From Planctomycetota bacterium (lineage in GTDB: Bacteria > Planctomycetota > Planctomycetia > Gemmatales > Gemmataceae): DNA of 64,000 bases. Each line of letters starts with the position of its first letter. The stretch's first letter is position 1. Of the stretch, positions 1 to 64,000 are shown piece after piece. The notes under the pieces are model-generated. The model had not been told where the DNA came from. It saw only the letters and a program-made list of their open reading frames with translations, and did not search any database. The stretch spans positions 1 to 64,000 of the forward strand of contig JAIOPV010000131.1 in the NCBI GenBank assembly GCA_021413735.1, in the 5' to 3' direction. A program made the position numbers and the translations under genes.

Positions 1-13
1 TGCGATGATTCTT

Positions 14-82
14 GGCGAGCGGGGGACGTGAGTCCCCTGATTGCTTGAAGATGAATCAAGGGACTCACGTCCCCCGCTCGCC
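14..82. repeat. Long palindromic repeat upstream of the PP2C gene
   Basis: Two 29-nt arms (14-42 and 54-82) are reverse complements with one mismatch, separated by an 11-nt loop. The arm core reads GAGCGGGGGACGTGAGTCCC. Diverged pieces of the same sequence occur in the 3' end of the following gene. It could fold as a strong hairpin that terminates transcription from upstream; that role is inferred. Confidence 0.85.
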
Positions 83-101
83 TGTGCCCTGTAGGAAATC
101 G

Positions 102-1925
102 ATGGACCAAGAGTTGCCGCCCGGTTGTCTCGTGATTCTCATTCCGCTGTCGGCCTCGATGGCCGACGATGCGCGAGTGTGGCTCGCCCACCGACTCACG
201 CCCGACGGCGAAGCGGAAATTCGCGACATCCCGAAGTCGCTCGCCGCTCACTTTCTCGCTGATGAACTGATCGAAGCACTCGCAAACACGCTCGCCGGCG
301 GCTACCCCATTCCGCTCGATGTCGCCGTTCTCGGATACGGTGCAAACGACGACAGCTCGTTGAATCTGATCTCACTGCTGTCCGGTGCGAAGCCAACAAA
401 TCGCCTCGTGCCGCTGTCAGATGTCGCGGGATTGCCAGTCGAACCGCGTGGGCGTGAAGGTGATCCGCGAAAGTGGACTTCTCGCGTCGAATGTGTCGGC
501 GCAGCGCCGGCAGCGGTCGCGCTTGCGGAAGTGTACAAGTTTGTTTCGCTCTGGCTCACGGGGCGATTCACTGCCCGGCCGCCGGTCATCGTTCACGTCA
601 CGGATGGCAACGGCATCGACGACCATTACAAGCGAATCGCCCGCTCGTTCGGGTTGCTCGTCACAGGCTACGGGCCAGCACGGTTGCTTCACGTCGGCTT
701 CGCCCGCGATGTTGAACCAACGCTGTGTGGTGCGTGGCCCGAGCCAGTGCCCGATGCGTGGGCCGGGTTGATGGGCGTGTCGGCGGTGCTTCCCGAGGAA
801 GCCGAGGGCCGACCGTCGCGGTTCGCACTTTCGGTGAATGACTGGGCGCTGATCGACGCATGGAGTGCGATCTTCGACCTGAACTGGAATGAGGATTCTG
901 TCGGTTGGCGAGACGAGGCCGGCGACCGCTTCGACCCACCCACAGCTCGCGGCATGTGGACGCAAAAGATGGGCAACACGCCCGAGCAGTGGGAAGATGC
1001 TTATGCCACAGAACCTGCGTCCGGAGTGGCGGTGGTTGCTGACGGGGCAAGTAGCGGCATCTACTGTCGGACCTGGGCGGATCGGTTGGCGAAACGGTTT
1101 ATAACGGATCGCCCGGATGTGCGCGATCCGATTGCGCTCAATAAATGGATTCACGGACTGCGTGCGGAGTGGCGTGCGGCAATCGACTATGACAAACTAA
1201 ACTGGTCGAAGAAGGCCAAGGTCGACGAAACGGGCGCAGCGGCCACATTCCTGTCGCTGGAAGTGGGACCGGCCGATGAAGCGGGGAATCGTCCGTGGCG
1301 AGCATGTGCGGTCGGCGACGCGAGCTTGTTCTGGATTCGCAATGGTCGGCTTCGCGGTACGTTCCCGGTTGTCGCGGCGGATCAGTTCGGTTCGGCACCG
1401 ATGCTGATTCGGTCGAACGCGGGATACAAGACGCTAACGCTCGGAGCTGCGGGAACGTGTCGGCCTGGGGATCGCTTCTTGCTAGCAACGGATGCCGTGG
1501 CCGCCCGACTCCTGAAAAGCGCTGCGACAAGTTCTGGGGTTGATTGGCTGCGATTCGAGACGATTGACGAAACGGCCTGGCGTGATGAACTCGACGTTCT
1601 GCGCAAGGCGAACGACATGGTGAACGACGACTGCACTCTCGTCACACTGCGGGTTACGGGCGGCGAAGATGTGGCGAGCGGGGGTGGGAAGCAGGGGGAG
1701 TCCCCTGTTGAAGCGCCGACAGTTGTTGAGCCGATCGTTGAGGCAGTGCCAGTTGTTGAAGAGTTGGCAAGCAGAGGGCATGAGTCCCCTGTTGCCAGTG
1801 AACGTGAACCTGTTCTGAACGGAACAGAACAGGGGGTTGACACCCCCCGCTCGCCCGACGAGCCGGAAAACGAACGGACCACCACCAGGGACGGTTTCTC
1901 GGATTCGACGGACCCAACCGTCTAA
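102..1925 (+). CDS. vWA-like / PP2C-type serine/threonine phosphatase fusion
   Basis: 607 residues from the ATG that follows AGGAAATCG; earlier in-frame starts lie inside the palindromic repeat and give an unlikely N-terminus. Residues 1-200 resemble a von Willebrand A fold: a first strand LVILIPLSASMAD and a later strand VIVHVTDGNG. Residues about 295-520 match a PPM/PP2C phosphatase: VVADGASSG near 313, a TGAAATFLSLEV strand, AVGDASLFW, LLATDAVA and the terminal NDDCTLVTLRV. PP2C enzymes remove phosphate from Ser/Thr using Mg/Mn bound by such Asp residues. The last 85 residues are low complexity and coded partly by degraded palindromic repeats. No signal peptide is seen, so a cytoplasmic location is likely. 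It heads a same-strand block with two membrane vWA genes. Confidence 0.8.
   Translation: MDQELPPGCLVILIPLSASMADDARVWLAHRLTPDGEAEIRDIPKSLAAHFLADELIEALANTLAGGYPIPLDVAVLGYGANDDSSLNLISLLSGAKPTNRLVPLSDVAGLPVEPRGREGDPRKWTSRVECVGAAPAAVALAEVYKFVSLWLTGRFTARPPVIVHVTDGNGIDDHYKRIARSFGLLVTGYGPARLLHVGFARDVEPTLCGAWPEPVPDAWAGLMGVSAVLPEEAEGRPSRFALSVNDWALIDAWSAIFDLNWNEDSVGWRDEAGDRFDPPTARGMWTQKMGNTPEQWEDAYATEPASGVAVVADGASSGIYCRTWADRLAKRFITDRPDVRDPIALNKWIHGLRAEWRAAIDYDKLNWSKKAKVDETGAAATFLSLEVGPADEAGNRPWRACAVGDASLFWIRNGRLRGTFPVVAADQFGSAPMLIRSNAGYKTLTLGAAGTCRPGDRFLLATDAVAARLLKSAATSSGVDWLRFETIDETAWRDELDVLRKANDMVNDDCTLVTLRVTGGEDVASGGGKQGESPVEAPTVVEPIVEAVPVVEELASRGHESPVASEREPVLNGTEQGVDTPRSPDEPENERTTTRDGFSDSTDPTV
1674..1856. 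repeat. Degenerate palindromic repeats inside the phosphatase 3' coding end
   Basis: The outer arms GCGAGCGGGGGT (1674-1685) and ACCCCCCGCTCGC (1842-1854) mirror each other. Between them lie two more pieces of the same family (AGTCCCCTGTTG twice). They match the arms of the intact element at 14-82. The reading frame stays open through them and codes a tail rich in Glu, Val, Pro and Ser. Confidence 0.7.
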
Positions 1926-1942
1926 CCTCCTGCGAGGAACTT

Positions 1943-4630
1943 ATGTCCTTGTATCGCCTCAAAGCCCCTGCCTTCGCCCTGGCAGCAATTCTGCTGACCA
2001 ACGGGTCGATGCGTGCCCAGGACAAACCCGACGGCCCCGCCATTCTTGAAAAGGTCAAGGATGGTGCTGGCCTCACGAAGCTGAAAGAGAAGCTCGCGGC
2101 CGACCCGGTTGGGTCGCGCTTCCGCGTCGATGGCTTCTCGCTCACCGACGACAAGGCACTGAAGGTTGCCGGCGTCGCGCTCGTGCCCGGCGGAAACGCC
2201 GAAGATCAGGCCGATGCCGAGAAGACGATTCGCAACAAGGTCATCGCGACGATTCAGGACATCGCTGACGCCAAGGAATTCAAGGACTTCGAGTTCACCG
2301 ACAAATCCGCACGCGGCGACAAGCTCCCGCATCTGCTGCTACAGAAAGCCGCAAACGAAGCCGGTAAAACCGATCGCGCTGCCGACGAAGTGAAACTCGC
2401 TGACTCAAAGTTCGACGCCAAGGGAAAGCTCGTCATCACCGGCGTTCGCGGCAACGACCCGAAGACGCTGCGGTTGCTCGACGCGGCAATTCCGAAGGTG
2501 TTGGCAGAGAACCCCGCTGCCGAGTCGAACGGCAAGCCCACGCTCGAACTGACGCCGTTGAAGGAAGGCACCGAGTGGCCGCTGTCGCCAGTCGCGATTC
2601 AGAAGGCTCTCGCCACCCCAGAGACTCGTTCCCGCATTCGCGTTGATCGTGCGTTCCTCGTGGGCACCCCCGCGAAGATGGACGAAACGAACCCAACTGG
2701 CGTCGCATGGGCATACGCTCTTGGCGGCATCGTGATTGGCAACGACAAGCCCGACACGAAAGCGATTGAAGCCGCCATCGCCAAGGGCACAGCCGCAGCA
2801 GGCTGGCCCGCGATCAAAGACGGCGACCTCGAAGGGCTGACGAACGCGGACAACCGCGTGCCCGATCCAGGTCCGCACTTCCAGAAGGCCATCGCCGAGA
2901 AGCCGGCGCTCGACGGCGTTCGCATTGATAGCCGCACCGAGTTTGGGCCTGATGGAAAGCTCATGTTGACGGGTCTTCAACCAGGACTCGACGACAAGCA
3001 ACTCGCCGAACTGACGCAAACCGTTCGTGGGGTTCTGACAGCACTCGGCACGGGTGGCGACGCCAACCCAGGCTACAAGAAGCTCGCCGAGAATGGCGTT
3101 TCGATTGACAAGTTGGAGAAGGTGAAGGTCCGTGAGCTGCACGCCGACCTGCGTAAATGGGCCACCGAAAACCTCGACGATGTTCGGCTAAATCGCCTCT
3201 ACTTCGATGAGCAGAGCAAGCTGGTTCTGACGTGCGAGGCCCCTGACGACGCGGTGAAAGCGATCGTCGAGAAGCAACTGATTGATCGCGCCACGAAGGT
3301 CATTCCAGGGCTGAAGGCCATCGAACCAATGCCGGTGACCGAACCGAAGAAAGACCCCGAAGACAAAAAGGATCCCGAACCCAAGAAGGATCCGCCCGAA
3401 GAGAAGAAGGATCCCAAGGAACCGAAGAAGGATCCTGAAGACAAGAAAGATCCGCCTGAGAAGAAAGACCCTAAGGAACCTGAAAAGAAAGACCCCGAAG
3501 AGAAGAAAGATCCGAAGGAGCCCAAGAAGGATCCCGAAGACAAAAAGGATCCCAAGGAGCCTGAAAAGAAAGACCCCAAGGAACCCGAAAAGAAGGATCC
3601 CGAAGAGAAGAAAGAGAAGGACGGAGCAGTGTCGTTCATCGCGGCGCGTGCTCAGGAACCACCAAAGACCGGCGACGGTGGCGGCGACAACCCCAGCAGC
3701 ACGCCACAAGTGCAGTTCACCAAGTTCAAGGGTGGACTCACGAAGTTCCTTCAACAGATGGTCGTCGATCCCAAGAACAAGCAATGGGATTCGCTGCTCA
3801 TCGAACGCGGCTACTTCAACGAAAACAACGAGTACGTTGTGCGAGGCGTCGCGAATTCGCAGGAACAGCGTAAGGCGTTCGGGGAATATCTCGACTCGCT
3901 CAAGGGCGACCCCCAGTGGGCGCCGTATTTCAGCCCGAAGCCGCACGGCACGCCCGATCTGGCAGTCATTCCGATGGGCAAGCTCGTCGAGCGCACGCAA
4001 CGAGTAATGCCTGCGTACAGCGTCTTCGATGGCATCCGCATCATCTCTGCACGATACGTGTATGTCGATGACAAGGTCGATCCGGGCCAGAAGCTCGTGT
4101 TCGACGCTCACATCGTCGGTCGCCCAGATGTGAACGCCGCCACGGAACTCAGCAAGATGATCGCGTCGGATCGCAAGTTCTACGGTCGTCGGCTGCCCCG
4201 GAATCGTGGCGGGTTGGAACGCCCAATCGAGATTCGGGCTGTTCCCGAGGATGTGGCCGCAAGCGATCAGGTCGGCAACTTCACCGAGGGCTTCGCCGCG
4301 CTGGCGATCCTCAAGGGCGAGATGGCGAAGGCTCGCGAATGGGTGGACGCAGGGTTGCTGCACGCTCCGCACTTGTCGTCGGTGTGGTTCCTAAGCGCGT
4401 ATTATCACCATCTCAAAGGTGACGCCGAGTTGGTTCGCCGCGACCTGTACCGCATGATCGAACTCGAAGATCCCCTCGGCTTCGATGGGCCGACGCAGCG
4501 GAAGCGGCGGTATCGCGTTGCCAAGGATTTGCAGGGCGAGAAGCGAGACCAAATGGAGAAGATCTGGCTTGCGTTGTGGAAGGAATACAAGGACGGCGGC
4601 AAACCCATGACGTTTGCCGAAACGAAGTGA
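1943..4630 (+). CDS. Secreted protein with Lys-Asp-Pro repeat linker, function unknown
   Basis: 895 residues, with GAGGA seven bases before the ATG. An N-terminal signal peptide (LKAPAFALAAILL, likely cleaved near MRAQD) points to export. Residues 30-465 hold several similar 90-110-residue units with alternating strand/helix patterns and repeated phrases such as SRFRVDGF, SRIRVDRAFL and GVRIDSRTEF; these may be BON-like modules, but I am not certain. Residues 468-560 are an almost pure array of KDPE(D/E)KKDP(K)EPK units. The C-terminal 330 residues repeat the module type again (LLIERGYFNENNEYVVRGVA) and end in a helical, possibly TPR-like part. The gene lies 17 bases after the phosphatase, so co-transcription is likely. 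Confidence 0.75.
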   Translation: MSLYRLKAPAFALAAILLTNGSMRAQDKPDGPAILEKVKDGAGLTKLKEKLAADPVGSRFRVDGFSLTDDKALKVAGVALVPGGNAEDQADAEKTIRNKVIATIQDIADAKEFKDFEFTDKSARGDKLPHLLLQKAANEAGKTDRAADEVKLADSKFDAKGKLVITGVRGNDPKTLRLLDAAIPKVLAENPAAESNGKPTLELTPLKEGTEWPLSPVAIQKALATPETRSRIRVDRAFLVGTPAKMDETNPTGVAWAYALGGIVIGNDKPDTKAIEAAIAKGTAAAGWPAIKDGDLEGLTNADNRVPDPGPHFQKAIAEKPALDGVRIDSRTEFGPDGKLMLTGLQPGLDDKQLAELTQTVRGVLTALGTGGDANPGYKKLAENGVSIDKLEKVKVRELHADLRKWATENLDDVRLNRLYFDEQSKLVLTCEAPDDAVKAIVEKQLIDRATKVIPGLKAIEPMPVTEPKKDPEDKKDPEPKKDPPEEKKDPKEPKKDPEDKKDPPEKKDPKEPEKKDPEEKKDPKEPKKDPEDKKDPKEPEKKDPKEPEKKDPEEKKEKDGAVSFIAARAQEPPKTGDGGGDNPSSTPQVQFTKFKGGLTKFLQQMVVDPKNKQWDSLLIERGYFNENNEYVVRGVANSQEQRKAFGEYLDSLKGDPQWAPYFSPKPHGTPDLAVIPMGKLVERTQRVMPAYSVFDGIRIISARYVYVDDKVDPGQKLVFDAHIVGRPDVNAATELSKMIASDRKFYGRRLPRNRGGLERPIEIRAVPEDVAASDQVGNFTEGFAALAILKGEMAKAREWVDAGLLHAPHLSSVWFLSAYYHHLKGDAELVRRDLYRMIELEDPLGFDGPTQRKRRYRVAKDLQGEKRDQMEKIWLALWKEYKDGGKPMTFAETK

Positions 4631-4715
4631 GTGGAGCGGTGTCGCCAACGGCGACACCTTGCGGTCCCGATAAGATCGTCGCTACACAAATACTAATTGA
4701 ACGTTCGCACGTCCG

Positions 4716-4742
4716 AACCCACCCACTCACCAGGGTGGGTTT
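4716..4742 (+). terminator. Intrinsic terminator after the KDP-repeat gene
   Basis: AACCCACCC and GGGTGGGTT form a nine-pair stem with an 8-nt loop, ending in a short T run. It sits about 85 bases after the preceding stop codon and may separate it from the vWA pair. Confidence 0.6.
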
Positions 4743-4855
4743 TCGCATCTGTAGCCACTAGACCAACGCCCTTCGCGCAGTCATCATGAAGCCCGGTCTG
4801 CTCGTGCGAATGAGAACTCGGCAGGTCGCGACGAAACGTCTCTCCGAGGGAAGAC

Positions 4856-7102
4856 ATGCCCGCTCCGAAGATGCTCTCGGGTTTGCCCAAACCCGTGCTG
4901 TTTGCTCTCTATGGTGCCGTCGGCGGGCTACTCGGTGCTCTCGTATTCGGTGAGCCACTGTACGCCGTCCTCGAACCCGAGAAGGCCGCAACTGGGCGAC
5001 CCGAACCCGAAGTGGCCGTCGCCGCGTCGCCGGAAATTCCACTCCCCCTCGACGGCAGCAATCCGTTCGTGGTCGAGATCGCTCGAGGTGAGTTCGACGA
5101 ACCCGTAACCGTGCGATTCGAGAACCTCCCGGCAGGCGTGACCATCGACCCCATCACCATCGCGAAGGGGCAAACCAAAGGGAACGCGACCGCAACTGCT
5201 CGCGGTGCGGCAGTCGCTGTAAAGCCGATCAAGGTGATTGCCGAGGCCAAGGTCGGCGGCAAACCCGTGACCGGCTCGACAAGCACCAGCGTCGCGGTGT
5301 CCGATCCGTCGCGACCGCAAGCCGACATCATGTTTGTTCTCGACGTGACCGCCAGCATGCAGAACGAGATCGACGGTGTGAAGAATGGCGTTCGCTCCTT
5401 TGCCGCGGCACTGCAACGCAACAAGATCGACTTCCGAATCGGCCTCGTCGCATTTCGCGATCTGACGTTCGATGGCCCTGCTGCCATGCAAGTCTTGAAG
5501 TTTAGGGGCGACGTGTTCACATCCGATGCCGAGGCGTTTCGTGATCAGGTCGGCACACTGCTCGCCTCAGGCGGCGGCGACATTCCCGAGAGCAGCCTCG
5601 AAGCAGTAACCGAAGCAACGAATCAGCCATTCCGCAAATCCGCGACGAAGGTGATTCTGCTTATCACGGATGCACCGCCGAAGGTTCTCGACCAAAACGC
5701 TCGGCACAGCGAGGCGTCAATTCCGGCAGCCGTTCAGCGAGTCGCAGGCATCGTGAAGAACAAGGGCATCGACTCCGTTCACCTCGTCGTTCCGAATGGG
5801 AAAGTCAACCAGGCGGGAGTAGCGAATCCGGTGCTGTTGCCAACGTATGAACCGCTTCGCGAGGCCGGGCTTGAGAAGGCAAAAGGTGAGTTCTTCGAGC
5901 TGGCCGATGTCGGGGCTGGCGTTGGGTTCGATACGCTCCTCAACAAGTTTAGCGTTCGCGTGACTGAAGCGGCGAAAGCCAAGAACCCCGAGGGCAAGTT
6001 GCAGGTTGCGGGCGAAGCGAAGGCACCGGAACTCGGGCAGAAGTCGCTGCAATCGAACAAGGAGTACACGAAGGGGTCGGGGGTTCGACTCGCGATTCTC
6101 AGCGCCGTGTGGACGGCGGCAATCGCGGCGCTCGTGTGTCTGGCGTTGGTCGCGGGTCAGCATCACTACCTGCGAGGAACGCTACCGGATGCAATGGGTC
6201 TCGGCACCGGATTGGGAGGCGGGTTGGTAGCGGGGTTGGTTGGCGGAGCTGCGGGGCAGGCGCTTTACATGATCGCGCCGGATAGCAAGTTCCTCACGAT
6301 CATCTTCCTGCTGTTCGGTTGGGCGTTGCTCGGCGGGCTTGCGGGCGTCGGGCTGTCGCTGTTCATTCCGAACTTGAAGAAGGTTCACGGGCTGGCTGGC
6401 GGTGCCATCGGTGGGGTGGTCGGCGCGATCGGGTTCATGCTGGTGTCGTCGTTCACCGGCGACATCGTGGGGCGGCTCGTGGGTGGGTTCCTGGTCGGGT
6501 TCTGCATCGGGCTGATGGTCGCGATTGTGGAAGCGGCGTTCCGGCGTGCGTGGCTCGAAGTGCGTTACGGCGAACGCGAGACGATCACCGTGAACCTCGG
6601 GCCGGAGCCTGTGAAGATCGGTGGCGACGGTCCGGCGTGTACGGTGTGGGCACGCGGTGCGCCACCGCTGGCACTGCGATACTTCATCCGCAACGGGCAG
6701 GTGATCTGCGAGGATTCGCCGACGCGAACAGAGTCTACCGTTTCGGATGGTGATGCTCGCGAAGTCGGCAACGTGCGACTCACGGTGCGAACCGGAACGA
6801 GTGCAGCACCGGTTGAGAATAAGCCTCCAACTCGTCCGGCACCCGCTCCGAAGCGTACACCCGAACCCGCACCAGTGGCCCTCGACGACGATCCAATGCC
6901 GATGCCGATGCCGGTGTCACCGCCACCAGCGGCACCGAAACCAGCAGCAGCACCGCCGCGACCAACCGCACCCGCGCCGGCACCTGTGCAGGCCGCGAAG
7001 CCGAGCGGCCCGCGCGATCCTGACGCTTGCCCTGGATGCGGTCGCAAGAACCCCGGACGCCCCGGCGCGCGATACTGTATGCTCTGCGATAACACGTACT
7101 GA
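4856..7102 (+). CDS. Membrane vWA protein with FHA-like domain and C-terminal zinc ribbon (copy 1)
   Basis: 748 residues; GAGGGAAGAC precedes the ATG. Order of parts: a hydrophobic segment at 13-35; a beta-rich part at 40-150; a vWA domain from about 155 with the MIDAS variant DVTASM near 163 and the later TDAPPK; a cluster of Gly-rich membrane helices at about 410-570; an FHA-like stretch from 570 (VNLGPEPVKIGG) that lacks the usual Ser/His phosphothreonine-binding signature; a Pro-rich linker; and a C-terminal zinc ribbon with two CxxC pairs (CPGCG, CMLC) ending DNTY. The vWA domain likely binds a partner through a metal ion. The next gene is a close paralogue with the same architecture. 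Confidence 0.85.
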   Translation: MPAPKMLSGLPKPVLFALYGAVGGLLGALVFGEPLYAVLEPEKAATGRPEPEVAVAASPEIPLPLDGSNPFVVEIARGEFDEPVTVRFENLPAGVTIDPITIAKGQTKGNATATARGAAVAVKPIKVIAEAKVGGKPVTGSTSTSVAVSDPSRPQADIMFVLDVTASMQNEIDGVKNGVRSFAAALQRNKIDFRIGLVAFRDLTFDGPAAMQVLKFRGDVFTSDAEAFRDQVGTLLASGGGDIPESSLEAVTEATNQPFRKSATKVILLITDAPPKVLDQNARHSEASIPAAVQRVAGIVKNKGIDSVHLVVPNGKVNQAGVANPVLLPTYEPLREAGLEKAKGEFFELADVGAGVGFDTLLNKFSVRVTEAAKAKNPEGKLQVAGEAKAPELGQKSLQSNKEYTKGSGVRLAILSAVWTAAIAALVCLALVAGQHHYLRGTLPDAMGLGTGLGGGLVAGLVGGAAGQALYMIAPDSKFLTIIFLLFGWALLGGLAGVGLSLFIPNLKKVHGLAGGAIGGVVGAIGFMLVSSFTGDIVGRLVGGFLVGFCIGLMVAIVEAAFRRAWLEVRYGERETITVNLGPEPVKIGGDGPACTVWARGAPPLALRYFIRNGQVICEDSPTRTESTVSDGDAREVGNVRLTVRTGTSAAPVENKPPTRPAPAPKRTPEPAPVALDDDPMPMPMPVSPPPAAPKPAAAPPRPTAPAPAPVQAAKPSGPRDPDACPGCGRKNPGRPGARYCMLCDNTY

Positions 7103-7151
7103 ATCGGTATGGCAACGCCGCAAGCGGCGACAACTCCGGAGACTCGTTCAC

Positions 7152-9464
7152 ATGCCCGCTCCGAAGGCACTCTCCATGCTGCCGAAGCCGATCCTGTTCG
7201 GCCTCTACGGTGCCATCGGCGGGCTACTCGGTGCCCTCGTCTTCGGCGAAATCCTCTGGTGGGTTCTCAAGCCACCAGCAGCCGTCGCCAGCCTACCTGA
7301 ACCACGAGTCGCCATTGCCGCGTCGAAGGATGTCGAGGTCTTCGTCGAAGGGCGAAACAGCTTCCCGGTGCAGATCGCGCGTGCAGACTTTGAGGGCCCG
7401 GTTACCGTTCGGTTCGACGATCTACCAACGGGAGTGACCGCTTCACCCGTCAACATTCCCGCAGACAAAACCGAGGGCGAAGTGGTCGTGATGGGCGGGC
7501 GAGCTGCTCCCGTGACCACGAAGACCGCGAAGCTCGTGGCCGAGGCGACCGCCAATGGTAAGACCGCAAGCGCCGATGCTGCCGTGAGCGTGAAGGTCTG
7601 GGATCCGCCGCGACCGCAAGCAGACATCGTGTTCGTCCTCGATGTCACATCGAGTATGCAGTGGGCCATCGACGATCTGAAGAACGGCATCGGCAAGTTC
7701 GCCGACACGCTCGCGAAAGCACGCATCGACTATCGCCTCGGGCTCGTCGCATTCCGCGATGTCACCGTGAAAGGCGAGAAGGTCGAGGTCGTCGAGTTCA
7801 ACACGGGTGACGTGTTCACGGCGGACGGCACGGTGTTCCGCGAGAAGGTCGGGACGTTCCGGGCGTCGGGCGGCGGCGACATTCCCGAGAGCAGCCTCGA
7901 AGCGATTACCGCAGCGAGCAATATGCCATTCCGCAAGTCCGCGACGAAGGTGTTGCTGCTCATCACGGACGCCCCGCCCAAGGTTCTCGATCAGGGTGGT
8001 CGGCACAGTGATGCGGCCATTCCCGCAGCGGTACTGCGAACCACCGACGCCGTGAAAGCCGCAACCATCGACTCGGTTCACCTCGTCATTTCGAAGCTCG
8101 ACCTCGGGGATTACAAACCGTTCATGCTCGCCGGTATCGACAAGAGTGGCGGCAAGCACTTCGAGCTAGGCGACATCGTTCGCGGCGATGAGGGCTTCGA
8201 TCCCGTTCTCGCGACGTTCAGCACGGCGGTCACGGAAGCGGCGCGTGCGAAGATTCCCGACAGCAAGCCGTTGGTGGCGGAACGCGGTGCGGCTCCGGTT
8301 CTCGGTGTGAAGAGTTTGCAGTCGGGCGAGCAGTCGGCAGCGGGCACCGAGGGAAAAGTGGTTCTGCGTAGCGGTGTGTGGGCGGGGGCCATCGCGGCGC
8401 TCGTGTGTCTGGCATTGCTCGCGGGTCAGCATCACTATCTTCGCGGCACGCTGCCCTCGTTCGGCGGCATCATCGTCGGCTTGCTCGGCGGGTTGATCGT
8501 GGGGTTCGTCGGAGGGGCTGCGGGGCAAGGGTTGTTCTTCCTCGCACCTGCGAATGCCACACTCGCGACGGCCTTCCGCGTGCTTGGCTGGGTGCTTCTC
8601 GGCGGACTTGCGGGTGCGGGGCTGTCGCCGTTCATTCCGAACTTGAAGTGGCCTCTGGGGCTTCTCGGTGGCGCAATCGGGGGGGCGGTCGGTGCGGCTG
8701 CGTTCTTGTTTGCGTCGGATGTGGGCGAGCGCTTGGGGCGGATCGTTGGCGGCCTCATGGTCGGGTTCTGCATCGGGTTGATGGTCGCGATTGTGGAAGC
8801 AGCGTTCCGGCGTGCGTGGCTCGAAGTGCGTTACGGTGCGCGTGAAACGATCACAGTCACGCTCGGGCCAGAACCCGTGAAAATCGGTGGCGACGCGAAG
8901 ATGTGTACGGTGTGGGCACGCGGTGCCGCTCCGCTGGCGTTGCGGTTCTTCGTGCGAGATGGAAACGTCATCTGCGACGACGCCGTGATGAAACGCGAAA
9001 GCCCCGCTGCGGATGGCTTCTCGAAGGAAGTCGGCAACGTCACCGTGACCGTTCGCACGGGCAGCGGCACGACGAACGCACCGGTTCAGGCACCCACCGC
9101 ACCAAAGCCAGCGCTGGCTAAAGCCGCACCCGCTCGCGTGGCAGCGGATGACGACTATGATGGCCTTCCGATGCCGATCAGTCCGCCACAAGCACGGCCA
9201 ACACCGACGCCAATCGCCGAGGCACCGTCAGCGCCCGCGACGAAACCCGCAGCACCGCCACCGAAGCCAGTCGCGCCACCGGCACCGACCGCAACGAAGC
9301 CGCCCGCTCCCGCGGCTCCGCCGAAACCCGCCGCACCCGTAGCAGCACCGAAACCTACTGCTCCTGCGGGACCGAAGAATCCGGACGCGTGTCCAGGCTG
9401 TGGTCGAGTGAACGCGGGCAAACCCAAGCAACGTTACTGCATGGTCTGCGATAACACGTATTGA
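7152..9464 (+). CDS. Membrane vWA protein with FHA-like domain and C-terminal zinc ribbon (copy 2)
   Basis: 770 residues. The ATG at this position matches the start of copy 1 (MPAPK.LS.LPKP) and follows GGAG; an open frame further upstream only overlaps copy 1 in another frame. The parts repeat those of copy 1: first membrane segment, vWA domain with MIDAS DVTSSM near 163, Gly-rich helices from about 405, FHA-like stretch from about 560, an Ala/Pro/Lys-rich linker longer than in copy 1, and the ribbon CPGCG/CMVC ending DNTY. The spacer between the copies is 49 bases and carries one half of a palindromic repeat (7112-7128). This is a tandem duplication that has kept both products intact. Confidence 0.85.
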   Translation: MPAPKALSMLPKPILFGLYGAIGGLLGALVFGEILWWVLKPPAAVASLPEPRVAIAASKDVEVFVEGRNSFPVQIARADFEGPVTVRFDDLPTGVTASPVNIPADKTEGEVVVMGGRAAPVTTKTAKLVAEATANGKTASADAAVSVKVWDPPRPQADIVFVLDVTSSMQWAIDDLKNGIGKFADTLAKARIDYRLGLVAFRDVTVKGEKVEVVEFNTGDVFTADGTVFREKVGTFRASGGGDIPESSLEAITAASNMPFRKSATKVLLLITDAPPKVLDQGGRHSDAAIPAAVLRTTDAVKAATIDSVHLVISKLDLGDYKPFMLAGIDKSGGKHFELGDIVRGDEGFDPVLATFSTAVTEAARAKIPDSKPLVAERGAAPVLGVKSLQSGEQSAAGTEGKVVLRSGVWAGAIAALVCLALLAGQHHYLRGTLPSFGGIIVGLLGGLIVGFVGGAAGQGLFFLAPANATLATAFRVLGWVLLGGLAGAGLSPFIPNLKWPLGLLGGAIGGAVGAAAFLFASDVGERLGRIVGGLMVGFCIGLMVAIVEAAFRRAWLEVRYGARETITVTLGPEPVKIGGDAKMCTVWARGAAPLALRFFVRDGNVICDDAVMKRESPAADGFSKEVGNVTVTVRTGSGTTNAPVQAPTAPKPALAKAAPARVAADDDYDGLPMPISPPQARPTPTPIAEAPSAPATKPAAPPPKPVAPPAPTATKPPAPAAPPKPAAPVAAPKPTAPAGPKNPDACPGCGRVNAGKPKQRYCMVCDNTY

Positions 9465-9532
9465 ATCGGTTCAGACGGTATCGGGCTTCTACAATGCATC
9501 TGCAACTCGTCACCCCATTCCCGGCAATCGCC

Positions 9533-11875
9533 ATGCGACATCTTGTGTTGTTCGTTCTGCTCCTGAGCTTCGCGGGCGGCTGTTCCAAGAAGAAGCCGGA
9601 ACCAGTTCCAGAACCCGAACCAGAAACCAAAGCCGATCCCGTCGAGACACTCGCCAAGGATCGGGCTTACTGGTTCAAGGGTCTCAACAGCAAAGACGCG
9701 AAAGTTCGACAAGACGCAGCCGACGAACTCACCGCGTGGGTCGCCACGGACCCCGACACCGTGGACACCCTTATCGGACTGCTCAAAGACAGAACCACGA
9801 CCGGTGCGGGCAAGACTCTGCCCAATCGGTTCAACAGCACTCGCGAACTGGCAGTTGACATCCTGAACCGTGGTGGACCAAAGGGGCAGGCCGCACTCAA
9901 AGACAGGGGCTTTGCGATCCTCCGCGAAGGGCTGAATGATCCCGATGCCGCAATTCGCGAACACACGCTGCACACCATCGGAACGCTCGGCTCAATGGCA
10001 AAGCCGCTGTCGCCCGATGTTCTCAAACTCTGCACCAACCCAGACCCCAACATCCACCGAGTCGCGTTCGACACGCTGCGAGCAATTGGAGGAGCCGAAC
10101 CCCTCGACATCACGAACATGCTCACCAGCAAACGGCACGACATCGTCAGACTCGCGGCCGAACAACTCTCCAGCTTCAGCAAGGTGCCAGAAGAGGCCGT
10201 GCCGAATCTGATCGTGGGTCTGAAAGACAAGTCACCCGCTATTCGCACTCCATGTGCTGCGGCACTGGCCACCATCGGGCCGAAGGCCGCTCCTGCGCTC
10301 GACGCACTCATCAAGGCCATCAACGAGACCTACCCGAAGGAAGTTGACCCGATGGCCAACGCTCCCGAACTCAGTGCTGATGCCGCATACTGGAGCGCAC
10401 TCACTGCAATCGGTGAACCAGCCGTCGCTCCGACCGCGGGGCTTCTCAAGCACACCAACCCATACGTTCGGACTTACGCCGCTCAAACGCTCGGCGAAAT
10501 CGGTGAGCCATCGAAAGTCGCCGCCGACAAACTCAAGGCGGCGCTCAAGGATGATTACGGGAATGTCGCAATCGAAGCGGCGTGTACGTTGTGCCGGATC
10601 GGGGAAGGCAAGGATGATGCAGTTGAGTTGGTGAAAAAAGCCATGGATGCTCCCAACACCATTGCCCAAACCGCAATCGAGGCGATTCCGCGAATGGGCG
10701 ACGCTGGCAAGTCGCTCATTCCCGTGGCGTTGGAAAAGCTCAAAAGCGAGAACCCATACGCTCGCTACGCTGCGGTTGGAGTGGTCGGAACGCTGGAACC
10801 CGCCGAGGCAGCGAAGTATGTGCCGGAGTTAGCCAAGCTTGCAACCGACAACGGGGCAGGTGCGGGAACGCCAGAATTGGAGCGTCGAGGAGCGCGTGAG
10901 ATCCGTCTGCGAGTGGCTGCGGTGCTGATAAAGCTCGGCCCGCTGGCGTCGCCTGCTGCAGAAGCAATCGGGAAAGCGATTCCGAACGAAGGCGACTCGG
11001 GTCTCCGCGATCAGTTCATCGAAGTGTTGGTTTCGATGGGTGAGGGCGCGAAGCCTGCGTTCCCCGCGCTTTTGACAATCGCAGCGGATCCCTCGACACA
11101 ACCCGATCGCCGTGCTCACTTGTTCGATGTGCTCACGATCATCGCGCCTGGTTCCAAGGAGGTTTCCGGTATCTTGCTGAAAGCCGCAGGTGAAACGGGT
11201 TCGCCAGTGCGATTCGTCGCGATCACAAAGATGGCGAAGTTCGATCCGATGCCGCCCGAGGTACTCGCGAAATTGGTCGAGATGGCAACGACAGATCGGG
11301 CAACGAACGTGCGGGCTGCCGCGCTGCGGGCGTTGGCGTCGGCTGGGGTTCGTGCGAAGCCCGTGAAAGCAGACATCGAGAAAATTGCAAGCGGTTCCAT
11401 TCCCGAGTTCGCACTGACGGCCAAGGTGACGCTCGCCGGGATTGATGGCAACCTGGCGAGCGTCGCTGGCGATGTCCGCACGGCTCTGACCGACAAGAAC
11501 GCTCAGGTGCGGCTCGCGGCTGTCGATGCGTTATTTCTGATTGGGCCGGAAGCGTCCGATGTTCCCACGCTTCAGAAGTTGTTGATGGAACGCGGCGACA
11601 GCACGAAGGAAGCAGCAGCGAAGTGCGTCGGGCGGCTCGGTCCGGCGGGGAAGGATGCCGTGCCGCAGCTCGTTCGGCTGCTCGATGACCGCGATGGAAA
11701 CGTGCGGATCGCAGCGGCGAACGCGCTCGGCGACATTGGCCCCGCCGCGAAGGACGCGGTTGAAAAGCTGAAGGCGATGCGAGGCATGGGCAAGCGAAAC
11801 GAGTCGAGCGACCCCACGGCGGGACCAGCAGCGGGAGTTGCGTTGACCAAGATCGTGGTGAAAGAGAAGAAGTGA
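9533..11875 (+). CDS. HEAT-repeat lipoprotein
   Basis: 780 residues from the ATG that starts MRHLVLFVLLL; this start gives a clean lipoprotein signal with lipobox FAGGC at the Cys, so anchoring to a membrane is expected. A short Lys/Pro/Glu segment follows, then about 700 residues of HEAT-like helical repeats with typical phrases such as DGNVRIAAANALGDIG and NPYVRTYAAQTLGEIG. HEAT arrays bind partner proteins. It begins 68 bases after the second vWA gene on the same strand and may be part of the same unit. An upstream TTG would place 24 extra residues before the signal and is unlikely. Confidence 0.85.
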   Translation: MRHLVLFVLLLSFAGGCSKKKPEPVPEPEPETKADPVETLAKDRAYWFKGLNSKDAKVRQDAADELTAWVATDPDTVDTLIGLLKDRTTTGAGKTLPNRFNSTRELAVDILNRGGPKGQAALKDRGFAILREGLNDPDAAIREHTLHTIGTLGSMAKPLSPDVLKLCTNPDPNIHRVAFDTLRAIGGAEPLDITNMLTSKRHDIVRLAAEQLSSFSKVPEEAVPNLIVGLKDKSPAIRTPCAAALATIGPKAAPALDALIKAINETYPKEVDPMANAPELSADAAYWSALTAIGEPAVAPTAGLLKHTNPYVRTYAAQTLGEIGEPSKVAADKLKAALKDDYGNVAIEAACTLCRIGEGKDDAVELVKKAMDAPNTIAQTAIEAIPRMGDAGKSLIPVALEKLKSENPYARYAAVGVVGTLEPAEAAKYVPELAKLATDNGAGAGTPELERRGAREIRLRVAAVLIKLGPLASPAAEAIGKAIPNEGDSGLRDQFIEVLVSMGEGAKPAFPALLTIAADPSTQPDRRAHLFDVLTIIAPGSKEVSGILLKAAGETGSPVRFVAITKMAKFDPMPPEVLAKLVEMATTDRATNVRAAALRALASAGVRAKPVKADIEKIASGSIPEFALTAKVTLAGIDGNLASVAGDVRTALTDKNAQVRLAAVDALFLIGPEASDVPTLQKLLMERGDSTKEAAAKCVGRLGPAGKDAVPQLVRLLDDRDGNVRIAAANALGDIGPAAKDAVEKLKAMRGMGKRNESSDPTAGPAAGVALTKIVVKEKK

Positions 11876-11880
11876 AATGA

Positions 11881-11930
11881 ATTTGCCGCTTGCGGCGTTG
11901 CACAAGATTGCAACGCCGCAAGTGGCAAAT
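11881..11930. repeat. Palindromic repeat between convergent genes (GCCGCTTGCGGCG family)
   Basis: Two arms of about 21 nt pair with one mismatch around an 8-nt loop. It lies 5 bases after one stop codon and 7 bases before the stop of the opposite-strand gene, a position suited to a two-way terminator. Confidence 0.85.
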
Positions 11931-11937
11931 ACCAATC

Positions 11938-12609
11938 TCATTTCCGATCCGCAATGACCTGATCGAGTACCATCTTCACGGCCTCGGTCGCGGACTTGCC
12001 GACCCCCGTGTATCCCCGCTTTGCACCATTTCCACTGATCGGCACCGACGCATGGAACGTGTACTGGCCATTCTCTTGCGTCAGCGTGCGATCGGCACGA
12101 GTGACCCCATACTTCGCAAGTTCCGTGAACAGCGGATCAACCCCAGGCGCAACCGGTTCAATGTCGCCCCCAGGCAACACACCGCCGACTTGCCGCAATG
12201 GAACGCGGTTGTCTGGCGTGTCGATCTTCAATTCCTCGCCGTCGTTCTTCTTGGCAGCGAGCGAAGCAGGCGTGGTTCCCGGTCCCGGGTTGAACGTGCT
12301 CTTGAACCGTTCCGGATCGTCCGAATAGCCAACGCCGGTCCTGTCGCCGGACTTGCCGGTTGGCGTCGTGAGCGGATCGGGTCGGCCCTTTGCTCCAATT
12401 CCACCGCGATCAGGAAGAGGCACATTTTGCGGCGGAATGCGTGATCCTGCGCCGTAAACGAGCGGATCGCGCATTGCCCCTTGTGAGCCGCCACCAACAT
12501 TCCCACCACCGTCGCGGGACTTGCATCCGGCGAGCGCAAGAGCCCCCATCAAGCCGGCGATGCAGGCCCGTTTCGAGAAGCTTCGGTTTCGCGGGTTCGT
12601 CATGGTCAT
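11938..12609 (-). CDS. Lipoprotein of unknown function
   Basis: 223 residues. GGGAGG lies nine bases before the second ATG of the MTMT start. The signal peptide ends in the lipobox LAGC at about residue 28. Residues 30-130 are Gly/Pro-rich and disordered. The last 80 residues (ending VKMVLDQVIADRK) look folded: DPLFTELAKYGV, then a strand-like YTFHASVPI. I do not recognise the family. Confidence 0.7.
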   Translation of the reverse strand: MTMTNPRNRSFSKRACIAGLMGALALAGCKSRDGGGNVGGGSQGAMRDPLVYGAGSRIPPQNVPLPDRGGIGAKGRPDPLTTPTGKSGDRTGVGYSDDPERFKSTFNPGPGTTPASLAAKKNDGEELKIDTPDNRVPLRQVGGVLPGGDIEPVAPGVDPLFTELAKYGVTRADRTLTQENGQYTFHASVPISGNGAKRGYTGVGKSATEAVKMVLDQVIADRK

Positions 12610-12804
12610 CTTGACCCGCCTCCCAGAGCGACTACACCAGCGAGATATTCACCGGGACAGTCCACCACCTGTACTCTTGCTGTTCGAGTGTCCGGAGTCC
12701 ACCTCGTGTGGAGCGAAACCGCAGCCTGGTAAGCTGCGGCGGGTAGGGCGGTTCCCGGTGGGAAGACTTTTCCAACGACATAACCACGGTGAGAGGCGGG
12801 TTCA

Positions 12805-13789
12805 ATGGCGGTTTTCCGGATTGCGGTGATCGGTGGCGACGGAATCGGTCCAGAAGTGATCGATCAGGCTATTCGCGCAGCCGAGTCTGCTGCTCGCAAG
12901 TTCGACGGTGCGGACCTTCAATGGAACCGACTTCCGTGGAGCACGGCCTATTACAAGAAGCACGGGCGAATGCTGCCCGAAGACGGCTGGGAACAACTCA
13001 AGCCGCACGACGCGATTCTGTTTGGCGCTGTGGGCGATCCCAGCGTTCCCGACAAGATCACGGTTCACGAACTGCTCTTGCCGATGCGGCGCAAGTACGA
13101 TCAGTATGTGAACCTGCGGCCGGCGTATCTGTTCGCGGGGGTTCCGTGCCCGCTCGTCGGCAAGAAGCCCGGCGAGATCGACATGCTGGTCTTCCGCGAG
13201 AACACCGAGGGCGAATACGCTCCTGTGGGCGGAAACCTGTATCCGGGCACCGAACATGAGATTGCGGTGCAAACCGGCATCTTCACGCGGCGGGGCTGCG
13301 AGCGAATCCTGCGGGCGGCATTCGAGACAGCTAAGAAACGCCCTCGCAAGAAGCTGACGAGCATCACGAAGTCGAATGCGCAGGTTTGGGGGCTTGGGCT
13401 GTGGGACGACGCATTCGAAGCAGTCCGCAAAGATTACCCAGACGTGCAAAGCAGCTCGCTGCTCGTGGACGCGGCCGCGATGGACTTCGTTCGCAAGCCA
13501 GAAGCTTTCGACGTGGTGGTGGCGAGCAACCTGTTCGGCGACATCCTCACCGACCTGAGCGCCGCGGTGACGGGTAGCATTGGGCTGGCGAGTTCGGCGA
13601 ACATCAACCCGACGCGCAAGTTCCCGAGCATGTTCGAGCCGGTTCACGGCAGCGCCCCGGACATCGCGGGAAAGGGCATCGAGTGCCGTGAGCAAGGTAC
13701 TGGCCGAGGCGAAGGTGCTCACGCCTGACCTGGGCGGCAAGCACACAACGACCGACATTGGCAACGCTGTGGTCGAAGCGATTGGTTGA
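12805..13789 (+). pseudogene. Tartrate/isopropylmalate-type dehydrogenase, broken by an out-of-frame deletion
   Basis: The frame opens as an NAD-dependent beta-decarboxylating dehydrogenase: GGDGIGPEV at the N-terminus, NLRPAYLF, the active-site phrase FRENTEGEY, the Lys in SITKSNAQ, and the metal-binding NLFGDILTD. The variant residues around VPDKITVHELLLPMR fit the tartrate/D-malate dehydrogenase branch better than LeuB. After GSAPDIAGKGI the frame runs into 15 unrelated residues and stops at 13728. The true C-terminus (KVLTPDLGGKHTTTDIGNAV) continues in the +1 frame and stops at 13789. About 30 residues normally found between these points (the NPIGAIWS.ALML helix) are absent. The enzyme is therefore probably inactive, unless this is a sequencing or assembly error. 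Confidence 0.75.
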
Positions 13790-13794
13790 ACACG

Positions 13795-13853
13795 TTTTCG
13801 CCGCTTGCGGCGTAGCGCTTGTATGGTGAGCGCTACGCCGCAAGCGGCAAAAA
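13795..13853. repeat. Palindromic repeat (GCCGCTTGCGGCG family)
   Basis: Perfect arms of about 24 nt, including GCCGCTTGCGGCGTAGCGCT, around a short loop. The ends are TTTT and AAAA, so either strand reads as a hairpin followed by T residues. It begins six bases after the stop of the broken dehydrogenase. Confidence 0.9.
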
Positions 13854-13868
13854 CAATCGAGGGAACGA

Positions 13869-14261
13869 ATGCCGACTGGACCGCAGATTATCCTGACGCT
13901 CAAGGTTCTCGTCGCAACGGTGACGGTTCTGCTTGTGGCCTCACTCATCGCGTTGCTCTTGAAGCGACCGCGATTGCACGGGCAGATCAACACGCTATTT
14001 TTCGTGCTGACGATGGCCACGGTGTTCGGCTTCGAGGTGTTGCTGCAATTCGTGGACGTGTCGGCGGCGTTCAATGATGCGACTCGCGAGGCGTTGCGAG
14101 TGCATTTGTGCTTCTCGATCCCGTCGGCGTTGCTGTTGCCGATCATGCTGTACACGGGAAAGACGCGGCGAAAGTCGGTTCACATTGCGTTCGGCATCGT
14201 GTTCGGCATTGTGTGGGCAGGCACATTCGTGACGGGTGTGTTCTTCCTTCCACATCACTGA
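13869..14261 (+). CDS. DUF420-like four-helix membrane protein
   Basis: 130 residues with four predicted membrane helices (about 8-30, 38-62, 78-98 and 104-126) and a terminal FFLPHH. Size, helix spacing and the HxxI/HL residues resemble DUF420 (YozB) proteins, which are linked to cytochrome oxidase assembly regions in other bacteria; here no oxidase gene is near. Assignment is by eye only. Confidence 0.6.
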   Translation: MPTGPQIILTLKVLVATVTVLLVASLIALLLKRPRLHGQINTLFFVLTMATVFGFEVLLQFVDVSAAFNDATREALRVHLCFSIPSALLLPIMLYTGKTRRKSVHIAFGIVFGIVWAGTFVTGVFFLPHH

Positions 14262-14290
14262 ATGAGAGCGCGGCCTGCCGCGTTCTCATT
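14261..14290. repeat. Short palindrome overlapping a stop codon (AATGAGA family)
   Basis: AATGAGAGCGCGGC and GCCGCGTTCTCATT pair except for one G-T. It starts on the last base of the preceding stop codon. A second copy of the same family lies at 20246-20275. Confidence 0.75.
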
Positions 14291-14310
14291 CACTCAACTG
14301 ATGGCATCCC

Positions 14311-15009
14311 ATGACGGCAGGAAGCCCGACTGACGATCCGTTTCCGAACCTTGCCGGCGAGTGGCAACTCGACGCCGAGCCTGTTTTGGAACCAGAACCG
14401 GAGTTGCTTCCTGCGACTCCCGAGCCTGAATCTGTTCACCTTGCTCCTCCGCCTTCTGCCATCCGCCTTCCGCCTCCCACAGAAGAAACGCCTCCGTCAC
14501 CCGAGCAGATCATCGAAGCGATGCTGTTCGTTGGTGGGCATCCGCTCACAGCCGACGCGGTGTGTTCGGCCGTGCGTGGGGTCACGCGAGAAGGCTTCAC
14601 AACCGCAATCGACTCGCTGACACGTCGTTATCGCCAGCAGCGCCGACCGTACTCGATACTGCCGCGAGACAATGGCTTCGTGTTGGCCATCCTGCCGGTG
14701 TATCGCAGGTTGCGGGAACGACTCTTTGGCGGTCCGCGAGAAGCGCGTTTGAATCAGCCAGCGCTCGACGTGCTTTCAGTGGTGGCATATCGTCAGCCGA
14801 TTGGCAAAGCAGAAGTCGACACGATTCGCGGCACCGACTCCGGTTCGATTCTTCGGCAGCTCGTGCGGTTGGGGTTGGTAGCGGTGCAACACCGTGCGGA
14901 AGCTGGTATTCGCGAAGTGCGGTATGGCACAACACCGCGATTTCTGAAAGTGTTCGGCCTGAACTCGCTCGATGAACTGCCGCGTTTGGGTGACACAGCA
15001 CAGGTTTAG
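14311..15009 (+). CDS. scpB: Segregation and condensation protein ScpB
   Basis: 232 residues. The winged-helix core starts about residue 65 (EQIIEAMLFVGGHPLT) and includes the family phrases LNQPALDVLSVVAYRQPI and TTPRFLKVFGLNSLDELP. ScpB pairs with ScpA and the SMC protein to form the chromosome-compacting condensin. It has an extra, disordered Pro/Glu-rich N-terminus of about 60 residues. scpA is not in the window. The ribosome site before the ATG is weak. Confidence 0.9.
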   Translation: MTAGSPTDDPFPNLAGEWQLDAEPVLEPEPELLPATPEPESVHLAPPPSAIRLPPPTEETPPSPEQIIEAMLFVGGHPLTADAVCSAVRGVTREGFTTAIDSLTRRYRQQRRPYSILPRDNGFVLAILPVYRRLRERLFGGPREARLNQPALDVLSVVAYRQPIGKAEVDTIRGTDSGSILRQLVRLGLVAVQHRAEAGIREVRYGTTPRFLKVFGLNSLDELPRLGDTAQV

Positions 15010-15060
15010 CGGCGAGAGTGTTCGGATGATGCAAAAGTTTCACACACGGAGGGCAAGACG

Positions 15061-15516
15061 ATGAACAACACCAACACGGTTCGTCTTCATCGGGTGTTCC
15101 GCGCACCGCCGGAGCGCGTGTATCGGGCGTTCCTCGATCCGGATGCGATGGCCAAGTGGCTCCCGCCGCACGGCTTCACCGGCAAGGTTCACAGCATGGA
15201 CGCGCGAGTCGGTGGCAGCTACCGCATGTCGTTCACGAACTTCGGCACGGGCAAGTCTCACTCCTTCGGCGGCAAGTACGTCGAGCTGACACCGGGCGAG
15301 CGAATCCGATACACCGATAAGTTTGAAGACCCAAACATGCCCGGTGAGATCCAGGTGACGATCTCGCTGCGGAAGGTTCTTTGCGGAACCGAGGTCACGA
15401 TCGTTCAGGAAGGGCTGCCCGCGGCGATTCCGGTTGAGTTCTGCTACGCGGGATGGCAGGAATCGCTGACACTCCTGGCACAGCTCGTCGAGCCAGAAAT
15501 CCCCGATGGCCCATGA
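15061..15516 (+). CDS. AHSA1/SRPBCC-domain protein
   Basis: 151 residues; GGAGGG lies seven bases before the ATG. The typical AHSA1 opening is seen (VFRAPPERVYRAFLDPDAMAKWLPP), then a run of strands and the closing helix GWQESLTLLAQLVE. The SRPBCC fold makes a deep pocket for small hydrophobic ligands; the ligand is unknown. The gene ends just before a long palindrome. Confidence 0.85.
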   Translation: MNNTNTVRLHRVFRAPPERVYRAFLDPDAMAKWLPPHGFTGKVHSMDARVGGSYRMSFTNFGTGKSHSFGGKYVELTPGERIRYTDKFEDPNMPGEIQVTISLRKVLCGTEVTIVQEGLPAAIPVEFCYAGWQESLTLLAQLVEPEIPDGP

Positions 15517-15536
15517 GCATGGTTGGAGTGGATTTA

Positions 15537-15595
15537 TCCGAGCCCGAGCGCCAGCGAGAGGTCACGCTTGACCCTCGCTGGCGCTCGGGCTCGGA
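15537..15595. repeat. Palindrome between convergent genes
   Basis: Arms of about 27 nt (core GAGCCCGAGCGCCAGCGAG) pair with one single-base gap around a 4-nt loop. It fills the gap between two convergent stop codons and is likely a two-way terminator. No other copy of this sequence was noticed in the window. Confidence 0.85.
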
Positions 15596-15604
15596 CCATT
15601 TTCA

Positions 15605-16354
15605 CTACTTCATTGCGAACACGATCTTCTTCGCACCGCGGTCGATGCCCACGAGGCCGCCGGTCTTCGGGTCGGCGGCGATTCCCTGCCCCGGAAACGG
15701 ACACGTCAGCGCTTCCACCAGCTCCAGTTCCTTGCCATCCTTCGGCACCTTCAAGCGATACAGCACCTTGTAATGGTGATGGCTCACGAGCAGCGAGTCG
15801 CCATCCCAGATACCGCCAGATGCGCTCATCTTGTCCCAGTCGTCCACGACAGCCTTCGGGAACGTCCAGCGTTGTTCCTCCTTGAAGCCGTCAGCGAAGC
15901 GAATCAGCACGGTCTTCGCAGCATCGGCCCCGTAATGTGCAAAACAGCACCACCAATTCTTGCCATCGTGAACGTTCCACACGAGGCTGCCCGCCGGTTC
16001 CTTGAACTCGTGAAACACCGTGAGCTTGTTCGTCGCTGGGTCGTAAACGCGAATCTCGCTCGTCTCCGGCTTCTTCGGATAGTTCGAGTGAGCGCAGTAC
16101 ACTTTGCCATCCATCAAAAACGCGCTGTTGAGATGAACCGCGTCGCCGGTGCTGGTGGCGAGCAACTTGCCGGTCGCGCGATCGTACATCGCTACCGTCG
16201 TGCTGCTCACCGCGAACGTTCGCTTCTCGTCGGTGGCGGCGGCTTGCGTCGCGTGTTCGGATTTGATGTCGGTCGTGGCTTTCCAGCCAGGCTTGAGCGT
16301 GAGCTTGGATTCGGCATCCGCAACAAACGCTGTCAAGAGCAGCAGCGCGAACAT
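15605..16354 (-). CDS. Secreted beta-propeller-like protein, function unknown
   Basis: 249 residues with a short signal peptide (MFALLLLTAFVADAE). The rest is made of repeated strand pairs with phrases such as VAMYDRATGKLLAT and IRVYDPATNKLTVF, which suggest a partial beta-propeller, as in exported planctomycete proteins. It contains a WWCCF stretch of unknown meaning. No catalytic motif is visible. Confidence 0.65.
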   Translation of the reverse strand: MFALLLLTAFVADAESKLTLKPGWKATTDIKSEHATQAAATDEKRTFAVSSTTVAMYDRATGKLLATSTGDAVHLNSAFLMDGKVYCAHSNYPKKPETSEIRVYDPATNKLTVFHEFKEPAGSLVWNVHDGKNWWCCFAHYGADAAKTVLIRFADGFKEEQRWTFPKAVVDDWDKMSASGGIWDGDSLLVSHHHYKVLYRLKVPKDGKELELVEALTCPFPGQGIAADPKTGGLVGIDRGAKKIVFAMK

Positions 16355-16458
16355 GGGGAGGCTCCGAAAACTGGGGTTTACCGGTTCCGCAGGAAAGCTA
16401 TGAACTCACCCGCTGGCTGGGAAAGGATTCCAACAGCACTCCGCACGGATGCGGCATC

Positions 16459-16872
16459 ATGCGTAAAGTTGTTCTCTGGGCAGCACTGCCCACTGCGATT
16501 GTCGTTGGCGTGAGTCTGTGGTTCACGCTTGTACCAGGTCGCTCTGGTGCGGGGTGAACCCCTGTGGGCTGTGGCCCTGTCGGCGGTCTGCCGACATTCG
16601 ACCCGTACATGCACATGCAAGCGGCACCATACTTCCCGCCGCCCCAACAGTATCAGCAGCCGAGGCCACAACCTCGACCAGTTGCCGTGCAGCCGAAACC
16701 GCAACCCCGACCGCAGCCACCGAAACCGGCACCGGTCATAATGCTGCCGGATCCAGAGCCGGTTGCGGTGCGGCCAGTCGCGGTGCCGTCACCCGAGCAC
16801 CTCGGCATTCGGTTAGAAGTGCCTGCCGTGGTGGTTCCAGCACCCGAGGCGTTGGGCATTCGACTGGAGTGA
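16459..16872 (+). pseudogene. Proline-rich exported protein interrupted by an in-frame TGA
   Basis: An ATG opens a signal-anchor-like sequence (MRKVVLWAALPTAIVVGVSL) that stops at TGA 16555-16557 after 32 codons. The same frame continues directly with CGPVGGLPTFDPYMHMQ and a Pro/Gln-rich region, then two similar units ending LGIRLE, to 16872. Both parts are in one frame and make sense as one exported protein, so a nonsense mutation, readthrough or a base error is likely. If the second part is used alone, it could start at GTG 16564 (102 residues), but it would then lack a signal peptide. Confidence 0.5.
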
Positions 16873-16875
16873 TCG

Positions 16876-17544
16876 CTACGCTTTGACCAACTCCAGTACG
16901 GCCCACAGCGACGGGTCATCGCTGAACGGAAAGTCCCAGTTCACGCTCAGGAATTGGTCGCCGAGTTCCTGATCGCGGACGACGTAATACATCCCGAGCC
17001 GCGGATGTTCCTGGGGGTCGAACCCCGACAGTGCCGCGGACGGAATGAACGCTTCGAGTCGGTAACCACCCTTGATACGCTCGCTGCGGAACAGCACATC
17101 TCCGAGGTTCGCCATCGGTGCGTCTTGCTGAGCGCGATTGATCTTCGCCTGCGACACGAATGGCTGATCCTTCTCCGAACCGCCGCCAGCCGCCAAGAAC
17201 ATGAAATGATGACAGTACCGGCTGCCCCGGTGACTCGCTCGTGCGTCGCGAGTATCGAGGAGCAGCCATAGGCCATCGCTCGACTTCGGCTTGTCGGAAT
17301 CGCCAAGTGCGACGAGCTGCTTGCCCTTGACTTCGACCTGCACGGCGATGCCGAAATCATTCCACGCGAGCCGCACATCGGCGAAGTTCTTCTGCTCATC
17401 GAGTGCTGCGAAGTTCTCGATCCGTGCCGATTCGGGCAGGTCGATGAGGTGGTCGTGCTTGTCGGTGTCGCGGGGCACATCTTTGACATACGGGCATGGA
17501 TGCGCGACGCGAACGAGGAAACGGTTCGGCACAATCTGCGGCAT
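16876..17544 (-). CDS. Carbohydrate-binding family 9-like protein
   Basis: 222 residues; GGAAGG precedes the ATG. A central beta-rich part contains VRLAWNDFGIAVQVEVKGK, DGLWLLLDTRDA and a closing YVVRDQELGDQFLSVNWDFPF. This pattern resembles the CBM9-like (DOMON-related) fold that binds sugars or haem in secreted proteins. No signal peptide is seen, so it may act in the cytoplasm. The 3' end lies 3 bases from the 3' end of the proline-rich gene on the other strand. Confidence 0.55.
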   Translation of the reverse strand: MPQIVPNRFLVRVAHPCPYVKDVPRDTDKHDHLIDLPESARIENFAALDEQKNFADVRLAWNDFGIAVQVEVKGKQLVALGDSDKPKSSDGLWLLLDTRDARASHRGSRYCHHFMFLAAGGGSEKDQPFVSQAKINRAQQDAPMANLGDVLFRSERIKGGYRLEAFIPSAALSGFDPQEHPRLGMYYVVRDQELGDQFLSVNWDFPFSDDPSLWAVLELVKA

Positions 17545-17730
17545 AGCGAATCCTTCCGGGCGAACGGGGTGCGGTTACGATAGGCGCAGCACTTCCACGC
17601 GATGCGAAAAATTCCGAAGAACGCTTTTGAGCGGCGATACCTTTGCGGAAGCCGTGGGTTGGATGAAGTAACGAAGCTGCTGTGAAACACGCCATCTCCA
17701 AGCCCGGCGGACTTCGTTTTGGAGGTTCCC

Positions 17731-18183
17731 ATGATCGGGGTCAAAGCACTGGTTGTGGCTGCTGCATTTCTCTTCAGCACCATGCCCGCGAACGCGGCCG
17801 ACAAGAAGGCGAAGAAAGCCAACAAAGCCGCTGACAAGACGACTGCACTGTTCAAGAAGCTCGACACGAACAACGACGGAAAGCTGAGTACGGCCGAGTT
17901 CGCCAAGCTCGCGGAAGTCCAGAAAGCAACGAAAGCTGCCAACCCGAAGAAGAAAGCCAAGCCGGCGAAGGTGAAGAAGGCGAACAAGGTCGCAAAGCCG
18001 AACAAGAACAAGGCCAAGAAGGGCACGAAGAAAGCCGACAAGTCCGCAGCGCTGTTCAAGAAACTCGACACGGACAACAACGGCTCACTGAGTGCAAGCG
18101 AATTCGCGAAGTTGAAAGAAGTGAAGAAGGCGACGAAGGCTGCGAACCCGAAGAAGAAAAAGAAAGCCAAGCCCGCGAAGTGA
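17731..18183 (+). CDS. Secreted Lys/Ala-rich protein with two EF-hands
   Basis: 150 residues. The ATG preceded by GGAGG with a 6-base gap is chosen over a TTG twelve bases upstream. Signal peptide: VKALVVAAAFLFSTMPANAA. There are two EF-hand loops, DTNNDGKLSTAEF and DTDNNGSLSASEF, each with the Asp/Asn residues that bind calcium and followed by a similar KATKAANPKKK stretch, so the protein is an internal duplication. The linkers are very basic. It is probably a periplasmic calcium binder. Confidence 0.85.
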   Translation: MIGVKALVVAAAFLFSTMPANAADKKAKKANKAADKTTALFKKLDTNNDGKLSTAEFAKLAEVQKATKAANPKKKAKPAKVKKANKVAKPNKNKAKKGTKKADKSAALFKKLDTDNNGSLSASEFAKLKEVKKATKAANPKKKKKAKPAK

Positions 18184-18203
18184 TCGCCTCGTGAATGCTC
18201 CTC

Positions 18204-18233
18204 CAACGCCCGCCACTCTCCCGGCGGGCGTTG
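18204..18233 (+). terminator. Intrinsic terminator after the EF-hand gene
   Basis: CAACGCCCGCC and GGCGGGCGTTG form an 11-pair stem with an 8-nt loop, followed by TCGTTTT. Confidence 0.75.
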
Positions 18234-18251
18234 TCGTTTTCGCGACCTAAA

Positions 18252-18644
18252 TCAACCAATCTCCAACTTCGCGTTTGGTCCATCCAACGTAATTCGGAAG
18301 TGGTTCAGCACATCGCGACCAAGGAGAATGTGCGGCTCTCCATGGCTGCCTGCGGTATCGACAACCACAGGCGTACAGCCACGAATCGCGAGCACGACAC
18401 GGAAAATGGCTAACGCAACACGCTGGCCGCCAAGGCCTTCAAAAATTCGCCGCTCGATTTCATCGAGTTTCAATTGTGTCGCGAGTTGGGTGGGAATCAC
18501 CGTCCTGTCGGCTCCCGAGTCAACCTTGGCCGGCACATCCGCGAGAAACGTCGTGCCAGCAAGACAACCCAGCGAAACCAAAACATACGGTGCCGGCGGC
18601 GACTCGCTCTCAACATAGCGGAAAGTCACGGGCATTGCGTTCAC
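18252..18644 (-). CDS. Retropepsin-like aspartic protease
   Basis: 130 residues starting at GTG. The start overlaps the stop of the previous gene by four bases (GTGA), a sign of translational coupling. The active-site phrase is KVDSGADRTVIP, and a later HILLGRDVLNHF completes the single-lobed retropepsin fold, which works as a dimer. There is no signal peptide. It is the last gene of the nadA operon. The substrate is unknown. Confidence 0.8.
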   Translation of the reverse strand: MNAMPVTFRYVESESPPAPYVLVSLGCLAGTTFLADVPAKVDSGADRTVIPTQLATQLKLDEIERRIFEGLGGQRVALAIFRVVLAIRGCTPVVVDTAGSHGEPHILLGRDVLNHFRITLDGPNAKLEIG

Positions 18645-19069
18645 CCCGTTGAGAGCTGCCGAAATGACGGAATGCGTTCAATCGGTTGGGGTTGGTCAGT
18701 GACGAGCCGACAATACACGAGCGACTCGGATGGTTGTTGGTATGCGGCTGTCAACGCAATCACTTCGGTGTCTCCAACCGCAACCACGGCACCATTTCGC
18801 AAGGCCACATACTTCCCGGCGTATTGTTTCATCAATTCCGGCAGCATTCGCTCAAACGCATCAAACTCAGCCGAAAGTGCGGGATTGGTTGGCCGCTGTG
18901 GAAACACCTTTTGACGAACGGGCAAAGTGACCTCAAAGATGGGTGGCTCCGAGGTAGCATCCCGCACCGTGACTTCAAACTCATGTTCACCAAGTTGAAC
19001 TTCCGGGGGCAACGTCAGCACGAGTTGTCGGCTCTCGCTAACGTTGGCCCGAACGCGGATCGTCGTCAT
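18641..19069 (-). CDS. Small protein, possibly DUF5678-like, paired with the aspartic protease
   Basis: 142 residues. The N-terminal 50 are strand-rich (VSESRQLVLTLPPEVQLGEHEFEVTV). The C-terminal half reads LPELMKQYAGKYVALRNGAVVAVGD, which resembles DUF5678. The ATG lies three bases after the nadA stop, and its ribosome site falls within the nadA end. Coupling to the protease gene suggests a joint role, perhaps as partner or substrate; that is inference. Confidence 0.65.
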   Translation of the reverse strand: MTTIRVRANVSESRQLVLTLPPEVQLGEHEFEVTVRDATSEPPIFEVTLPVRQKVFPQRPTNPALSAEFDAFERMLPELMKQYAGKYVALRNGAVVAVGDTEVIALTAAYQQPSESLVYCRLVTDQPQPIERIPSFRQLSTG

Positions 19070-19072
19070 GGT

Positions 19073-20062
19073 TCAATCTCCGTGCGGGTGGTCTTCGACA
19101 ACCGGCGTCACGGCCACCGGCGGGTTCAACAAGCTGCGAGCCAGCACTTCCTTCGCCTTGTCGAACTCCGGCTGCCACAGAACCTCAGGCTTCCCGAACT
19201 TCATGCAATCGCGAACCTTCTCCAACGTATTCCTCGCCATGTGCGGGCATTTATTGCATGAACACGATACCCCCGGTACGCCGAGGTAGGTGTGCTGCGG
19301 GAAGCGACGCTGCAACTCCCACATCATGTTCGCTTCGGTCGCTACCAGGAACTCCGTCGGTGCCGTGAAACTGCCGACATGCTTAATCATCGCTTCCGTG
19401 CCGCCAGTGAAATCCGCGTGACCCAGAATGTTCGCGGGGCATTCGGGGTGAGCGATCGTCTTCGCTGCCGGATGCTGCTTCTTCATCTTCAGCAGGTCGC
19501 CAAGGCTGAAGATCTCGTGAACCATGCACGAACCGTCCCACAGAATCATGTCGCGCCCAGTCACATCCTTGATGTAAGCGCCGAGGTGTTTGTCCGGCAC
19601 GAACAGGATTTCGTAACCCTGTGGCACCTTGTTCCGCACGACGTCTTCGGCATTCCCCGACGTGACGACCCAATCCGACAACGCCTTCACCTTCGCGGAG
19701 CTGTTGATGTAGCAGACCGTCTGAAACTTGTGGCCGTTGGCACGAAGGCGTTCCTGGTAGCGTTCCAGTTTGTCGGCTGGGCAGGCATCAACGAGGCTGC
19801 ATCCTGCTTGCAGATCAGGGAGCAGCACCTTCTTAGCGGGGTTCAGCATCTTGGCGGTTTCCGCCATGAAGAGAACGCCGCAAAACACGATGACGGGCGA
19901 ATCGACCTTCGTGGCCTCGCGGGCGAGTTTCAGGCTGTCGCCGGTGATGTCGGCGAGTGCCTGGATTTCGCCTTCCTGGTAGTAATGCGCCAGGATGGTG
20001 GCCCCGATTTTCTTCTTGAGGTCGAGGATTTCTGCGGAGATGTCGTCGAGAATGGCCGGCAT
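19073..20062 (-). CDS. nadA: Quinolinate synthase NadA
   Basis: 329 residues, close to the family length; GGGAG precedes the ATG. NadA joins iminoaspartate and dihydroxyacetone phosphate to make quinolinate for NAD synthesis, using a [4Fe-4S] cluster. Family phrases are [51 protein letters not shown] and CNKCPHMA; the Cys residues in the second, third and last groups are candidates for the cluster. nadB and nadC are not nearby. It is the first gene of a three-gene operon. Confidence 0.95.
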
Positions 20063-20245
20063 TTGCGGCTCCCTTGTTTTTTATGTGGCGGAGGGGAAAC
20101 CCACTGACACAGGTTGTTTACTTTATCATACGCCTCGCGAACCCCGATATTAACGGATTTCCCGGCGCTGGCACTCGCCGTCAAGGTGGGGTACGCTATG
20201 ATCCTCACCCCGCGATTTCCGCCGTGAGTACGCTCCCACCCCCCG

Positions 20246-20275
20246 AATGAGAACGCGACCTGTCGAGTTCTCATT
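20246..20275. repeat. Short palindrome (AATGAGA family)
   Basis: AATGAGAAC and GTTCTCATT are the outer arms, with an imperfect CGAC/GTCG inner pair. It matches the element at 14261-14290 in sequence and in the flank that follows (CACYCAAC). Here it lies directly upstream of a gene rather than after one. Confidence 0.7.
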
Positions 20276-20296
20276 CACCCAACCGAGGTTCTCTCC

Positions 20297-20863
20297 ATGC
20301 GTCTGCTGCCCTGCGTCGCGTTCCTGTTCACCGCTGGCTTTGTTGTCGCTGCTGACGACTTCAAAGTCGAATCTGGCTACAAGCTCATCTTCAACGGCAA
20401 AAATCTCGACGGCTGGCAAACCAAGGCCGCTGGCAAAGACGGTAAGGCGGAAGCCCTGCAAGGCAAGACCGAAGCGTTCGACGGTCGCTTCAAAGTCGCC
20501 GACGGCGAACTGGTGATCGATCCGAAAGTAAAAGGCGACAAGTACATCGAAACCGTAATGCCGGTCAGCGGCGACTTCACGATTCGCTTCGACTTCAAGC
20601 CGGCCGAGGGCTGCAACAACGACATGCTGTTCCTGGGCATGAAGTTCGACATCAAGGCTGGCGGCAAGGACAACGTGAAGGGCGTGAAGGTTGGCGAGTG
20701 GAACAAGATGGAAATCGTCGTGAAGGGTGGTTCCGCTGACTTCATCATCAACGGCGAGAAGGCCGGCACGCAAAAGGCCAAGGGCGACAAGGGGGCGTTC
20801 ACACTGCGAGCCGAGTTCGGAGGAATCAGCTACAAGAACCTTCGCATCACGGAAGGGAAGTAA
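20297..20863 (+). CDS. DUF1080 (3-keto-disaccharide hydrolase-like) exported protein
   Basis: 188 residues with a signal peptide (LLPCVAFLFTAGFVVAA). The DUF1080 hallmark FNGKNLDGWQ is present near residue 35, and the closing phrase is GGISYKNLRITEG. This concanavalin-like jelly-roll family is very expanded in planctomycetes and is linked to polysaccharide breakdown. The protein is short for the family, and catalytic residues cannot be assigned by eye. Confidence 0.85.
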   Translation: MRLLPCVAFLFTAGFVVAADDFKVESGYKLIFNGKNLDGWQTKAAGKDGKAEALQGKTEAFDGRFKVADGELVIDPKVKGDKYIETVMPVSGDFTIRFDFKPAEGCNNDMLFLGMKFDIKAGGKDNVKGVKVGEWNKMEIVVKGGSADFIINGEKAGTQKAKGDKGAFTLRAEFGGISYKNLRITEGK

Positions 20864-20865
20864 CC

Positions 20866-20972
20866 GTTGGTGTTGAGTGTTTGGTGTTGAGTGTTTAGTT
20901 CGTCGGCCAGTGAACCTGACTTGCGCCGCGGGTGTCTCTCCAAACTAAACACAAAACACAAACACTCAACAC
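20866..20972. repeat. Inverted repeat of GTGTTGAGTGTTT units
   Basis: Left units (GTGTTGAGTGTTTGGTGTTG) and right units (ACAAACACTCAACAC) mirror each other across about 40 bases. The arms are A/T-rich compared with their surroundings. It separates two same-strand genes. Confidence 0.7.
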
Positions 20973-20981
20973 GGGTGAAAT

Positions 20982-21626
20982 ATGTCAGTCTGGTTCACTG
21001 CGGATACGCACTTCGGGCACGGGAACATCATCAAGTATTGCCAGCGACCGTTCCTGTCGCCCGATGAGTTCGCCGCCACCCGCGACGATCCGCGAAGTAA
21101 AATCCGCATCTCGTCTGAAACCGTCAAACGCCACGACCACGCACTTCTCGAAGCCATCAACACCAATGTTGCCGTCGATGATGTCCTGTGGATTGTCGGC
21201 GACTTCTGTTGGGGCGGACACGCCGACGCAATGCGTTACCGCAATCGCATCCGTTGCCGAACGGTGAATCTCGTGTGGGGGAACCACGATCAGTCAGAGA
21301 TTGCGAGTGCGTTCAGCGACTGCATGGATCAAGGCATGATTGAAGTCGAAGGGCAGCCAATCTGGTTGAACCACTATCCGATGCGAAGCTGGGATCGGGC
21401 ATTTCACGGAAGCTGGCACTTCTACGGGCACGTTCACGGTCGGTTGCAACGCGAAGACGCCCTCAAACCCGCACTGCTCACGAAAGATGTCGGGGTGGAT
21501 GCGTGCGACTACCGCCCGTGGAGTTACGCTCAGTTGCGAGCGTACATGGCTCCTCGAATCGCAGCGTTCGAGAAGCAAAAGGCAGCGTTCATCGCAGGTA
21601 AGGACGACGGCTCACTGCCGTTGTAG
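20982..21626 (+). CDS. Calcineurin-like metallophosphoesterase
   Basis: 214 residues. All metal-site motifs of the fold are visible: ADTHFGH near the N-terminus, VGDFCWGG, WGNHD, LNHYP and YGHVHGR. Such enzymes cleave phosphate esters or diesters with two metal ions; the substrate is unknown. No signal peptide. The stop codon is one base from the stop of the convergent oxidoreductase. Confidence 0.9.
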   Translation: MSVWFTADTHFGHGNIIKYCQRPFLSPDEFAATRDDPRSKIRISSETVKRHDHALLEAINTNVAVDDVLWIVGDFCWGGHADAMRYRNRIRCRTVNLVWGNHDQSEIASAFSDCMDQGMIEVEGQPIWLNHYPMRSWDRAFHGSWHFYGHVHGRLQREDALKPALLTKDVGVDACDYRPWSYAQLRAYMAPRIAAFEKQKAAFIAGKDDGSLPL

Positions 21627-21649
21627 CTCACGCCGCTTCGCGGCGTGAG
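21627..21649. repeat. Perfect palindrome shared by two convergent gene ends
   Basis: CTCACGCCGC-TTC-GCGGCGTGAG. It starts immediately after one stop codon and covers the last codons of the opposite gene, whose final residues (SRREAA) it encodes. It probably terminates both transcripts. Confidence 0.8.
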
Positions 21650-22728
21650 ATCGTCATTGGCGTGAACAAATACCCCGCTGGCTGCGGCAAGCCGTTCGGA
21701 CCAAGTGGCCCCTCGACGTGGCCATTCCACTGATGGTTCCGCAACGCGGTCAACACCCGCTCTGCGAGTTCCAAGGCGTTGCGACCGTCTTCGCCACTCA
21801 CACGCGGACAGTTCCCCGTTCGCACACAGTTCACGAAGTGCTTCAACTCCGCCGTGAGCTGATCGCCCTTGCGGTCACCATCCAGATTCAACACCTGAAG
21901 ATAGCGGCCGAACACTTCATCCTTGAGGCGTGATTTCGCCACAGCGTCGAGATGATCGACCTGCAATCCATGCTCGCGAACTTCCTCACTTTGCTGAACC
22001 AGAGTGAGCTTTCGCGTCACGAAGTCGATGCCCGCGTATCCCTCGGGTGCCCACACACGCAGCCGACGTTTGGGGTGCTTCGTGATCCGGCTCGCCGTGA
22101 CGTGAGCCACGCAGCCGTTCTCGAATTCAAGCCGAGCGTTCACCATGTCCTCGTGCCCGCCGAATACCGCAGCACCCACAGCCGAGACATTCCGAACCGG
22201 CGACCCAACCAACGACAGCAGCAAATCGAGATCGTGAATCATCAGATCGAGCACGGCACCAATATCCACCGAGCGACCCGTGAACGGCCCGTGCCGTTCG
22301 GCTTCGACGAACTTCGGCCGAATCGGTCGCCGAACCAGTTCCTCGAACGCCGGGTTGAACCGTTCGATGTGCCCAACCTGGAACGGAATGTTGCCCTTCG
22401 CCGCGAGTTCGACGAGTTCATCAGCCTCGGCCACCGTGCGGCACACAGGCTTCTCGACAAGCACCGGCACGCCAGCACGAAGGAAGGCAGCCGCAACCGC
22501 GTGATGGTGAATTGTGGGTGTCACGATACTGACCGCATCGACGCGACCGAGGAGCGGTGTGTAGCGATCGTATGGTGTGGTGCCGAGTTTCGCAGCGATG
22601 GTGCATGCCTGTTCCGAGTTGGCATCAACCACACCAACCAGATCAACATCCGGCATCCCGGCGAGGATGCGAGCATGATGCTGACCCAGGTGCCCGACGC
22701 CGATCACTGCCATCCGCAAGCGAGTCAT
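21628..22728 (-). CDS. Gfo/Idh/MocA-family oxidoreductase
   Basis: 366 residues. An N-terminal NAD(P) Rossmann motif reads AVIGVGHLGQHHARIL, followed by VEKPVCRT with the conserved Lys and a second-domain GAVLDLMIHDLDLL with the His/Asp pair of the active site. The gene follows lpxC with a 64-base gap on the same strand. In other bacteria a relative, GnnA, oxidises UDP-GlcNAc at C3 for amide-linked lipid A; the position next to lpxC makes a sugar-nucleotide role plausible, but no gnnB aminotransferase is seen here. Confidence 0.85.
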   Translation of the reverse strand: MTRLRMAVIGVGHLGQHHARILAGMPDVDLVGVVDANSEQACTIAAKLGTTPYDRYTPLLGRVDAVSIVTPTIHHHAVAAAFLRAGVPVLVEKPVCRTVAEADELVELAAKGNIPFQVGHIERFNPAFEELVRRPIRPKFVEAERHGPFTGRSVDIGAVLDLMIHDLDLLLSLVGSPVRNVSAVGAAVFGGHEDMVNARLEFENGCVAHVTASRITKHPKRRLRVWAPEGYAGIDFVTRKLTLVQQSEEVREHGLQVDHLDAVAKSRLKDEVFGRYLQVLNLDGDRKGDQLTAELKHFVNCVRTGNCPRVSGEDGRNALELAERVLTALRNHQWNGHVEGPLGPNGLPQPAGYLFTPMTISRREAA

Positions 22729-22792
22729 GTGAGCCTCAAGTCGGAATTCTGATCGTCGTAAAGTCGAAAGTCATCAAGTCATCAAGTCAAAG

Positions 22793-23728
22793 TCAGGCTG
22801 CATGAGCAGCCTTGGCAACTGGATGACGTTCGACTTTCCGACTACTCGCAACAGCAGCAGCAAGAGCCGCGAGCTTCAGAGCCAATTGCACGTTCAAAGC
22901 GTGCCCGGATCGGTAGGCAACCACGTGGCCGCTCAGGTCGAATCCACAGAGTGCAAGATCGCCGAGCATATCGAGAACTTTGTGACGAGCCGGTTCGTCA
23001 GCAAATCGAACGCGGTTCTCGATTGGCCCATCCTGCCCAAAGACAAGCAAGTCAGCAGGCGTCAGGTGTCGGCCAATGCCCTGGTCGCGAAGCCCTTGAG
23101 CCTCGGCCTTCGTCACGAATGTCCGACACTGCGCGATTTCACGGATGAACTCCGCAGGACGAACATCAACCGTGAAGGTTTGGCGATGAATCGGACTGAA
23201 CACACCGTAGTCGAGGAGGTAGCTTGCTCGCAAGCCGGGTTCACTCGACGGGTGGAAGCCAATCGTCGCGCCGCCGGACGAGACCACCACTGGCCCCGTG
23301 ACCGCCCAGATTGCGCGGCGAGCACTCTGTTCCACGATTGGGCAATCCGCAATCGCGGCGACATAGCCAGCCGCGGAGCCATCCAATCCAGGGGGTTCGG
23401 GTCCATCAATTTCGATTGTGCAGTTGTCGATTCGCAATCCCGCGAGAGTCGCGAGCAGATGTTCCACGAGCGTCACGCCGTTGTCGGCAGAGCCGAGCGT
23501 CGTGCGTCGGCGAGTATCCGTGACGTTGGAAGCAAGTGCGGGAATTGCAGGCGCAGATGGGCGATCCGTTCGTCGAAACACGATTCCCGTGTTGGCGGCG
23601 GCAGGTCGCAAACGAACGCGGACGCTGGCTCCTGTGATGAAGCCTACGCCCTCGATCTGCACGTCAGCCGCCAGCGTCCGCTGGCAGCGGTATCCGGTGA
23701 CTCTCACGGGGTCAGCCTTTTCCGGCAT
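22793..23728 (-). CDS. lpxC: UDP-3-O-acyl-GlcNAc deacetylase LpxC
   Basis: 311 residues from the ATG giving MPEKADPVRV; an upstream start would add an unlikely Cys-rich tail. LpxC removes the acetyl group in the first committed step of lipid A synthesis and needs zinc. The metal-site phrases VEHLLATLAGL and HKVLDMLGDL are present, as is LDGSAAGY. Its presence argues for lipid A and an outer membrane. It lies in an ompH-lpxC-oxidoreductase run. Confidence 0.95.
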   Translation of the reverse strand: MPEKADPVRVTGYRCQRTLAADVQIEGVGFITGASVRVRLRPAAANTGIVFRRTDRPSAPAIPALASNVTDTRRRTTLGSADNGVTLVEHLLATLAGLRIDNCTIEIDGPEPPGLDGSAAGYVAAIADCPIVEQSARRAIWAVTGPVVVSSGGATIGFHPSSEPGLRASYLLDYGVFSPIHRQTFTVDVRPAEFIREIAQCRTFVTKAEAQGLRDQGIGRHLTPADLLVFGQDGPIENRVRFADEPARHKVLDMLGDLALCGFDLSGHVVAYRSGHALNVQLALKLAALAAAVASSRKVERHPVAKAAHAA

Positions 23729-23841
23729 CCTGCCGGGGTTCAGTCCACATCCCTGGTGTCGCTCGCCGCTGACATTTCCGCACATCGCGACGAGTCCGCG
23801 TAACTATTATCGTCACGCGGACCCCGCAAGTTTACCGGTCA

Positions 23842-24567
23842 TTACTTCGGCGCTGGGCCAGGAGGAGCAGGAGCCGGGCCAGGGCCAGGAGGAGCAGGAG
23901 CTGCACCTGCCGGGACAGCCGGTGCTGGATACCAGGCGTTGAGCGTCTGGATCACAACGCCGGTCAGATCGACATGCTTCGCCACGTAGAACGGCGAGGC
24001 CGCGGGTGGCTTCAGCTTCAGTTCCTTCACCATTGGGCTATTCGCCTCTTCTGGTGTCACGGCATCTGGGTACGCGAACACAATGTGATAGCCGTTCATC
24101 TCAGCGGTCTTATCCACGACAGTCTTGATGTCGTCGTACAGCGTCGAGATAATCTTGGTCGCGTCCTCGTTCAGAACCTTGTTCACTTCGCGGTCCTTGT
24201 CCTCAATCTGTCGAGCGAGGCCAACCATCTGCTTGGCTTTCTCTTCGCGCTCGGCAACGAGAACCTTCGGATCCTGCGTTTCCTGCTGGAGCTTGATGTA
24301 CTGGGCACGCCAGGCCATCAGTTCCTTGGTCATTTCGCTGCGCTTGTTATTCAGCATCTGCACTTGGTACTTGGCCTTGCCGTAGTCCCGCATGACCGCT
24401 GCCATGTTGAACACGGCGATGGTCGGGCGAGCGGTGGCCACCGCAGGTGGTGCTCCACCTGGAGCTGGTGCTGCTCCGCCTGGACCCTGGGCCTTTGAGC
24501 TGCTGGCCAGAAGCAGCATTCCCCCGAACCCCAACACACCCGCTAGGTACGCGCTTGAACGCTTCAC
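23842..24567 (-). CDS. OmpH/Skp-family periplasmic chaperone (copy 1)
   Basis: 241 residues from the GTG that follows AGGAGG by seven bases; an in-frame ATG 63 bases upstream lacks such a site. Signal peptide: YLAGVLGFGGMLLLASSSKAQ. The core opens with the Skp-type strand TIAVFNMAAVMRDY, followed by a long coiled coil rich in Lys/Glu and a closing YHIVFAYPDA. Skp-type proteins carry outer membrane proteins through the periplasm. The tail after the core is Ala/Pro-rich. It sits upstream of lpxC, as skp does in proteobacteria near lpxD. Confidence 0.85.
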   Translation of the reverse strand: MKRSSAYLAGVLGFGGMLLLASSSKAQGPGGAAPAPGGAPPAVATARPTIAVFNMAAVMRDYGKAKYQVQMLNNKRSEMTKELMAWRAQYIKLQQETQDPKVLVAEREEKAKQMVGLARQIEDKDREVNKVLNEDATKIISTLYDDIKTVVDKTAEMNGYHIVFAYPDAVTPEEANSPMVKELKLKPPAASPFYVAKHVDLTGVVIQTLNAWYPAPAVPAGAAPAPPGPGPAPAPPGPAPK

Positions 24568-24949
24568 TACTGTGCCTCCTCTGATCGGTCGGTACCGGCC
24601 GTGCAGGGGTTCCGGTCCCTGTTCCGCCAATCGTCACCGGACGCTGAAGGTCCGGCGACAACGCCGGCTTTCCGTTCCCCTCGGTGCCGTGGGGCGTGCT
24701 TCTACCCCAACCTCCCCACCGGGTCAATCGGAATGCCAAACACGAATTGTCGAACCTGGCAAGACGGGAAGGCGGGAAGACGGGGAAAACGAAGATCGGG
24801 CAGGGGCACGGGCACGGACAAAACCAAGTGGGGAAACGGCGAGAATGATGTCCGTCATTGTGGAACCCGCAACGCAGAATGCGGAATCTTGGCGAAATGG
24901 CCGATATTGGTTGAGCAAAGTCGGCGCGATCATCAAAAACCGGTGCCCA
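24568..24949. other. Divergent intergenic region
   Basis: No gene is supported. The region holds a purine-rich tract (24760-24800) with GGGAAG repeats, and a small palindrome CCGCA-ACGCAGAA-TGCGG near 24868. It separates divergent ompH and a small lipoprotein gene, so promoters for both are expected, but I cannot point to clear boxes. Confidence 0.5.
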
Positions 24950-25405
24950 ATGTCTCTGTTAATGCGAATGTGTGTGCCCGTGGTCGCGCTCGGAATTGGC
25001 GTTCTGGTGGTGGCGTTACCGGGCGGCTGCAATCGCAAAGGGCCTCGTGGACCAACGACCGTTCGCGGAGCCGTCACGTTTCAGGGGAAGCCGTTCGCGG
25101 GTGGTTTCATCGTGTTCAGCCCCGATCCGGACCGCGGACACAGCGGCAAAGCGGCGCGAGCAACTGTCGGTCCCGACGGCAGATACGAACTTCGACACGC
25201 CACCGAAAGCACTATTCCGGCAGGCTGGTATCGCGTTTCGATTGCCGCAGCTCCGTCGCTGGAACCCGCGTCGGCATTAACTCCGGTGTTCCCACTGAAG
25301 CTGGCTCGGCCCGATATGTCGGGACTTGTTCGCGAGGTGAAGCCGGACCAGGAGAACATTTTCGAGTTCGCGGTTGAGGTGCCAGTGAATGTGGCAACGC
25401 GGTAG
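24950..25405 (+). CDS. Small lipoprotein with transthyretin-like domain
   Basis: 151 residues. Of three nearby in-frame ATGs the first is used; all leave a signal ending in the lipobox PGGC. The mature part opens VRGAVTFQGKPFAGGFIVFSP and later GPDGRYELRHA and IPAGWYRVSI, typical of the carboxypeptidase-regulatory/transthyretin-like fold common in small planctomycete lipoproteins. Function unknown. Confidence 0.8.
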   Translation: MSLLMRMCVPVVALGIGVLVVALPGGCNRKGPRGPTTVRGAVTFQGKPFAGGFIVFSPDPDRGHSGKAARATVGPDGRYELRHATESTIPAGWYRVSIAAAPSLEPASALTPVFPLKLARPDMSGLVREVKPDQENIFEFAVEVPVNVATR

Positions 25406-25471
25406 GAATTGACAGCATGCACGCGGGCGTGTTACGACACTACCCCCGGACATCTCGCGCCGGGTCGCAGG

Positions 25472-26500
25472 ATGTCACGCATGCCCTCGGCCGTTGTTCA
25501 TACTGCCGCTCAGAGTGTCAGGGTTGAACCCAGCCGAACCGCTGCGCCCGAAGTGTCGGTTTGCATTGCAAGCTGGAATTGCGTGGCACTGCTCCGAAAA
25601 TGCTTGCTCTCTCTGTTCGGGAATTCGCAAGGCATCGGGTTCGAGGTCGTCGTCGCGGATAACGCTTCGACCGACGGCGCAGCCGAGATGGTGGCCAAAG
25701 AATTCCCGCAAGTGCTGCTCATTCGGAACAGCACAAATCGTGGGTTTGCTGTCGCCAGCAATCAGGCAGCGGCTCGATCACGTGGCCGCTTCCTCTTCTT
25801 CCTGAACAACGATACCGAAGTTCCCGCACACACGCTTCGCCGACTACTCGATCACGCTCAAGCGAACCCAAAAGTCGGGATGTTCGGCCCACGCCTTCGC
25901 GAGTCGAGCGGCAATGTTCAGATTTCGTATCGCCGTCGCCCAACGCTTCCGGCATTGCTGCACAAGCTCTCCGTCATCCGTTGGACGGGCCTCTTCCGAA
26001 AAGCCCATGCCGACTATCGCCGCGGTTCGTTCAACCCCGAAGGCGTTCGGCAAGTTGAAGTGCTGATGGGTTCGGCGGTGTTTGTATCTCGCGATGTCTT
26101 CGAGGAAGTTGGGCGTTGGGATGAGCGCTACCGATTCGGGGTCGAGGATATTGACCTTTCGACGCAGGTGAGCCTGACGCGGCCGGTGGTTTATGCGGGC
26201 GATGTGGAGGTCGTTCACCACGGCCGAGCGTCAAGCCGCGAGAATGTTGGCTATGTCGCGCCGAGTGTGACGACAGGATACGTGCAGTATTTTCGCAAGA
26301 GTGGCGTCGGGTCGTGGGTGCTGTTCTGGTACAAGCTCGCGGTGACGCTGAACGCACCGATTCAACTCATCGAGAAGGCGTTTGAAGCTGCGGCGCGTCG
26401 GCTGGCTGGTCAGCGAAAGGATGCGGGTCGAAGCTGGGCTACCGTCCGAGGTGTGTGGGCATTTCTCAGGCACGAACTCGTGCGATTCTGGCGAGCATAG
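25472..26500 (+). CDS. Glycosyltransferase family 2 (rhamnosyltransferase-like)
   Basis: 342 residues from the ATG giving MSRMPSAV; another ATG nine bases on is possible. GT-A fold motifs: VSVCIASWNCVALLRKCL, VVVADNASTDGAAEM, the DxD-type FLNNDTEV, and the acceptor-side GRWDERYRFGVEDIDL. The C-terminal helix region may touch the membrane. It likely transfers a sugar from a nucleotide donor to a glycan or lipid-linked acceptor. It converges with a GT87-type gene. Confidence 0.85.
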   Translation: MSRMPSAVVHTAAQSVRVEPSRTAAPEVSVCIASWNCVALLRKCLLSLFGNSQGIGFEVVVADNASTDGAAEMVAKEFPQVLLIRNSTNRGFAVASNQAAARSRGRFLFFLNNDTEVPAHTLRRLLDHAQANPKVGMFGPRLRESSGNVQISYRRRPTLPALLHKLSVIRWTGLFRKAHADYRRGSFNPEGVRQVEVLMGSAVFVSRDVFEEVGRWDERYRFGVEDIDLSTQVSLTRPVVYAGDVEVVHHGRASSRENVGYVAPSVTTGYVQYFRKSGVGSWVLFWYKLAVTLNAPIQLIEKAFEAAARRLAGQRKDAGRSWATVRGVWAFLRHELVRFWRA

Positions 26501-26524
26501 AGCAGTTTCGGCAAATGTGTAGCG

Positions 26525-26543
26525 GCCGCCCCAGCGGGGCGGC
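26525..26543. repeat. Small palindrome between convergent glycosyltransferase genes
   Basis: GCCGCCCC-AGC-GGGGCGGC, eight perfect pairs, in the 54-base gap between two convergent stops. Likely a shared terminator. Confidence 0.6.
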
Positions 26544-26554
26544 ATGTCACCACG

Positions 26555-27868
26555 TCACGCCGCTCGTCGCACTTCCGGTTCGGCAATCGAAATGATTACT
26601 GGCGTTTCCACTCGCACAGCACGATAGCGGGCACGGCAACACCCCACGAACAGCAACACCGTCATGCCGACGATCAGCCCGTGCCACACGAGGAAGTCGT
26701 AAGCCGTGCGACCGATGATGTCATTGCCGGTACACGGCCCCGCAATCGCAACGACAGCCGTGAGCGCCAACAGCCACCAATCGCGGGTCTGACACGCCAG
26801 ACGCACGAGAGCGAGCTGCGGCACGATCAGGACCGCGAAGTGCGGCTTGCTCGACATCGGCGACAGCAGCAACATCAACGTCAGCACGATGCCCACTTCG
26901 ACCGCGAAGACTGGCCCCGGTGTGATGTCCCCGGGGCGTCGCCACAATGCAACGAGCGCGACCAATCCGAGGAGTGCCGTCGTTGCGAAGTTCAGGCGTT
27001 TCAAGTCGGACGTGCTCGGGCGTTCCGCTTTCGGCACGCTGATGTGTCGGCCATTCCCTTCGATTCGCTCGTAACCAAACCAGCGAAGCGTCGCGCCAGC
27101 GACGGAGTGGTTGTAATCGACACCGCTGGCCCACACGCCCGGATCGCGGTTGGCTTCGGTCAACGGCGTCAGGAAACGCACTTTCCACACGACGAGCCTG
27201 GATTGTCCGTCGGCTTGCGGATACGCGAGATCGGGTAGCAGGTTCAATCCGAAGGCCGTGAACACGACGACAGCCGCCGCGAGGAACTGCCGTTTCCACA
27301 TCAGATATGGCACAAACAGCAACGGAGTGCATTTGAACGCCGCTGCAAAACCAATCATCAGCCCAGCGGCAATCGAGCGACCTCGCGCGAGAAAAAGACA
27401 ACCCACGATGAGAGCCGCCGCGATGAGCAGATCGGTTTGCCAGTTCGCGGCAGCATCGAGCATGAAGCCGAGCGCCGCTAAGCCGCCGAGCCAGAACGCC
27501 GCGTAGTCGGCCTTTGTGGAACCCACACGCCCAGGCAGCGATCGCCCACCGCTGAGTCGCCACGCACCCACAAGCACTACCATCACCGCGAGTGAGTTCA
27601 GCGCAGCCCACGCGACAAGCCCCGCTGATCGCGGCATGAACGTGAACGGCACCGCGACCAGCGCCCCGAACGGCGGGTAGACGTAGCCATTCCGGAGGTC
27701 GAGGAGATCGTCGCCGTTGCGGAGGTTTCGCGCTGCGGAGAGGTAGACGGTTTCCCAGTCGCCGGTTCCTCGGATGAACACGGGCAACGCGAGCAGCACG
27801 AGGACGCCGAAGAGCAGCACGCGACAGGTCCAGATGGCGAGGCGGTTCTCGGTGCGTGCCGAATCCAT
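26555..27868 (-). CDS. GT87/DUF2029-type membrane glycosyltransferase
   Basis: 437 residues with about ten hydrophobic segments. The N-terminal loop GTGDWETVYLSAARNLRNGDDL with YVYPPFGALVAVPF is the family hallmark; these enzymes take mannose or a related sugar from a polyprenyl-phosphate donor at the outer face of the inner membrane. A second marker is the AAAFKCTPLLFVPYL segment. The acceptor is unknown. Confidence 0.8.
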   Translation of the reverse strand: MDSARTENRLAIWTCRVLLFGVLVLLALPVFIRGTGDWETVYLSAARNLRNGDDLLDLRNGYVYPPFGALVAVPFTFMPRSAGLVAWAALNSLAVMVVLVGAWRLSGGRSLPGRVGSTKADYAAFWLGGLAALGFMLDAAANWQTDLLIAAALIVGCLFLARGRSIAAGLMIGFAAAFKCTPLLFVPYLMWKRQFLAAAVVVFTAFGLNLLPDLAYPQADGQSRLVVWKVRFLTPLTEANRDPGVWASGVDYNHSVAGATLRWFGYERIEGNGRHISVPKAERPSTSDLKRLNFATTALLGLVALVALWRRPGDITPGPVFAVEVGIVLTLMLLLSPMSSKPHFAVLIVPQLALVRLACQTRDWWLLALTAVVAIAGPCTGNDIIGRTAYDFLVWHGLIVGMTVLLFVGCCRARYRAVRVETPVIISIAEPEVRRAA

Positions 27869-27928
27869 GGCGCGTCTCGTGTTGCTGTGAAACTCACACG
27901 ATTGCGTACCACTTCCTCACAAGGTGCG

Positions 27929-29959
27929 TCAATCCCGCTTGAATTTGTCCGCAGCACCCGCGGCCTTGTAGATTGCTTCGGTGCGGTCGAACGCCTTGTC
28001 CTTCGCGTTCTTTCCGATCAGCGTGAGCTTCACGTTCGGAGCGAGCAACCCGAGCGCTTCAGGGATGTCGAGAACACACAACACATTCAGAAAGTGCGGC
28101 CCATCGCGGTGCGAGATCGGCGGATCGACGATCACCAGTTCGGTGATGGTGCCGCTTAAGCCCTGGCACCCCGCCAGGACAACAGCGTAGGCAGCAATCA
28201 CACCTGCCTGACTCCCCCCGATGATCCGATAGTTGAAGATCGGACCCGAAAAGCCACCTCCATGGAAACCGATGAGGTTTGAGATCACTCCTGCTACGTC
28301 CCGCACCCGGCCAGCGTCAGCCGTTTGCCCGAGCAAGACGAGCGACCGCTCGATGGTGTTCGGCGGGTTCTTTCGAGTCCAGCGATTCGGGCCACCACCA
28401 CGCGGCTGAATGGCCGTTGGATCGAAACCGTCGGCAAGCTGCGGTGCCAAGTCTTTCACTTGGTCGAGGTCATCTTCCGGGTTGAGCACCACGAGAGTAG
28501 CCAGGAACGCCCTGGGTACACGCTTTTCCTTCGGGCGGATCACGCGGCTTGGAAATGGGAGTCCCGGTTCAGAAACCAACTCGAAACGGTTCTTATCCTC
28601 CTTACTCTCTGTCATTTTCGCTTCCGGCACCTTCTCCGGCATCGCTCGGAAACACTTCTCGCGAAGTTGCTTCAGCGTGTCGGCCTTCCATGTCGCGAAC
28701 TCCTTCGCGTCGGCGGGTAGCTTCACCTTCGCAGGCAAGATGAACGTCTCGTCAGCGGTCGCGTTGATCGCATCCTTCGGCAAGTCCGCGTCGGTCGGGA
28801 ACGCACGCAGCGCCTTGCCCTCGATCTTCGGATCAACCGCATCCTTGATCGCGACATCCGACTTCATCAGGTGCTTGTGGAAGAATCCAAAGATCGCGAG
28901 CCGTAAGTCGGTGCGGTAATCGTGGCCGCCCTTCGACACGTAATCGTCGAAGTTGTCTTTCGCGCCGAGCAGATCGTAACACTTCCGCATCCGCTCCGAG
29001 ATGCGACGATTGCCGACCATCGGGAAGATGCCATCCATGTCGCTGTTCGCGAACAGCAACGGCTTCGGCGCGAACAGCGCGAGGATCGTCGTGAGTTCCC
29101 ACTGGTAGGTGTTCACCGGGAACATGCAATCGCAGTGACCGTTCACCACCTTGTCGATCACGTAGCATTCCAGATCGCTCATGCCCGACACGGGCACGGC
29201 CACCTTCACGCGATCGTCGGCAGCCGCAACCCAGCAAGTCGTCGCGCCGCCGCCACTGATCCCGGTGACGCCGATCTTCTCCGCGTTCACCTCCGGACGC
29301 GACACAAGATAGTCGATGCCACGAATGCCGTTCCAGCACTCGGCGCCCGCCGGCGTGTAGCCGAGATCATGCCACCACCAACGACCCAGGTTGTACGTAC
29401 CGTGGTGCTTGCCCGCGACCTCACCGAGTTGCAGCGTGTCCACGACCAGGCAAACGTAGCCGTTCGACGCGAACCACATGCCGTGATCCTGAAACGCCGT
29501 CTTGTTGCCATCGCGTCCCCGGCCCGAGTGTCCACACACATACAAGATGCCGGGATGCTTCCGTTCCTTGTCGCCTTCGACCTTGGGCCGATACAGGTTC
29601 CCGGTGACGTACAGACCGGGCTTGCTCTGGAAGTGGACGTTCTCGATGACGACGCCATCGCGTTCGAGCGTGCCAGTGACCTTCGCATTGAGGGGCGTCT
29701 TTTCGGGCAGCGGATCAAGCCCGAGCATGTCGAGGAATTCTCGCTTGAGACGCGGGCGAGCTGTTTCCCACTCGGCTTTGGTCTTCACACTATCCATGAA
29801 ACGCGGAACGATTCGCTTCACCTCGGCGGCGAGGTAAGCGTCGATCATTTCGTCCGGTGACTTGAGTTTGGGCGATTCGTCTGCGAGGCCGAACGCTGGG
29901 CGAAAGGTTGCGGGGAGGGCGGTGATTGCAGTAAGGCGAAGAGCATCGCGGCGAGTCAT
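27929..29959 (-). CDS. Exported alpha/beta hydrolase (acetyl xylan esterase-like)
   Basis: 676 residues. The ATG after GGAAGG is chosen; it gives a twin-arginine-like signal (TRRDALRLTAITALPA). The hydrolase core includes HPGILYVCGHSGRGRD, the nucleophile elbow GVTGISGGGATT, a later PLLFANSDMDGIFP with the likely Asp, and KGGHDYR with the likely His. The domain order (N-terminal helical part, esterase core, second half with a weaker hydrolase-like repeat) matches large exported planctomycete esterases. It lies 32 bases after ompH copy 2. Confidence 0.8.
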   Translation of the reverse strand: MTRRDALRLTAITALPATFRPAFGLADESPKLKSPDEMIDAYLAAEVKRIVPRFMDSVKTKAEWETARPRLKREFLDMLGLDPLPEKTPLNAKVTGTLERDGVVIENVHFQSKPGLYVTGNLYRPKVEGDKERKHPGILYVCGHSGRGRDGNKTAFQDHGMWFASNGYVCLVVDTLQLGEVAGKHHGTYNLGRWWWHDLGYTPAGAECWNGIRGIDYLVSRPEVNAEKIGVTGISGGGATTCWVAAADDRVKVAVPVSGMSDLECYVIDKVVNGHCDCMFPVNTYQWELTTILALFAPKPLLFANSDMDGIFPMVGNRRISERMRKCYDLLGAKDNFDDYVSKGGHDYRTDLRLAIFGFFHKHLMKSDVAIKDAVDPKIEGKALRAFPTDADLPKDAINATADETFILPAKVKLPADAKEFATWKADTLKQLREKCFRAMPEKVPEAKMTESKEDKNRFELVSEPGLPFPSRVIRPKEKRVPRAFLATLVVLNPEDDLDQVKDLAPQLADGFDPTAIQPRGGGPNRWTRKNPPNTIERSLVLLGQTADAGRVRDVAGVISNLIGFHGGGFSGPIFNYRIIGGSQAGVIAAYAVVLAGCQGLSGTITELVIVDPPISHRDGPHFLNVLCVLDIPEALGLLAPNVKLTLIGKNAKDKAFDRTEAIYKAAGAADKFKRD

Positions 29960-29991
29960 GGTGATGGCCTTCCGGTGGCCATCGTTGCGGT

Positions 29992-30642
29992 TCACTTGCC
30001 GCCGTTGGCCACGAACTTGGCGTTGAGCCGTTGGATCAGTTCGTCAGTGTAATCGACGCTCGGGTCGAGGTAAAACGGCTGGCACGCCGGCGGCTTCAGT
30101 TTCGCTTCCTTGAGCTGCGGCATCTCCATTTCGGCGGGCGACGGGGCATCGGGGAACGTAAGAACCGCGTGCAAACCGTGAGCCTTGGCCATCTCGACCA
30201 CCACGGCGTGAACCTCGTCGTAGAACTCGGGAATGAGCACCGCAGCCAGCTCGTTTCGCTTCTTGCTTTCCACGCGATCGAAGTCTTCGATCATCCGGGC
30301 AAGTGCTCGCATGTCGCTGTTGATGCGAAACTTTTGCTCCTCGTCCTCGGTTTGCTCCATCTTCGTTTTGAGCTCGATGAACATATCGCGCATGCCCGTC
30401 AGTTGCGCCAGGGCACGCTTCGTGTCGTCGTTGACTTTTGCCACCGAGAGTTGAGCACGTTTGTATTCCTTCATCACCTTGGGCATGTTGAAGTAGCCGG
30501 TCTTCTGGCCGAGGACGGTGGCAGGCACTTCAACGGACTTCTCAACGGCAACACTCGGCTTTGGTGGAATGGATGCTCCGGTGACGAACGCCGCCCCAAC
30601 GACGACAGCCGCTCCCGCAGCCAGCACGCTCCAGCGAATCAT
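29992..30642 (-). CDS. OmpH/Skp-family periplasmic chaperone (copy 2)
   Basis: 216 residues from the ATG after AAGGGG; an upstream frame extension is not used. Signal peptide or anchor: WSVLAAGAAVVVGAAFVTGASI. Core strand: KTGYFNMPKVMKEYKRAQ, then a coiled coil and LHAVLTFPDAPSP. The same end pattern (KLKPPA..PFY) occurs in copy 1, so the two are clear paralogues 5 kb apart. This copy lacks the long Ala/Pro tail. Confidence 0.8.
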   Translation of the reverse strand: MIRWSVLAAGAAVVVGAAFVTGASIPPKPSVAVEKSVEVPATVLGQKTGYFNMPKVMKEYKRAQLSVAKVNDDTKRALAQLTGMRDMFIELKTKMEQTEDEEQKFRINSDMRALARMIEDFDRVESKKRNELAAVLIPEFYDEVHAVVVEMAKAHGLHAVLTFPDAPSPAEMEMPQLKEAKLKPPACQPFYLDPSVDYTDELIQRLNAKFVANGGK

Positions 30643-30737
30643 GTCGGACCCCTTCTCGAATGGTGCCGGCAGCTTGGCAAGCCGGTTGAACCGCCGCGAA
30701 GGGTACCCCGCGTCTCGGAAATGAGACAAGGGCAATG

Positions 30738-31166
30738 TTACTTGGCTTCCTTCAACTTCTCTTGCTCCAGGGCGATCTCGATTTCCAACCGCTTAGCCCG
30801 CACTTGCAACACAGCCAATTCGGTTCCACGTGCCGCGACCTTCCGAGCCTTCGCCAATTCCTCAAGCTCTTGCAGTGATTCCAGAACCCACTTGTAGATG
30901 ATGAGCCGATCCGACGGCTTCTCCGCAGCATCGAGTTGCGCCTTGTGCAGAGCTATTCGGGTTTCCATCGCTTCCGAAATCTCAAGGCGAGCACTTTGAG
31001 CCAATTTCAGGCTCACGTCTGCCGCGGTCTGCAAGGTGTCGATCCGCTGCTTTCGGAGTTCCTTGATCTTCTTGGCAGACGCTTCCAGTTGTTCCTTCGT
31101 GGGCTTCTCCTCGGCATTGGCAGCCGACATCAGAATGGCCACCACGATCAGCGCAGACATCTTCAT
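30738..31166 (-). CDS. Small secreted coiled-coil protein
   Basis: 142 residues. The ATG six bases after GGAGG is preferred over the GTG just before it. Signal peptide ends SAANAEE. The rest is one long charged helix pattern (QLEASAKKIKELRKQRIDTL and similar). Function unknown; it precedes ompH copy 2 on the same strand by 95 bases. Confidence 0.75.
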   Translation of the reverse strand: MKMSALIVVAILMSAANAEEKPTKEQLEASAKKIKELRKQRIDTLQTAADVSLKLAQSARLEISEAMETRIALHKAQLDAAEKPSDRLIIYKWVLESLQELEELAKARKVAARGTELAVLQVRAKRLEIEIALEQEKLKEAK

Positions 31167-31201
31167 CACAGACCTCCGGAGATTGGCATGGCACAGTGAT
31201 T

Positions 31202-32890
31202 CTACTTCTTCGCGTCCTTCTTCTCCACGACCCAGGTATCTTCAGGCGGGCGTCGCAACTGATGCCCCGTCGCATCCTGATACGCCTTCGCCAGCGACAG
31301 CATTTCCGTTTCGCCGTACAGCTTGCCCGTGAACGTCAGACCTGTCGGCAACCCGCCTTCCTTGCGGAAACCGTTCGGCACACAAATCGTCGGATGACCC
31401 GTCGCGTTCGTGAGTGCCAGATCGAATCCCGCCGGACCAACATACACATCCACGTCGGTCAGCGCCTTCGCCATGTTTCGCATCACGAGCGTTCGCGCTC
31501 GCTGGGCACGCAGGTAGTCCACCGCCGAGATGAACCGCGCCCGACGGAACGTGTTCGGCCACAACCCAATGTCAGCCCGCACGCCCTCGCGCGTGATGTC
31601 GTCGAACGCAGTAGCCGACTCGACTTCCAGAATCATCGTGATGATGTTCTGCGCCGCGGCGTGTGGCAACTTGATCGGCACCATCTTCACGCCCAGTCCT
31701 TCCAGCACTTTCTTGTCCTCGGCGCTGGGGCTGTCCTTCTCCTCCTGATAGCCCACGCGCAGTTCCTTCACCGGTCGCGTGCTGGGCCAGTTAAACGGAC
31801 GATCCTGCACCGATGCGTCCTTGCCGTCGGTGCCGTGAATCGCACCCAGCACGAGGGCACAGTCTTCGACGTTGCGAGCCATCGGTCCCAGCTTGTCGAG
31901 CGACCAGCACAACGCCATGCACCCGTGACGGCTCACGCGGCCATACGTCGGACGCAAGCCCGTTACGCCACAGGTGTGACTCGGGGAAATGATGCTGCCG
32001 AGCGTTTCGCTGCCGATGCCGAAGCTCACCAACCCCGCCGCGACAGCCGACGCCGTGCCCGCCGACGAACCACTGCTACCCGTCTTGATGTTCCACGGGT
32101 TGCGAGTCGTGCCGCCGAACCACTGATCGCCCCACGCCAACGAGCCAAGCGTCGTCTTCGCCACGAGAACCGCGCCCGCTGCGTCGAGGCGTTCCGCGAC
32201 CGTGGCCTTCGTCTCGAACTCCTGCTCCTTGAAGTGACCCGCACCCCATGTCGTCTTGTAGCCGGGATACGCGATCAGATCCTTCGCCACCCACGGAATG
32301 CCGTGCAGCGGCCCGCGATACTTCCCCGCTGCAATCTCCTTGTCAGCCTCCGCAGCCTGCTTCAGCGCGAGTTCTTCCGTGATCGTCACCGCACACAGCA
32401 GCGCCGGGTTGTATTTCTTGAGGCGTGCCAGCGACAGCTTCGTGAGTTCGCTCGAAGTGATCTGCTTCGTGCGAACCAACTCCGCGAGCAGATGCAGCGG
32501 ATAGAACGCGAGGTCATCATTATCGGGCTTCGGAACTTCGCCCTTCAGTTTCGTGGGGCTAACGGTTCCTCGTTCAAGTTTAGCAGGCGGCTCGTTGGGT
32601 GTGGGTGTGAAGTGAATCGCAGGTGGAATGTCGTAGCCGATGTTGGTTTTTCGCAGCACGGCGAGTTGCATGTGGGCGAGCGTGAGACGGGCAGCTACGG
32701 CAGTACATTCGTTATCGGTGAGGGTGATGCCGGCGACCCATGCGGCGTCCTTGACCATCTCGGCGGTGATGGTCGCGCTTTCAACTTGCTCGGCCGCGGT
32801 TGCGGCAATCGCTCGTTGGAACGTGACTGATCCGACGCCAAGAGCAGTTGCGGCGGCGAACCACTCACGACGTGATACGTCGGACGACAT
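31202..32890 (-). CDS. Exported amidase (amidase signature family)
   Basis: 562 residues from the ATG after GGAAAGGG. A Tat-type signal is seen (SRREWFAAATALGVG). The Ser-Ser-Lys catalytic set of the family is visible: WVAKDLIA (Lys), then the signature GSSGSSAGTASAVAAGLVSFGIGSE region. The length and the extra N-terminal 100 residues fit exported amidases related to GatA. The substrate amide is unknown. Confidence 0.9.
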   Translation of the reverse strand: MSSDVSRREWFAAATALGVGSVTFQRAIAATAAEQVESATITAEMVKDAAWVAGITLTDNECTAVAARLTLAHMQLAVLRKTNIGYDIPPAIHFTPTPNEPPAKLERGTVSPTKLKGEVPKPDNDDLAFYPLHLLAELVRTKQITSSELTKLSLARLKKYNPALLCAVTITEELALKQAAEADKEIAAGKYRGPLHGIPWVAKDLIAYPGYKTTWGAGHFKEQEFETKATVAERLDAAGAVLVAKTTLGSLAWGDQWFGGTTRNPWNIKTGSSGSSAGTASAVAAGLVSFGIGSETLGSIISPSHTCGVTGLRPTYGRVSRHGCMALCWSLDKLGPMARNVEDCALVLGAIHGTDGKDASVQDRPFNWPSTRPVKELRVGYQEEKDSPSAEDKKVLEGLGVKMVPIKLPHAAAQNIITMILEVESATAFDDITREGVRADIGLWPNTFRRARFISAVDYLRAQRARTLVMRNMAKALTDVDVYVGPAGFDLALTNATGHPTICVPNGFRKEGGLPTGLTFTGKLYGETEMLSLAKAYQDATGHQLRRPPEDTWVVEKKDAKK

Positions 32891-33018
32891 GGGCATCCCT
32901 TTCCAGTTGGGAGACACGCCCGATTCCTCGAAGACTCGGAATAGGCGTGTCATCTTGACGGCACAAAGCAAGCGAGGTATTCGTTCGGCAATTCTACCAA
33001 CAGTTTCGGGGCCGGGAT

Positions 33019-33399
33019 ATGACGCGATTCCTCGCGATGGGCGTGTTGGCGTTCGCGCTCACCGGCTGCGGCACCTGGAAGAATTTCACCGAACCGGGAC
33101 ACGGCGGCACAAAGCCATACGGCGGAGTAGCGATTGCACTCGAACGATTAGAGGAGCCACATCTCGATGTTGAGGTAGCACTATTGGGTCGGATGCCTGA
33201 TGTACCGCTTTCAGCGTTGACCGACACGCTCACACTTCCGTTGGCTATCCCAATTGCCTTCGTTTACGCAGTCCACGATGGCGTTCGTGAGTGCTTCTTT
33301 GCGAAGTCGGGCGTCATGGGATCAGGAACGCTTCCCAACTGGTTGCAGGATTCGCAGCCTGCCACGCCTTCGCCGTCCGTTGTGCCTGCCACGCCGTGA
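33019..33399 (+). CDS. YceK/YidQ-like lipoprotein
   Basis: 126 residues, lipobox LTGC. The phrases KPYGGVAIALE and LSALTDTLTLPLAIP match the small YceK/YidQ lipoprotein pattern. Function unknown in the family. It is divergent from the amidase gene. Confidence 0.75.
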   Translation: MTRFLAMGVLAFALTGCGTWKNFTEPGHGGTKPYGGVAIALERLEEPHLDVEVALLGRMPDVPLSALTDTLTLPLAIPIAFVYAVHDGVRECFFAKSGVMGSGTLPNWLQDSQPATPSPSVVPATP

Positions 33400-33458
33400 C
33401 GTGAACCCGTGGGTCCGCGTTGTGTCTCTTCACGAAACACACCACGCGACCCACAACG

Positions 33459-34520
33459 ATGAAGACACGACACACTCGAAAAATCCGCGGCATCACCGAG
33501 GAGATGTGGCAGCAATCGACGAACCCACTTCAAATCTCGATCGCACCACGGTCTTGGCCCTCTCGCCACAACCACAGTTTGACCCGCAAGTGCGGCCTCG
33601 CGACTTGTGCGTATGTCCTGCATTCGCCGATTGCATTCCGCTCGCCACTCGCTTTGCAAATCGCACAAACCGTGCAGCAACAATTCGCTGTGTCGCCGCC
33701 GGGTGAGAATCTTCAAGAGTCCACACGAAGCAAACTGCTTTTGAAGTTCCCAAACGTGTTCGCGGTGACACGGTATGGCTTCTTCTTCGATCAACGGAGC
33801 AAGTCCCCAATTGATCAGGAGCAAACGCGACTTGGCGCTTTCATCCACGCGGTTCTTCAATTGGGTGGCCGGCATGGAATGAACCAGATTGCGACGATGT
33901 TTCTGAACCTTGTGCGTCAAGAAGCGCAATTGCAATCCGACAAGGAACTCGACACGCTGCGAGATACGTACAAGGCAACGGTTGCGAGGAAGCCAAAGGT
34001 GCTTCCGCTGACGTCGATCACGACGTGGCGTTGTGCGCTTGAGCGATGGTTCCGAATGTTACCGCCGCAGTGGGCGAATCCTGTGGATTCCGACAGCGAG
34101 CTTCCCGGTTTTCGCGACGCTGTTCTTGCAATGCTCCCAGAAGCCGAGCGAGCGACCTTCGACGCCGAAAAATGGGATCGTGATTCTGTGCCCGCAACGC
34201 TTCGACTTCGGATTGGAACTCTCGCAGCAGAACCACAGGTTGCGGCCGTTGGTAAGCAGATGGCCAACATCGTCCGCGATATTCTCGGCAATCCGTTTCG
34301 ACCCGTTGCGGTGCTGTCGGAATGGCGAGAAGCGAATTTCGGAGCGGCATTGCGAATCGCGGAGCACATCGTCGCCACGGGGAACTACGGCGACGTGCCG
34401 ATTCTCGCGGACGCTCTCGAAGACGCGGGCTGCTCGGACGAGGAGTTGTTGAACTTCTGCCGCAACGGTGAACACTACGCAGGATGCTGGGTCGTGGACG
34501 CCGTGCTGGGAAGGAACTGA
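33459..34520 (+). CDS. Hypothetical protein with planctomycete-type C-terminal domain
   Basis: 353 residues from an ATG; the frame is open further upstream. The first 80 residues look unlike folded protein, so the true start may be later. The C-terminal part is convincing: NPFRPVAVLSEW, then ALRIAEHIV, PILADALEDAGC and GCWVVDAVLGRN. I recall this block as a recurring C-terminus in Gemmata-type proteins of unknown function. Composition is less GC-rich than in neighbours. Confidence 0.6.
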   Translation: MKTRHTRKIRGITEEMWQQSTNPLQISIAPRSWPSRHNHSLTRKCGLATCAYVLHSPIAFRSPLALQIAQTVQQQFAVSPPGENLQESTRSKLLLKFPNVFAVTRYGFFFDQRSKSPIDQEQTRLGAFIHAVLQLGGRHGMNQIATMFLNLVRQEAQLQSDKELDTLRDTYKATVARKPKVLPLTSITTWRCALERWFRMLPPQWANPVDSDSELPGFRDAVLAMLPEAERATFDAEKWDRDSVPATLRLRIGTLAAEPQVAAVGKQMANIVRDILGNPFRPVAVLSEWREANFGAALRIAEHIVATGNYGDVPILADALEDAGCSDEELLNFCRNGEHYAGCWVVDAVLGRN

Positions 34521-34629
34521 AAACGATTGCAGCCCAGGATGCTCGTGGGCTGTCCGTCATTCCTGCGTGGTCTGTACACTCTTGGATGGCGGCGCTACGA
34601 ACGACTTCGACACCAGATCGAGAACACCC

Positions 34630-35082
34630 GTGTCCGCACTGCACACACCCAATTCTCGCGCTTATGTGCATCTTGCTTGCGGTTCGACAACCATCGTCTC
34701 GGAAGGCGACTTCACCGCAATCTGTGATCCCTTTCGCTTCATCAGTGGCACGTTCTGCGTGAACTGCGGAACTCACTTTCCGCTGAAGCAATTTGTCTGG
34801 GCGGATACGAACGAAGTGATCGCCGATGCCCGTGAACGATGGGCAAAGGAAGCGCCGCCAGCCGTGAGGTCACTGAACTCAGGGGTGGGCTGTTGGGTGG
34901 CGTTCGCGCTTGGCGCTGCCGTGGGAGCCGGCGTTGGTTGGTCGGTGGGAAATGGAGCCATGAAGGCCGTCGGCATTGGTGCGGGCGTCGGGGCACTCGT
35001 GCTGCCGATCATCTGGCTGGGGATTATCGCACCGACTATCTCGAAATCGGTCTTCGGCTGGGATCCGCGTCTGCTGAAGTGA
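34630..35082 (+). CDS. Small membrane protein with Cys-rich N-terminal part
   Basis: 150 residues from GTG, chosen because longer versions overlap the previous gene; this start is uncertain. Residues 15-50 carry CGSTTIV and CVNCGTHFPL, possibly an incomplete zinc site. Two Gly/Ala-rich membrane segments follow (CWVAFALGAAVGAGVGW and AVGIGAGVGALVLPIIWLG). Function unknown. Confidence 0.55.
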   Translation: MSALHTPNSRAYVHLACGSTTIVSEGDFTAICDPFRFISGTFCVNCGTHFPLKQFVWADTNEVIADARERWAKEAPPAVRSLNSGVGCWVAFALGAAVGAGVGWSVGNGAMKAVGIGAGVGALVLPIIWLGIIAPTISKSVFGWDPRLLK

Positions 35083-35091
35083 CGTTTGCGT

Positions 35092-35697
35092 TCAACCTCC
35101 GCGAATCGTTGCCATCCATGAGAGCGCTTTCGCCAGCGACTCCATCGGCAAGCCGATGACATTGCTGACGGTGCCCTTTTCCACGGTCAAGAACGGATCG
35201 CTCGGCAAGTCGATCGCATAAGCGCCGGAGTTGCCGACCCATTTATCCGTCTTGAGGTAGGCGTCGAGTTCCGCATCGGTCAGCGACTTCATCCGCACGA
35301 GGCTGCGTTCCTGCCAGCAGATTTGCCAGTCGCCCGGTCGCAGCCAAAGACACACGCCGGTCCACAATTCGTGAACAGTGCCAGCCAGTTCCGTGATGAT
35401 GCGGCGTGCGTCGTTCACGTCTTCGGGCTTACCGATCACCTTGCCGCCATGCCAGCCCACGGTGTCAGCAGCAATCACCAAACCATCATCCACGGTCGGA
35501 GCGACGGCAGCAGCTTTCAGCCATGCGAGTTCGCCGACATAGTGCCGACAGCTTCCGAGGCGGGCTTCCGTGGGTTCGTCGATGTTGGAGGGCTTGACCT
35601 CGAACGGATAGCCGGCTTGTTCCATGAGCCAGCGGCGACCGCGTGACCCGCTGGCCAGAATCAGCCGACCTGGGAACGGCGATGGTTGCGTTGCCAT
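35092..35697 (-). CDS. maf: Maf-like nucleoside triphosphate pyrophosphatase
   Basis: 201 residues. Family motifs are in order: LILASGSRGRRWLM, VIAADTVGWHGGKVIGKPED, a GTVHELWTGVC strand and a closing NVIGLPMESLAKAL. Maf proteins hydrolyse non-standard or canonical NTPs to the monophosphate and are tied to septum control. The usual phosphate-loop SxSPRR reads SGSRGRR here, without the proline. Its start overlaps the end of the heptosyltransferase gene by 37 bases, so the two are coupled. Confidence 0.85.
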   Translation of the reverse strand: MATQPSPFPGRLILASGSRGRRWLMEQAGYPFEVKPSNIDEPTEARLGSCRHYVGELAWLKAAAVAPTVDDGLVIAADTVGWHGGKVIGKPEDVNDARRIITELAGTVHELWTGVCLWLRPGDWQICWQERSLVRMKSLTDAELDAYLKTDKWVGNSGAYAIDLPSDPFLTVEKGTVSNVIGLPMESLAKALSWMATIRGG

Positions 35698-36785
35698 GTG
35701 TCGAGAACCTCAGCGAACGTGGGCCAGAGCCGATCGGGCGTCAGTTCTGGCATACAGATCATCTTATCGCACGTCTTGATGTAGCTTCCGCCGCACGCTA
35801 CCGACGTTTCCACACCACCCGACATTCCGGTATACGGTCCGTGAAGCGCAACCTTCGTGCAGGTGTACGGCGCAACGCACGGCCGACCCAACGCCGCCGC
35901 GAGATGGAGTGGTCCGGTGTCGTTGCCGAGCATGACGTCGCACGACGCGAGCAGCGCCGCGAGCCGAGGCAGGGAAGTGCGTCCGGTGAAGTCGCGAGTC
36001 ACAAGGTGAGCCACGGGGTTTATCCCCGTGGTCTTGTGGTCATCTGAAGCCAACGGGGGTAAACCCCGTGGCTCGCCAACTGCGATCACTTCCTGTGACA
36101 ACGCGGTGTCATCGCTTGCGCCAACAAACAGAGCCGTGCCGCCAAAGTGCGACTGCGCTCGATTCAGCAACTCCGCGAAGTGTGCGGTCGGCCAGCGCTT
36201 CGTGAGCCACTTCGCACCCACCGCCACCGCCACCCACGGTCGAGGAAGTTCCGCAAGTTCCGCACGCACCGACGCAACTTCAGCCGCATCAAGCGGAACG
36301 TGGAATCGTTTCGGAATGTCGCCGGCTCCGAGTGCTTCGACCACTCGCCAGTAGCGATCCACGGCGTGAATGCGGTCGGCGTCGGGAACACGAATCTTCT
36401 GGGTGTAGGTGTGGCGACTGCCTTCGCGGGCGTTGGCGAAACCGATGCGTCGCGGCGCTCCGCTGGCCAGGCACATCAAACCCGTGCGGAACAGTCCTTG
36501 CAGATCAATCACGAGATCAAACTGTCGGCGGCGTAACTCAGCAGCAAAGCCAGCAGCATAGCGAAGTGACTTCCACACGCCGCGGCGAAACATGCCACGG
36601 TCGAACGGCAACGTGTCGGTAAGGTCGGGGTGGTTACGGATGAGCGGTTCGTAAGCAGTGTTGACGACCCAGGTGATACGTGCCGATGGAAATCGGATAC
36701 GCAAAGCCGTGAGTACCGGCAGCGAATGGGCGATGTCGCCGAGGGCACTCGGCTTGATGAGCGCGATCCGTCGCGGTTCAAGCAT
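35661..36785 (-). CDS. GT9 heptosyltransferase-like glycosyltransferase, with repeat inserted in frame
   Basis: 374 residues from the ATG giving MLEPRRIALIKPSALGD; an ATG 15 bases upstream is possible. GT-B family features: KPSALGDIAHSLP at the N-terminus, LVIDLQGLFRTGL, AVGAKWLTKRWP, and the donor-site LGNDTGPLHLAAALGRPC. Such enzymes add heptose or a related sugar to a lipopolysaccharide core, which would fit lpxC in the window. Residues about 237-259 (GEPRGLPPLASDDHKTTGINP) come from a 67-base palindromic element inside the gene. An extra Cys-rich loop (ACGGSYIKTCDKMIC) occurs near the C-terminus. Confidence 0.8.
   Translation of the reverse strand: MLEPRRIALIKPSALGDIAHSLPVLTALRIRFPSARITWVVNTAYEPLIRNHPDLTDTLPFDRGMFRRGVWKSLRYAAGFAAELRRRQFDLVIDLQGLFRTGLMCLASGAPRRIGFANAREGSRHTYTQKIRVPDADRIHAVDRYWRVVEALGAGDIPKRFHVPLDAAEVASVRAELAELPRPWVAVAVGAKWLTKRWPTAHFAELLNRAQSHFGGTALFVGASDDTALSQEVIAVGEPRGLPPLASDDHKTTGINPVAHLVTRDFTGRTSLPRLAALLASCDVMLGNDTGPLHLAAALGRPCVAPYTCTKVALHGPYTGMSGGVETSVACGGSYIKTCDKMICMPELTPDRLWPTFAEVLDTWQRNHRRSQVG
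36008..36074. repeat. Palindromic repeat inserted in the heptosyltransferase gene
   Basis: Left arm GAGCCACGGGG (from 36008) and right arm CCCCGTGGCTC (to 36074) pair, with inner GTTTATCCCCGTGG and CCAACGGGGGTAAAC also complementary apart from small gaps. The frame stays open through it. Related short palindromes lie at 46479 and 53423. Confidence 0.8.
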
Positions 36786-36807
36786 CCGTGATGTTCCCAT
36801 CAGAATT

Positions 36808-36873
36808 GTAGGGCCGGCTCAGCCGGCCTCTTCCTCAGGCACCCACTCGCCCGGCCGGCTGAGCCGGCCCTAC
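36808..36873. repeat. Palindrome overlapping the MFS gene stop codon
   Basis: GTAGGGCCGGCTCAGCCGG and its complement (ending at 36873) flank a loop of about 25 bases. It lies between two same-strand genes and covers the stop codon of the MFS gene. Confidence 0.8.
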
Positions 36874-38153
36874 GCAGGCTTCTTGAGTCGCGGCAGCAGC
36901 GTCAGCACGATAACCAACAGCCCCACTGCGGACAGATACGGTAGTGTGTGCGAGAATCCCGCCTGGAACAAGACCGACCCGAGGAACGGCCCCAGGATAC
37001 GCCCCAACGACGCGAACGCCTGATTCACGCCCATCACCTCGCCCTGCCGTGACGGGTCCGCATTCTTCGACACCATCGCCGACACCGACGGGTTCACGAA
37101 CGCGAAGCCAATCACCGAAATCGCCATCGCGATGTAGAAGCCTGCTCTGAGGCCTCCAGGTTGCGGTTCCTGCGCCGCCGCAAATGCCACAGCGCCCAAT
37201 CCCGCAAGGCCAAGGATCATGCAAAAGACGCCGAACCGCAGGAGCTTCTGTTCTGAATGCTTCTTCACCATCGGTCGATACGATCCGCCTGCAAACGTGA
37301 GCACGGCCCCAACGGTCGCGAACACGAGGAAATTGTCTTCGTTCGACATCTGGAACGCTGCCTCGGTCAGCACGGCAAGCGTCGCCTCGAACTGTGCGAA
37401 CGCGAAGATCGCCAGGAAATAGATCAGCACCAGTGTGCCGACCATCGGCATTCGCAGCACTTCCATCGACTTTGCGACGCTGAAGAACTCTTTGCCGGCC
37501 TTGTTCGCGGGGTTGCGTGTTTCCTTGAAAACCGCCAGAGCGAGCAGCAACGCCAAGAACGACAACCCAGACGCCAACGCTCCGACGCCCCACGGTGCCT
37601 GATCGAAGAGAGCCAGCCCAAAGTACGCGATGAGCGGTCCAACGGTGAAGCCCATCCCAAACGCGATACCGATGAGAGCCATTCCCTTCGCACGCTTCTC
37701 CGGGGTCGTGCAATCCGCGATCACAGCAGCAGCGGTGCCGACACTCGCACCCGCGATGCCCGCACCAATTCGAGCCGCGAGCATCAGGCCGATGGCGAGT
37801 CCGGCGCTCTCCGCAGGCAGCGTGACAGCGAAGCCATACAGGGCATAGAACACAACCGAACCGCCCAGACTGATGAGCAGCACGGGTCGGCGACCGATGC
37901 GATCCGAGATGCGGCCCCACACCGGCGAGAACACGAACTGCATCAGCGAGAAGACCGAGAACAGGATGCCGATGACGACGCCCTTCGCCTCGACCGAGAG
38001 ATTGGTGAGGTATGGGCCAGCCTGTCGCGGCATCACGGGTAGCACGATGCCGAAGCCGAGCAAGTCGATGAAGACGACGAGCCAGACGATGCCCAGAGCG
38101 GCAGCGTTGGTTTTGGCGGGGGTCGGGGTCGCGGGGAGTTCGGTGGGATTCAT
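36870..38153 (-). CDS. MFS transporter (drug:H+ antiporter type)
   Basis: 427 residues with 12 predicted membrane helices. The motif A loop GRISDRIGRRPVLL lies between helices 2 and 3, and the helix 5 motif FGMGFTVGPLIAYFG is of the drug-efflux type. The N-terminus (GIVWLVVFIDLLGFGIVLPV) resembles TetA-like carriers. A long central loop sits near residue 210. The substrate cannot be told. Confidence 0.9.
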   Translation of the reverse strand: MNPTELPATPTPAKTNAAALGIVWLVVFIDLLGFGIVLPVMPRQAGPYLTNLSVEAKGVVIGILFSVFSLMQFVFSPVWGRISDRIGRRPVLLISLGGSVVFYALYGFAVTLPAESAGLAIGLMLAARIGAGIAGASVGTAAAVIADCTTPEKRAKGMALIGIAFGMGFTVGPLIAYFGLALFDQAPWGVGALASGLSFLALLLALAVFKETRNPANKAGKEFFSVAKSMEVLRMPMVGTLVLIYFLAIFAFAQFEATLAVLTEAAFQMSNEDNFLVFATVGAVLTFAGGSYRPMVKKHSEQKLLRFGVFCMILGLAGLGAVAFAAAQEPQPGGLRAGFYIAMAISVIGFAFVNPSVSAMVSKNADPSRQGEVMGVNQAFASLGRILGPFLGSVLFQAGFSHTLPYLSAVGLLVIVLTLLPRLKKPA

Positions 38154-38357
38154 TCGGAGAAGATACGGCCGGTTGCGTTGCCCGCACAGTCTGCGCCGTC
38201 AGCAGACGCCGTCCGACTTCCGCAGTCAGCATCACTTCACGCATTTACGGAGTTGCCTCTTGCGCATTGCGCGGGAACACTCCATGCTGAAGGAATACGC
38301 CCGCGTCAGAACTGGTGGCGTAATGGCCCGTCATGCCGTGGGAATTAGAGAATCGTT

Positions 38358-38548
38358 GTTCCCCCTCACCCGCGACTCGAAGACTCGTCGCGACCTCTCC
38401 CCCTAAAACGGGGGCGAGGTGGGGCGCAGCGGCGTCTCTTTGAGGCAATTTGGTCGGTTTGAGCTGGAGAGAAACGCAACCACACCCACCTCGCTCCCGT
38501 TTTGGGGGGAGAGGTCGGCGAGGCTTTGCGAGCCGGGTGAGGGGGAAC
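38358..38548. repeat. Large inverted repeat (CCCCTCACCCG family)
   Basis: A left arm of about 65 nt (38358-38424) and a right arm (38485-38548) are imperfect reverse complements; both contain CCCCCTCACCCG/CGGGTGAGGGGG and CGACCTCTCCCC. The central 60 bases are unpaired. It lies in the 458-base gap between the MFS and exonuclease genes, where no other gene is supported. A second, modified copy lies at 46543-46685. Confidence 0.8.
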
Positions 38549-38611
38549 ACCTGACTCAAGCTCGATGACGCGGTCGTTCAATATGCCACCGTTTTCTTGG
38601 GAGGTTCCGCG

Positions 38612-39439
38612 ATGCCGCTCGCCGATACGTTCGCCAAACTGATGTCTCCCGACGCACCACCGAGCAAAACCGCGTTCCTCGTCGTCGATACCGAAAGCGT
38701 GCCCGACGGGAAGTTGCTGTCGTCGGTGAAATACGCGGGCGAAAACCTCTCCGGCGAAGAAGCGATCGAGCGAGCCCGCAAGGAAGCCAAGGAAACGAGC
38801 TGGTCGGGCTCCGACTTTCTGCCGGTGACGTTTCAGGTGCCGGTCGGCGTGTGTCTTCTGCGAGTCGGAACCGACTACGCATTGCAATCGCTGACGTGCC
38901 TCGATGCGCCGCAGTACCGACCGCGGGAAATCGTCAACAAGTTCTGGCTGGCGCTGTCGCTTCAGAAGGCGAAGCTCGTCACATTCAACGGCCGAGCGTT
39001 CGACATGCCGCTCCTGGAACTGGCCGCGTTTCGTTACGGCTTCAGTGCCCGCGACTACTACCAGAACAGCCGCAATCGCTTCAACGGGCCGATCGACCTT
39101 TGCGATTGGATGACCAACTTCGGCGCATGCAAGATGGCTGGCGGGCTCAACCTGCTGGCGAAGTTGCTCGGCAAGCCCGGCAAAATGGAAGTGTCTGGCG
39201 AGCAGGTCTATGAGATGTATCGCGAAGGGAAGGTGCGTGAGATCAACGAGTACTGCCTCTGCGACACACTGGACACATACTTCGTGTTCCTTCGCACGCG
39301 CATCCTCACGGGCGATGTGAGCCTCGAACAGGAAGCGTACCTTGTGTCGAAGGCGAAGGAACTGCTCGAATCGAAGATCAGTGAGTTCCCGGTGCTGCGG
39401 AAGTACCTCGACAACTGGACGGACTTCGCTTCGATGTAA
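38612..39439 (+). CDS. PolB-type 3'-5' exonuclease-domain protein
   Basis: 275 residues. GGAGG lies seven bases before the ATG; an upstream TTG is not used. DEDD-fold motifs: FLVVDTESVPDG (first acidic pair), LVTFNGRAFDMPLLELA (second) and YCLCDTLDTYFVFLR (third). The arrangement matches the predicted exonuclease domain of family B polymerases found as a lone protein. It probably trims nucleic acid ends, but the pathway is unknown. Confidence 0.85.
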   Translation: MPLADTFAKLMSPDAPPSKTAFLVVDTESVPDGKLLSSVKYAGENLSGEEAIERARKEAKETSWSGSDFLPVTFQVPVGVCLLRVGTDYALQSLTCLDAPQYRPREIVNKFWLALSLQKAKLVTFNGRAFDMPLLELAAFRYGFSARDYYQNSRNRFNGPIDLCDWMTNFGACKMAGGLNLLAKLLGKPGKMEVSGEQVYEMYREGKVREINEYCLCDTLDTYFVFLRTRILTGDVSLEQEAYLVSKAKELLESKISEFPVLRKYLDNWTDFASM

Positions 39440-39511
39440 CCATCGTTGCATGCGGCGTCGCGATTCAAGGAATGTTACGCCGCGATTCTTGGGGATGTTG
39501 TTGTTGTTTGG

Positions 39512-39616
39512 CAGGGTGGAGCGAAGCGCAACCCCTGGAAACGCATGACAACGACCGGAAACCTCTCATCGCCCCCGGACCGGGGGTTGCGCTCGCGTTG
39601 CTCGCTTCACCCCTGG
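39512..39616. repeat. Inverted repeat between convergent genes
   Basis: CAGGGTGGAGCGAAGCGCAA (39512-39531) and TTGCGCT...CGCTTCACCCCTG (to 39615) mirror each other, with extra bases in the right arm. It lies in the 237-base gap between the exonuclease and the Rpn-like gene. Confidence 0.65.
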
Positions 39617-39676
39617 CCACCATCCGCCGCCCTGCGAAAGCCTCGTTCAGCATGGAAGCTCTCTGTGAGATCACCT

Positions 39677-40504
39677 TCACCGTCCACGGAGCAACGCTTC
39701 CCACGAATCAACCTTGATTAACCGCTCGGCGAGGCGATCAAGGCGAGGCAGGTTGTCGATGGCGGCCAACTTCGCTGCTTGATCTTCAGTCGGCGCACCG
39801 AACTTAATCGTTCCCTGCTTGAGGAGAATTTCCCGCATGTGGCGCTCTTTGGCCCAGTCCTCGATCACCTGGAACGCCGAGGATTCGATCATTGCAGTTA
39901 CCCCCTGAAAGATGGTGCGGACGATATCTGGGGCGGTGTGCATCCCAGCTAGGATGAATGCCGCCGTTACGACCTCCCCAGCTCTTGGACCGGCCTCCGC
40001 TCTCGCGCGGTCAACGATTCGCTCGACCTGTTGGGGCAGTGCTTCCTGTCGAGATTGACCTTTCGGCGGCTTTCCAAGAAGAGCCAGCGGCGTGAGCCCG
40101 ATGCCTGCTTTCAGTAGATCGTCGGCTGGCAGCTCCCACACGCGAACAATCTGGAACTTGAACGATAACCTTTCCGAGTTCACTTCATCCGTCAGGTTCG
40201 CACGCTGGGCGTTCGACCGCAGCAGCACCGCGATGGTTCGCACCGGCAATTTCGTGTGATGCCGAGCCAACACATTGTACAGCAACATTCGCTCGGCAAG
40301 CGACTCATCTGGACCACTCTCGACGTCGATATGAACCACGAGTTTGCCAACGCGGAGAAGCGTGTCCGCGGCTGCGGTGACCGCCGACAAATCGGCTGAA
40401 ATCACCTCTGGCGGTGCGGTGATCGGCACGCCGAGTTGAGTGAGCCAATCCACCGGGTGTGAACAGATCAGGTCTTTCAGGGCTGCGTCAAACTGCTTGG
40501 GCAT
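39677..40504 (-). CDS. Rpn-like PD-(D/E)XK nuclease-family protein
   Basis: 275 residues. It starts MPKQFDAALKDLI and contains LSAVTAAADTLLRV and LVVHIDVESGPDE, the strand-rich acidic core of proteins often labelled Rpn or putative transposase (PD-(D/E)XK fold). An ARHHTKLPVRTIAVLL phrase follows. The family is common in planctomycetes and cyanobacteria, usually without a known partner. The nuclease Lys of the motif is not clear, so activity is uncertain. Confidence 0.65.
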   Translation of the reverse strand: MPKQFDAALKDLICSHPVDWLTQLGVPITAPPEVISADLSAVTAAADTLLRVGKLVVHIDVESGPDESLAERMLLYNVLARHHTKLPVRTIAVLLRSNAQRANLTDEVNSERLSFKFQIVRVWELPADDLLKAGIGLTPLALLGKPPKGQSRQEALPQQVERIVDRARAEAGPRAGEVVTAAFILAGMHTAPDIVRTIFQGVTAMIESSAFQVIEDWAKERHMREILLKQGTIKFGAPTEDQAAKLAAIDNLPRLDRLAERLIKVDSWEALLRGR

Positions 40505-40546
40505 GGCGAAAAGTCTAACTCACCCACCGCTGGTAGTGAACACGAA

Positions 40547-40583
40547 AACACCCCCGGTGCGGCGAGCCGCAGTCGAGGGTGTT
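40547..40583 (-). terminator. Intrinsic terminator after rho
   Basis: Read on the minus strand, AACACCCTCGACTGCGGC pairs with GCCGCACCGGGGGTGTT, followed by TTCG. It lies 32 bases after the rho stop codon; a factor-independent stop behind rho itself is sensible. Half a GCCGCTTGCGGCG-family repeat lies between (40594-40610). Confidence 0.65.
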
Positions 40584-40614
40584 GGTGTCTATCGCTACGC
40601 CGCAAGCGGCGAGG

Positions 40615-42114
40615 TCAACTCAGGTTCATTCCCAACAGGAACTCCATGTTCGTCTTCGACTTCTTCGAGCGGTTCACGATCAGTTCCATCGCCTCGACCG
40701 GGTGCATGTCCGCCAGCACCTTGCGAAGCATCCGAATCCGATCGAACTCCTCCGGGTGGAGCAGAAGTTCTTCCTTCCGCGTACCCGAACGGTTCACGTC
40801 AATCGCCGGGTAAACTCGCTTCTCAACGAGGCGGCGGTCAAGGTGCAACTCACTGTTGCCCGTGCCCTTGAACTCCTCGAAGATCACTTCATCCATTCGC
40901 GAGCCAGTATCGACCAACGCCGTGGCCAGAATGGTGAGCGAGCCACCTTCTTCCACGTTGCGAGCCGCACCGAAGAAGCGTTTTGGCTTCTGCATCGCGT
41001 TGCTGTCGAGACCACCAGAGAGCAACTTGCCGCCGCCCGGCGTCTCGGTGTTGTGAGCGCGTGCCAGACGAGTGATGCTGTCCAGAAGGATGATGACGTC
41101 CTTCTTCAGTTCCACCATCCGCTTCGCCTTCTCCAGCACGATGTCGGCGATGTGGATGTGTTCTTCCGGCGGCTCGTCGAACGTGCTCGCCACCACCTCG
41201 GCGTTCGGGCTGTTCACGAGCCGCTGCATTTCGGTCACTTCTTCGGGCCGCTCATCGACGAGCAACACAAAGACGTACGATTCCGGGTGGTTCTTGATGA
41301 TGGCGTTCGCCATCTTCGAGAGCAGAATCGTCTTGCCGGTTCGCGGCGGGGCGACGATCAAACCACGCTGACCCTTGCCGATCGGCGTCACCAGATCGAC
41401 GATCCGCATGCTCAGTTCGTCGGGTGTCGTTTCGAGATGCAGCCGTTCGTTCGGGTGCAGCGGCGTCAGGTCTTCGAAGTTCGTCACGCCGCTGACTTCG
41501 TCGGCGTTCTTGTTGTTCACCAACTCGATCTGCATCAGGGCGAAGTTGTCCTGATTCTCGATCGGCAGGCGAATCGGCCCTTCGACAACCAAGCCGGTGC
41601 GAAGGCTCATTCGCCGGATTTGCGACGGCGAAACGTAGATGTCCTCGGGGCTGGCGAGGTAGTTGTGGGCCTGACTCCGCAGGAAGCCGTACCCGTCGGG
41701 CAGGACTTCGAGGGTGCCGGAACCGCGAACCACTTCGCCGCGCTCGATCTGCCTGCGAACGACGCCAACAATAAGTTGCGCCCGGTTCATGCCGGTGTGT
41801 TCGTGGATGCCTTCTTTTTCCGCGAGCTTGAAGAGCTGCGGCATCGGCATCCGGTACAGATCGTCGAGGCGGCAGCCACCCGGACGAACGGGCCGCATCG
41901 GCGGCTCAACGGGTTCGCGCTCAAACCGGTCCTGCCGGTCGAATGACCGTGGAGGTGCGGCCGGAGGAGGCGCGGAGGGGGGTGCGACTGCGGCGGGTGC
42001 TGGACCAGCAGCAGGAACGGGTTCACCGGGCTTGCGGAGCGGACGACGTGCCGCTGCGGCGCGGAGAAGTGAGGGGCGCGGTTGCGGCCCTTCGACGCCC
42101 TTGGCGTCGGGCAT
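40615..42114 (-). CDS. rho: Transcription termination factor Rho
   Basis: 499 residues; GAGGA lies seven bases before the ATG. Rho is a hexameric RNA helicase that ends transcription. Seen: the N-terminal helix [18 protein letters not shown], the RNA-binding [17 protein letters not shown], Walker [12 protein letters not shown], Walker [14 protein letters not shown], and the hinge [18 protein letters not shown]. The first 75 residues are an extra Pro/Ala/Arg-rich region, longer than in E. coli Rho; such tails are known in other phyla and may bind RNA. Confidence 0.97.
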
Positions 42115-42725
42115 AACAGATCCTCGAAACAGGATTGGAAGGGGATTCGGCAGCGGGAATCATTCGCGCTGGAGAATCGGGATGAGGGTGATTCACTCAC
42201 CCTCGGAACGGGTCAGGGGATTCGCTCCCGGGAAACACGAACACAGGGAATTAAGGTTGCACTCAGGCTCTCGACATTCCTGGCGACCCAGATCTTACGA
42301 TTTGAGTTACCCGGCGTCGCACTGGTTTCTGAATCAACTCGTCACAAGACTCGGTTTTCAGTTTTTCTGAGTTCGAGATTGGGAGAGCTGAGTCGGACGG
42401 CACAGTGCCAGATTGCGGGGGGGGAAGTCAAGATGCGTTTTCCTATCCGATTACCCGGAGCGGAACACACCAGAAAGTGCAAGTCTTCCTACTACCCAGA
42501 GTGTACGTCATTCTGCGATCGCGTCAACGGGATTATACCCTCGCATTCTCAGATTTCCAAACGGATCGCTGGTCGCCGCGTTGCGGCGATCGCTCAACAT
42601 CCCTCCGACCGCTACGGCCATCCTGTTCTCGCTAACTTCTCGCCTCCCCGCTGATTCTTGTTGGATTCGCCTTCCGGCCGTGGTCGATGGCGATTGCGCA
42701 CGAGCAATTCAACACGGAGGGAATC
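42115..42725. other. Long region upstream of rho
   Basis: 611 bases between divergent rho and a small exported protein gene. Small open frames exist but have no protein-like features. Near rho there is a hairpin GAGGGTGA-TTCAC-TCACCCTC (42184-42204). A run of eight G lies at about 42417. A long rho leader is a known place for autoregulation in other bacteria; that role here is inference. Confidence 0.5.
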
Positions 42726-43040
42726 ATGCGACGAATCTTCATCGTGGCTCTTTTGGTGATCGTCGGCGGCACGAGCCAGGCGGAAGCGGGCTTCCTGCGA
42801 AGCCATCCCCCCGCGCCGACTGTCGTCAACGGCACATCTGGTAGAGGTTCCTGGGCTGGTGTCCCCGGAATCGGTGCGCCGCTTCCGCCGTCGCACACCA
42901 AAGCAGGTTCAAGCCCCGTGGTTGGCAGCACGCATCGCACAGGGTTGTTCGTTCACCCCATCTCAGGCCGGACGCGCTACAGCACGACGACCTACGATCC
43001 GACTCTCGGACGCTTCGGGAAGTCGAGTTTTCGCAATTGA
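42726..43040 (+). CDS. Small secreted protein, function unknown
   Basis: 104 residues from the ATG after GGAGG. Signal peptide: RRIFIVALLVIVGGTSQAEA. The mature part is Gly/Pro/Ser-rich and ends with HPISGRTRYSTTTYDPTLGR, which looks conserved. I do not recognise a family. Confidence 0.65.
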   Translation: MRRIFIVALLVIVGGTSQAEAGFLRSHPPAPTVVNGTSGRGSWAGVPGIGAPLPPSHTKAGSSPVVGSTHRTGLFVHPISGRTRYSTTTYDPTLGRFGKSSFRN

Positions 43041-43106
43041 TTGCTTGGGAATGCGAAGTGAATGTGTGATCTGAGAGGCGAAACGGGCGAAGGCGATGGT
43101 TTGGTT

Positions 43107-43553
43107 TCAAGCCGTGCTGCGAGGATCTGGCCAAGGGATGCGGGGCGAACTGCGTGTCGAGGGCGGGGCACGCAAGATGACGATGTCGATCACCGTGTTC
43201 GCAAGCCGTTCGGGGTCGATGGGCTTGGTCAGATGGAGATCGAATCCCGCAGCAGTTGTCCTTTCACGGGCCTCCTCCTCGGGCAACCCCGTGAATGCGA
43301 CAAGGGTGGTGTTGGATCCTCCATCTACTTCGCGAACACGCTGCCCGAGTTCGTCGCCGTTCATTCCGGGCATGTTCAGGTCGAGAACGCAAACGTCTGG
43401 ATGAAACGTTGCGGCGGCAGCCAGTGCACTCGGCCCGTCGTAGCAAGCGATCGCCTCGAAGCCGGCGATCTGCATCAACACAGCGAGACTGTCCGCAGTG
43501 TCACGATTATCGTCAACGCATAATACGCGTAACATCGACTCTTCATTTAACAT
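43107..43553 (-). CDS. Single-domain response regulator
   Basis: 148 residues from the ATG eight bases after GGGAGG. Receiver domain: VLCVDDNRDTADSL (acidic pair), VCVLDLNMPGMNG (phospho-acceptor Asp), LVAFTG (Thr) and HLTKPIDPERL (Lys). There is no output domain; the C-terminal 20 residues are Pro/Arg/Ser-rich. No histidine kinase gene is adjacent, so it is an orphan receiver. Confidence 0.9.
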   Translation of the reverse strand: MLNEESMLRVLCVDDNRDTADSLAVLMQIAGFEAIACYDGPSALAAAATFHPDVCVLDLNMPGMNGDELGQRVREVDGGSNTTLVAFTGLPEEEARERTTAAGFDLHLTKPIDPERLANTVIDIVILRAPPSTRSSPRIPWPDPRSTA

Positions 43554-43926
43554 CACAAATCCTCCCTGAATACTGTCTTGCAATTCCTGGGCCGGTTGGA
43601 ATCGCGACTCGGCTGGTGTCTGATGAGCAGACATTCGGGCGGACGATCCGGTTTTGGTCCCCGAGGATTCCGGGATAAGATGGGTAGTTTGGTGGCGCAT
43701 ACCTGAAGATCGTTGTAACCTACCTACATCGCGTTTTTGAGGCACCGATCCCCGCAACCGTAGCCGTAAGATAATTTCGAGTCGATGGTTACGCGAAACG
43801 TGACCGGAATGCGACTCGAAAACGAATGAACTTATTCACGCAGTCGTGAGTACGCTCGATTTTGCGACGTGATGCGATGTCTCTTTACACAGACACCTAC
43901 CCCATTGATGTTCCTCGGAGTTTCGC
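43554..43926. other. Divergent intergenic region with inverted repeat
   Basis: No gene supported. A perfect 10-base inverted repeat, TTTCGAGTCG (43775-43784) and CGACTCGAAA (43812-43821), is separated by 27 bases and could be an operator for either flanking gene; this is a guess from symmetry alone. Confidence 0.4.
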
Positions 43927-46467
43927 ATGAGTTCTGGAGATCAGTTCGCTCGCCGTCCCTCGTCGCGCCGTCGGGCATCCAATCGAGCACGCCTCGGCTT
44001 TGAGCAACTTGAAGCTCGCGAAGTGCCTGCCACGCTCGCCACCATCGCGGATCAGACCACACCGGACACGAAGGATCTGTACGTTCCGCTCACGGTGACC
44101 AACACCACCGGCACGGTCAGTTACACCGCCACGAGCGCGAATTCGCAGGTTCAGGTGCAGGTCGTCACTGGCGGCACCACGATCGTTTTGCACGTCACCG
44201 GAACGAAAGCGGCCGGCGGCACGTTCGAGGGAGACCTCACCTTCCGACTCTTCGACAGCATGGCTCCGATCACGACCGCACGGATTGTGTCGCTCGTCAA
44301 TTCGGGCTTTTACAACAATCTCACGTTCCACCGGATCATCGACGGCTTCGTGGCACAGGGTGGCGACCCACTCGGCACCGGCAGCGGCGGATCGGGCACG
44401 AAGATTGACGATGAGTTCAACACGCATCTCACGTTCAACAGTCCAGGGCTTCTGGCGATGGCCAACTCGGGCGACGACACTGGCGACTCGCAGTTCTTCA
44501 TCACCGACACCGATCTGACCCTCGCTCAAGAACCGCAACACCTGAACTTCCAGCACACGATCTTCGGGCAACTCGTCGCTGGGTTCGACACGTTCACGCA
44601 ACTGATGAGCACGCCGGTTACGAGTTCGGCCACGGGGTCGCCGGTCAACCCGGTCACGATCACGAGTGCGAGTGTCGTTGCGAACGACCCCAACGGCGTC
44701 CTGCGAATCACGGCACCGTCAACATTCACGGGAACCTCGGCCATCACGGTTACGCCGGCTGATGGTGGGGCATCGAGCACAGGCGACACATTCAACGTGA
44801 CGTTCACCGCCGATACCGTGAACGATCCGCCGTTCCTCGGGCCGATCGCCGACCAGACCACCACCGTGGGCACCGGCGTCACGTTCAAACTGACGGCCAC
44901 CGATCTGGAGAACGACACGCTGACCTATTCGGTTGTGAGCGCGACGACGACCGGTGGCGAGACGGTCAATGTGACCTCCAAGATCGACCAGAAGACGGGG
45001 CTGGTCACGGTCACGCCGCCGGACAATTTCGTTGGCACGATCAAGCTGAAGCTCGGCGTGAAAGATGCGACTTCAACGGTGGACACGCAGGTTATCAACC
45101 TCACGGTCACGGGCAGCTTCGATCTGAATACCGTCAGCGACACGGGAACGCTGAACAACGACAACATCACGAGCCTTGATACGCCATCGTTGACCGTTCT
45201 GGCTCCGACGGGGCGAACCGTCACGGTTTCGATCAACGGCGTCGCGGCTGGCACGGCGATCGAAAATGCGAGCACGGGTCAGTATCGGCTGAGTCTGCCA
45301 GCGAATCGGCTCCTGGTTGGCCCGAACACGATCACTGGCACCGTGACAAACGGCACGAGTGGCACCACGGCGCTGACGCCATTCACGCTGACGTATCTGC
45401 CGACGCTGAAGAACTTCTACGTCGTTCCAGGCACGATCGGCAGCACGCAACAGTTGACCTTCCAGTTCACATCGCACGAGTCGATGAGCACGAGCGAGTT
45501 CGGGTTCTACAAGGCCGACGACGCTACCGGGAAGATCGGGACACTCAAGCCGGGGGATGCTGGCTACGCAGCGGCGGCGCTGGCTCGCCGACAGGTTGTG
45601 TTTGCCAAGGGTGAGACGGTTGGCGCATCCGTGACTTTGACCGCGAAGGGTGGCGATGTGTTGGTGATGTATATCGTGCAGGGCAACACGAGCGTGAACT
45701 TGCTGGCTCAGAACCCGACGAATGCATTCACCCCCGGCAAGCCGATTGCGTTCTTCGGCATCACGGCTGCGAACCCGGATGGCGTGGCTCACGTTTCGAC
45801 CGCAAGCGATCCGGGCGATAGCCAGGCGCTCATGGGATTTGAAGACGGCAACTCGGGCGGCGACAAAGATTACAACGACATGGTGGTGAACATCCGCAAG
45901 CAGGGCGACACGCAATCGGCAGCGCTTGTGGTTCCGGGCGGAAATGGTCGTGCGGTGACGGTGACGGGTACGGTGAAGTTGCCGGTGAAGGCACAGCCCC
46001 TGGGCACCGGGGTGGGAGCACCGCAGAGTGGCGAGATCGGGGTGATCGTGACGGACGACGCGAGCGGGAAGATCGGGACGCTCAATCCGGGGGATGCTGG
46101 CTATGCTGCAGCGGCGCTGGCTCGGGCGCAGATTCTGTTTGCTCCGGGTGCGGTGACGGGTGCATCGACCACGACGACGCTCACGGGTGGTCAGTCGGTG
46201 ATCTTCTATTATGTGCCGGGGGGAACCGCAGCTCAGGTGATCGCGGCCAATCCGACGAACAGCGCGACCGGCTCGAAGATCGCGTTCTTCTCGCTCACGG
46301 CTGCGAACCCGGATGGGAAGCAACACGCTCGGAACTTCGATCCGGAGCGAGTGGCCCAGGTCGCACCGACGCCAACCGATCCGACGGCGATTCACATGAT
46401 GGGCAAGGTAAACGGCGGCGTGGCTGACTTCGACGATGTGTCGTTCACGATTGGGTTCGGAGCGTGA
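43927..46467 (+). CDS. Exported multi-domain protein with cyclophilin-type peptidyl-prolyl isomerase
   Basis: 846 residues; CGGAG precedes the ATG. The N-terminus has basic residues and FEQLEAREVPA, a motif found at the start of many large exported planctomycete proteins. A cyclophilin domain spans about 85-250: FEGDLTFRLFDSMAPIT, LTFHRIIDGFVAQGGDP, DSQFFITDTD and FQHTIFGQLVAG contain the expected isomerase residues. Next come cadherin-like repeats (NDPPFLGPIADQTT) at 290-400. Two units with ATGKIGTLKPGDAGYAAAALAR follow; the first ends in a DUF4114-like acidic EDGNSGGDKDYNDMVVNI. It probably folds or tethers proteins at the cell surface. Confidence 0.85.
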   Translation: MSSGDQFARRPSSRRRASNRARLGFEQLEAREVPATLATIADQTTPDTKDLYVPLTVTNTTGTVSYTATSANSQVQVQVVTGGTTIVLHVTGTKAAGGTFEGDLTFRLFDSMAPITTARIVSLVNSGFYNNLTFHRIIDGFVAQGGDPLGTGSGGSGTKIDDEFNTHLTFNSPGLLAMANSGDDTGDSQFFITDTDLTLAQEPQHLNFQHTIFGQLVAGFDTFTQLMSTPVTSSATGSPVNPVTITSASVVANDPNGVLRITAPSTFTGTSAITVTPADGGASSTGDTFNVTFTADTVNDPPFLGPIADQTTTVGTGVTFKLTATDLENDTLTYSVVSATTTGGETVNVTSKIDQKTGLVTVTPPDNFVGTIKLKLGVKDATSTVDTQVINLTVTGSFDLNTVSDTGTLNNDNITSLDTPSLTVLAPTGRTVTVSINGVAAGTAIENASTGQYRLSLPANRLLVGPNTITGTVTNGTSGTTALTPFTLTYLPTLKNFYVVPGTIGSTQQLTFQFTSHESMSTSEFGFYKADDATGKIGTLKPGDAGYAAAALARRQVVFAKGETVGASVTLTAKGGDVLVMYIVQGNTSVNLLAQNPTNAFTPGKPIAFFGITAANPDGVAHVSTASDPGDSQALMGFEDGNSGGDKDYNDMVVNIRKQGDTQSAALVVPGGNGRAVTVTGTVKLPVKAQPLGTGVGAPQSGEIGVIVTDDASGKIGTLNPGDAGYAAAALARAQILFAPGAVTGASTTTTLTGGQSVIFYYVPGGTAAQVIAANPTNSATGSKIAFFSLTAANPDGKQHARNFDPERVAQVAPTPTDPTAIHMMGKVNGGVADFDDVSFTIGFGA

Positions 46468-46478
46468 TTTTGAGGACC

Positions 46479-46495
46479 ACGGGGATTATCCCCGT
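46479..46495. repeat. Small palindrome after the cyclophilin gene
   Basis: ACGGGGAT-T-ATCCCCGT, perfect. It starts 11 bases after the stop. It resembles the inner part of the element at 36008-36074. Confidence 0.65.
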
Positions 46496-46542
46496 ACCGT
46501 TCAAGGGCGGTTCATTCGCGAGATTGAGTGATAAGGTGTTTT

Positions 46543-46685
46543 CTCCCTCACCCGGCTTGCAAAGCCTCGCCGACCTCTCCCCCAAAAATCGGGGGAGAGG
46601 TCGCGACGAGTCGCCCGCGAGTGTCGTCGTCCCACCAGGGCTAACGCCACGAGCGGCACGACGACTGAGTCGCGGGTGAAGGGGT
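46543..46685. repeat. CCCCTCACCCG-family palindrome with nested insertion
   Basis: The left half CTCCCTCACCCG...CGACCTCTCCCC and the right half GGGGGAGAGGTCGCGACGAG match the element at 38358-38548. The right arm is split: GACGAGTC and GAGTCGCGGGTGAAGG are separated by about 55 bases that are themselves a palindrome (GTCGTCGT at 46623 and ACGACGAC near 46660). Confidence 0.7.
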
Positions 46686-46696
46686 CTTCGCTTGCT

Positions 46697-48262
46697 TCAC
46701 TTCCGCGGCAGCAACTCCGGCAGGTTCGCGATTCGCATGATCGTCACGCTCAACACCTGTGCACCCTGAACCAGGTTCGGTTCCTTTGCCTTATCGAACG
46801 TGTCACTCTGCGTGTGGTGCGTCAAACGATACTCGTCGATGTCCTGCAAACACGCGAAGCCAGGCACACCCGCCGCGTGAAACGACAGGTGATCCGTGCC
46901 GCCCGTGCCCCGCATGTCCAGACCCTTCCAGCCCTCCACCCCCGACAACGAACTCAGTTGCGGCGTCAGCAAGTCAAGCACCGATTGCCGCCCATGCAGA
47001 CCAAGACCGTAAACCTTCCCCGTGCCCGTGTCGTGAACCAACGCCGCCGAGTGACGATCCATCTCGTCCTTGTGACGCTCGACGTACTTTCGCGAGCCGT
47101 GCAAACCCTGCTCCTCACCCGTGAACAACGCAAACCGAATCGTTCGCTTCGGTCGCTGACCCGCCTTCGCCAGTGCCGCAACCGTGCGTGCCACTTCCAA
47201 CACCACACAACTACCGGTCGCGTTGTCGGTCGTGCCGCTGGCCAGTTCCCATGAGTCAAGGTGCGCGCCGATCAGCACGAACTCGTCCGGCTTCTCGCTG
47301 CCAGTCACTTCGCCCACGGTGTTGTAAACCGTGATCGGGCCCGCGATGAACTTGTTGTCGATCTCGACTTCCACCTTCGTGACAGCATCGGTTCGGCTCG
47401 CGAGTCGGTGAAGCAGAGCGTAGTGTTCGTGAGCCATGAACACGCGCGGCAAGCGTGCCTCGGCAACGGCGCGATCGCTCGGCCAACCGCCCGTGGTGAC
47501 AAGCAAACCGTGCGGCTTCCCGGCATCAATAACCACACACGCTGCACCTTCAGCCTTCAAGAATTCCGTGACGGCCTCGAACCCAGGCTGAAGCATGTCC
47601 GAGCGAATCAGCGACGCCTCACCCTTCTTCTCCGTGCCGGGTTTCGGTTCATCCTTTTTGGGTTCGTCCTTCTTTGGCTCAACCTTCTTGGGTTGGGCCA
47701 CGGTTGGGCCAGGCGGTGCGGGGTACGTCAGATCGGTAACCGACTTCACTTCCTTCGGCGGACTCAGCAACACGGTCGCGTGCTTGAGCTTCCCCTTGTA
47801 CTCTTCGAGTTCGACCTTGGTGCGTGCCTTGAGAACAATGACGTCGCCGGTTTGCTTGCCCTTGGTGCCGGGCGTCCAGCCGAACGATGCGATGAGCAGT
47901 TCGCGACCATTATTCGGCTCAACGAGCTTCATGGTGGCTTTGCCGCGTTCCCAGCCAACGGGGATTTCCCACGGTTCGAGATGCACGTTTTCGAGGCCGT
48001 AAGCCTTCATCTTGTCGGCGGTCCAGTTGTTGGCTCGTTCGAGGTTCTTGGAGCCTGTGAGCCGACCACCGATGATGTCGGACATGTACTGAAGGTTCTT
48101 CATGACCTCGCAGCGATCTTTGATTTCGCCGATGATGAGTCGGTCGAGTGCGGCAGGTGCGAAGCGTGGTGCGGGTGCGAGTTCGGCGGCTGGCGTTGTG
48201 GTGGGACTGATGCAGACAGCGAGACTGAGGAAGGCGACAGCAGCGAAGAGGGAACGCGGCAT
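46697..48262 (-). CDS. Exported M28-family zinc aminopeptidase with PA domain
   Basis: 521 residues from the ATG giving MPRSLFAAVAF with a signal peptide ending near TPAAEL. Zinc-site motifs of family M28: IGAHLDSWE, GTTDNATGS, ALFTGEEQG, then VHDTG and TDHLSFHAAGVP. The segment before it (about 115-290) resembles a PA domain (FLKAEGAACVVIDAGKPHG) and is interrupted by a Lys-Asp-Glu-Pro run (KKVEPKKDEPKKDEPK). It likely cleaves peptides in the periplasm. Confidence 0.9.
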   Translation of the reverse strand: MPRSLFAAVAFLSLAVCISPTTTPAAELAPAPRFAPAALDRLIIGEIKDRCEVMKNLQYMSDIIGGRLTGSKNLERANNWTADKMKAYGLENVHLEPWEIPVGWERGKATMKLVEPNNGRELLIASFGWTPGTKGKQTGDVIVLKARTKVELEEYKGKLKHATVLLSPPKEVKSVTDLTYPAPPGPTVAQPKKVEPKKDEPKKDEPKPGTEKKGEASLIRSDMLQPGFEAVTEFLKAEGAACVVIDAGKPHGLLVTTGGWPSDRAVAEARLPRVFMAHEHYALLHRLASRTDAVTKVEVEIDNKFIAGPITVYNTVGEVTGSEKPDEFVLIGAHLDSWELASGTTDNATGSCVVLEVARTVAALAKAGQRPKRTIRFALFTGEEQGLHGSRKYVERHKDEMDRHSAALVHDTGTGKVYGLGLHGRQSVLDLLTPQLSSLSGVEGWKGLDMRGTGGTDHLSFHAAGVPGFACLQDIDEYRLTHHTQSDTFDKAKEPNLVQGAQVLSVTIMRIANLPELLPRK

Positions 48263-48437
48263 ATGTGGCAGCTCCGGGTGATGGTCGTGTTGCGGCGAGA
48301 GCGTGGGAGATATGTATTGTGCGATGACGGCGAGCGTCACACAACGGCTGCGAGATGAAAAAGCAAGGAGGGCGAATGCAACGCCGCAAGCGGCGAATAC
48401 CAAGACCAACACATGACACTTACTCCATTCCCGATCT

Positions 48438-48977
48438 TTACAACTCGATGGATGGGTCATTCTCTCGGCGCATCCCGCCTCCCTCTAGGATCAAAACCGT
48501 TCCCATCACCATGTCATTGGGGCTTTGGAGGAAGTCGATCATTACCTTGATCGACGCCGGCATCGGAGATTTGAACACAACGACGCCACTCGGAGAGCCT
48601 CCATCTCCCGCTGGGGTATCGCCTGGGACGTAAAGGTGAAAGCCCTCAGGGGACCAGTAGGTACACGCGTCCACGCTCCCGCCTCCCGCGAATTGAAGGC
48701 GCAACCGGTACGTGAGCCCGGCATTCTCCAGGGACTTTCTCCTGCTTTTCCAAAGGCAGCTTTCGAGGTACCGGAGAGCTTCGGGGTCGGAGCAGCGGAC
48801 ACGCCGTTGTTGGTAGTAAATCTCGAATGACGCAAGCTGAACGGTCTCTTTCCCTCGTATCAGCAATTTGATTTTCTCAATTCCTTCCTCGGTCTCCATG
48901 AACTCCTTGCGCCAAGTCGCAAATTGAAATGATCCAAAAACAACGAAGAACGCAACAAGGATAAATCGCACTTTCAT
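48438..48977 (-). CDS. Hypothetical exported protein
   Basis: 179 residues from the ATG after AGGA. N-terminal signal or anchor: FILVAFFVVFGSFQFA. Remaining features: a QLASFEIYYQQRRVRC strand, WKSRRKSLENAGLTYRL, and DACTYWSPEGFHLYVPGD. No family recognised. Its 3' end contains two runs of Gly (EGGGM, AGGGS). GC content is somewhat lower than in the neighbours. Confidence 0.6.
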   Translation of the reverse strand: MKVRFILVAFFVVFGSFQFATWRKEFMETEEGIEKIKLLIRGKETVQLASFEIYYQQRRVRCSDPEALRYLESCLWKSRRKSLENAGLTYRLRLQFAGGGSVDACTYWSPEGFHLYVPGDTPAGDGGSPSGVVVFKSPMPASIKVMIDFLQSPNDMVMGTVLILEGGGMRRENDPSIEL

Positions 48978-49433
48978 AGCGCATCCTGCTTTCGATACGA
49001 ACTGTGAACAGCGGACTCGCCAACCTTGGCTATTGATGATGAAGCTGTCGGCGGCGTGATTGTCCGCCGTCCGTTGTGGTGGGGTCAAGTGCCTTTCGCG
49101 CTCGGTGTTGATTCCGGAACCGTCTGTTCGGTTCCAGACCTGGGATCATGTCACGGTATGTTCATCGGATTTGTCGGAGTTCGCTGGAAACTCTTTTCGG
49201 TGAATGTGATACGGCTCCTACGTCGGCCGGAATTATTCTGATGAAGTTTCTTCCGGACGAATGAATTGGTTCCGGAGGTGGGGTGGGTAAGTGGTCCGGA
49301 ATCATTTACGCACTTCGTTATACCGCGACCGCAGGCGATTGAAAACTTGCCTATTGGCGCGGCAGGCAGTTGTGGTTATGAGAGGCGACTCGCGCTCCCA
49401 GCGCGGAAGAGTTCATCGGTTCGAGGGTCACGG
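48978..49433. other. Divergent intergenic region rich in CCGGA boxes
   Basis: 456 bases without a supported gene. It holds at least five CCGGA boxes between 49110 and 49300 and the spaced element listed separately. A 71-codon open frame here has no protein-like features. Confidence 0.5.
49235..49277 (+). promoter_or_regulatory. Spaced ATTCTGATG-CCGGAC-TCCGGA element
   Basis: ATTCTGATG, nine bases, CCGGAC, twelve bases, TCCGGAG. The same parts with spacings of nine and thirteen occur on the opposite strand at 55574-55622. Both lie upstream of exported-protein genes. A shared regulator site or a repeat remnant are both possible. Confidence 0.45.
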
Positions 49434-50441
49434 ATGACCGCCCACCGCCGGCCGCTGTTGTTGTCAGTGGCTTCGGCTGCCCTGGTTTGTCCAGCTTGCC
49501 TGTTCATTCCAGTCCAGTCCACACCGTTGACGCCGCCCGAAGTGCGCGACAAACTCGCAGCGCAACAGAAGGCGCTCGCCACCGAAACGCCACACAAAGA
49601 CGTCTTCGGTGAACTGCCGTCACGACCCGGCGAAGCGGTTGCGATCAAGTCAGCCACGAAGGACACTACTGCCAAGAGCACACCGATCACACCGCTGACG
49701 CCTGAGAATCCGCCCAACGACGTGAAAACGATTGCCGTGCAACCCGGTTCGTTGCCGCCAGTGGTAACAGGTCCGGTGCAGCCATCGCCGCTGCTTCTCG
49801 CAGTGCAAGCCTACGCCGACGGCAAACCGAACCGCGCCATCGAGATTCTGAAGTCACTCGACGCACCGAATCAGGAGTTCGTGCTGGCGATGGTGCCCAT
49901 CCTGGCTCGTGGTGCAACCGCCGACCTCGCGACCGATCCGGCTGGTGTCGCGGCTTTGGTGGATCAACTCGAAACAGCAGCGACTCGACTTGAAGCGAAG
50001 GCTGCGCTGCGAATCGAGAATCTGGCGTTCTGCGGCAAAGTGTCGGGCTTCGGGCGATACGATCTGTGGCCGGAGGGTCAGCCGTATCATCCGAACGATC
50101 AGGCGCAGTTGTATCTGGAAGTGCGAAACTTGCAGAGTGTCGCAGCAACCGGGCCGCACGGCGAAACGCACCTGACGCACGCCAAGGCGTTTGTCGAGAT
50201 CAAGGATGCTCACGGCGTTCTGGTGAAGCAACCGGATCCCGAAGACTGGCGGCGGCGCGTGGATGTTGTGAAGTTCGAGAAGAAGCTCTACAGCCGCGGA
50301 CCGGTTCACGATTTCCACGTCCTGTATGCGTTCCCGGTGCCGACAGCTCCTGGCGTGTACACGGTTACGGTCGAGATTCGTGACCCGGCCAATCGCAAGA
50401 TTCGCAGCGAAGCGAAAGAGTTCCGGGTCACGGGACCATGA
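49434..50441 (+). CDS. Exported protein of unknown function
   Basis: 335 residues from the ATG after GAGGG; a longer frame upstream has no signal peptide. Signal: LLLSVASAALVCPACLFIPV, possibly a lipoprotein signal though the lipobox is poor. Residues 40-120 are Pro/Thr-rich. The folded part starts LLLAVQAYADGKPNRAIEILKSL (helical), followed by a beta-rich region with LAFCGKVSGFGRYDLWPEG and GVYTVTVEIRDPANRKI. I recall similar C-termini in Gemmata exported proteins, but no function. Confidence 0.7.
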   Translation: MTAHRRPLLLSVASAALVCPACLFIPVQSTPLTPPEVRDKLAAQQKALATETPHKDVFGELPSRPGEAVAIKSATKDTTAKSTPITPLTPENPPNDVKTIAVQPGSLPPVVTGPVQPSPLLLAVQAYADGKPNRAIEILKSLDAPNQEFVLAMVPILARGATADLATDPAGVAALVDQLETAATRLEAKAALRIENLAFCGKVSGFGRYDLWPEGQPYHPNDQAQLYLEVRNLQSVAATGPHGETHLTHAKAFVEIKDAHGVLVKQPDPEDWRRRVDVVKFEKKLYSRGPVHDFHVLYAFPVPTAPGVYTVTVEIRDPANRKIRSEAKEFRVTGP

Positions 50442-50502
50442 CCTCGACGCGGAGTGCGTGTAGACTGACAACTTGATCCACGCATGCCACGCAGAGGGCA
50501 AG

Positions 50503-51195
50503 ATGTCTGAAATCAAGGCCACGCAGGTCTTCCACCACGCCGGAACCATCAAGCCAGCCGATCGCAGGGCACTTCTGAAACAAACCGGTGCCACGTTGTG
50601 GTTCACGGGCTTATCTGGTTCGGGGAAGAGCACGCTCGCGGTTGCTCTCGAACAGACGCTCATCGCACGCGGCCACGCGGCTTACGTTCTGGATGGCGAC
50701 AACGTGCGGTTCGGGCTGAACGCCGGTCCGAAGATCCTGATGGACACTCGTGGCTATGCGGAAGAGCAGGCAAAGCGTTTCGGACTGGGTTTCAGCGCGG
50801 CGGACCGCGTTGAGAACATTCGCCGCATTGGGGAAGTCACTCGTTTGTTCGCGGATGCGGGGTTGCTGGCACTGACGAGCTTTGTCAGCCCGTACCGCAA
50901 GGATCGCGACGCGGTTCGTGCGCTTCACGAGCAGAACAAAGGATACGCGATTCCGTTCATCGAAGTGTATGTGAACACGCCGATCGAGTGCTGCGAGCAG
51001 CGTGACCCGAAGGGGTTGTACAAGCAGGCTCGCGACGCCGTGGCAACCGGCAAGGGAATGGGCTTCACCGGTATCGATGATCCTTACGAACCGCCATCGG
51101 CCCCTGAGTTGACGTTCGATGCGTCGAAGAACACGGTCGAGGAAGGTGTGGCGTTGGTGCTGAACTATCTGAGTGCGAAGAAGCTGATCGGGTGA
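50503..51195 (+). CDS. cysC: Adenylyl-sulfate kinase CysC
   Basis: 230 residues; GAGGG precedes the ATG. CysC phosphorylates adenylyl sulfate (APS) to PAPS. P-loop GLSGSGKSTLA, then VLDGDNVRFGLN, ADRVENIRRIGEV, TSFVSPYRKDR and DPKGLYKQAR are all diagnostic. Between GLN and LGFS there are about 18 extra residues compared with E. coli CysC, and a shorter insert precedes GFTGIDDPYE. No other sulfur assimilation gene is adjacent. Confidence 0.95.
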   Translation: MSEIKATQVFHHAGTIKPADRRALLKQTGATLWFTGLSGSGKSTLAVALEQTLIARGHAAYVLDGDNVRFGLNAGPKILMDTRGYAEEQAKRFGLGFSAADRVENIRRIGEVTRLFADAGLLALTSFVSPYRKDRDAVRALHEQNKGYAIPFIEVYVNTPIECCEQRDPKGLYKQARDAVATGKGMGFTGIDDPYEPPSAPELTFDASKNTVEEGVALVLNYLSAKKLIG

Positions 51196-51198
51196 AAC

Positions 51199-51262
51199 GT
51201 TTAGCGGTCGCCCAGCGGGGTGACGCGCCGAAGTCGCCGCCCCGCTCGGGCGGACGCTAAAC
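51199..51262. repeat. Palindrome between convergent cysC and PSD1 genes
   Basis: GTTTAGCGGTCGCCCAGCGGGG and its imperfect complement CCCCGCTCGGGCGGACGCTAAAC flank a short loop. It fills the gap between two stop codons and reaches to within 2 bases of the second. Confidence 0.8.
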
Positions 51263-51264
51263 GA

Positions 51265-53508
51265 CTACCGATTAAACAAGAACTCTTTGCTGTTCATCAC
51301 GGCCCAGAAAAGATCGCGGAACACCTCGTCCCTCGCGGCGTCCGCCTTCAGCAACTCCTTCACCTTCGCACGCTCCGCATCCGACGGCTTCCGGGCCAGC
51401 GTTCGCAGGAAAAGCGCATCCATCAGTTTGTCGTCGTCCTTCTCAGTGAGGAGTTGCTTCGCGAGCCAGCCATTGCCCGCAGCCGCTTTGTTGCTCACCG
51501 TTTCGCCAACGATCAGGTGAAGCACGCTCGGCAACGATACATCACTGGCGCGTTCACAGGCACATGCCGTCACGCGTTCGCTGCGGCCGAACGTCTTCAG
51601 GAAGTACGACGCCGTCGTCGGGTCCGGAACCTGCACTGCACGCACACCCAGCGGGTAGCCGTCGAATTTGTCCGGCACGTTCGTCGCGTCGCAGATCGCG
51701 TCGAGCATCACCTCGGCAGGCAATCGGCGAGCGTAGTAGTGCGAGTAGAACCGGGCGTCGGTCACGTTGGCGGGCCGCGTCGAACTGGAAAGCTGATACG
51801 TTCGCGAGTTTAGGATGACACGCATCAGCGCTCGCATATCGAACTTCTTGTCGAGGAACTCCTTCTTCAGTGCGGCCCACAGTTCAGGGTTCGTCGGCGG
51901 GTTCGTGGCTCGCAAATCGTCCACCGGTTCGACCAGGCCCACGTCGAGGTAGTGTCGCCAGACGCGGTTCACCATCGCACCTGCGAAGTATTCGTTGCTC
52001 GGGTCGGTGATCCACTTCGCCAGCACGGCTCGCGGGTCTTCGGTTGGCTTCACGTCGTTCGCCGTGCGATCGAGCGGCTGTGGCTTCATGAACATCCCGG
52101 TTCGCGGTTGCCCGACACCAACGGGGTTCTTGTTCTGGTTTGCGTCCGGATGGCTCACGTTCAGCGTCGTCGGGCCCATCTTCGCTTCTTTGCGGTCGAA
52201 CTTCACCCGGCTGAAGTACGCGGCGAAGTGATAGAAGTCGTCCTGCGTGTGGCGTTCGAGCGGGTGGTTGTGGCAGCGAGCGCAGCCGATGCGGATGCCG
52301 AGGAACGACTGCGCGACGGACTCCGGCGCTTCGGATCTTTCGCCGTGACGTTGCTCGCCAACAGTCACGATGAAGTACCCGACCGCCGGGTTCTCGGTGT
52401 TCGAGCCCGTGGCAGTGAGCACATCGCGAGCAAGTTCATCCCACGGGCGGTTCGCAGCGACTTGCTTCCGCAACCAGTCGTGAAACTGCCGAACGCCCTT
52501 TGTGCCGCGAACGTCATGGTCGCGTTCCTTGCGGTTCTGGAACAGGTCACCAAGTTGGAGAGCCCAGTAGTCGGTGAACTCCGGACGGGCCAGCACCGCG
52601 TCGATGAGCTTCGCACGCTTGGCAGCATCTTTGTTGGCGACAAATGCGCCCACTTCCTCGGCAGTGGGCAAAATACCGCAAGCGTCGAGGAACAAACGAC
52701 GGATGAACTCCTCGTCGGAACACAAATCGCTTGGCTCGATGCGGAGTTCTTTCAGTTTCGCGAAGACGTGTGTATCGACGAAGTTGTTCCCGCCCGCGAA
52801 TCGCTTGTCATCGACAATCCGATCGTATGGCATGCTGAACACCGTGACCGCGACTTCCGTGAGGAACATCGCACGCACCGCACTCGCTCCATTGCGGATC
52901 GCCTTCGCCTTCCCGCTTGGCGACACAGCCAGATAGGCGGGGTCGTTTGAGTCGAACTTGGTGAGCCAGGTGACGTCGCGTTTCGTGCCATCGGCGAAGG
53001 TCGCGGTGGCGACGAGTTGCACTTCCTCACCTGGCTTCAGTACCTTCGTCGCGGGCGTCAGTTCGAGCTTGCTGATCTTTACTTCGTCCTTCGACGGGCC
53101 AGGGTAGCCCGCTGCAATCCACGCGAGAAGAAGCTGATATTCGCGGCTCGTTTGGCTGAAAAGCCGACCGCCTTCGTGTGGAGCTTCGGCCGTTGCTTTG
53201 CGAAGAAGCAGACTCGCTTCGGGAACGGTGCGGTCGATGCGTCGGCCGTCGAACTCGCGGGTGATCCACTTGTAATCTTGCTCCGGGGCGAACCCACGCA
53301 GCGACAGGCGGAACCCGTTCTGGCCCGCACCCTTGCCGTGACATGCACCCTGATTGCAGCCAGCCTTCGTAAGCAGCGGCATGATTTCGCTGTTGAACGA
53401 CGGCGCGACCGGTTTTGGCGAGCCGGGGGTGTTAACCCCCGGGTTCTGCGCGAATGTCGAACCGGGAAGTGCGAGCGCGAACACGCAAGCGACGGCAAAC
53501 CTGGGCAT
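51265..53508 (-). CDS. PSD1-type exported cytochrome (DUF1549/DUF1553)
   Basis: 747 residues with a signal peptide ending near STFAQ. Order: a first haem-type motif CNQGACHG near residue 52; a bacterial Ig-like domain (LELTPATKVLKPGEEVQL) at 145-225; DUF1549 with RRLFLDACGILPTAEEV; a second haem motif CARCHNHP near 400; and DUF1553 with MVNRVWRHYLDVGLVEPVDD and RTLARKPSDAERAKV. This family is strongly expanded in planctomycetes and thought to act in redox or polymer breakdown at the cell envelope. The mature N-terminus (NPGVNTPGSP) is coded by a palindromic repeat. Confidence 0.9.
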   Translation of the reverse strand: MPRFAVACVFALALPGSTFAQNPGVNTPGSPKPVAPSFNSEIMPLLTKAGCNQGACHGKGAGQNGFRLSLRGFAPEQDYKWITREFDGRRIDRTVPEASLLLRKATAEAPHEGGRLFSQTSREYQLLLAWIAAGYPGPSKDEVKISKLELTPATKVLKPGEEVQLVATATFADGTKRDVTWLTKFDSNDPAYLAVSPSGKAKAIRNGASAVRAMFLTEVAVTVFSMPYDRIVDDKRFAGGNNFVDTHVFAKLKELRIEPSDLCSDEEFIRRLFLDACGILPTAEEVGAFVANKDAAKRAKLIDAVLARPEFTDYWALQLGDLFQNRKERDHDVRGTKGVRQFHDWLRKQVAANRPWDELARDVLTATGSNTENPAVGYFIVTVGEQRHGERSEAPESVAQSFLGIRIGCARCHNHPLERHTQDDFYHFAAYFSRVKFDRKEAKMGPTTLNVSHPDANQNKNPVGVGQPRTGMFMKPQPLDRTANDVKPTEDPRAVLAKWITDPSNEYFAGAMVNRVWRHYLDVGLVEPVDDLRATNPPTNPELWAALKKEFLDKKFDMRALMRVILNSRTYQLSSSTRPANVTDARFYSHYYARRLPAEVMLDAICDATNVPDKFDGYPLGVRAVQVPDPTTASYFLKTFGRSERVTACACERASDVSLPSVLHLIVGETVSNKAAAGNGWLAKQLLTEKDDDKLMDALFLRTLARKPSDAERAKVKELLKADAARDEVFRDLFWAVMNSKEFLFNR
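53423..53442. repeat. Small palindrome inside the PSD1 gene 5' end
   Basis: CCGGGGGT-GTTA-ACCCCCGG, eight perfect pairs, flanked by GAGC on the left. It codes residues just after the signal peptide cleavage site, where an insertion is least harmful. Confidence 0.65.
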
Positions 53509-53670
53509 GGATTAGCTCACGGATGGTGTCGGCAAGATGGCGGAAAGCCGCGGGCGGGTGCGTCGAATCTCTATCTGAGTTTAGATGGCCACGAAATGCG
53601 GAGCAAGCGCAAAGGCTGTCGAACCCGTCTCCATCGTCGCGTGTCAATCTGCGTATCACGGAGCCAATCC

Positions 53671-54087
53671 ATGACCGATGACGAGTTTCTCGCCGCGTTC
53701 GAGGCAGTGGCCATCTCACGCTCCGAATGGACGCACGAAGCGCACGTTCGCATGGCGTGGCTGTATCTGACTCAATTCCCCACCGATGAGGCACTTGACC
53801 GCATCCGGAGCGGGATTCAGAACCTCAACGCTCGCAACGGAGTTCTGGACGGTTACCACGAAACGATCACAGTGGCGTTCGTGCGAATCATCGTGGCACG
53901 CTTGCTGCACAACGAAACCTACGAAGTGTTTCGCCAGCACAACCCGGAGCTGTTCGACCGCACGCTTGGCGTCCTTTTGGCGCATTACACACACAAGCGG
54001 TTGTTTTCATCTGAAGCTCGGGCGCGATTTGTGGAACCCGATGTGCAATCGCTGCCGTCGTTCGCTCCAAAGCCGTATTGTCGTTAA
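53671..54087 (+). CDS. Conserved hypothetical protein with HExxH-like histidines
   Basis: 138 residues from ATG; a much longer open frame upstream runs antisense to the PSD1 gene and is not coding. The phrases SEWTHEAHVRMAWLYLTQFP and LDGYHETITVAFVRII are compact and look conserved; the first contains HEAH, which might bind a metal. I recall this as a widespread family of unknown function. No signal peptide. Confidence 0.65.
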   Translation: MTDDEFLAAFEAVAISRSEWTHEAHVRMAWLYLTQFPTDEALDRIRSGIQNLNARNGVLDGYHETITVAFVRIIVARLLHNETYEVFRQHNPELFDRTLGVLLAHYTHKRLFSSEARARFVEPDVQSLPSFAPKPYCR

Positions 54088-54251
54088 GTGAATTATCTAT
54101 GTGGGAACTGAGAACTGGTCTCCTACGCTCTGTTAAATGGCCGAAACTGATGCGAGAACGTTTGCCCCGGTGTCGTCGGCGTTCTATTTGACACGGTCCG
54201 TTTGACCGACGCTTGATGTCGGCTATGGCCGTGTGCGCCCCACGGTGGGTT

Positions 54252-54644
54252 ATGTCGTCGGACCTCACCAACCAACCGAAACCTCCCACCGTCCTCATCG
54301 TGGACGACGAAGCGGCCGTGCGCGATTTCGTCCGCATTGTGTTGACTCACGCAGGCTACTCAGTGCATTCCGCCGCCGACGCGAAGCAAGCCCTCGAAGT
54401 GTTTCAGGCAGATCCTGAACGGTTCTCACTTGTGCTGTCAGATATTCGCATGCCCGGCCGCACCGGAGTTGAGTTGGCTGCTGATCTCCACGCCAGAACT
54501 CCCAATGTGCCCATTGTGTTCATGTCGGGATTCGTCGGTGGAACTGCCCATCAACCAGTCGCGCTCCCAGCGGGCGCTGTCGTGTTGGAAAAGCCATTCA
54601 CGCTCGATACCCTGCTGCACGTCGTCAAGCAAGCAATCAAGTGA
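54252..54644 (+). CDS. Single-domain response regulator
   Basis: 130 residues. The ATG giving MSSDLTNQP is chosen; the ribosome site is weak. Receiver motifs: VLIVDDEAAVRDF, LVLSDIRMPGRTG, IVFMSGF and VLEKPFTLDTLLHVV. The FMSGF(V)GG loop and the KPF end resemble the CheY-like receivers attached to hybrid kinases. No output domain and no kinase partner nearby. Confidence 0.9.
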   Translation: MSSDLTNQPKPPTVLIVDDEAAVRDFVRIVLTHAGYSVHSAADAKQALEVFQADPERFSLVLSDIRMPGRTGVELAADLHARTPNVPIVFMSGFVGGTAHQPVALPAGAVVLEKPFTLDTLLHVVKQAIK

Positions 54645-54648
54645 ATAG

Positions 54649-55536
54649 CTACTTCCGTGCGCCGAGAACCTTGTCGAGCGCCACTTTGAACTCGCGAGTT
54701 CCAGCCGCTTTCACGATGGCCGCGTTCGCCTTCTCCAACAGATCGCCTTCGAGATCCGGCTTGAATGCCTTCACCAGTCGAAGCATCGCTTCGCCCACGG
54801 ACTTGGCAACTTCGCCGTCGAAGGGACCAGTCTGGTCGATGATGAGTTGGTTGTGAAACAGGAATGCCTCCGTTGCCTTCAACTGAACCGTGAACTCCGG
54901 GATCGGGAGCAGACCGCCCTTCTTGTATTCCGTCTTCGTGGTCACAGCGACCTTCAGAAGCAAACCCGCCTCGCAATGTCCACGAGTTTCGCCAGCGTAG
55001 AGCCGCGTTCCATTGCGCCAGATTTGCTGTTCGAACTTCAAGTCCACTCGCTCACATGCCACGGCAACGGTCGCCAGCATCTTCCCCTCAGACGGATAGG
55101 TCAACTCCTTGATTTCCAGCATCAGTTTTGATGGCTCGGGAATCCGCACTTCGACTCGTCGCCAGGTTCCGTCGTTATGGAACTCCTGAACTGGTTCCGT
55201 CCAGAATCGCAAGCCTTCGCGGTGCCGTTTGATGACGGTTTCCGCTTTCTGATGACCCCAGTTCATGTTCGACTTCGTGAGCGGATCGGGAATGCTCTTC
55301 CGCATCAGATCGCCAACCATCTTCCCGAAGAACTCAGCTTCCGGCGGGATGGGCTTCTTCGCCTCGGCTTTCGGCGGTGGTGGCGGTGCGATTGGCCTTG
55401 GTGGCGCTGCAACCACGGAACCGGCGAGCAATAACGCGAGAGCTGTCACGGCAACCTCAGCAAGAGCGACAATCTGACGTGCGGCGGACTTACCCGTGCC
55501 TGCCCAAAACAGCAATGCCGACTGCCCCGCTCTCAT
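54649..55536 (-). CDS. Exported protein of unknown function
   Basis: 295 residues from the ATG after CGGAAACG. A hydrophobic segment (IVALAEVAVTALALLLAGSVVAAPP) at 20-45 is a signal or anchor. A Pro/Ala/Lys-rich linker follows, then a folded part with WGHQKAETVIKRHREGLRFWTE, EIKELTYPSEGKMLATVAVACE and LLIIDQTGP-like phrases. The C-terminal 60 residues are helical. Not recognised. The 3' end is 5 bases from the stop of the convergent receiver gene. Confidence 0.65.
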   Translation of the reverse strand: MRAGQSALLFWAGTGKSAARQIVALAEVAVTALALLLAGSVVAAPPRPIAPPPPPKAEAKKPIPPEAEFFGKMVGDLMRKSIPDPLTKSNMNWGHQKAETVIKRHREGLRFWTEPVQEFHNDGTWRRVEVRIPEPSKLMLEIKELTYPSEGKMLATVAVACERVDLKFEQQIWRNGTRLYAGETRGHCEAGLLLKVAVTTKTEYKKGGLLPIPEFTVQLKATEAFLFHNQLIIDQTGPFDGEVAKSVGEAMLRLVKAFKPDLEGDLLEKANAAIVKAAGTREFKVALDKVLGARK

Positions 55537-55560
55537 CGTTTCCGGGCGAGACCCCCCCTC

Positions 55561-55622
55561 TTCCGGAAACGTTTTGAAGTCCGGAATCGACCACACAAGT
55601 CCGGAATGACTTCCATCAGAAT
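55561..55622 (-). promoter_or_regulatory. Second copy of the ATTCTGATG-CCGGAC-TCCGGA element
   Basis: On the minus strand: ATTCTGATG, nine bases, CCGGAC, thirteen bases, TCCGGAC, then a further TTCCGGAA. It lies 25-86 bases before the ATG of the exported-protein gene, so an operator or promoter part is plausible. Confidence 0.45.
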
Positions 55623-55929
55623 ATTGCTCGGCGATCAGATTTGCACAGCATCTCGTTCACAAGAAATGTCTTGCGGCAATCATCGACAAACTTGATGAAC
55701 ATACCGGGGCATTTCGGCCTCTCGGAACCGTTTGAGATGGTTCCGGAAGCTCACGGAAGCGTTCGAGAAGTGCTGAGGTGATTTGAGCGTCCCCACAATT
55801 GACACGCCATCCAATGACTTGGTTCGATGCGTGCTTTTTCCACGGTTTTCGAGGACGAAATCGTCGTTCGCTGCGTCATGAACAGGGAAGGAGACATCAC
55901 TCCTTCCGACCCGAACCTGGGAGGTCCGG
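55623..55929. other. Intergenic remainder upstream of the zinc-ribbon gene
   Basis: No gene supported. One more TTCCGGAA box lies at 55741-55748. No clear promoter for the downstream gene was found. Confidence 0.4.
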
Positions 55930-56163
55930 ATGACGACGGAACCGCAACCGTGTGCGAGATGCGGAGCGACCATCCCCGAGGAGCGACTTGAAGCGCTCCC
56001 CGAGACGATGGTTTGCGTGAAGTGTGCGAAGGCGATGGGCGGAACAGAGTTCCGAATCGAGGTCACCGCTGAGAAGACGAGCAAGGAAGGGAGCTTGAAG
56101 AAGAACTACGGATGCTACAGCACCCGGAAGGTCCGGAAGCCGATCCGCCCGATCGAAGAGTGA
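55930..56163 (+). CDS. Small zinc-ribbon protein (DksA/TraR-type C4)
   Basis: 77 residues; GGGAGG precedes the ATG. CARCG ... CVKC with IPEERLEALPETMV between is the C4 zinc finger seen at the end of DksA/TraR proteins. The coiled-coil part of DksA is missing; instead a basic tail follows (STRKVRKPIRP). It may bind nucleic acid or RNA polymerase; this is inference. Confidence 0.75.
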   Translation: MTTEPQPCARCGATIPEERLEALPETMVCVKCAKAMGGTEFRIEVTAEKTSKEGSLKKNYGCYSTRKVRKPIRPIEE

Positions 56164-56280
56164 CGCGGTTGAGCTGCCGGGTCGGGGTAACAGCTCCGAC
56201 CCGGCTGGCCAATTCTTCCTGTTGGATGCAGTGTTGGAAAGTGTGTTGGTGGCGATGGGGACATGAGTACCATGGTTTTT

Positions 56281-56521
56281 GCCCTGAAAGGGCAGGACAA
56301 CATAGCCCAGGGCAAGACAGCGTAGCTGGCGCAGCCCTGGGAACAACGAGAGAACCCCAATGATCCACCCTGCAAGGGTGCGACAAACGCGTGCATTTCC
56401 CAGTTGGGTCAAGGTCGTTGTCCCACCCGTGCAGGGTGGATCATTGGTATTGGGTTGGTCCCGGGGCTGCGACAGCTTCGCTGTCGCAGCCCCGGGCTAT
56501 GTTGTCCTGCCCTTTCAGGGC
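56281..56521. repeat. Large nested palindrome
   Basis: Outer arms of 28 nt (56281-56308 and 56494-56521) are perfect reverse complements (core GGGCAGGACAACATAGCCC). Inner arms of 28 nt (56359-56386 and 56418-56445) pair with two mismatches (core AATGATCCACCCTGC). Between outer and inner right arms lies a perfect hairpin GGGGCTGCGACAGC-TTC-GCTGTCGCAGCCCC (56463-56493), with a decayed partner on the left (56307-56342). The 490-base gap holds no supported gene. Confidence 0.9.
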
Positions 56522-56653
56522 AAAGTCCAAATACCACGCTCGCTATCCTCGCGTAAGATTCGGCCACTTCATCCGCTGAGAAGGTTAGCGAAACCATTCC
56601 TGCCCGTGACGGGTACAATAAGCCACGTCGCCACGACTTACGAGGAACACCGG

Positions 56654-58999
56654 ATGCTCCGCTTTCTGCTCGCTGCCTTCGCGTGCATCACTGTCACGAA
56701 TTTGTTCGCCGCAGACGCGAAGCCCGATTCCATCATCGGCACCAAAGCACCAAGTCTCACCCTTACCAGTATCGACGGCACCGCCACCAAGTTCGACTCC
56801 GTCCAAGGCAAAGCGGCTACCGTCGTCGTGTTCGTGTCGTTCGAGTGTCCGGTGTCGAACTCGTACATCGCGGGGTTGAACGAACTCGCCAAGACACACG
56901 CCGAAAAGGGCGTTAGCGTCGTGTTGGTGTGCCCGACCGAAGACCCACGCGATGCCGTCGCGAAGTCCGCAGCAGGCCACAAACTCACCATTCCCGTACT
57001 GCTCGACTCCAAGAAAGAACTCGCCGCCGGGCTAACCGCAACCCATACTCCCGAAGCGTTCCTCCTCGATAGCGAAGGCAAGGTTCGCTATCGCGGGCGC
57101 ATCGACGACGGCTACTCCGCTCGCCTCAAACGCAATCCCGTCGTCACGACGCACGACCTCGACAACGCGCTGACAGCGGTTCTCGCGGGGAAAGCAGTCA
57201 GCACGCCGTTCACGAAAGCCATCGGTTGCGAGATCGAGTTGAAAGTGCGACCCACGCCCAAGGCGGGAGCCGTCACGTTCTACAAGGACGTCGCTCCTAT
57301 TCTGAACGCTCACTGCGTCGTGTGCCATCGGCAGGGCGAAGTCGGGCCGTTCGCACTCACGACATTCGCACAGGCTCGTCGATGGGCACGCGACATCAAA
57401 GAGTACACGGGTAACAAGCAGATGCCGCCGTGGTCCGCTTCGGGTGGTCTGCCCATGAAGGGCGAACGCAAACTGACCGCTGCCGAGATCGCGACACTGG
57501 CCGCATGGGTCGATGCCGATTCACCCGAGGGCGACCCCAAAGACGCACCGAAGATGCCCGAGTTCGGTTCTGAAGGCTGGCGTCACGGCAAGCCCGACCT
57601 GATCCTCAGCGCTGGCGACGACTTCAAACTTGGCGGTGCGGGCAACGATCTGTTCCGCGTGTTCGTGGTGCCGACGAAACTCACCGAGAACAAGTGGGTC
57701 ATCGGCTACGACGTGAAGCCGGGCAACCCGCGAGTCGTTCACCACACGCTGCACTATTTCGACACCACCGGAGCCGGTCGCGATCTCGAAACGAAGCAAC
57801 AGGAGAAGGACAAAGGCAAGCTGCTCCTCGATCGAGGGCCTGGCTACACTGTCGGCATGGGCGTGGGCTTTGTGCCGCCGGCAAACAAGCACGGCGAGAC
57901 CCCGAAGTTCGGCGGCATTGGCGGCTGGGCACCCGGTCAGATGCCGCAACTCGTGCCGCAAGGTGCGGGCTGGCTACTTCCGAAGGACAGCGATTTCCTG
58001 ATTCAGACGCACTATCACCGCAACGGCCAGTTCGCCACGGACCGCACGCAAGTCGGGCTGTACTTCGCCAAGGCACCCGTCGAGCAACCCTGGCAAACGC
58101 TCATCATCAACGGGTTGAAGCAGTGGGATAAGATTCCAGCGGGCAAGGCCAGTCACCCCGCACACGGAGCGATCTACCTGCACACCGATACGGTGCTGCA
58201 CAATGTGCTGCCACACATGCACCTGCTCGGGAAGTCGGTCAGCGTCATCATGACGCAACCCGGCGAGAAGCCAGTTGTGCTCATCGACATTCCCGCGTGG
58301 GATTACCGCTGGCAGGAAACGTACTGGTTCAAGGAGCCGATTCTCGCGAAGGCCGGCACGAAGCTCGAAGTTCGTGCCATCTACGACAACTCCGCCGAGA
58401 ACCCGAACAACCCGACGAAGCCGCCTCGCAACGTCTCGTATGGCGAGGAGACGACCGACGAAATGCTGTTCGTGTTCTTCGGCGCGACGAGCACCGCAAC
58501 ACCGTGGAAGCCGATCAAGACGTTCTCGTATGCCCCAGATAATGGCGACGCTCCCGTTGCGGGCGAACTCACGCCGCTGCTGAAGGAGCTGGCCGGAACG
58601 TGGGACACGAACACCGAACTGAAGGTTGGTGGTCGGTCGGTGAGCCTGAAGGGTCAGGACGTGGTCGAGACGACGTTCAACGGCACCTTCATCCGTGGTC
58701 TGGCCACAAGTGCTGCTGACGACCGCGGCGTGATCGAGCTCATCACCTATGATCCAGCAAAGAAGACCTACCGGATGTGGCTGTACGATTCGGCTGGCAC
58801 AGAGATCGAGTGGACTGGGATTCACGATAACAAGTCGCGCACGCTGATCTGGAAGGCGACGCTCGGCGACGACGTGAAGCTCACGCTGACGTGGAAGTTC
58901 GCGGCTGATGGTGGCGGCTACACCTGGGATTTCGTGGCGATGAACGGCGACAAGCCCGGCCTCGAGATGAAGGGCGACCACACCGCGAAGAAGAAGTGA
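56654..58999 (+). CDS. Exported redoxin / cytochrome c / copper monooxygenase-like / DUF1579-like fusion
   Basis: 781 residues. The ATG giving MLRFLLAAFACITV gives a signal peptide; the frame is open further upstream through the palindrome but without one. Order: redoxin domain at 25-180, with FVSFECPVSNSYIAGL (a single Cys rather than CxxC); a cytochrome-type CVVCHRQGEVGPF near 225 with a QMPPW phrase; a copper type II monooxygenase-like part at 320-620 with VHHTLHYF, THYHRNG and LPHMHLLGKS as likely Cu ligands; and a C-terminal DUF1579-like part at 640-781 (ELAGTWDTNTELKV). It probably handles redox chemistry in the periplasm. Confidence 0.85.
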   Translation: MLRFLLAAFACITVTNLFAADAKPDSIIGTKAPSLTLTSIDGTATKFDSVQGKAATVVVFVSFECPVSNSYIAGLNELAKTHAEKGVSVVLVCPTEDPRDAVAKSAAGHKLTIPVLLDSKKELAAGLTATHTPEAFLLDSEGKVRYRGRIDDGYSARLKRNPVVTTHDLDNALTAVLAGKAVSTPFTKAIGCEIELKVRPTPKAGAVTFYKDVAPILNAHCVVCHRQGEVGPFALTTFAQARRWARDIKEYTGNKQMPPWSASGGLPMKGERKLTAAEIATLAAWVDADSPEGDPKDAPKMPEFGSEGWRHGKPDLILSAGDDFKLGGAGNDLFRVFVVPTKLTENKWVIGYDVKPGNPRVVHHTLHYFDTTGAGRDLETKQQEKDKGKLLLDRGPGYTVGMGVGFVPPANKHGETPKFGGIGGWAPGQMPQLVPQGAGWLLPKDSDFLIQTHYHRNGQFATDRTQVGLYFAKAPVEQPWQTLIINGLKQWDKIPAGKASHPAHGAIYLHTDTVLHNVLPHMHLLGKSVSVIMTQPGEKPVVLIDIPAWDYRWQETYWFKEPILAKAGTKLEVRAIYDNSAENPNNPTKPPRNVSYGEETTDEMLFVFFGATSTATPWKPIKTFSYAPDNGDAPVAGELTPLLKELAGTWDTNTELKVGGRSVSLKGQDVVETTFNGTFIRGLATSAADDRGVIELITYDPAKKTYRMWLYDSAGTEIEWTGIHDNKSRTLIWKATLGDDVKLTLTWKFAADGGGYTWDFVAMNGDKPGLEMKGDHTAKKK

Positions 59000-59014
59000 A
59001 CCGCGATTGTATTC

Positions 59015-59059
59015 GCCGCTTGCGGCGTAGCGCTCTGAAGAGCGCTACGCCGCAAGCGG
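59015..59059. repeat. Palindromic repeat (GCCGCTTGCGGCG family)
   Basis: GCCGCTTGCGGCGTAGCGCT and its perfect complement around CTGAAG-type loop bases. It lies 15 bases after the previous stop and 23 bases before the cupin start. Identical arm sequence to the element at 13795-13853. Confidence 0.9.
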
Positions 59060-59081
59060 TACCTCTCCCCGGAGTTCCATC

Positions 59082-59438
59082 ATGTCCACCGCGACTGCTG
59101 CCCGTGTTCTTCGCCGTGATCCCGCCGACGTCACGCCGTGGGCCGAAACGTGCGGTCAAATTCGCTGCCTCGTCGAACAGAAAGACGGAGCCGCTGCGGA
59201 GGTTCATCAGGTCGAGATTCACGACGCGAAACTGCACTATCATGCCCGCACCGACGAGTTCTATTACGTCATCGACGGCAACGGCACCATGATCCTCGAC
59301 AGCGAAGAGATCGAGTTGCACAAGGGCGTCGTGGTGTACATTCCTCGCGGAGTGAAGCACAAAGCCTGCGGAAAACTCACCGTATTGACGGTGTGCATAC
59401 CCGCAGGCGTGATGGATGACATCCACGAAGTCGAGTGA
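59082..59438 (+). CDS. Cupin-domain protein
   Basis: 118 residues; GGAG precedes the ATG. Cupin motif 1 reads LHYHARTDEFYYVIDGNGTMIL (metal-binding His, His, Glu) and motif 2 VVVYIPRGVKHKACG. A single-domain cupin with a full metal site; substrate unknown. The C-terminus carries MDDIHEVE. Confidence 0.85.
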   Translation: MSTATAARVLRRDPADVTPWAETCGQIRCLVEQKDGAAAEVHQVEIHDAKLHYHARTDEFYYVIDGNGTMILDSEEIELHKGVVVYIPRGVKHKACGKLTVLTVCIPAGVMDDIHEVE

Positions 59439-59756
59439 AAACCGGTGACGGAAAGACCGCAAGGAACACTCGCAGAAGTGATCGTTTCTTTCGGAGGTGA
59501 CGCGAGCCGAGCGGCATCTGTACTTCGGTGAAGCGTGTCGCCCGGCTCCAACTTCGCCCAAAGAGTTGCGAGACTTGCGCCGTTGCATCCCGGAATACGC
59601 CGACCTCCTCGACTCTCACCCCGATGCCAAAATCGCCTTCTCGGATGAAGACATCAGCAATCCCACTCCTCTGGGGCTTCTGCTCCACTCGCCTCGAACC
59701 ACACACTCCCCCTACAATATGCCTCTCCCTGACGATTCCGCGACGAGGTTCACGAA
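59439..59756. other. Spacer upstream of htpG with an uncertain small frame
   Basis: 318 bases. A frame from 59497 that would overlap the htpG start reads somewhat like protein (SPKELRDLRRCIPEYADLLDSHP), but it has no clear start site. I leave it uncalled. No heat-shock operator such as CIRCE was seen. Confidence 0.35.
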
Positions 59757-61628
59757 ATGGCAGAAACGCTCGAATTCAAGGCCGAACTGAAGCAACTTCT
59801 TCATCTCATCACGCACTCACTGTACTCCGACCGCGAAATCTTCCTTCGCGAACTCATCTCCAATGCGTCGGACGCCATTAATAAAGTGCGGTTCGATTCC
59901 CTCAGCCACGCCGATAAACTCGAAGGGAACACCGACTGGAAGATCAAACTCACGCCCGACGCCGCCAACAACACGCTCACCATCAGCGATAACGGCGTCG
60001 GCATGTCGCGCAGCGAAGTAATCGAGAACCTCGGCACGGTGGCGCAGTCCGGCACGAAAGCGTTCCTCGAAGCCGCGAAGCGAGCCGGCAAGTCGTCGGA
60101 AGCTCCTGGGCTGATCGGTCAGTTCGGCGTCGGCTTTTACTCCGCGTTCATGGTCGCCGACAAGGTTACCGTCGTCACGCGACCGCTCGGCAGCACACCC
60201 GCCGAGGCCACTCGCTGGGAGTCCGACGGTCAAGGCGCTTACACTCTCGAAGCCGCCGAGAAGCCAGGCCGGGGTACGGATGTCACGCTGCATCTCAAAG
60301 ACGACGCGAAGGACTTCCTCGAAACGTACCACCTCCAGAGTCTCGTTCGGAAGTTCTCGGACTTCCTCGAATTCCCGGTCGTCATGGACACCGAGAAGGA
60401 AGTCGATGGCAAGAAGGAAGTGACCGAGGAAACGCTGAACACCCGCAAGGCGATCTGGCTCCGCAGCAAGAGCGAAGTGAAGCCCGAAGAGTACGCCGAG
60501 TTCTACAAGTCGATCGCTCACGACAGCGTGCCGCCGGCCGAAGTGATTCACTACGCCGCAGAAGGCAAGACCGAGTTCCGCGTGCTGGCGTTCATTCCAG
60601 GCCAGAAGCCGTTCGCGTTCGACTGGCAGGAACCCGTCGGCGGCCTGCGTCTGTATGTGCAGCGTGTCCTCATCATGGAACGCTGCGAGCAAGTGCTGCC
60701 GTTCTACCTGCGATTCGTGCAGGGCGTCGTCGATTCGGCCGACTTGCCGTTGAACGTCTCCCGCGAGTTGCTTCAGCAGAACCCGCTGCTCGACGCGATT
60801 CAAAAGAGCGTCGTGAAGAACATCCTCGACACGCTCGCGGGCATGAAGAACATCGAGTTCGACAAGTACCTCACGTTCTTCAAGGGCTTCGGGTCGGTGC
60901 TGAAGGAAGGGCTCAGCCGCGACTGGACGAACCGCGAGAAGATCGCCGATCTTCTGCTGTTCGAGAGCGCGAACACCGAGGCCGGCAAGTTCACCACGTT
61001 CGCCGAGTATGTGTCGAAGATGCCCGCCGACCAGACGGATATCTACTACCTCACCGGCGAGTCGCCGGAACAGTTGCGGAAGTCGCCGTATCTGGAAGCG
61101 TTCCGGGCGAAGGGCCGCGATGTGCTGTTGCTCACCGATCCGGTCGATGAGTTCGCGATACCTGGGCTGAACGCTTACAAGGGCAAGCCGCTCAAGGCGG
61201 CAGACCGTGGCGACACCCCGACCGGCGACGAAGTGCCCGCCGACGTGAAGGAGCAGTTCGCCGCTGTGCTCGGCTTCCTCAAAGAGAAGTTGCCGGAGGT
61301 CGCGGACGTGCGGCTCACGACTCGCTTGACCGAGAGCGCCGCGTGCCTGGTGGCGGATGGCGCTGCGGTGAACGCACACCTTGAGCGAATGATGGAGCGG
61401 ATGGGCCGCGACACGGGGGCGAACAAGCGGGTACTGGAACTGAATCCGTCGAACGCTGCGGTGAAGGCGTTGCGAGAGTTGTTCGCCAAGGATGCGGCTG
61501 ATCCGCGAATCGAGGGCTACGGTCGGCTGATGTTCGAGCAATCGCTGATCGCGGAAGGCTCGTCTGTGCCGGATCCGGTGGCGTTTGCACGACGGGTAAA
61601 CGAACTCATCATGCGTGACGCGAAGTGA
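59757..61628 (+). CDS. htpG: Hsp90-family chaperone HtpG
   Basis: 623 residues, the usual length. HtpG is an ATP-driven dimeric chaperone in the cytoplasm. ATP-site motifs: LISNASDAINKVRF, ISDNGVGMSRSEV and IGQFGVGFYSAFMVADKV. Middle domain: VQRVLIMERCEQVLPFYLRFVQGVVDS and the conserved LPLNVSREL. The C-terminal dimerisation part ends PSNAAVKALRELF. GAGG precedes the ATG by about 8 bases. Confidence 0.97.
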   Translation: MAETLEFKAELKQLLHLITHSLYSDREIFLRELISNASDAINKVRFDSLSHADKLEGNTDWKIKLTPDAANNTLTISDNGVGMSRSEVIENLGTVAQSGTKAFLEAAKRAGKSSEAPGLIGQFGVGFYSAFMVADKVTVVTRPLGSTPAEATRWESDGQGAYTLEAAEKPGRGTDVTLHLKDDAKDFLETYHLQSLVRKFSDFLEFPVVMDTEKEVDGKKEVTEETLNTRKAIWLRSKSEVKPEEYAEFYKSIAHDSVPPAEVIHYAAEGKTEFRVLAFIPGQKPFAFDWQEPVGGLRLYVQRVLIMERCEQVLPFYLRFVQGVVDSADLPLNVSRELLQQNPLLDAIQKSVVKNILDTLAGMKNIEFDKYLTFFKGFGSVLKEGLSRDWTNREKIADLLLFESANTEAGKFTTFAEYVSKMPADQTDIYYLTGESPEQLRKSPYLEAFRAKGRDVLLLTDPVDEFAIPGLNAYKGKPLKAADRGDTPTGDEVPADVKEQFAAVLGFLKEKLPEVADVRLTTRLTESAACLVADGAAVNAHLERMMERMGRDTGANKRVLELNPSNAAVKALRELFAKDAADPRIEGYGRLMFEQSLIAEGSSVPDPVAFARRVNELIMRDAK

Positions 61629-61635
61629 GGCGTAT

Positions 61636-61683
61636 GTGCAACGCCGCAAGCGGCGACAGCTCTTCGCTGCTTGCAGAGTTGCA
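61636..61683. repeat. Palindromic repeat after htpG (GCCGCTTGCGGCG family, diverged)
   Basis: GTGCAACGCCGCAAGCGGCGA and TCGCTGCTTGCAGAGTTGCAC pair with three mismatches around a short loop. It starts eight bases after the htpG stop and is a likely terminator. Confidence 0.75.
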
Positions 61684-61765
61684 CCACAAACTTTACCGAA
61701 CCCGCAGACACCATCCCCGAATCACAATCTGTGTCGGATGTGTCGATTTTCACATCCGGGATTTT

Positions 61766-61796
61766 TTGACAATCGGCGCTAAAAATGGTCTACAAT
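61766..61796 (+). promoter_or_regulatory. Sigma-70-like promoter
   Basis: TTGACA at 61766-61771 and TACAAT at 61791-61796 with a 19-base spacer, slightly longer than the ideal 17. It is AT-rich against its surroundings and lies 45 bases before the ATG of the next gene. Confidence 0.6.
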
Positions 61797-61840
61797 CTTG
61801 CTGGCACATGACGTGCCTCGATATCGCTGAGGATTGCCCC

Positions 61841-62065
61841 ATGCCCGCCACCTACGACGCCAATTCACCCACCACCACAAGCGCCCCCAAAACCGTTGAA
61901 ATCACGGCGGGAACGGGCGAGCCTCAAGCAGCCGAGTGGCACCTCGTCACAGTTTCGAGTTTGAGTGCCGCACAGGAAATGCTCGACAGCCTGGAAGCGC
62001 AGGGCTTCGCCGAACGTGAGTTCGTGGTGCTCGGCAATTCGAGCTTCGCCGTTCGCTGGCGGTGA
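61841..62065 (+). CDS. Small conserved-looking protein, function unknown
   Basis: 74 residues; GAGG lies about eight bases before the ATG. An in-frame ATG 33 bases upstream is possible. A disordered Thr/Pro-rich first third is followed by a compact WHLVTVSSLSAAQEMLDSLEA part with LGNSSFAVRWR at the end. No family recognised. It has its own likely promoter. Confidence 0.6.
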   Translation: MPATYDANSPTTTSAPKTVEITAGTGEPQAAEWHLVTVSSLSAAQEMLDSLEAQGFAEREFVVLGNSSFAVRWR

Positions 62066-62104
62066 GACGAAACCGCGAGTTCGCCTCACCGCTCACCAAA
62101 TCCA

Positions 62105-64000
62105 TCACTTCACCTGTCCGGAGTGGCTCTTGATTTCGCCGATGGGTTCCGCCCGGCCCCCGAGATGTTTGGCCAGGAATTGCTCCGTCACCGCGTAGAA
62201 GTGCAGCCGATTCTCCGGCCGCACGAAGCCGTGACCCTCATCCGGATACAGCACATACTCCACCGGCTTGTTCGCCTTCCGCATCGCTTCCACGATCTGA
62301 TCGCTTTCCGAGACCTTCACACGCGGATCGTTCGCACCCTGACCGATCAGCAGCGGCCGTTTGATGGCGTCCACCTTGAACAACGGTGACCGTGATTTCA
62401 GGAAATCTTCCTCCGTTTCCAGATTGCCGATGCGTTTCGCGAACAACGCCTTCATCGGTGCCCAGTACGGTGGGATGCTTCTCAGCAGCGTCGCGATGTT
62501 GCTCGGGCCAACGATATCAACGCCGCACGCGAACACCTCCGGTGTGAACGTCAGCCCCACGAGCGTTGCGTAGCCGCCGTAGCTGGCGCCCATGATCGCG
62601 ACTCGCTTCGGGTCGGCGACGCCTTCTTTCACGAGCCAATCGACGCCGTCGAGCAAGTCCTGGTGCATCTTGCCGGCCCACTCGCGGTTGCCAGCGTTCA
62701 GGAACGATTTGCCGTAACCCGTGCTGCCGCGGAAATTCACCTTCAGTACGGCATAGCCACGGTTCGCGAGGAACTGCGATTGCGCGTCGAAGCCCCAGTT
62801 GTCTCGCCCCCACGGACCACCGTGAACGACGAGCACTGTCGGCAGATTCTTCGCCTCGATGCCCAGCGGCTTCATCAGGTAGCCGTGGATGGTGAGGCCG
62901 TCTTTCGCCTTGTATTCGATGGGCTGCATCTGAGCGAGCTTTATCTTCTCCAGTTTCGATTGCGTCGTGAACAGGAACTCGGCTTTCTTCGTGGCGCGAT
63001 CGTAGAGATAGAACCTGACGGGGCCGTCGTCGGTCGTGAAGCCGACCGTCCATTTCGAGTCGTCGGCCGTTCGGCTGCTCACGGCGATGTCGCCGCGGGT
63101 CACCATGGCGAGCGCCTCGAAGTCGGCCTTCACGTCCGGGTCGAGGAACTTCCATTCCGTGCGAGCCTTGGTAACGGCCACCGCGAGCGGGGTTCGCTTT
63201 ACGTTGTCCCGCATGGCACCAAAGACGTCGTATTGCTTGTCCTCGGCGATTACTTCCTCAGTTCCGGTGGCGAGGTCGAGTTTCAGAAACCGCATTGTGT
63301 TGGAGTTATGGTTGCCGAGGATGTAGAGCGTGTTTGCGTCGGGACCGAACCCGGAAATGGAACCTTCTTCCTCATTCGTCCAGTGCTTTACGACCTTCCA
63401 GTCATCGGTGACTTTGGCACGCACGAGCAGATCCGTGCCGCCATCGTTCGGATTCACGGCGGTCGCAGCCCGGATAACGAAATCCTTGTCGGCGGTCCAG
63501 CTCGTGACCGAGCCGGGGTTCTCGGTGTCGAGCTGGATGTGGCCTGTCGAAATCGTGAGGCGGTAGACGTCGAACGCGGATTTGGATCGCTTGTTCATCC
63601 AGAGGAGAATGGTGTCAGGGCGGTGCTTGTCGAGCATGATGTGTTGAGCACGAACGCCCGAAAACGGTGTCAGATTGCGGGTCTTACCGGTGGCGAGTTC
63701 GGAGGCGAACAGGTGGAAGTTCTCGTCGCCGCCGGAATCTTGCAGGTAGAGCAGATGCTTGCCGTTGTGTGCCCATGCGTATTGTGAAATGCCTCGTTGT
63801 TCGTCGCTGGTGACCTTCTTCGTGTCGGCTTTGTCGATGGGGCGAACCCACACCTGCATCACGTTGTTGTCGTCGGGTGCGAGGTATGCGAGTTGTTTTC
63901 CGTCGGGACTGATCTGCGGGGCTCCGCGGTCGGGGTTTCCGAACAGCACATCGCGTGGGATCAACGGCGGCAATTCGGCTTGAACCGGCGCAGCCGCGAA
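62105..64000 (-). CDS. S9-family prolyl oligopeptidase-type peptidase (5' end outside the window)
   Basis: At least 631 residues; the frame runs on through the right edge (FAAAPVQAE before the first candidate start), which looks like the end of a signal peptide, so the start lies beyond 64000. N-terminal beta-propeller repeats (APQISPDGKQLAYLAP, KYAWAHNGKHLLYL-like phrases) shield a C-terminal alpha/beta hydrolase. Catalytic groups: GASYGGYATL (Ser), GANDPRV (Asp) and DEGHGFVRPENR (His). VLVVHGGPWGRD is the oxyanion region. Likely cleaves short peptides in the periplasm. Confidence 0.9.
   Translation of the reverse strand, partial: FAAAPVQAELPPLIPRDVLFGNPDRGAPQISPDGKQLAYLAPDDNNVMQVWVRPIDKADTKKVTSDEQRGISQYAWAHNGKHLLYLQDSGGDENFHLFASELATGKTRNLTPFSGVRAQHIMLDKHRPDTILLWMNKRSKSAFDVYRLTISTGHIQLDTENPGSVTSWTADKDFVIRAATAVNPNDGGTDLLVRAKVTDDWKVVKHWTNEEEGSISGFGPDANTLYILGNHNSNTMRFLKLDLATGTEEVIAEDKQYDVFGAMRDNVKRTPLAVAVTKARTEWKFLDPDVKADFEALAMVTRGDIAVSSRTADDSKWTVGFTTDDGPVRFYLYDRATKKAEFLFTTQSKLEKIKLAQMQPIEYKAKDGLTIHGYLMKPLGIEAKNLPTVLVVHGGPWGRDNWGFDAQSQFLANRGYAVLKVNFRGSTGYGKSFLNAGNREWAGKMHQDLLDGVDWLVKEGVADPKRVAIMGASYGGYATLVGLTFTPEVFACGVDIVGPSNIATLLRSIPPYWAPMKALFAKRIGNLETEEDFLKSRSPLFKVDAIKRPLLIGQGANDPRVKVSESDQIVEAMRKANKPVEYVLYPDEGHGFVRPENRLHFYAVTEQFLAKHLGGRAEPIGEIKSHSGQVK

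Follow-up and report, generated by a model that had tools for sequence, protein, structure and literature searches.

The window, that is, the whole stretch of 64,000 nucleotides analysed here, corresponds to bases 1–64000 of contig C148 of a 9.8-Mb Gemmataceae genome in 293 contigs, and its start is the contig edge. At its left end, five open reading frames (ORFs) lie on the + strand: a vWA-PP2C fusion (102–1925), a repeat protein that is probably secreted (1943–4630), two paralogous membrane vWA proteins (4856–7102 and 7152–9464), and a HEAT-repeat protein with a lipobox-like N-terminus (9533–11875). ORF calls, PADLOC, Pfam and fold matches agree with the domains that a preliminary description had assigned to these five same-strand genes. 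The genes are real and linked, but the block taken as a unit in that description represents only five of 11 genes: it is the right half of an 11-gene cassette, 24.7 kb long and on one strand, that begins outside the window.

The left neighbour is contig C31 of the same genome, which carries the six upstream cassette genes, including a predicted kinase. The gene order is DO-GTPase2, Ser/Thr kinase, GAP1-N2, coiled-coil transmembrane (TM) protein, membrane FHA-ribbon protein and TerY, followed by vWA-PP2C, the secreted repeat protein, the two membrane vWA-FHA-ribbon proteins and the HEAT lipoprotein. Specifically, C31 (locus L034) encodes, on the minus strand of the contig, the DO-GTPase2 protein at 10712–12877, the kinase at 7701–10598, the GAP1-N2 protein at 4785–7643, the coiled-coil TM protein at about 3206–4717, a membrane DUF2135-like/FHA/ribbon protein at 966–3122 and TerY at 22–918. 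The last codons and the stop of TerY occupy window positions 1–8 (+), and the remainder of the gene is on C31. A hydropathy scan finds membrane segments in six of the 11 cassette proteins.

C31 and the window start share an exact overlap of 29 nt. Because 16 of these 29 nt are part of a dispersed repeat, the overlap by itself is no proof of the join. TerY lies upstream of vWA-PP2C in 20 of 21 relatives with the fused protein, and in the 21st, G020, the contig stops there; in addition, a search with vWA-PP2C returns a TerY-like match just 5′ of vWA-PP2C in relatives and also at the start of C31. A small ORF is predicted in the gap between the two genes in G015 and G012. In the present genome, the gap holds two inverted copies of the dispersed repeat (14–82) and is the site of the assembly break; this repeat is found at 49 genome sites with up to three mismatches, versus none for a reversed-pattern control. 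Its 47 sites besides 14–82 are often arranged in pairs that face each other across some tens of bases. A second short repeat, CAACGCCGCAAGCGGC, has nine window copies with at most one mismatch, versus 0.01 expected (positions 7113, 11885, 11911, 13800, 13833, 40595, 48379, 59015 and 61639).

The product of 102–1925 is composed of a degenerate vWA domain, a PP2C domain with complete motifs, and a low-complexity tail. The proposed vWA-PP2C fusion is supported by the PADLOC profiles for PP2C (E = 1.9e-24, residues 289–519) and TerY (E = 4e-5, residues 131–232); Pfam PP2C_2 scores 18.5 bits, under its cut-off of 24, and a PDB sequence search gives no match at E ≤ 1. The PP2C motif residues are invariant in 13 of 13 aligned sequences. 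The vWA half does not retain the metal site, as the MIDAS aspartate is present in none of the 12 covered rows (of 13), being replaced by P, R, S or A. The extreme C-terminus, past the variable tail (window about 1880–1922), carries a short motif like DGFSDSTDP, found in 6 of 24 rows by a strict pattern and in 12 of 17 uncut genus rows by a looser reading, and we ask whether it might be a candidate docking or phosphorylation site.

Each membrane vWA protein has one N-terminal and about five later hydrophobic segments and carries a CxxC-CxxC ribbon at its C-terminal end. Membrane vWA protein 1 consists of an N-terminal TM segment, a vWA domain with DxTxS, a TM bundle, an FHA fold, a Pro-rich linker and a zinc ribbon. 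Pfam VWA_4 matches protein 1 with E = 1.4e-13 and protein 2 with E = 4.8e-10, and a PDB sequence search with protein 1 returns rows at E ≥ 0.026 only. The DxS/TxS pattern is present in 7 of 9 rows of each of the two families, and the ribbon is kept in 9 of 9 and 7 of 9 rows, respectively, and in 15 of 18 rows of the DUF2135-like family, some of the misses being fragments. That third membrane protein, encoded on C31, has a sub-threshold DUF2135 hit and an FHA-ribbon end like that of the pair.

The FHA-fold domain of membrane vWA protein 1 (6539–6796, +) is modelled at a pLDDT of 91.1, and the corresponding FHA-like domain of protein 2 (8805–9062, +) is 72% identical to it. The model has 13 Foldseek matches in the PDB at E ≤ 0.001, of which nine carry FHA, GarA or OdhI in their titles and four are chains of 2-oxoglutarate dehydrogenase complexes, and VIA Z reaches 12.2; the FHA domain of ArnA (5a8i) is among the fold matches, and type III secretion proteins, e.g. 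YscD and PscD, are among the lower structural-match rows. FHA domains usually read phosphothreonine with a pocket that includes the motifs GR and SxxH. Compared with this motif, an R after the invariant G, or an H in the next strand, is found in none of the 24 rows, and none of the 24 members gives a Pfam FHA hit. The membrane vWA proteins with FHA-like and zinc-ribbon ends envisaged in the preliminary description are thus borne out by VWA_4, the FHA fold and the ribbon, with the qualification that the predicted FHA beta-sandwich is without the usual phosphothreonine-pocket residues. These domains are therefore unlikely to act as phospho-readers.

The secreted repeat protein has no match in Pfam, NCBIfam or PADLOC. 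Its N-terminus resembles a signal peptide by reading; the hydropathy scan flagged no segment there. The N-part (2021–3322) is predicted at a pLDDT of 91.6, and Foldseek gives no match at E ≤ 0.001; the best rows are SAM synthetases mixed with type III secretion periplasmic domains (YscD, CdsD and PrgH) at TM-scores to about 0.2, VIA Z is at most 7.2 with OsmC-like rows on top, and no BON hit is found in 13 members. In the absence of a confident fold match to this model, we claim no fold assignment. Between the secreted-protein gene and membrane vWA gene 1 lies a possible terminator hairpin followed by TTTT (4714–4744, +); the fold of 4700–4760 has an energy of −21 kcal/mol (z −3.17, none of 200 shuffles equally stable), and the hairpin is not in the list of the consensus scan. 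The HEAT lipoprotein proposed earlier is supported by Pfam HEAT_2 (E = 1.9e-53) and by a lipobox-like start, LSFAGGC, found by reading. The HEAT gene is the loosest member of the row: it lies within the row only in the present genome (G000), G016 and G022, and a divergent copy adjoins the DO-GTPase in G017.

The preliminary description had guessed at a kinase to the left, and C31 carries an STK_OB-type kinase together with TerY, partners that strengthen the signalling idea put forward there. The kinase matches PADLOC STK_OB with E = 1.8e-55, the match spanning only model positions 3–288 of 562; HxDLxxxN and DYD are present in 12 of 12 covered rows (of 13), and the lysine in 11 of 12, with one R. 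TerY matches its PADLOC profile with E = 9e-80, and its MIDAS DxSxS is intact in 21 of 21 covered rows (of 22). The GAP1-N2 protein has a C-terminal TM segment and matches Pfam GAP1-N2 (E = 1.3e-8, 35.4 bits versus a cut-off of 24) and GAP1-M (23.3 bits versus a cut-off of 24); in G011 both domains are over the cut-offs. The DO-GTPase2 match is under the Pfam cut-off of 27 (E = 2.8e-4, 21.1 bits), and the G011 protein scores 34.3 bits. The DO-GTPase gene is 5′ of GAP1 with the kinase between them, and three genes separate kinase and TerY here, the two being in different loci in part of the genus. Furthermore, this genome has a second, canonical TerY-PP2C-kinase set (L128, G000:C140:1-20000), upstream of which lies a relative of the DUF2135-like membrane FHA-ribbon protein.

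The preliminary description had suggested a check of co-occurrence, and in relatives the genes do stay together, with the cassette split into two loci in part of the genus. All 11 cassette genes are collinear in G016 and present in G022, in which just a piece of the coiled-coil protein is seen, in an ORF that it shares with the next gene, and the HEAT match is in two frames. In G015, the DUF2135-like and HEAT genes are missing and there are three membrane vWA genes; nine families remain in G021 and G023, where two genes have been inserted behind the DO-GTPase; six families remain in G006, and eight in G004 if weak matches are counted. By simple gene calls over about 40 kb, G016 has seven and G022 six of the 21 flanking genes of the present genome, so that conservation of the row there is only weak evidence. 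None of the flanking genes is shared with G015, G021, G023, G006 or G004, two of which are from other genera, and the recurrence of the row where no flanking gene is shared indicates more than chance. In G006 (C20, L050/L051), the row is followed, after vWA-PP2C, by the gene of a protein of 296 aa that has a GDLHGR motif and, judged by eye, is a metallophosphatase.

The kinase is apart from TerY in G009–G013, G017, G018, G024, G026 and G088. Its locus contains two membrane vWA genes, DO-GTPase, kinase, GAP1 and coiled-coil in G013; DO-GTPase, kinase, GAP1, coiled-coil and the DUF2135-like protein in G017, G018 and G024; DO-GTPase, kinase and GAP1 in G011 and G088; DO-GTPase and kinase in G026; and the kinase alone in G009, G010 and G012. 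In addition, GAP1-N2/M and TerY are found in one ORF in four genomes: G024 (693 aa, L129:2575-4653), G026 (700 aa, L130:8284-10383), G011 (692 aa, L131:7396-9471) and the present genome (C269, L127:2-1891). Both GAP1 domains are over the Pfam cut-offs in the first three, and the C269 fusion is cut by the contig end. PP2C and kinase genes are near the fusion in L129 and L130.

Profile searches covered 102 genomes of the order, 19 of them from the genus. vWA-PP2C is matched in 48 genomes at E ≤ 0.001 and in 22 at E ≤ 1e-70, the latter being all 19 of the genus together with G004, G006 and G088 from other genera; the weaker matches are mainly PP2C domains or triads. The kinase is matched in 66 of 102 genomes, and its long form is seen in G004, G006, G088 and, except for G020, throughout the genus (18 of 19); GAP1 is matched in 24 (19 at E ≤ 1e-50); DO-GTPase in 21 (18 at E ≤ 1e-50); the secreted protein in 29 (16 of 19 in the genus); and the membrane vWA family in 87 at E ≤ 0.001, mostly via the vWA parts. 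The genomes with fused vWA-PP2C include all 18 DO-GTPase genomes and 18 of the 19 GAP1 genomes at E ≤ 1e-50. G050 has GAP1 without the fused protein. G020, which is 94% complete, has vWA-PP2C and GAP1 pieces and no kinase or DO-GTPase match. G009, G010 and G012 are without DO-GTPase, GAP1 and the secreted protein and keep the kinase, TerY, vWA-PP2C and the DUF2135-like protein; as the three group as a single clade in both the kinase tree and the vWA-PP2C tree, their shared absence counts as one event. The two trees have their main clades in common, a pattern suggestive of vertical inheritance. Median tree tips are 0.027 for TerY, 0.14 for the kinase and 0.25 for vWA-PP2C.

When 84,980 species genomes were scanned by pattern, 33 loci were obtained. 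In sixteen of them (L084–L099), the fused protein is present, whole or truncated by a contig end; these have Gemmata, Gemmataceae or other Planctomycetes names in their titles, and many match genomes of the order search. Of the remaining 17 loci, 15 combine TerY with a kinase and a separate PP2C, L106 has PP2C alone, and in L115 the kinases are further away; the 17 come from Verrucomicrobia, Anaerolineae, Salinibacteraceae, Acidimicrobiaceae, Umezawaea, Poribacteria, Eremiobacterota, a Proteobacteria MAG and Planctomycetes. With Gemmata-derived profiles, GAP1 is found in one of the 17 non-cassette triad loci (L103, the fusion), and a Pfam spot check of 10 of 94 predicted ORFs found no GAP1. 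In the same spot check, a helicase-PLD protein adjoins the Umezawaea triad.

The cassette combines a TerY-P-type triad with a GAP1-N2/DO-GTPase system and is a larger variant of systems known elsewhere. DO-GTPase/GAP1 systems were described by Kaur et al. 2020 (PMC7159879), where, in the part of the article available to us, a kinase with an adjacent PP2C and a standalone vWA is reported in 10% of GAP1-N2 neighbourhoods, restricted to actinobacteria. The cassette resembles this theme in having a DO-GTPase with zinc ribbon and TM segments, a GAP1-N2/M protein with a C-terminal TM segment, a kinase and a PP2C that are predicted to be active, a standalone vWA, and putative membrane vWA partners. 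In contrast to the theme as given there, its hosts are Planctomycetes, namely Gemmataceae genomes, its PP2C is fused to a second vWA, its kinase is between DO-GTPase and GAP1, and it includes a HEAT lipoprotein and three membrane FHA-ribbon proteins as additional parts, with no FN3 hit in the 11 proteins by Pfam. Like the TerY-P triad (PMC11090510; PADLOC models), the cassette has TerY, PP2C and an STK_OB-type kinase. Unlike that triad as the accessible text presents it, with three adjacent separate genes, the kinase is not adjacent to TerY and PP2C, the PP2C is a fusion, no C-terminal OB or ribbon is detected in the kinase, and there are large membrane and GTPase additions. Sulfolobus ArnA/ArnB (PMC6509490), a zinc-finger FHA protein and a vWA protein under kinase/phosphatase control, are a precedent for an FHA-vWA pair regulated by phosphorylation; however, according to the portion available, they are archaeal, separate proteins with the phosphothreonine pocket kept, whereas FHA, ribbon and vWA share one membrane protein here and the pocket residues are absent, making this a works-like comparison only. 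The five-gene block was first put forward as a candidate undescribed system, which is only partly right: the parts are of two described kinds, TerY-P triads and GAP1-N2/DO-GTPase systems, and their pairing is published for actinobacteria (PMC7159879). For the planctomycete form, we found no description in the open-licence literature searched, as far as its texts were available. What is new is this form, with a PP2C fused to a second vWA without the metal-site aspartate, and the membrane vWA-FHA-ribbon adaptors.

The row kept with no shared flanks, the split loci that still group cassette genes, the GAP1-TerY fusions, the co-occurrence and the joint absence together argue for one system, probably a switch with which Gemmata-group bacteria sense the state of the envelope or defend themselves. 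The parts, their linkage, the intact catalytic residues and the co-inheritance are computed observations. On balance, we favour a membrane-proximal phosphorylation switch that gates a GTPase assembly on envelope signals. In such a switch, the state of the envelope or a ligand would be read by the secreted protein, the lipoprotein and those vWA domains that lie outside the membrane, and the membrane proteins would relay the signal inward via cytosolic FHA-fold and ribbon ends. The kinase and PP2C would set a phosphorylation balance, TerY and the pseudo-vWA on the phosphatase might help to target it, and the balance would gate the membrane-anchored DO-GTPase/GAP1 pair. Points that speak against this reading are the gene content of G020 and G050, the DO-GTPase2 score under the Pfam cut-off in the present genome, the absent FHA pocket residues, and the joint absence in G009, G010 and G012 counting as one event. 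The topology is predicted from hydropathy and charge only, it is solely this topology that suggests an envelope role, and we infer the signal, substrates, direction and output of the switch.

The main rival, which we consider distinctly less probable, is a conflict system against phages or predators, in which a disturbed envelope would trip the phospho-switch and GTPase assembly, so that the invader is contained or the cell is halted. It accords with the prediction, in the part of Kaur et al. available, that DO-GTPase/GAP1 systems are conflict systems of multicellular bacteria (PMC7159879), with reports of anti-phage action for TerY-P modules with STK-OB kinases (PMC11090510, PMC7699616), the PADLOC model that the cassette kinase matches, and with the fast evolution of the secreted and coiled-coil parts, which are 30–45% identical within the genus versus 79–98% for TerY. 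However, no nuclease, pore or toxin domain is over cut-off in the row, vWA-PP2C is in all 19 genomes of the genus searched, the kinase and phosphatase trees look vertical, and inspection by eye gives the window's flanking genes as metabolic or unassigned. The lack of a recognised killing domain over cut-off and the genus-core distribution favour the envelope role, with defence as the less probable reading. DO-GTPases have also been tied to membrane stress (PMC11237479, as far as its text was available).

An unlikely further reading places a GTPase assembly, gated by phosphorylation and core to the genus, across the Gemmata envelope: the pseudo-FHA membrane proteins would build an inner-membrane scaffold with the secreted protein, which bears a weak likeness to type III secretion periplasmic ring proteins, and DO-GTPase/GAP1 would organise the envelope or internal membranes in the manner of a cytoskeleton, not serve in defence. 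We give very little credence to a Ter-type metal or tellurite stress response: TerY-P triads have been linked to tellurite resistance (PMC11090510, in the portion available) and the MIDAS of TerY is intact, but in the Pfam scans none of the 11 row proteins matches TerB, TerC or TerD, and the GAP1/DO-GTPase partners and membrane vWA proteins are foreign to that scheme. Least probable of all, unrelated neighbours sharing a strand by chance, to which the rarity of the HEAT gene in the row and the many membrane vWA relatives in cassette-less genomes might point, are largely refuted by the row conserved across different flanks and genera, the regrouping in split loci, the GAP1-TerY fusion and the joint absence, and could survive for the HEAT gene alone.

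Synteny, regrouping after splitting and gene fusion indicate joint action of TerY-P-type triads and GAP1-N2/DO-GTPase systems in a second phylum, and the membrane adaptors named here could be what brings a signal to them. With some Gemmata strains in culture, defence versus envelope organisation can be tested by gene removal.
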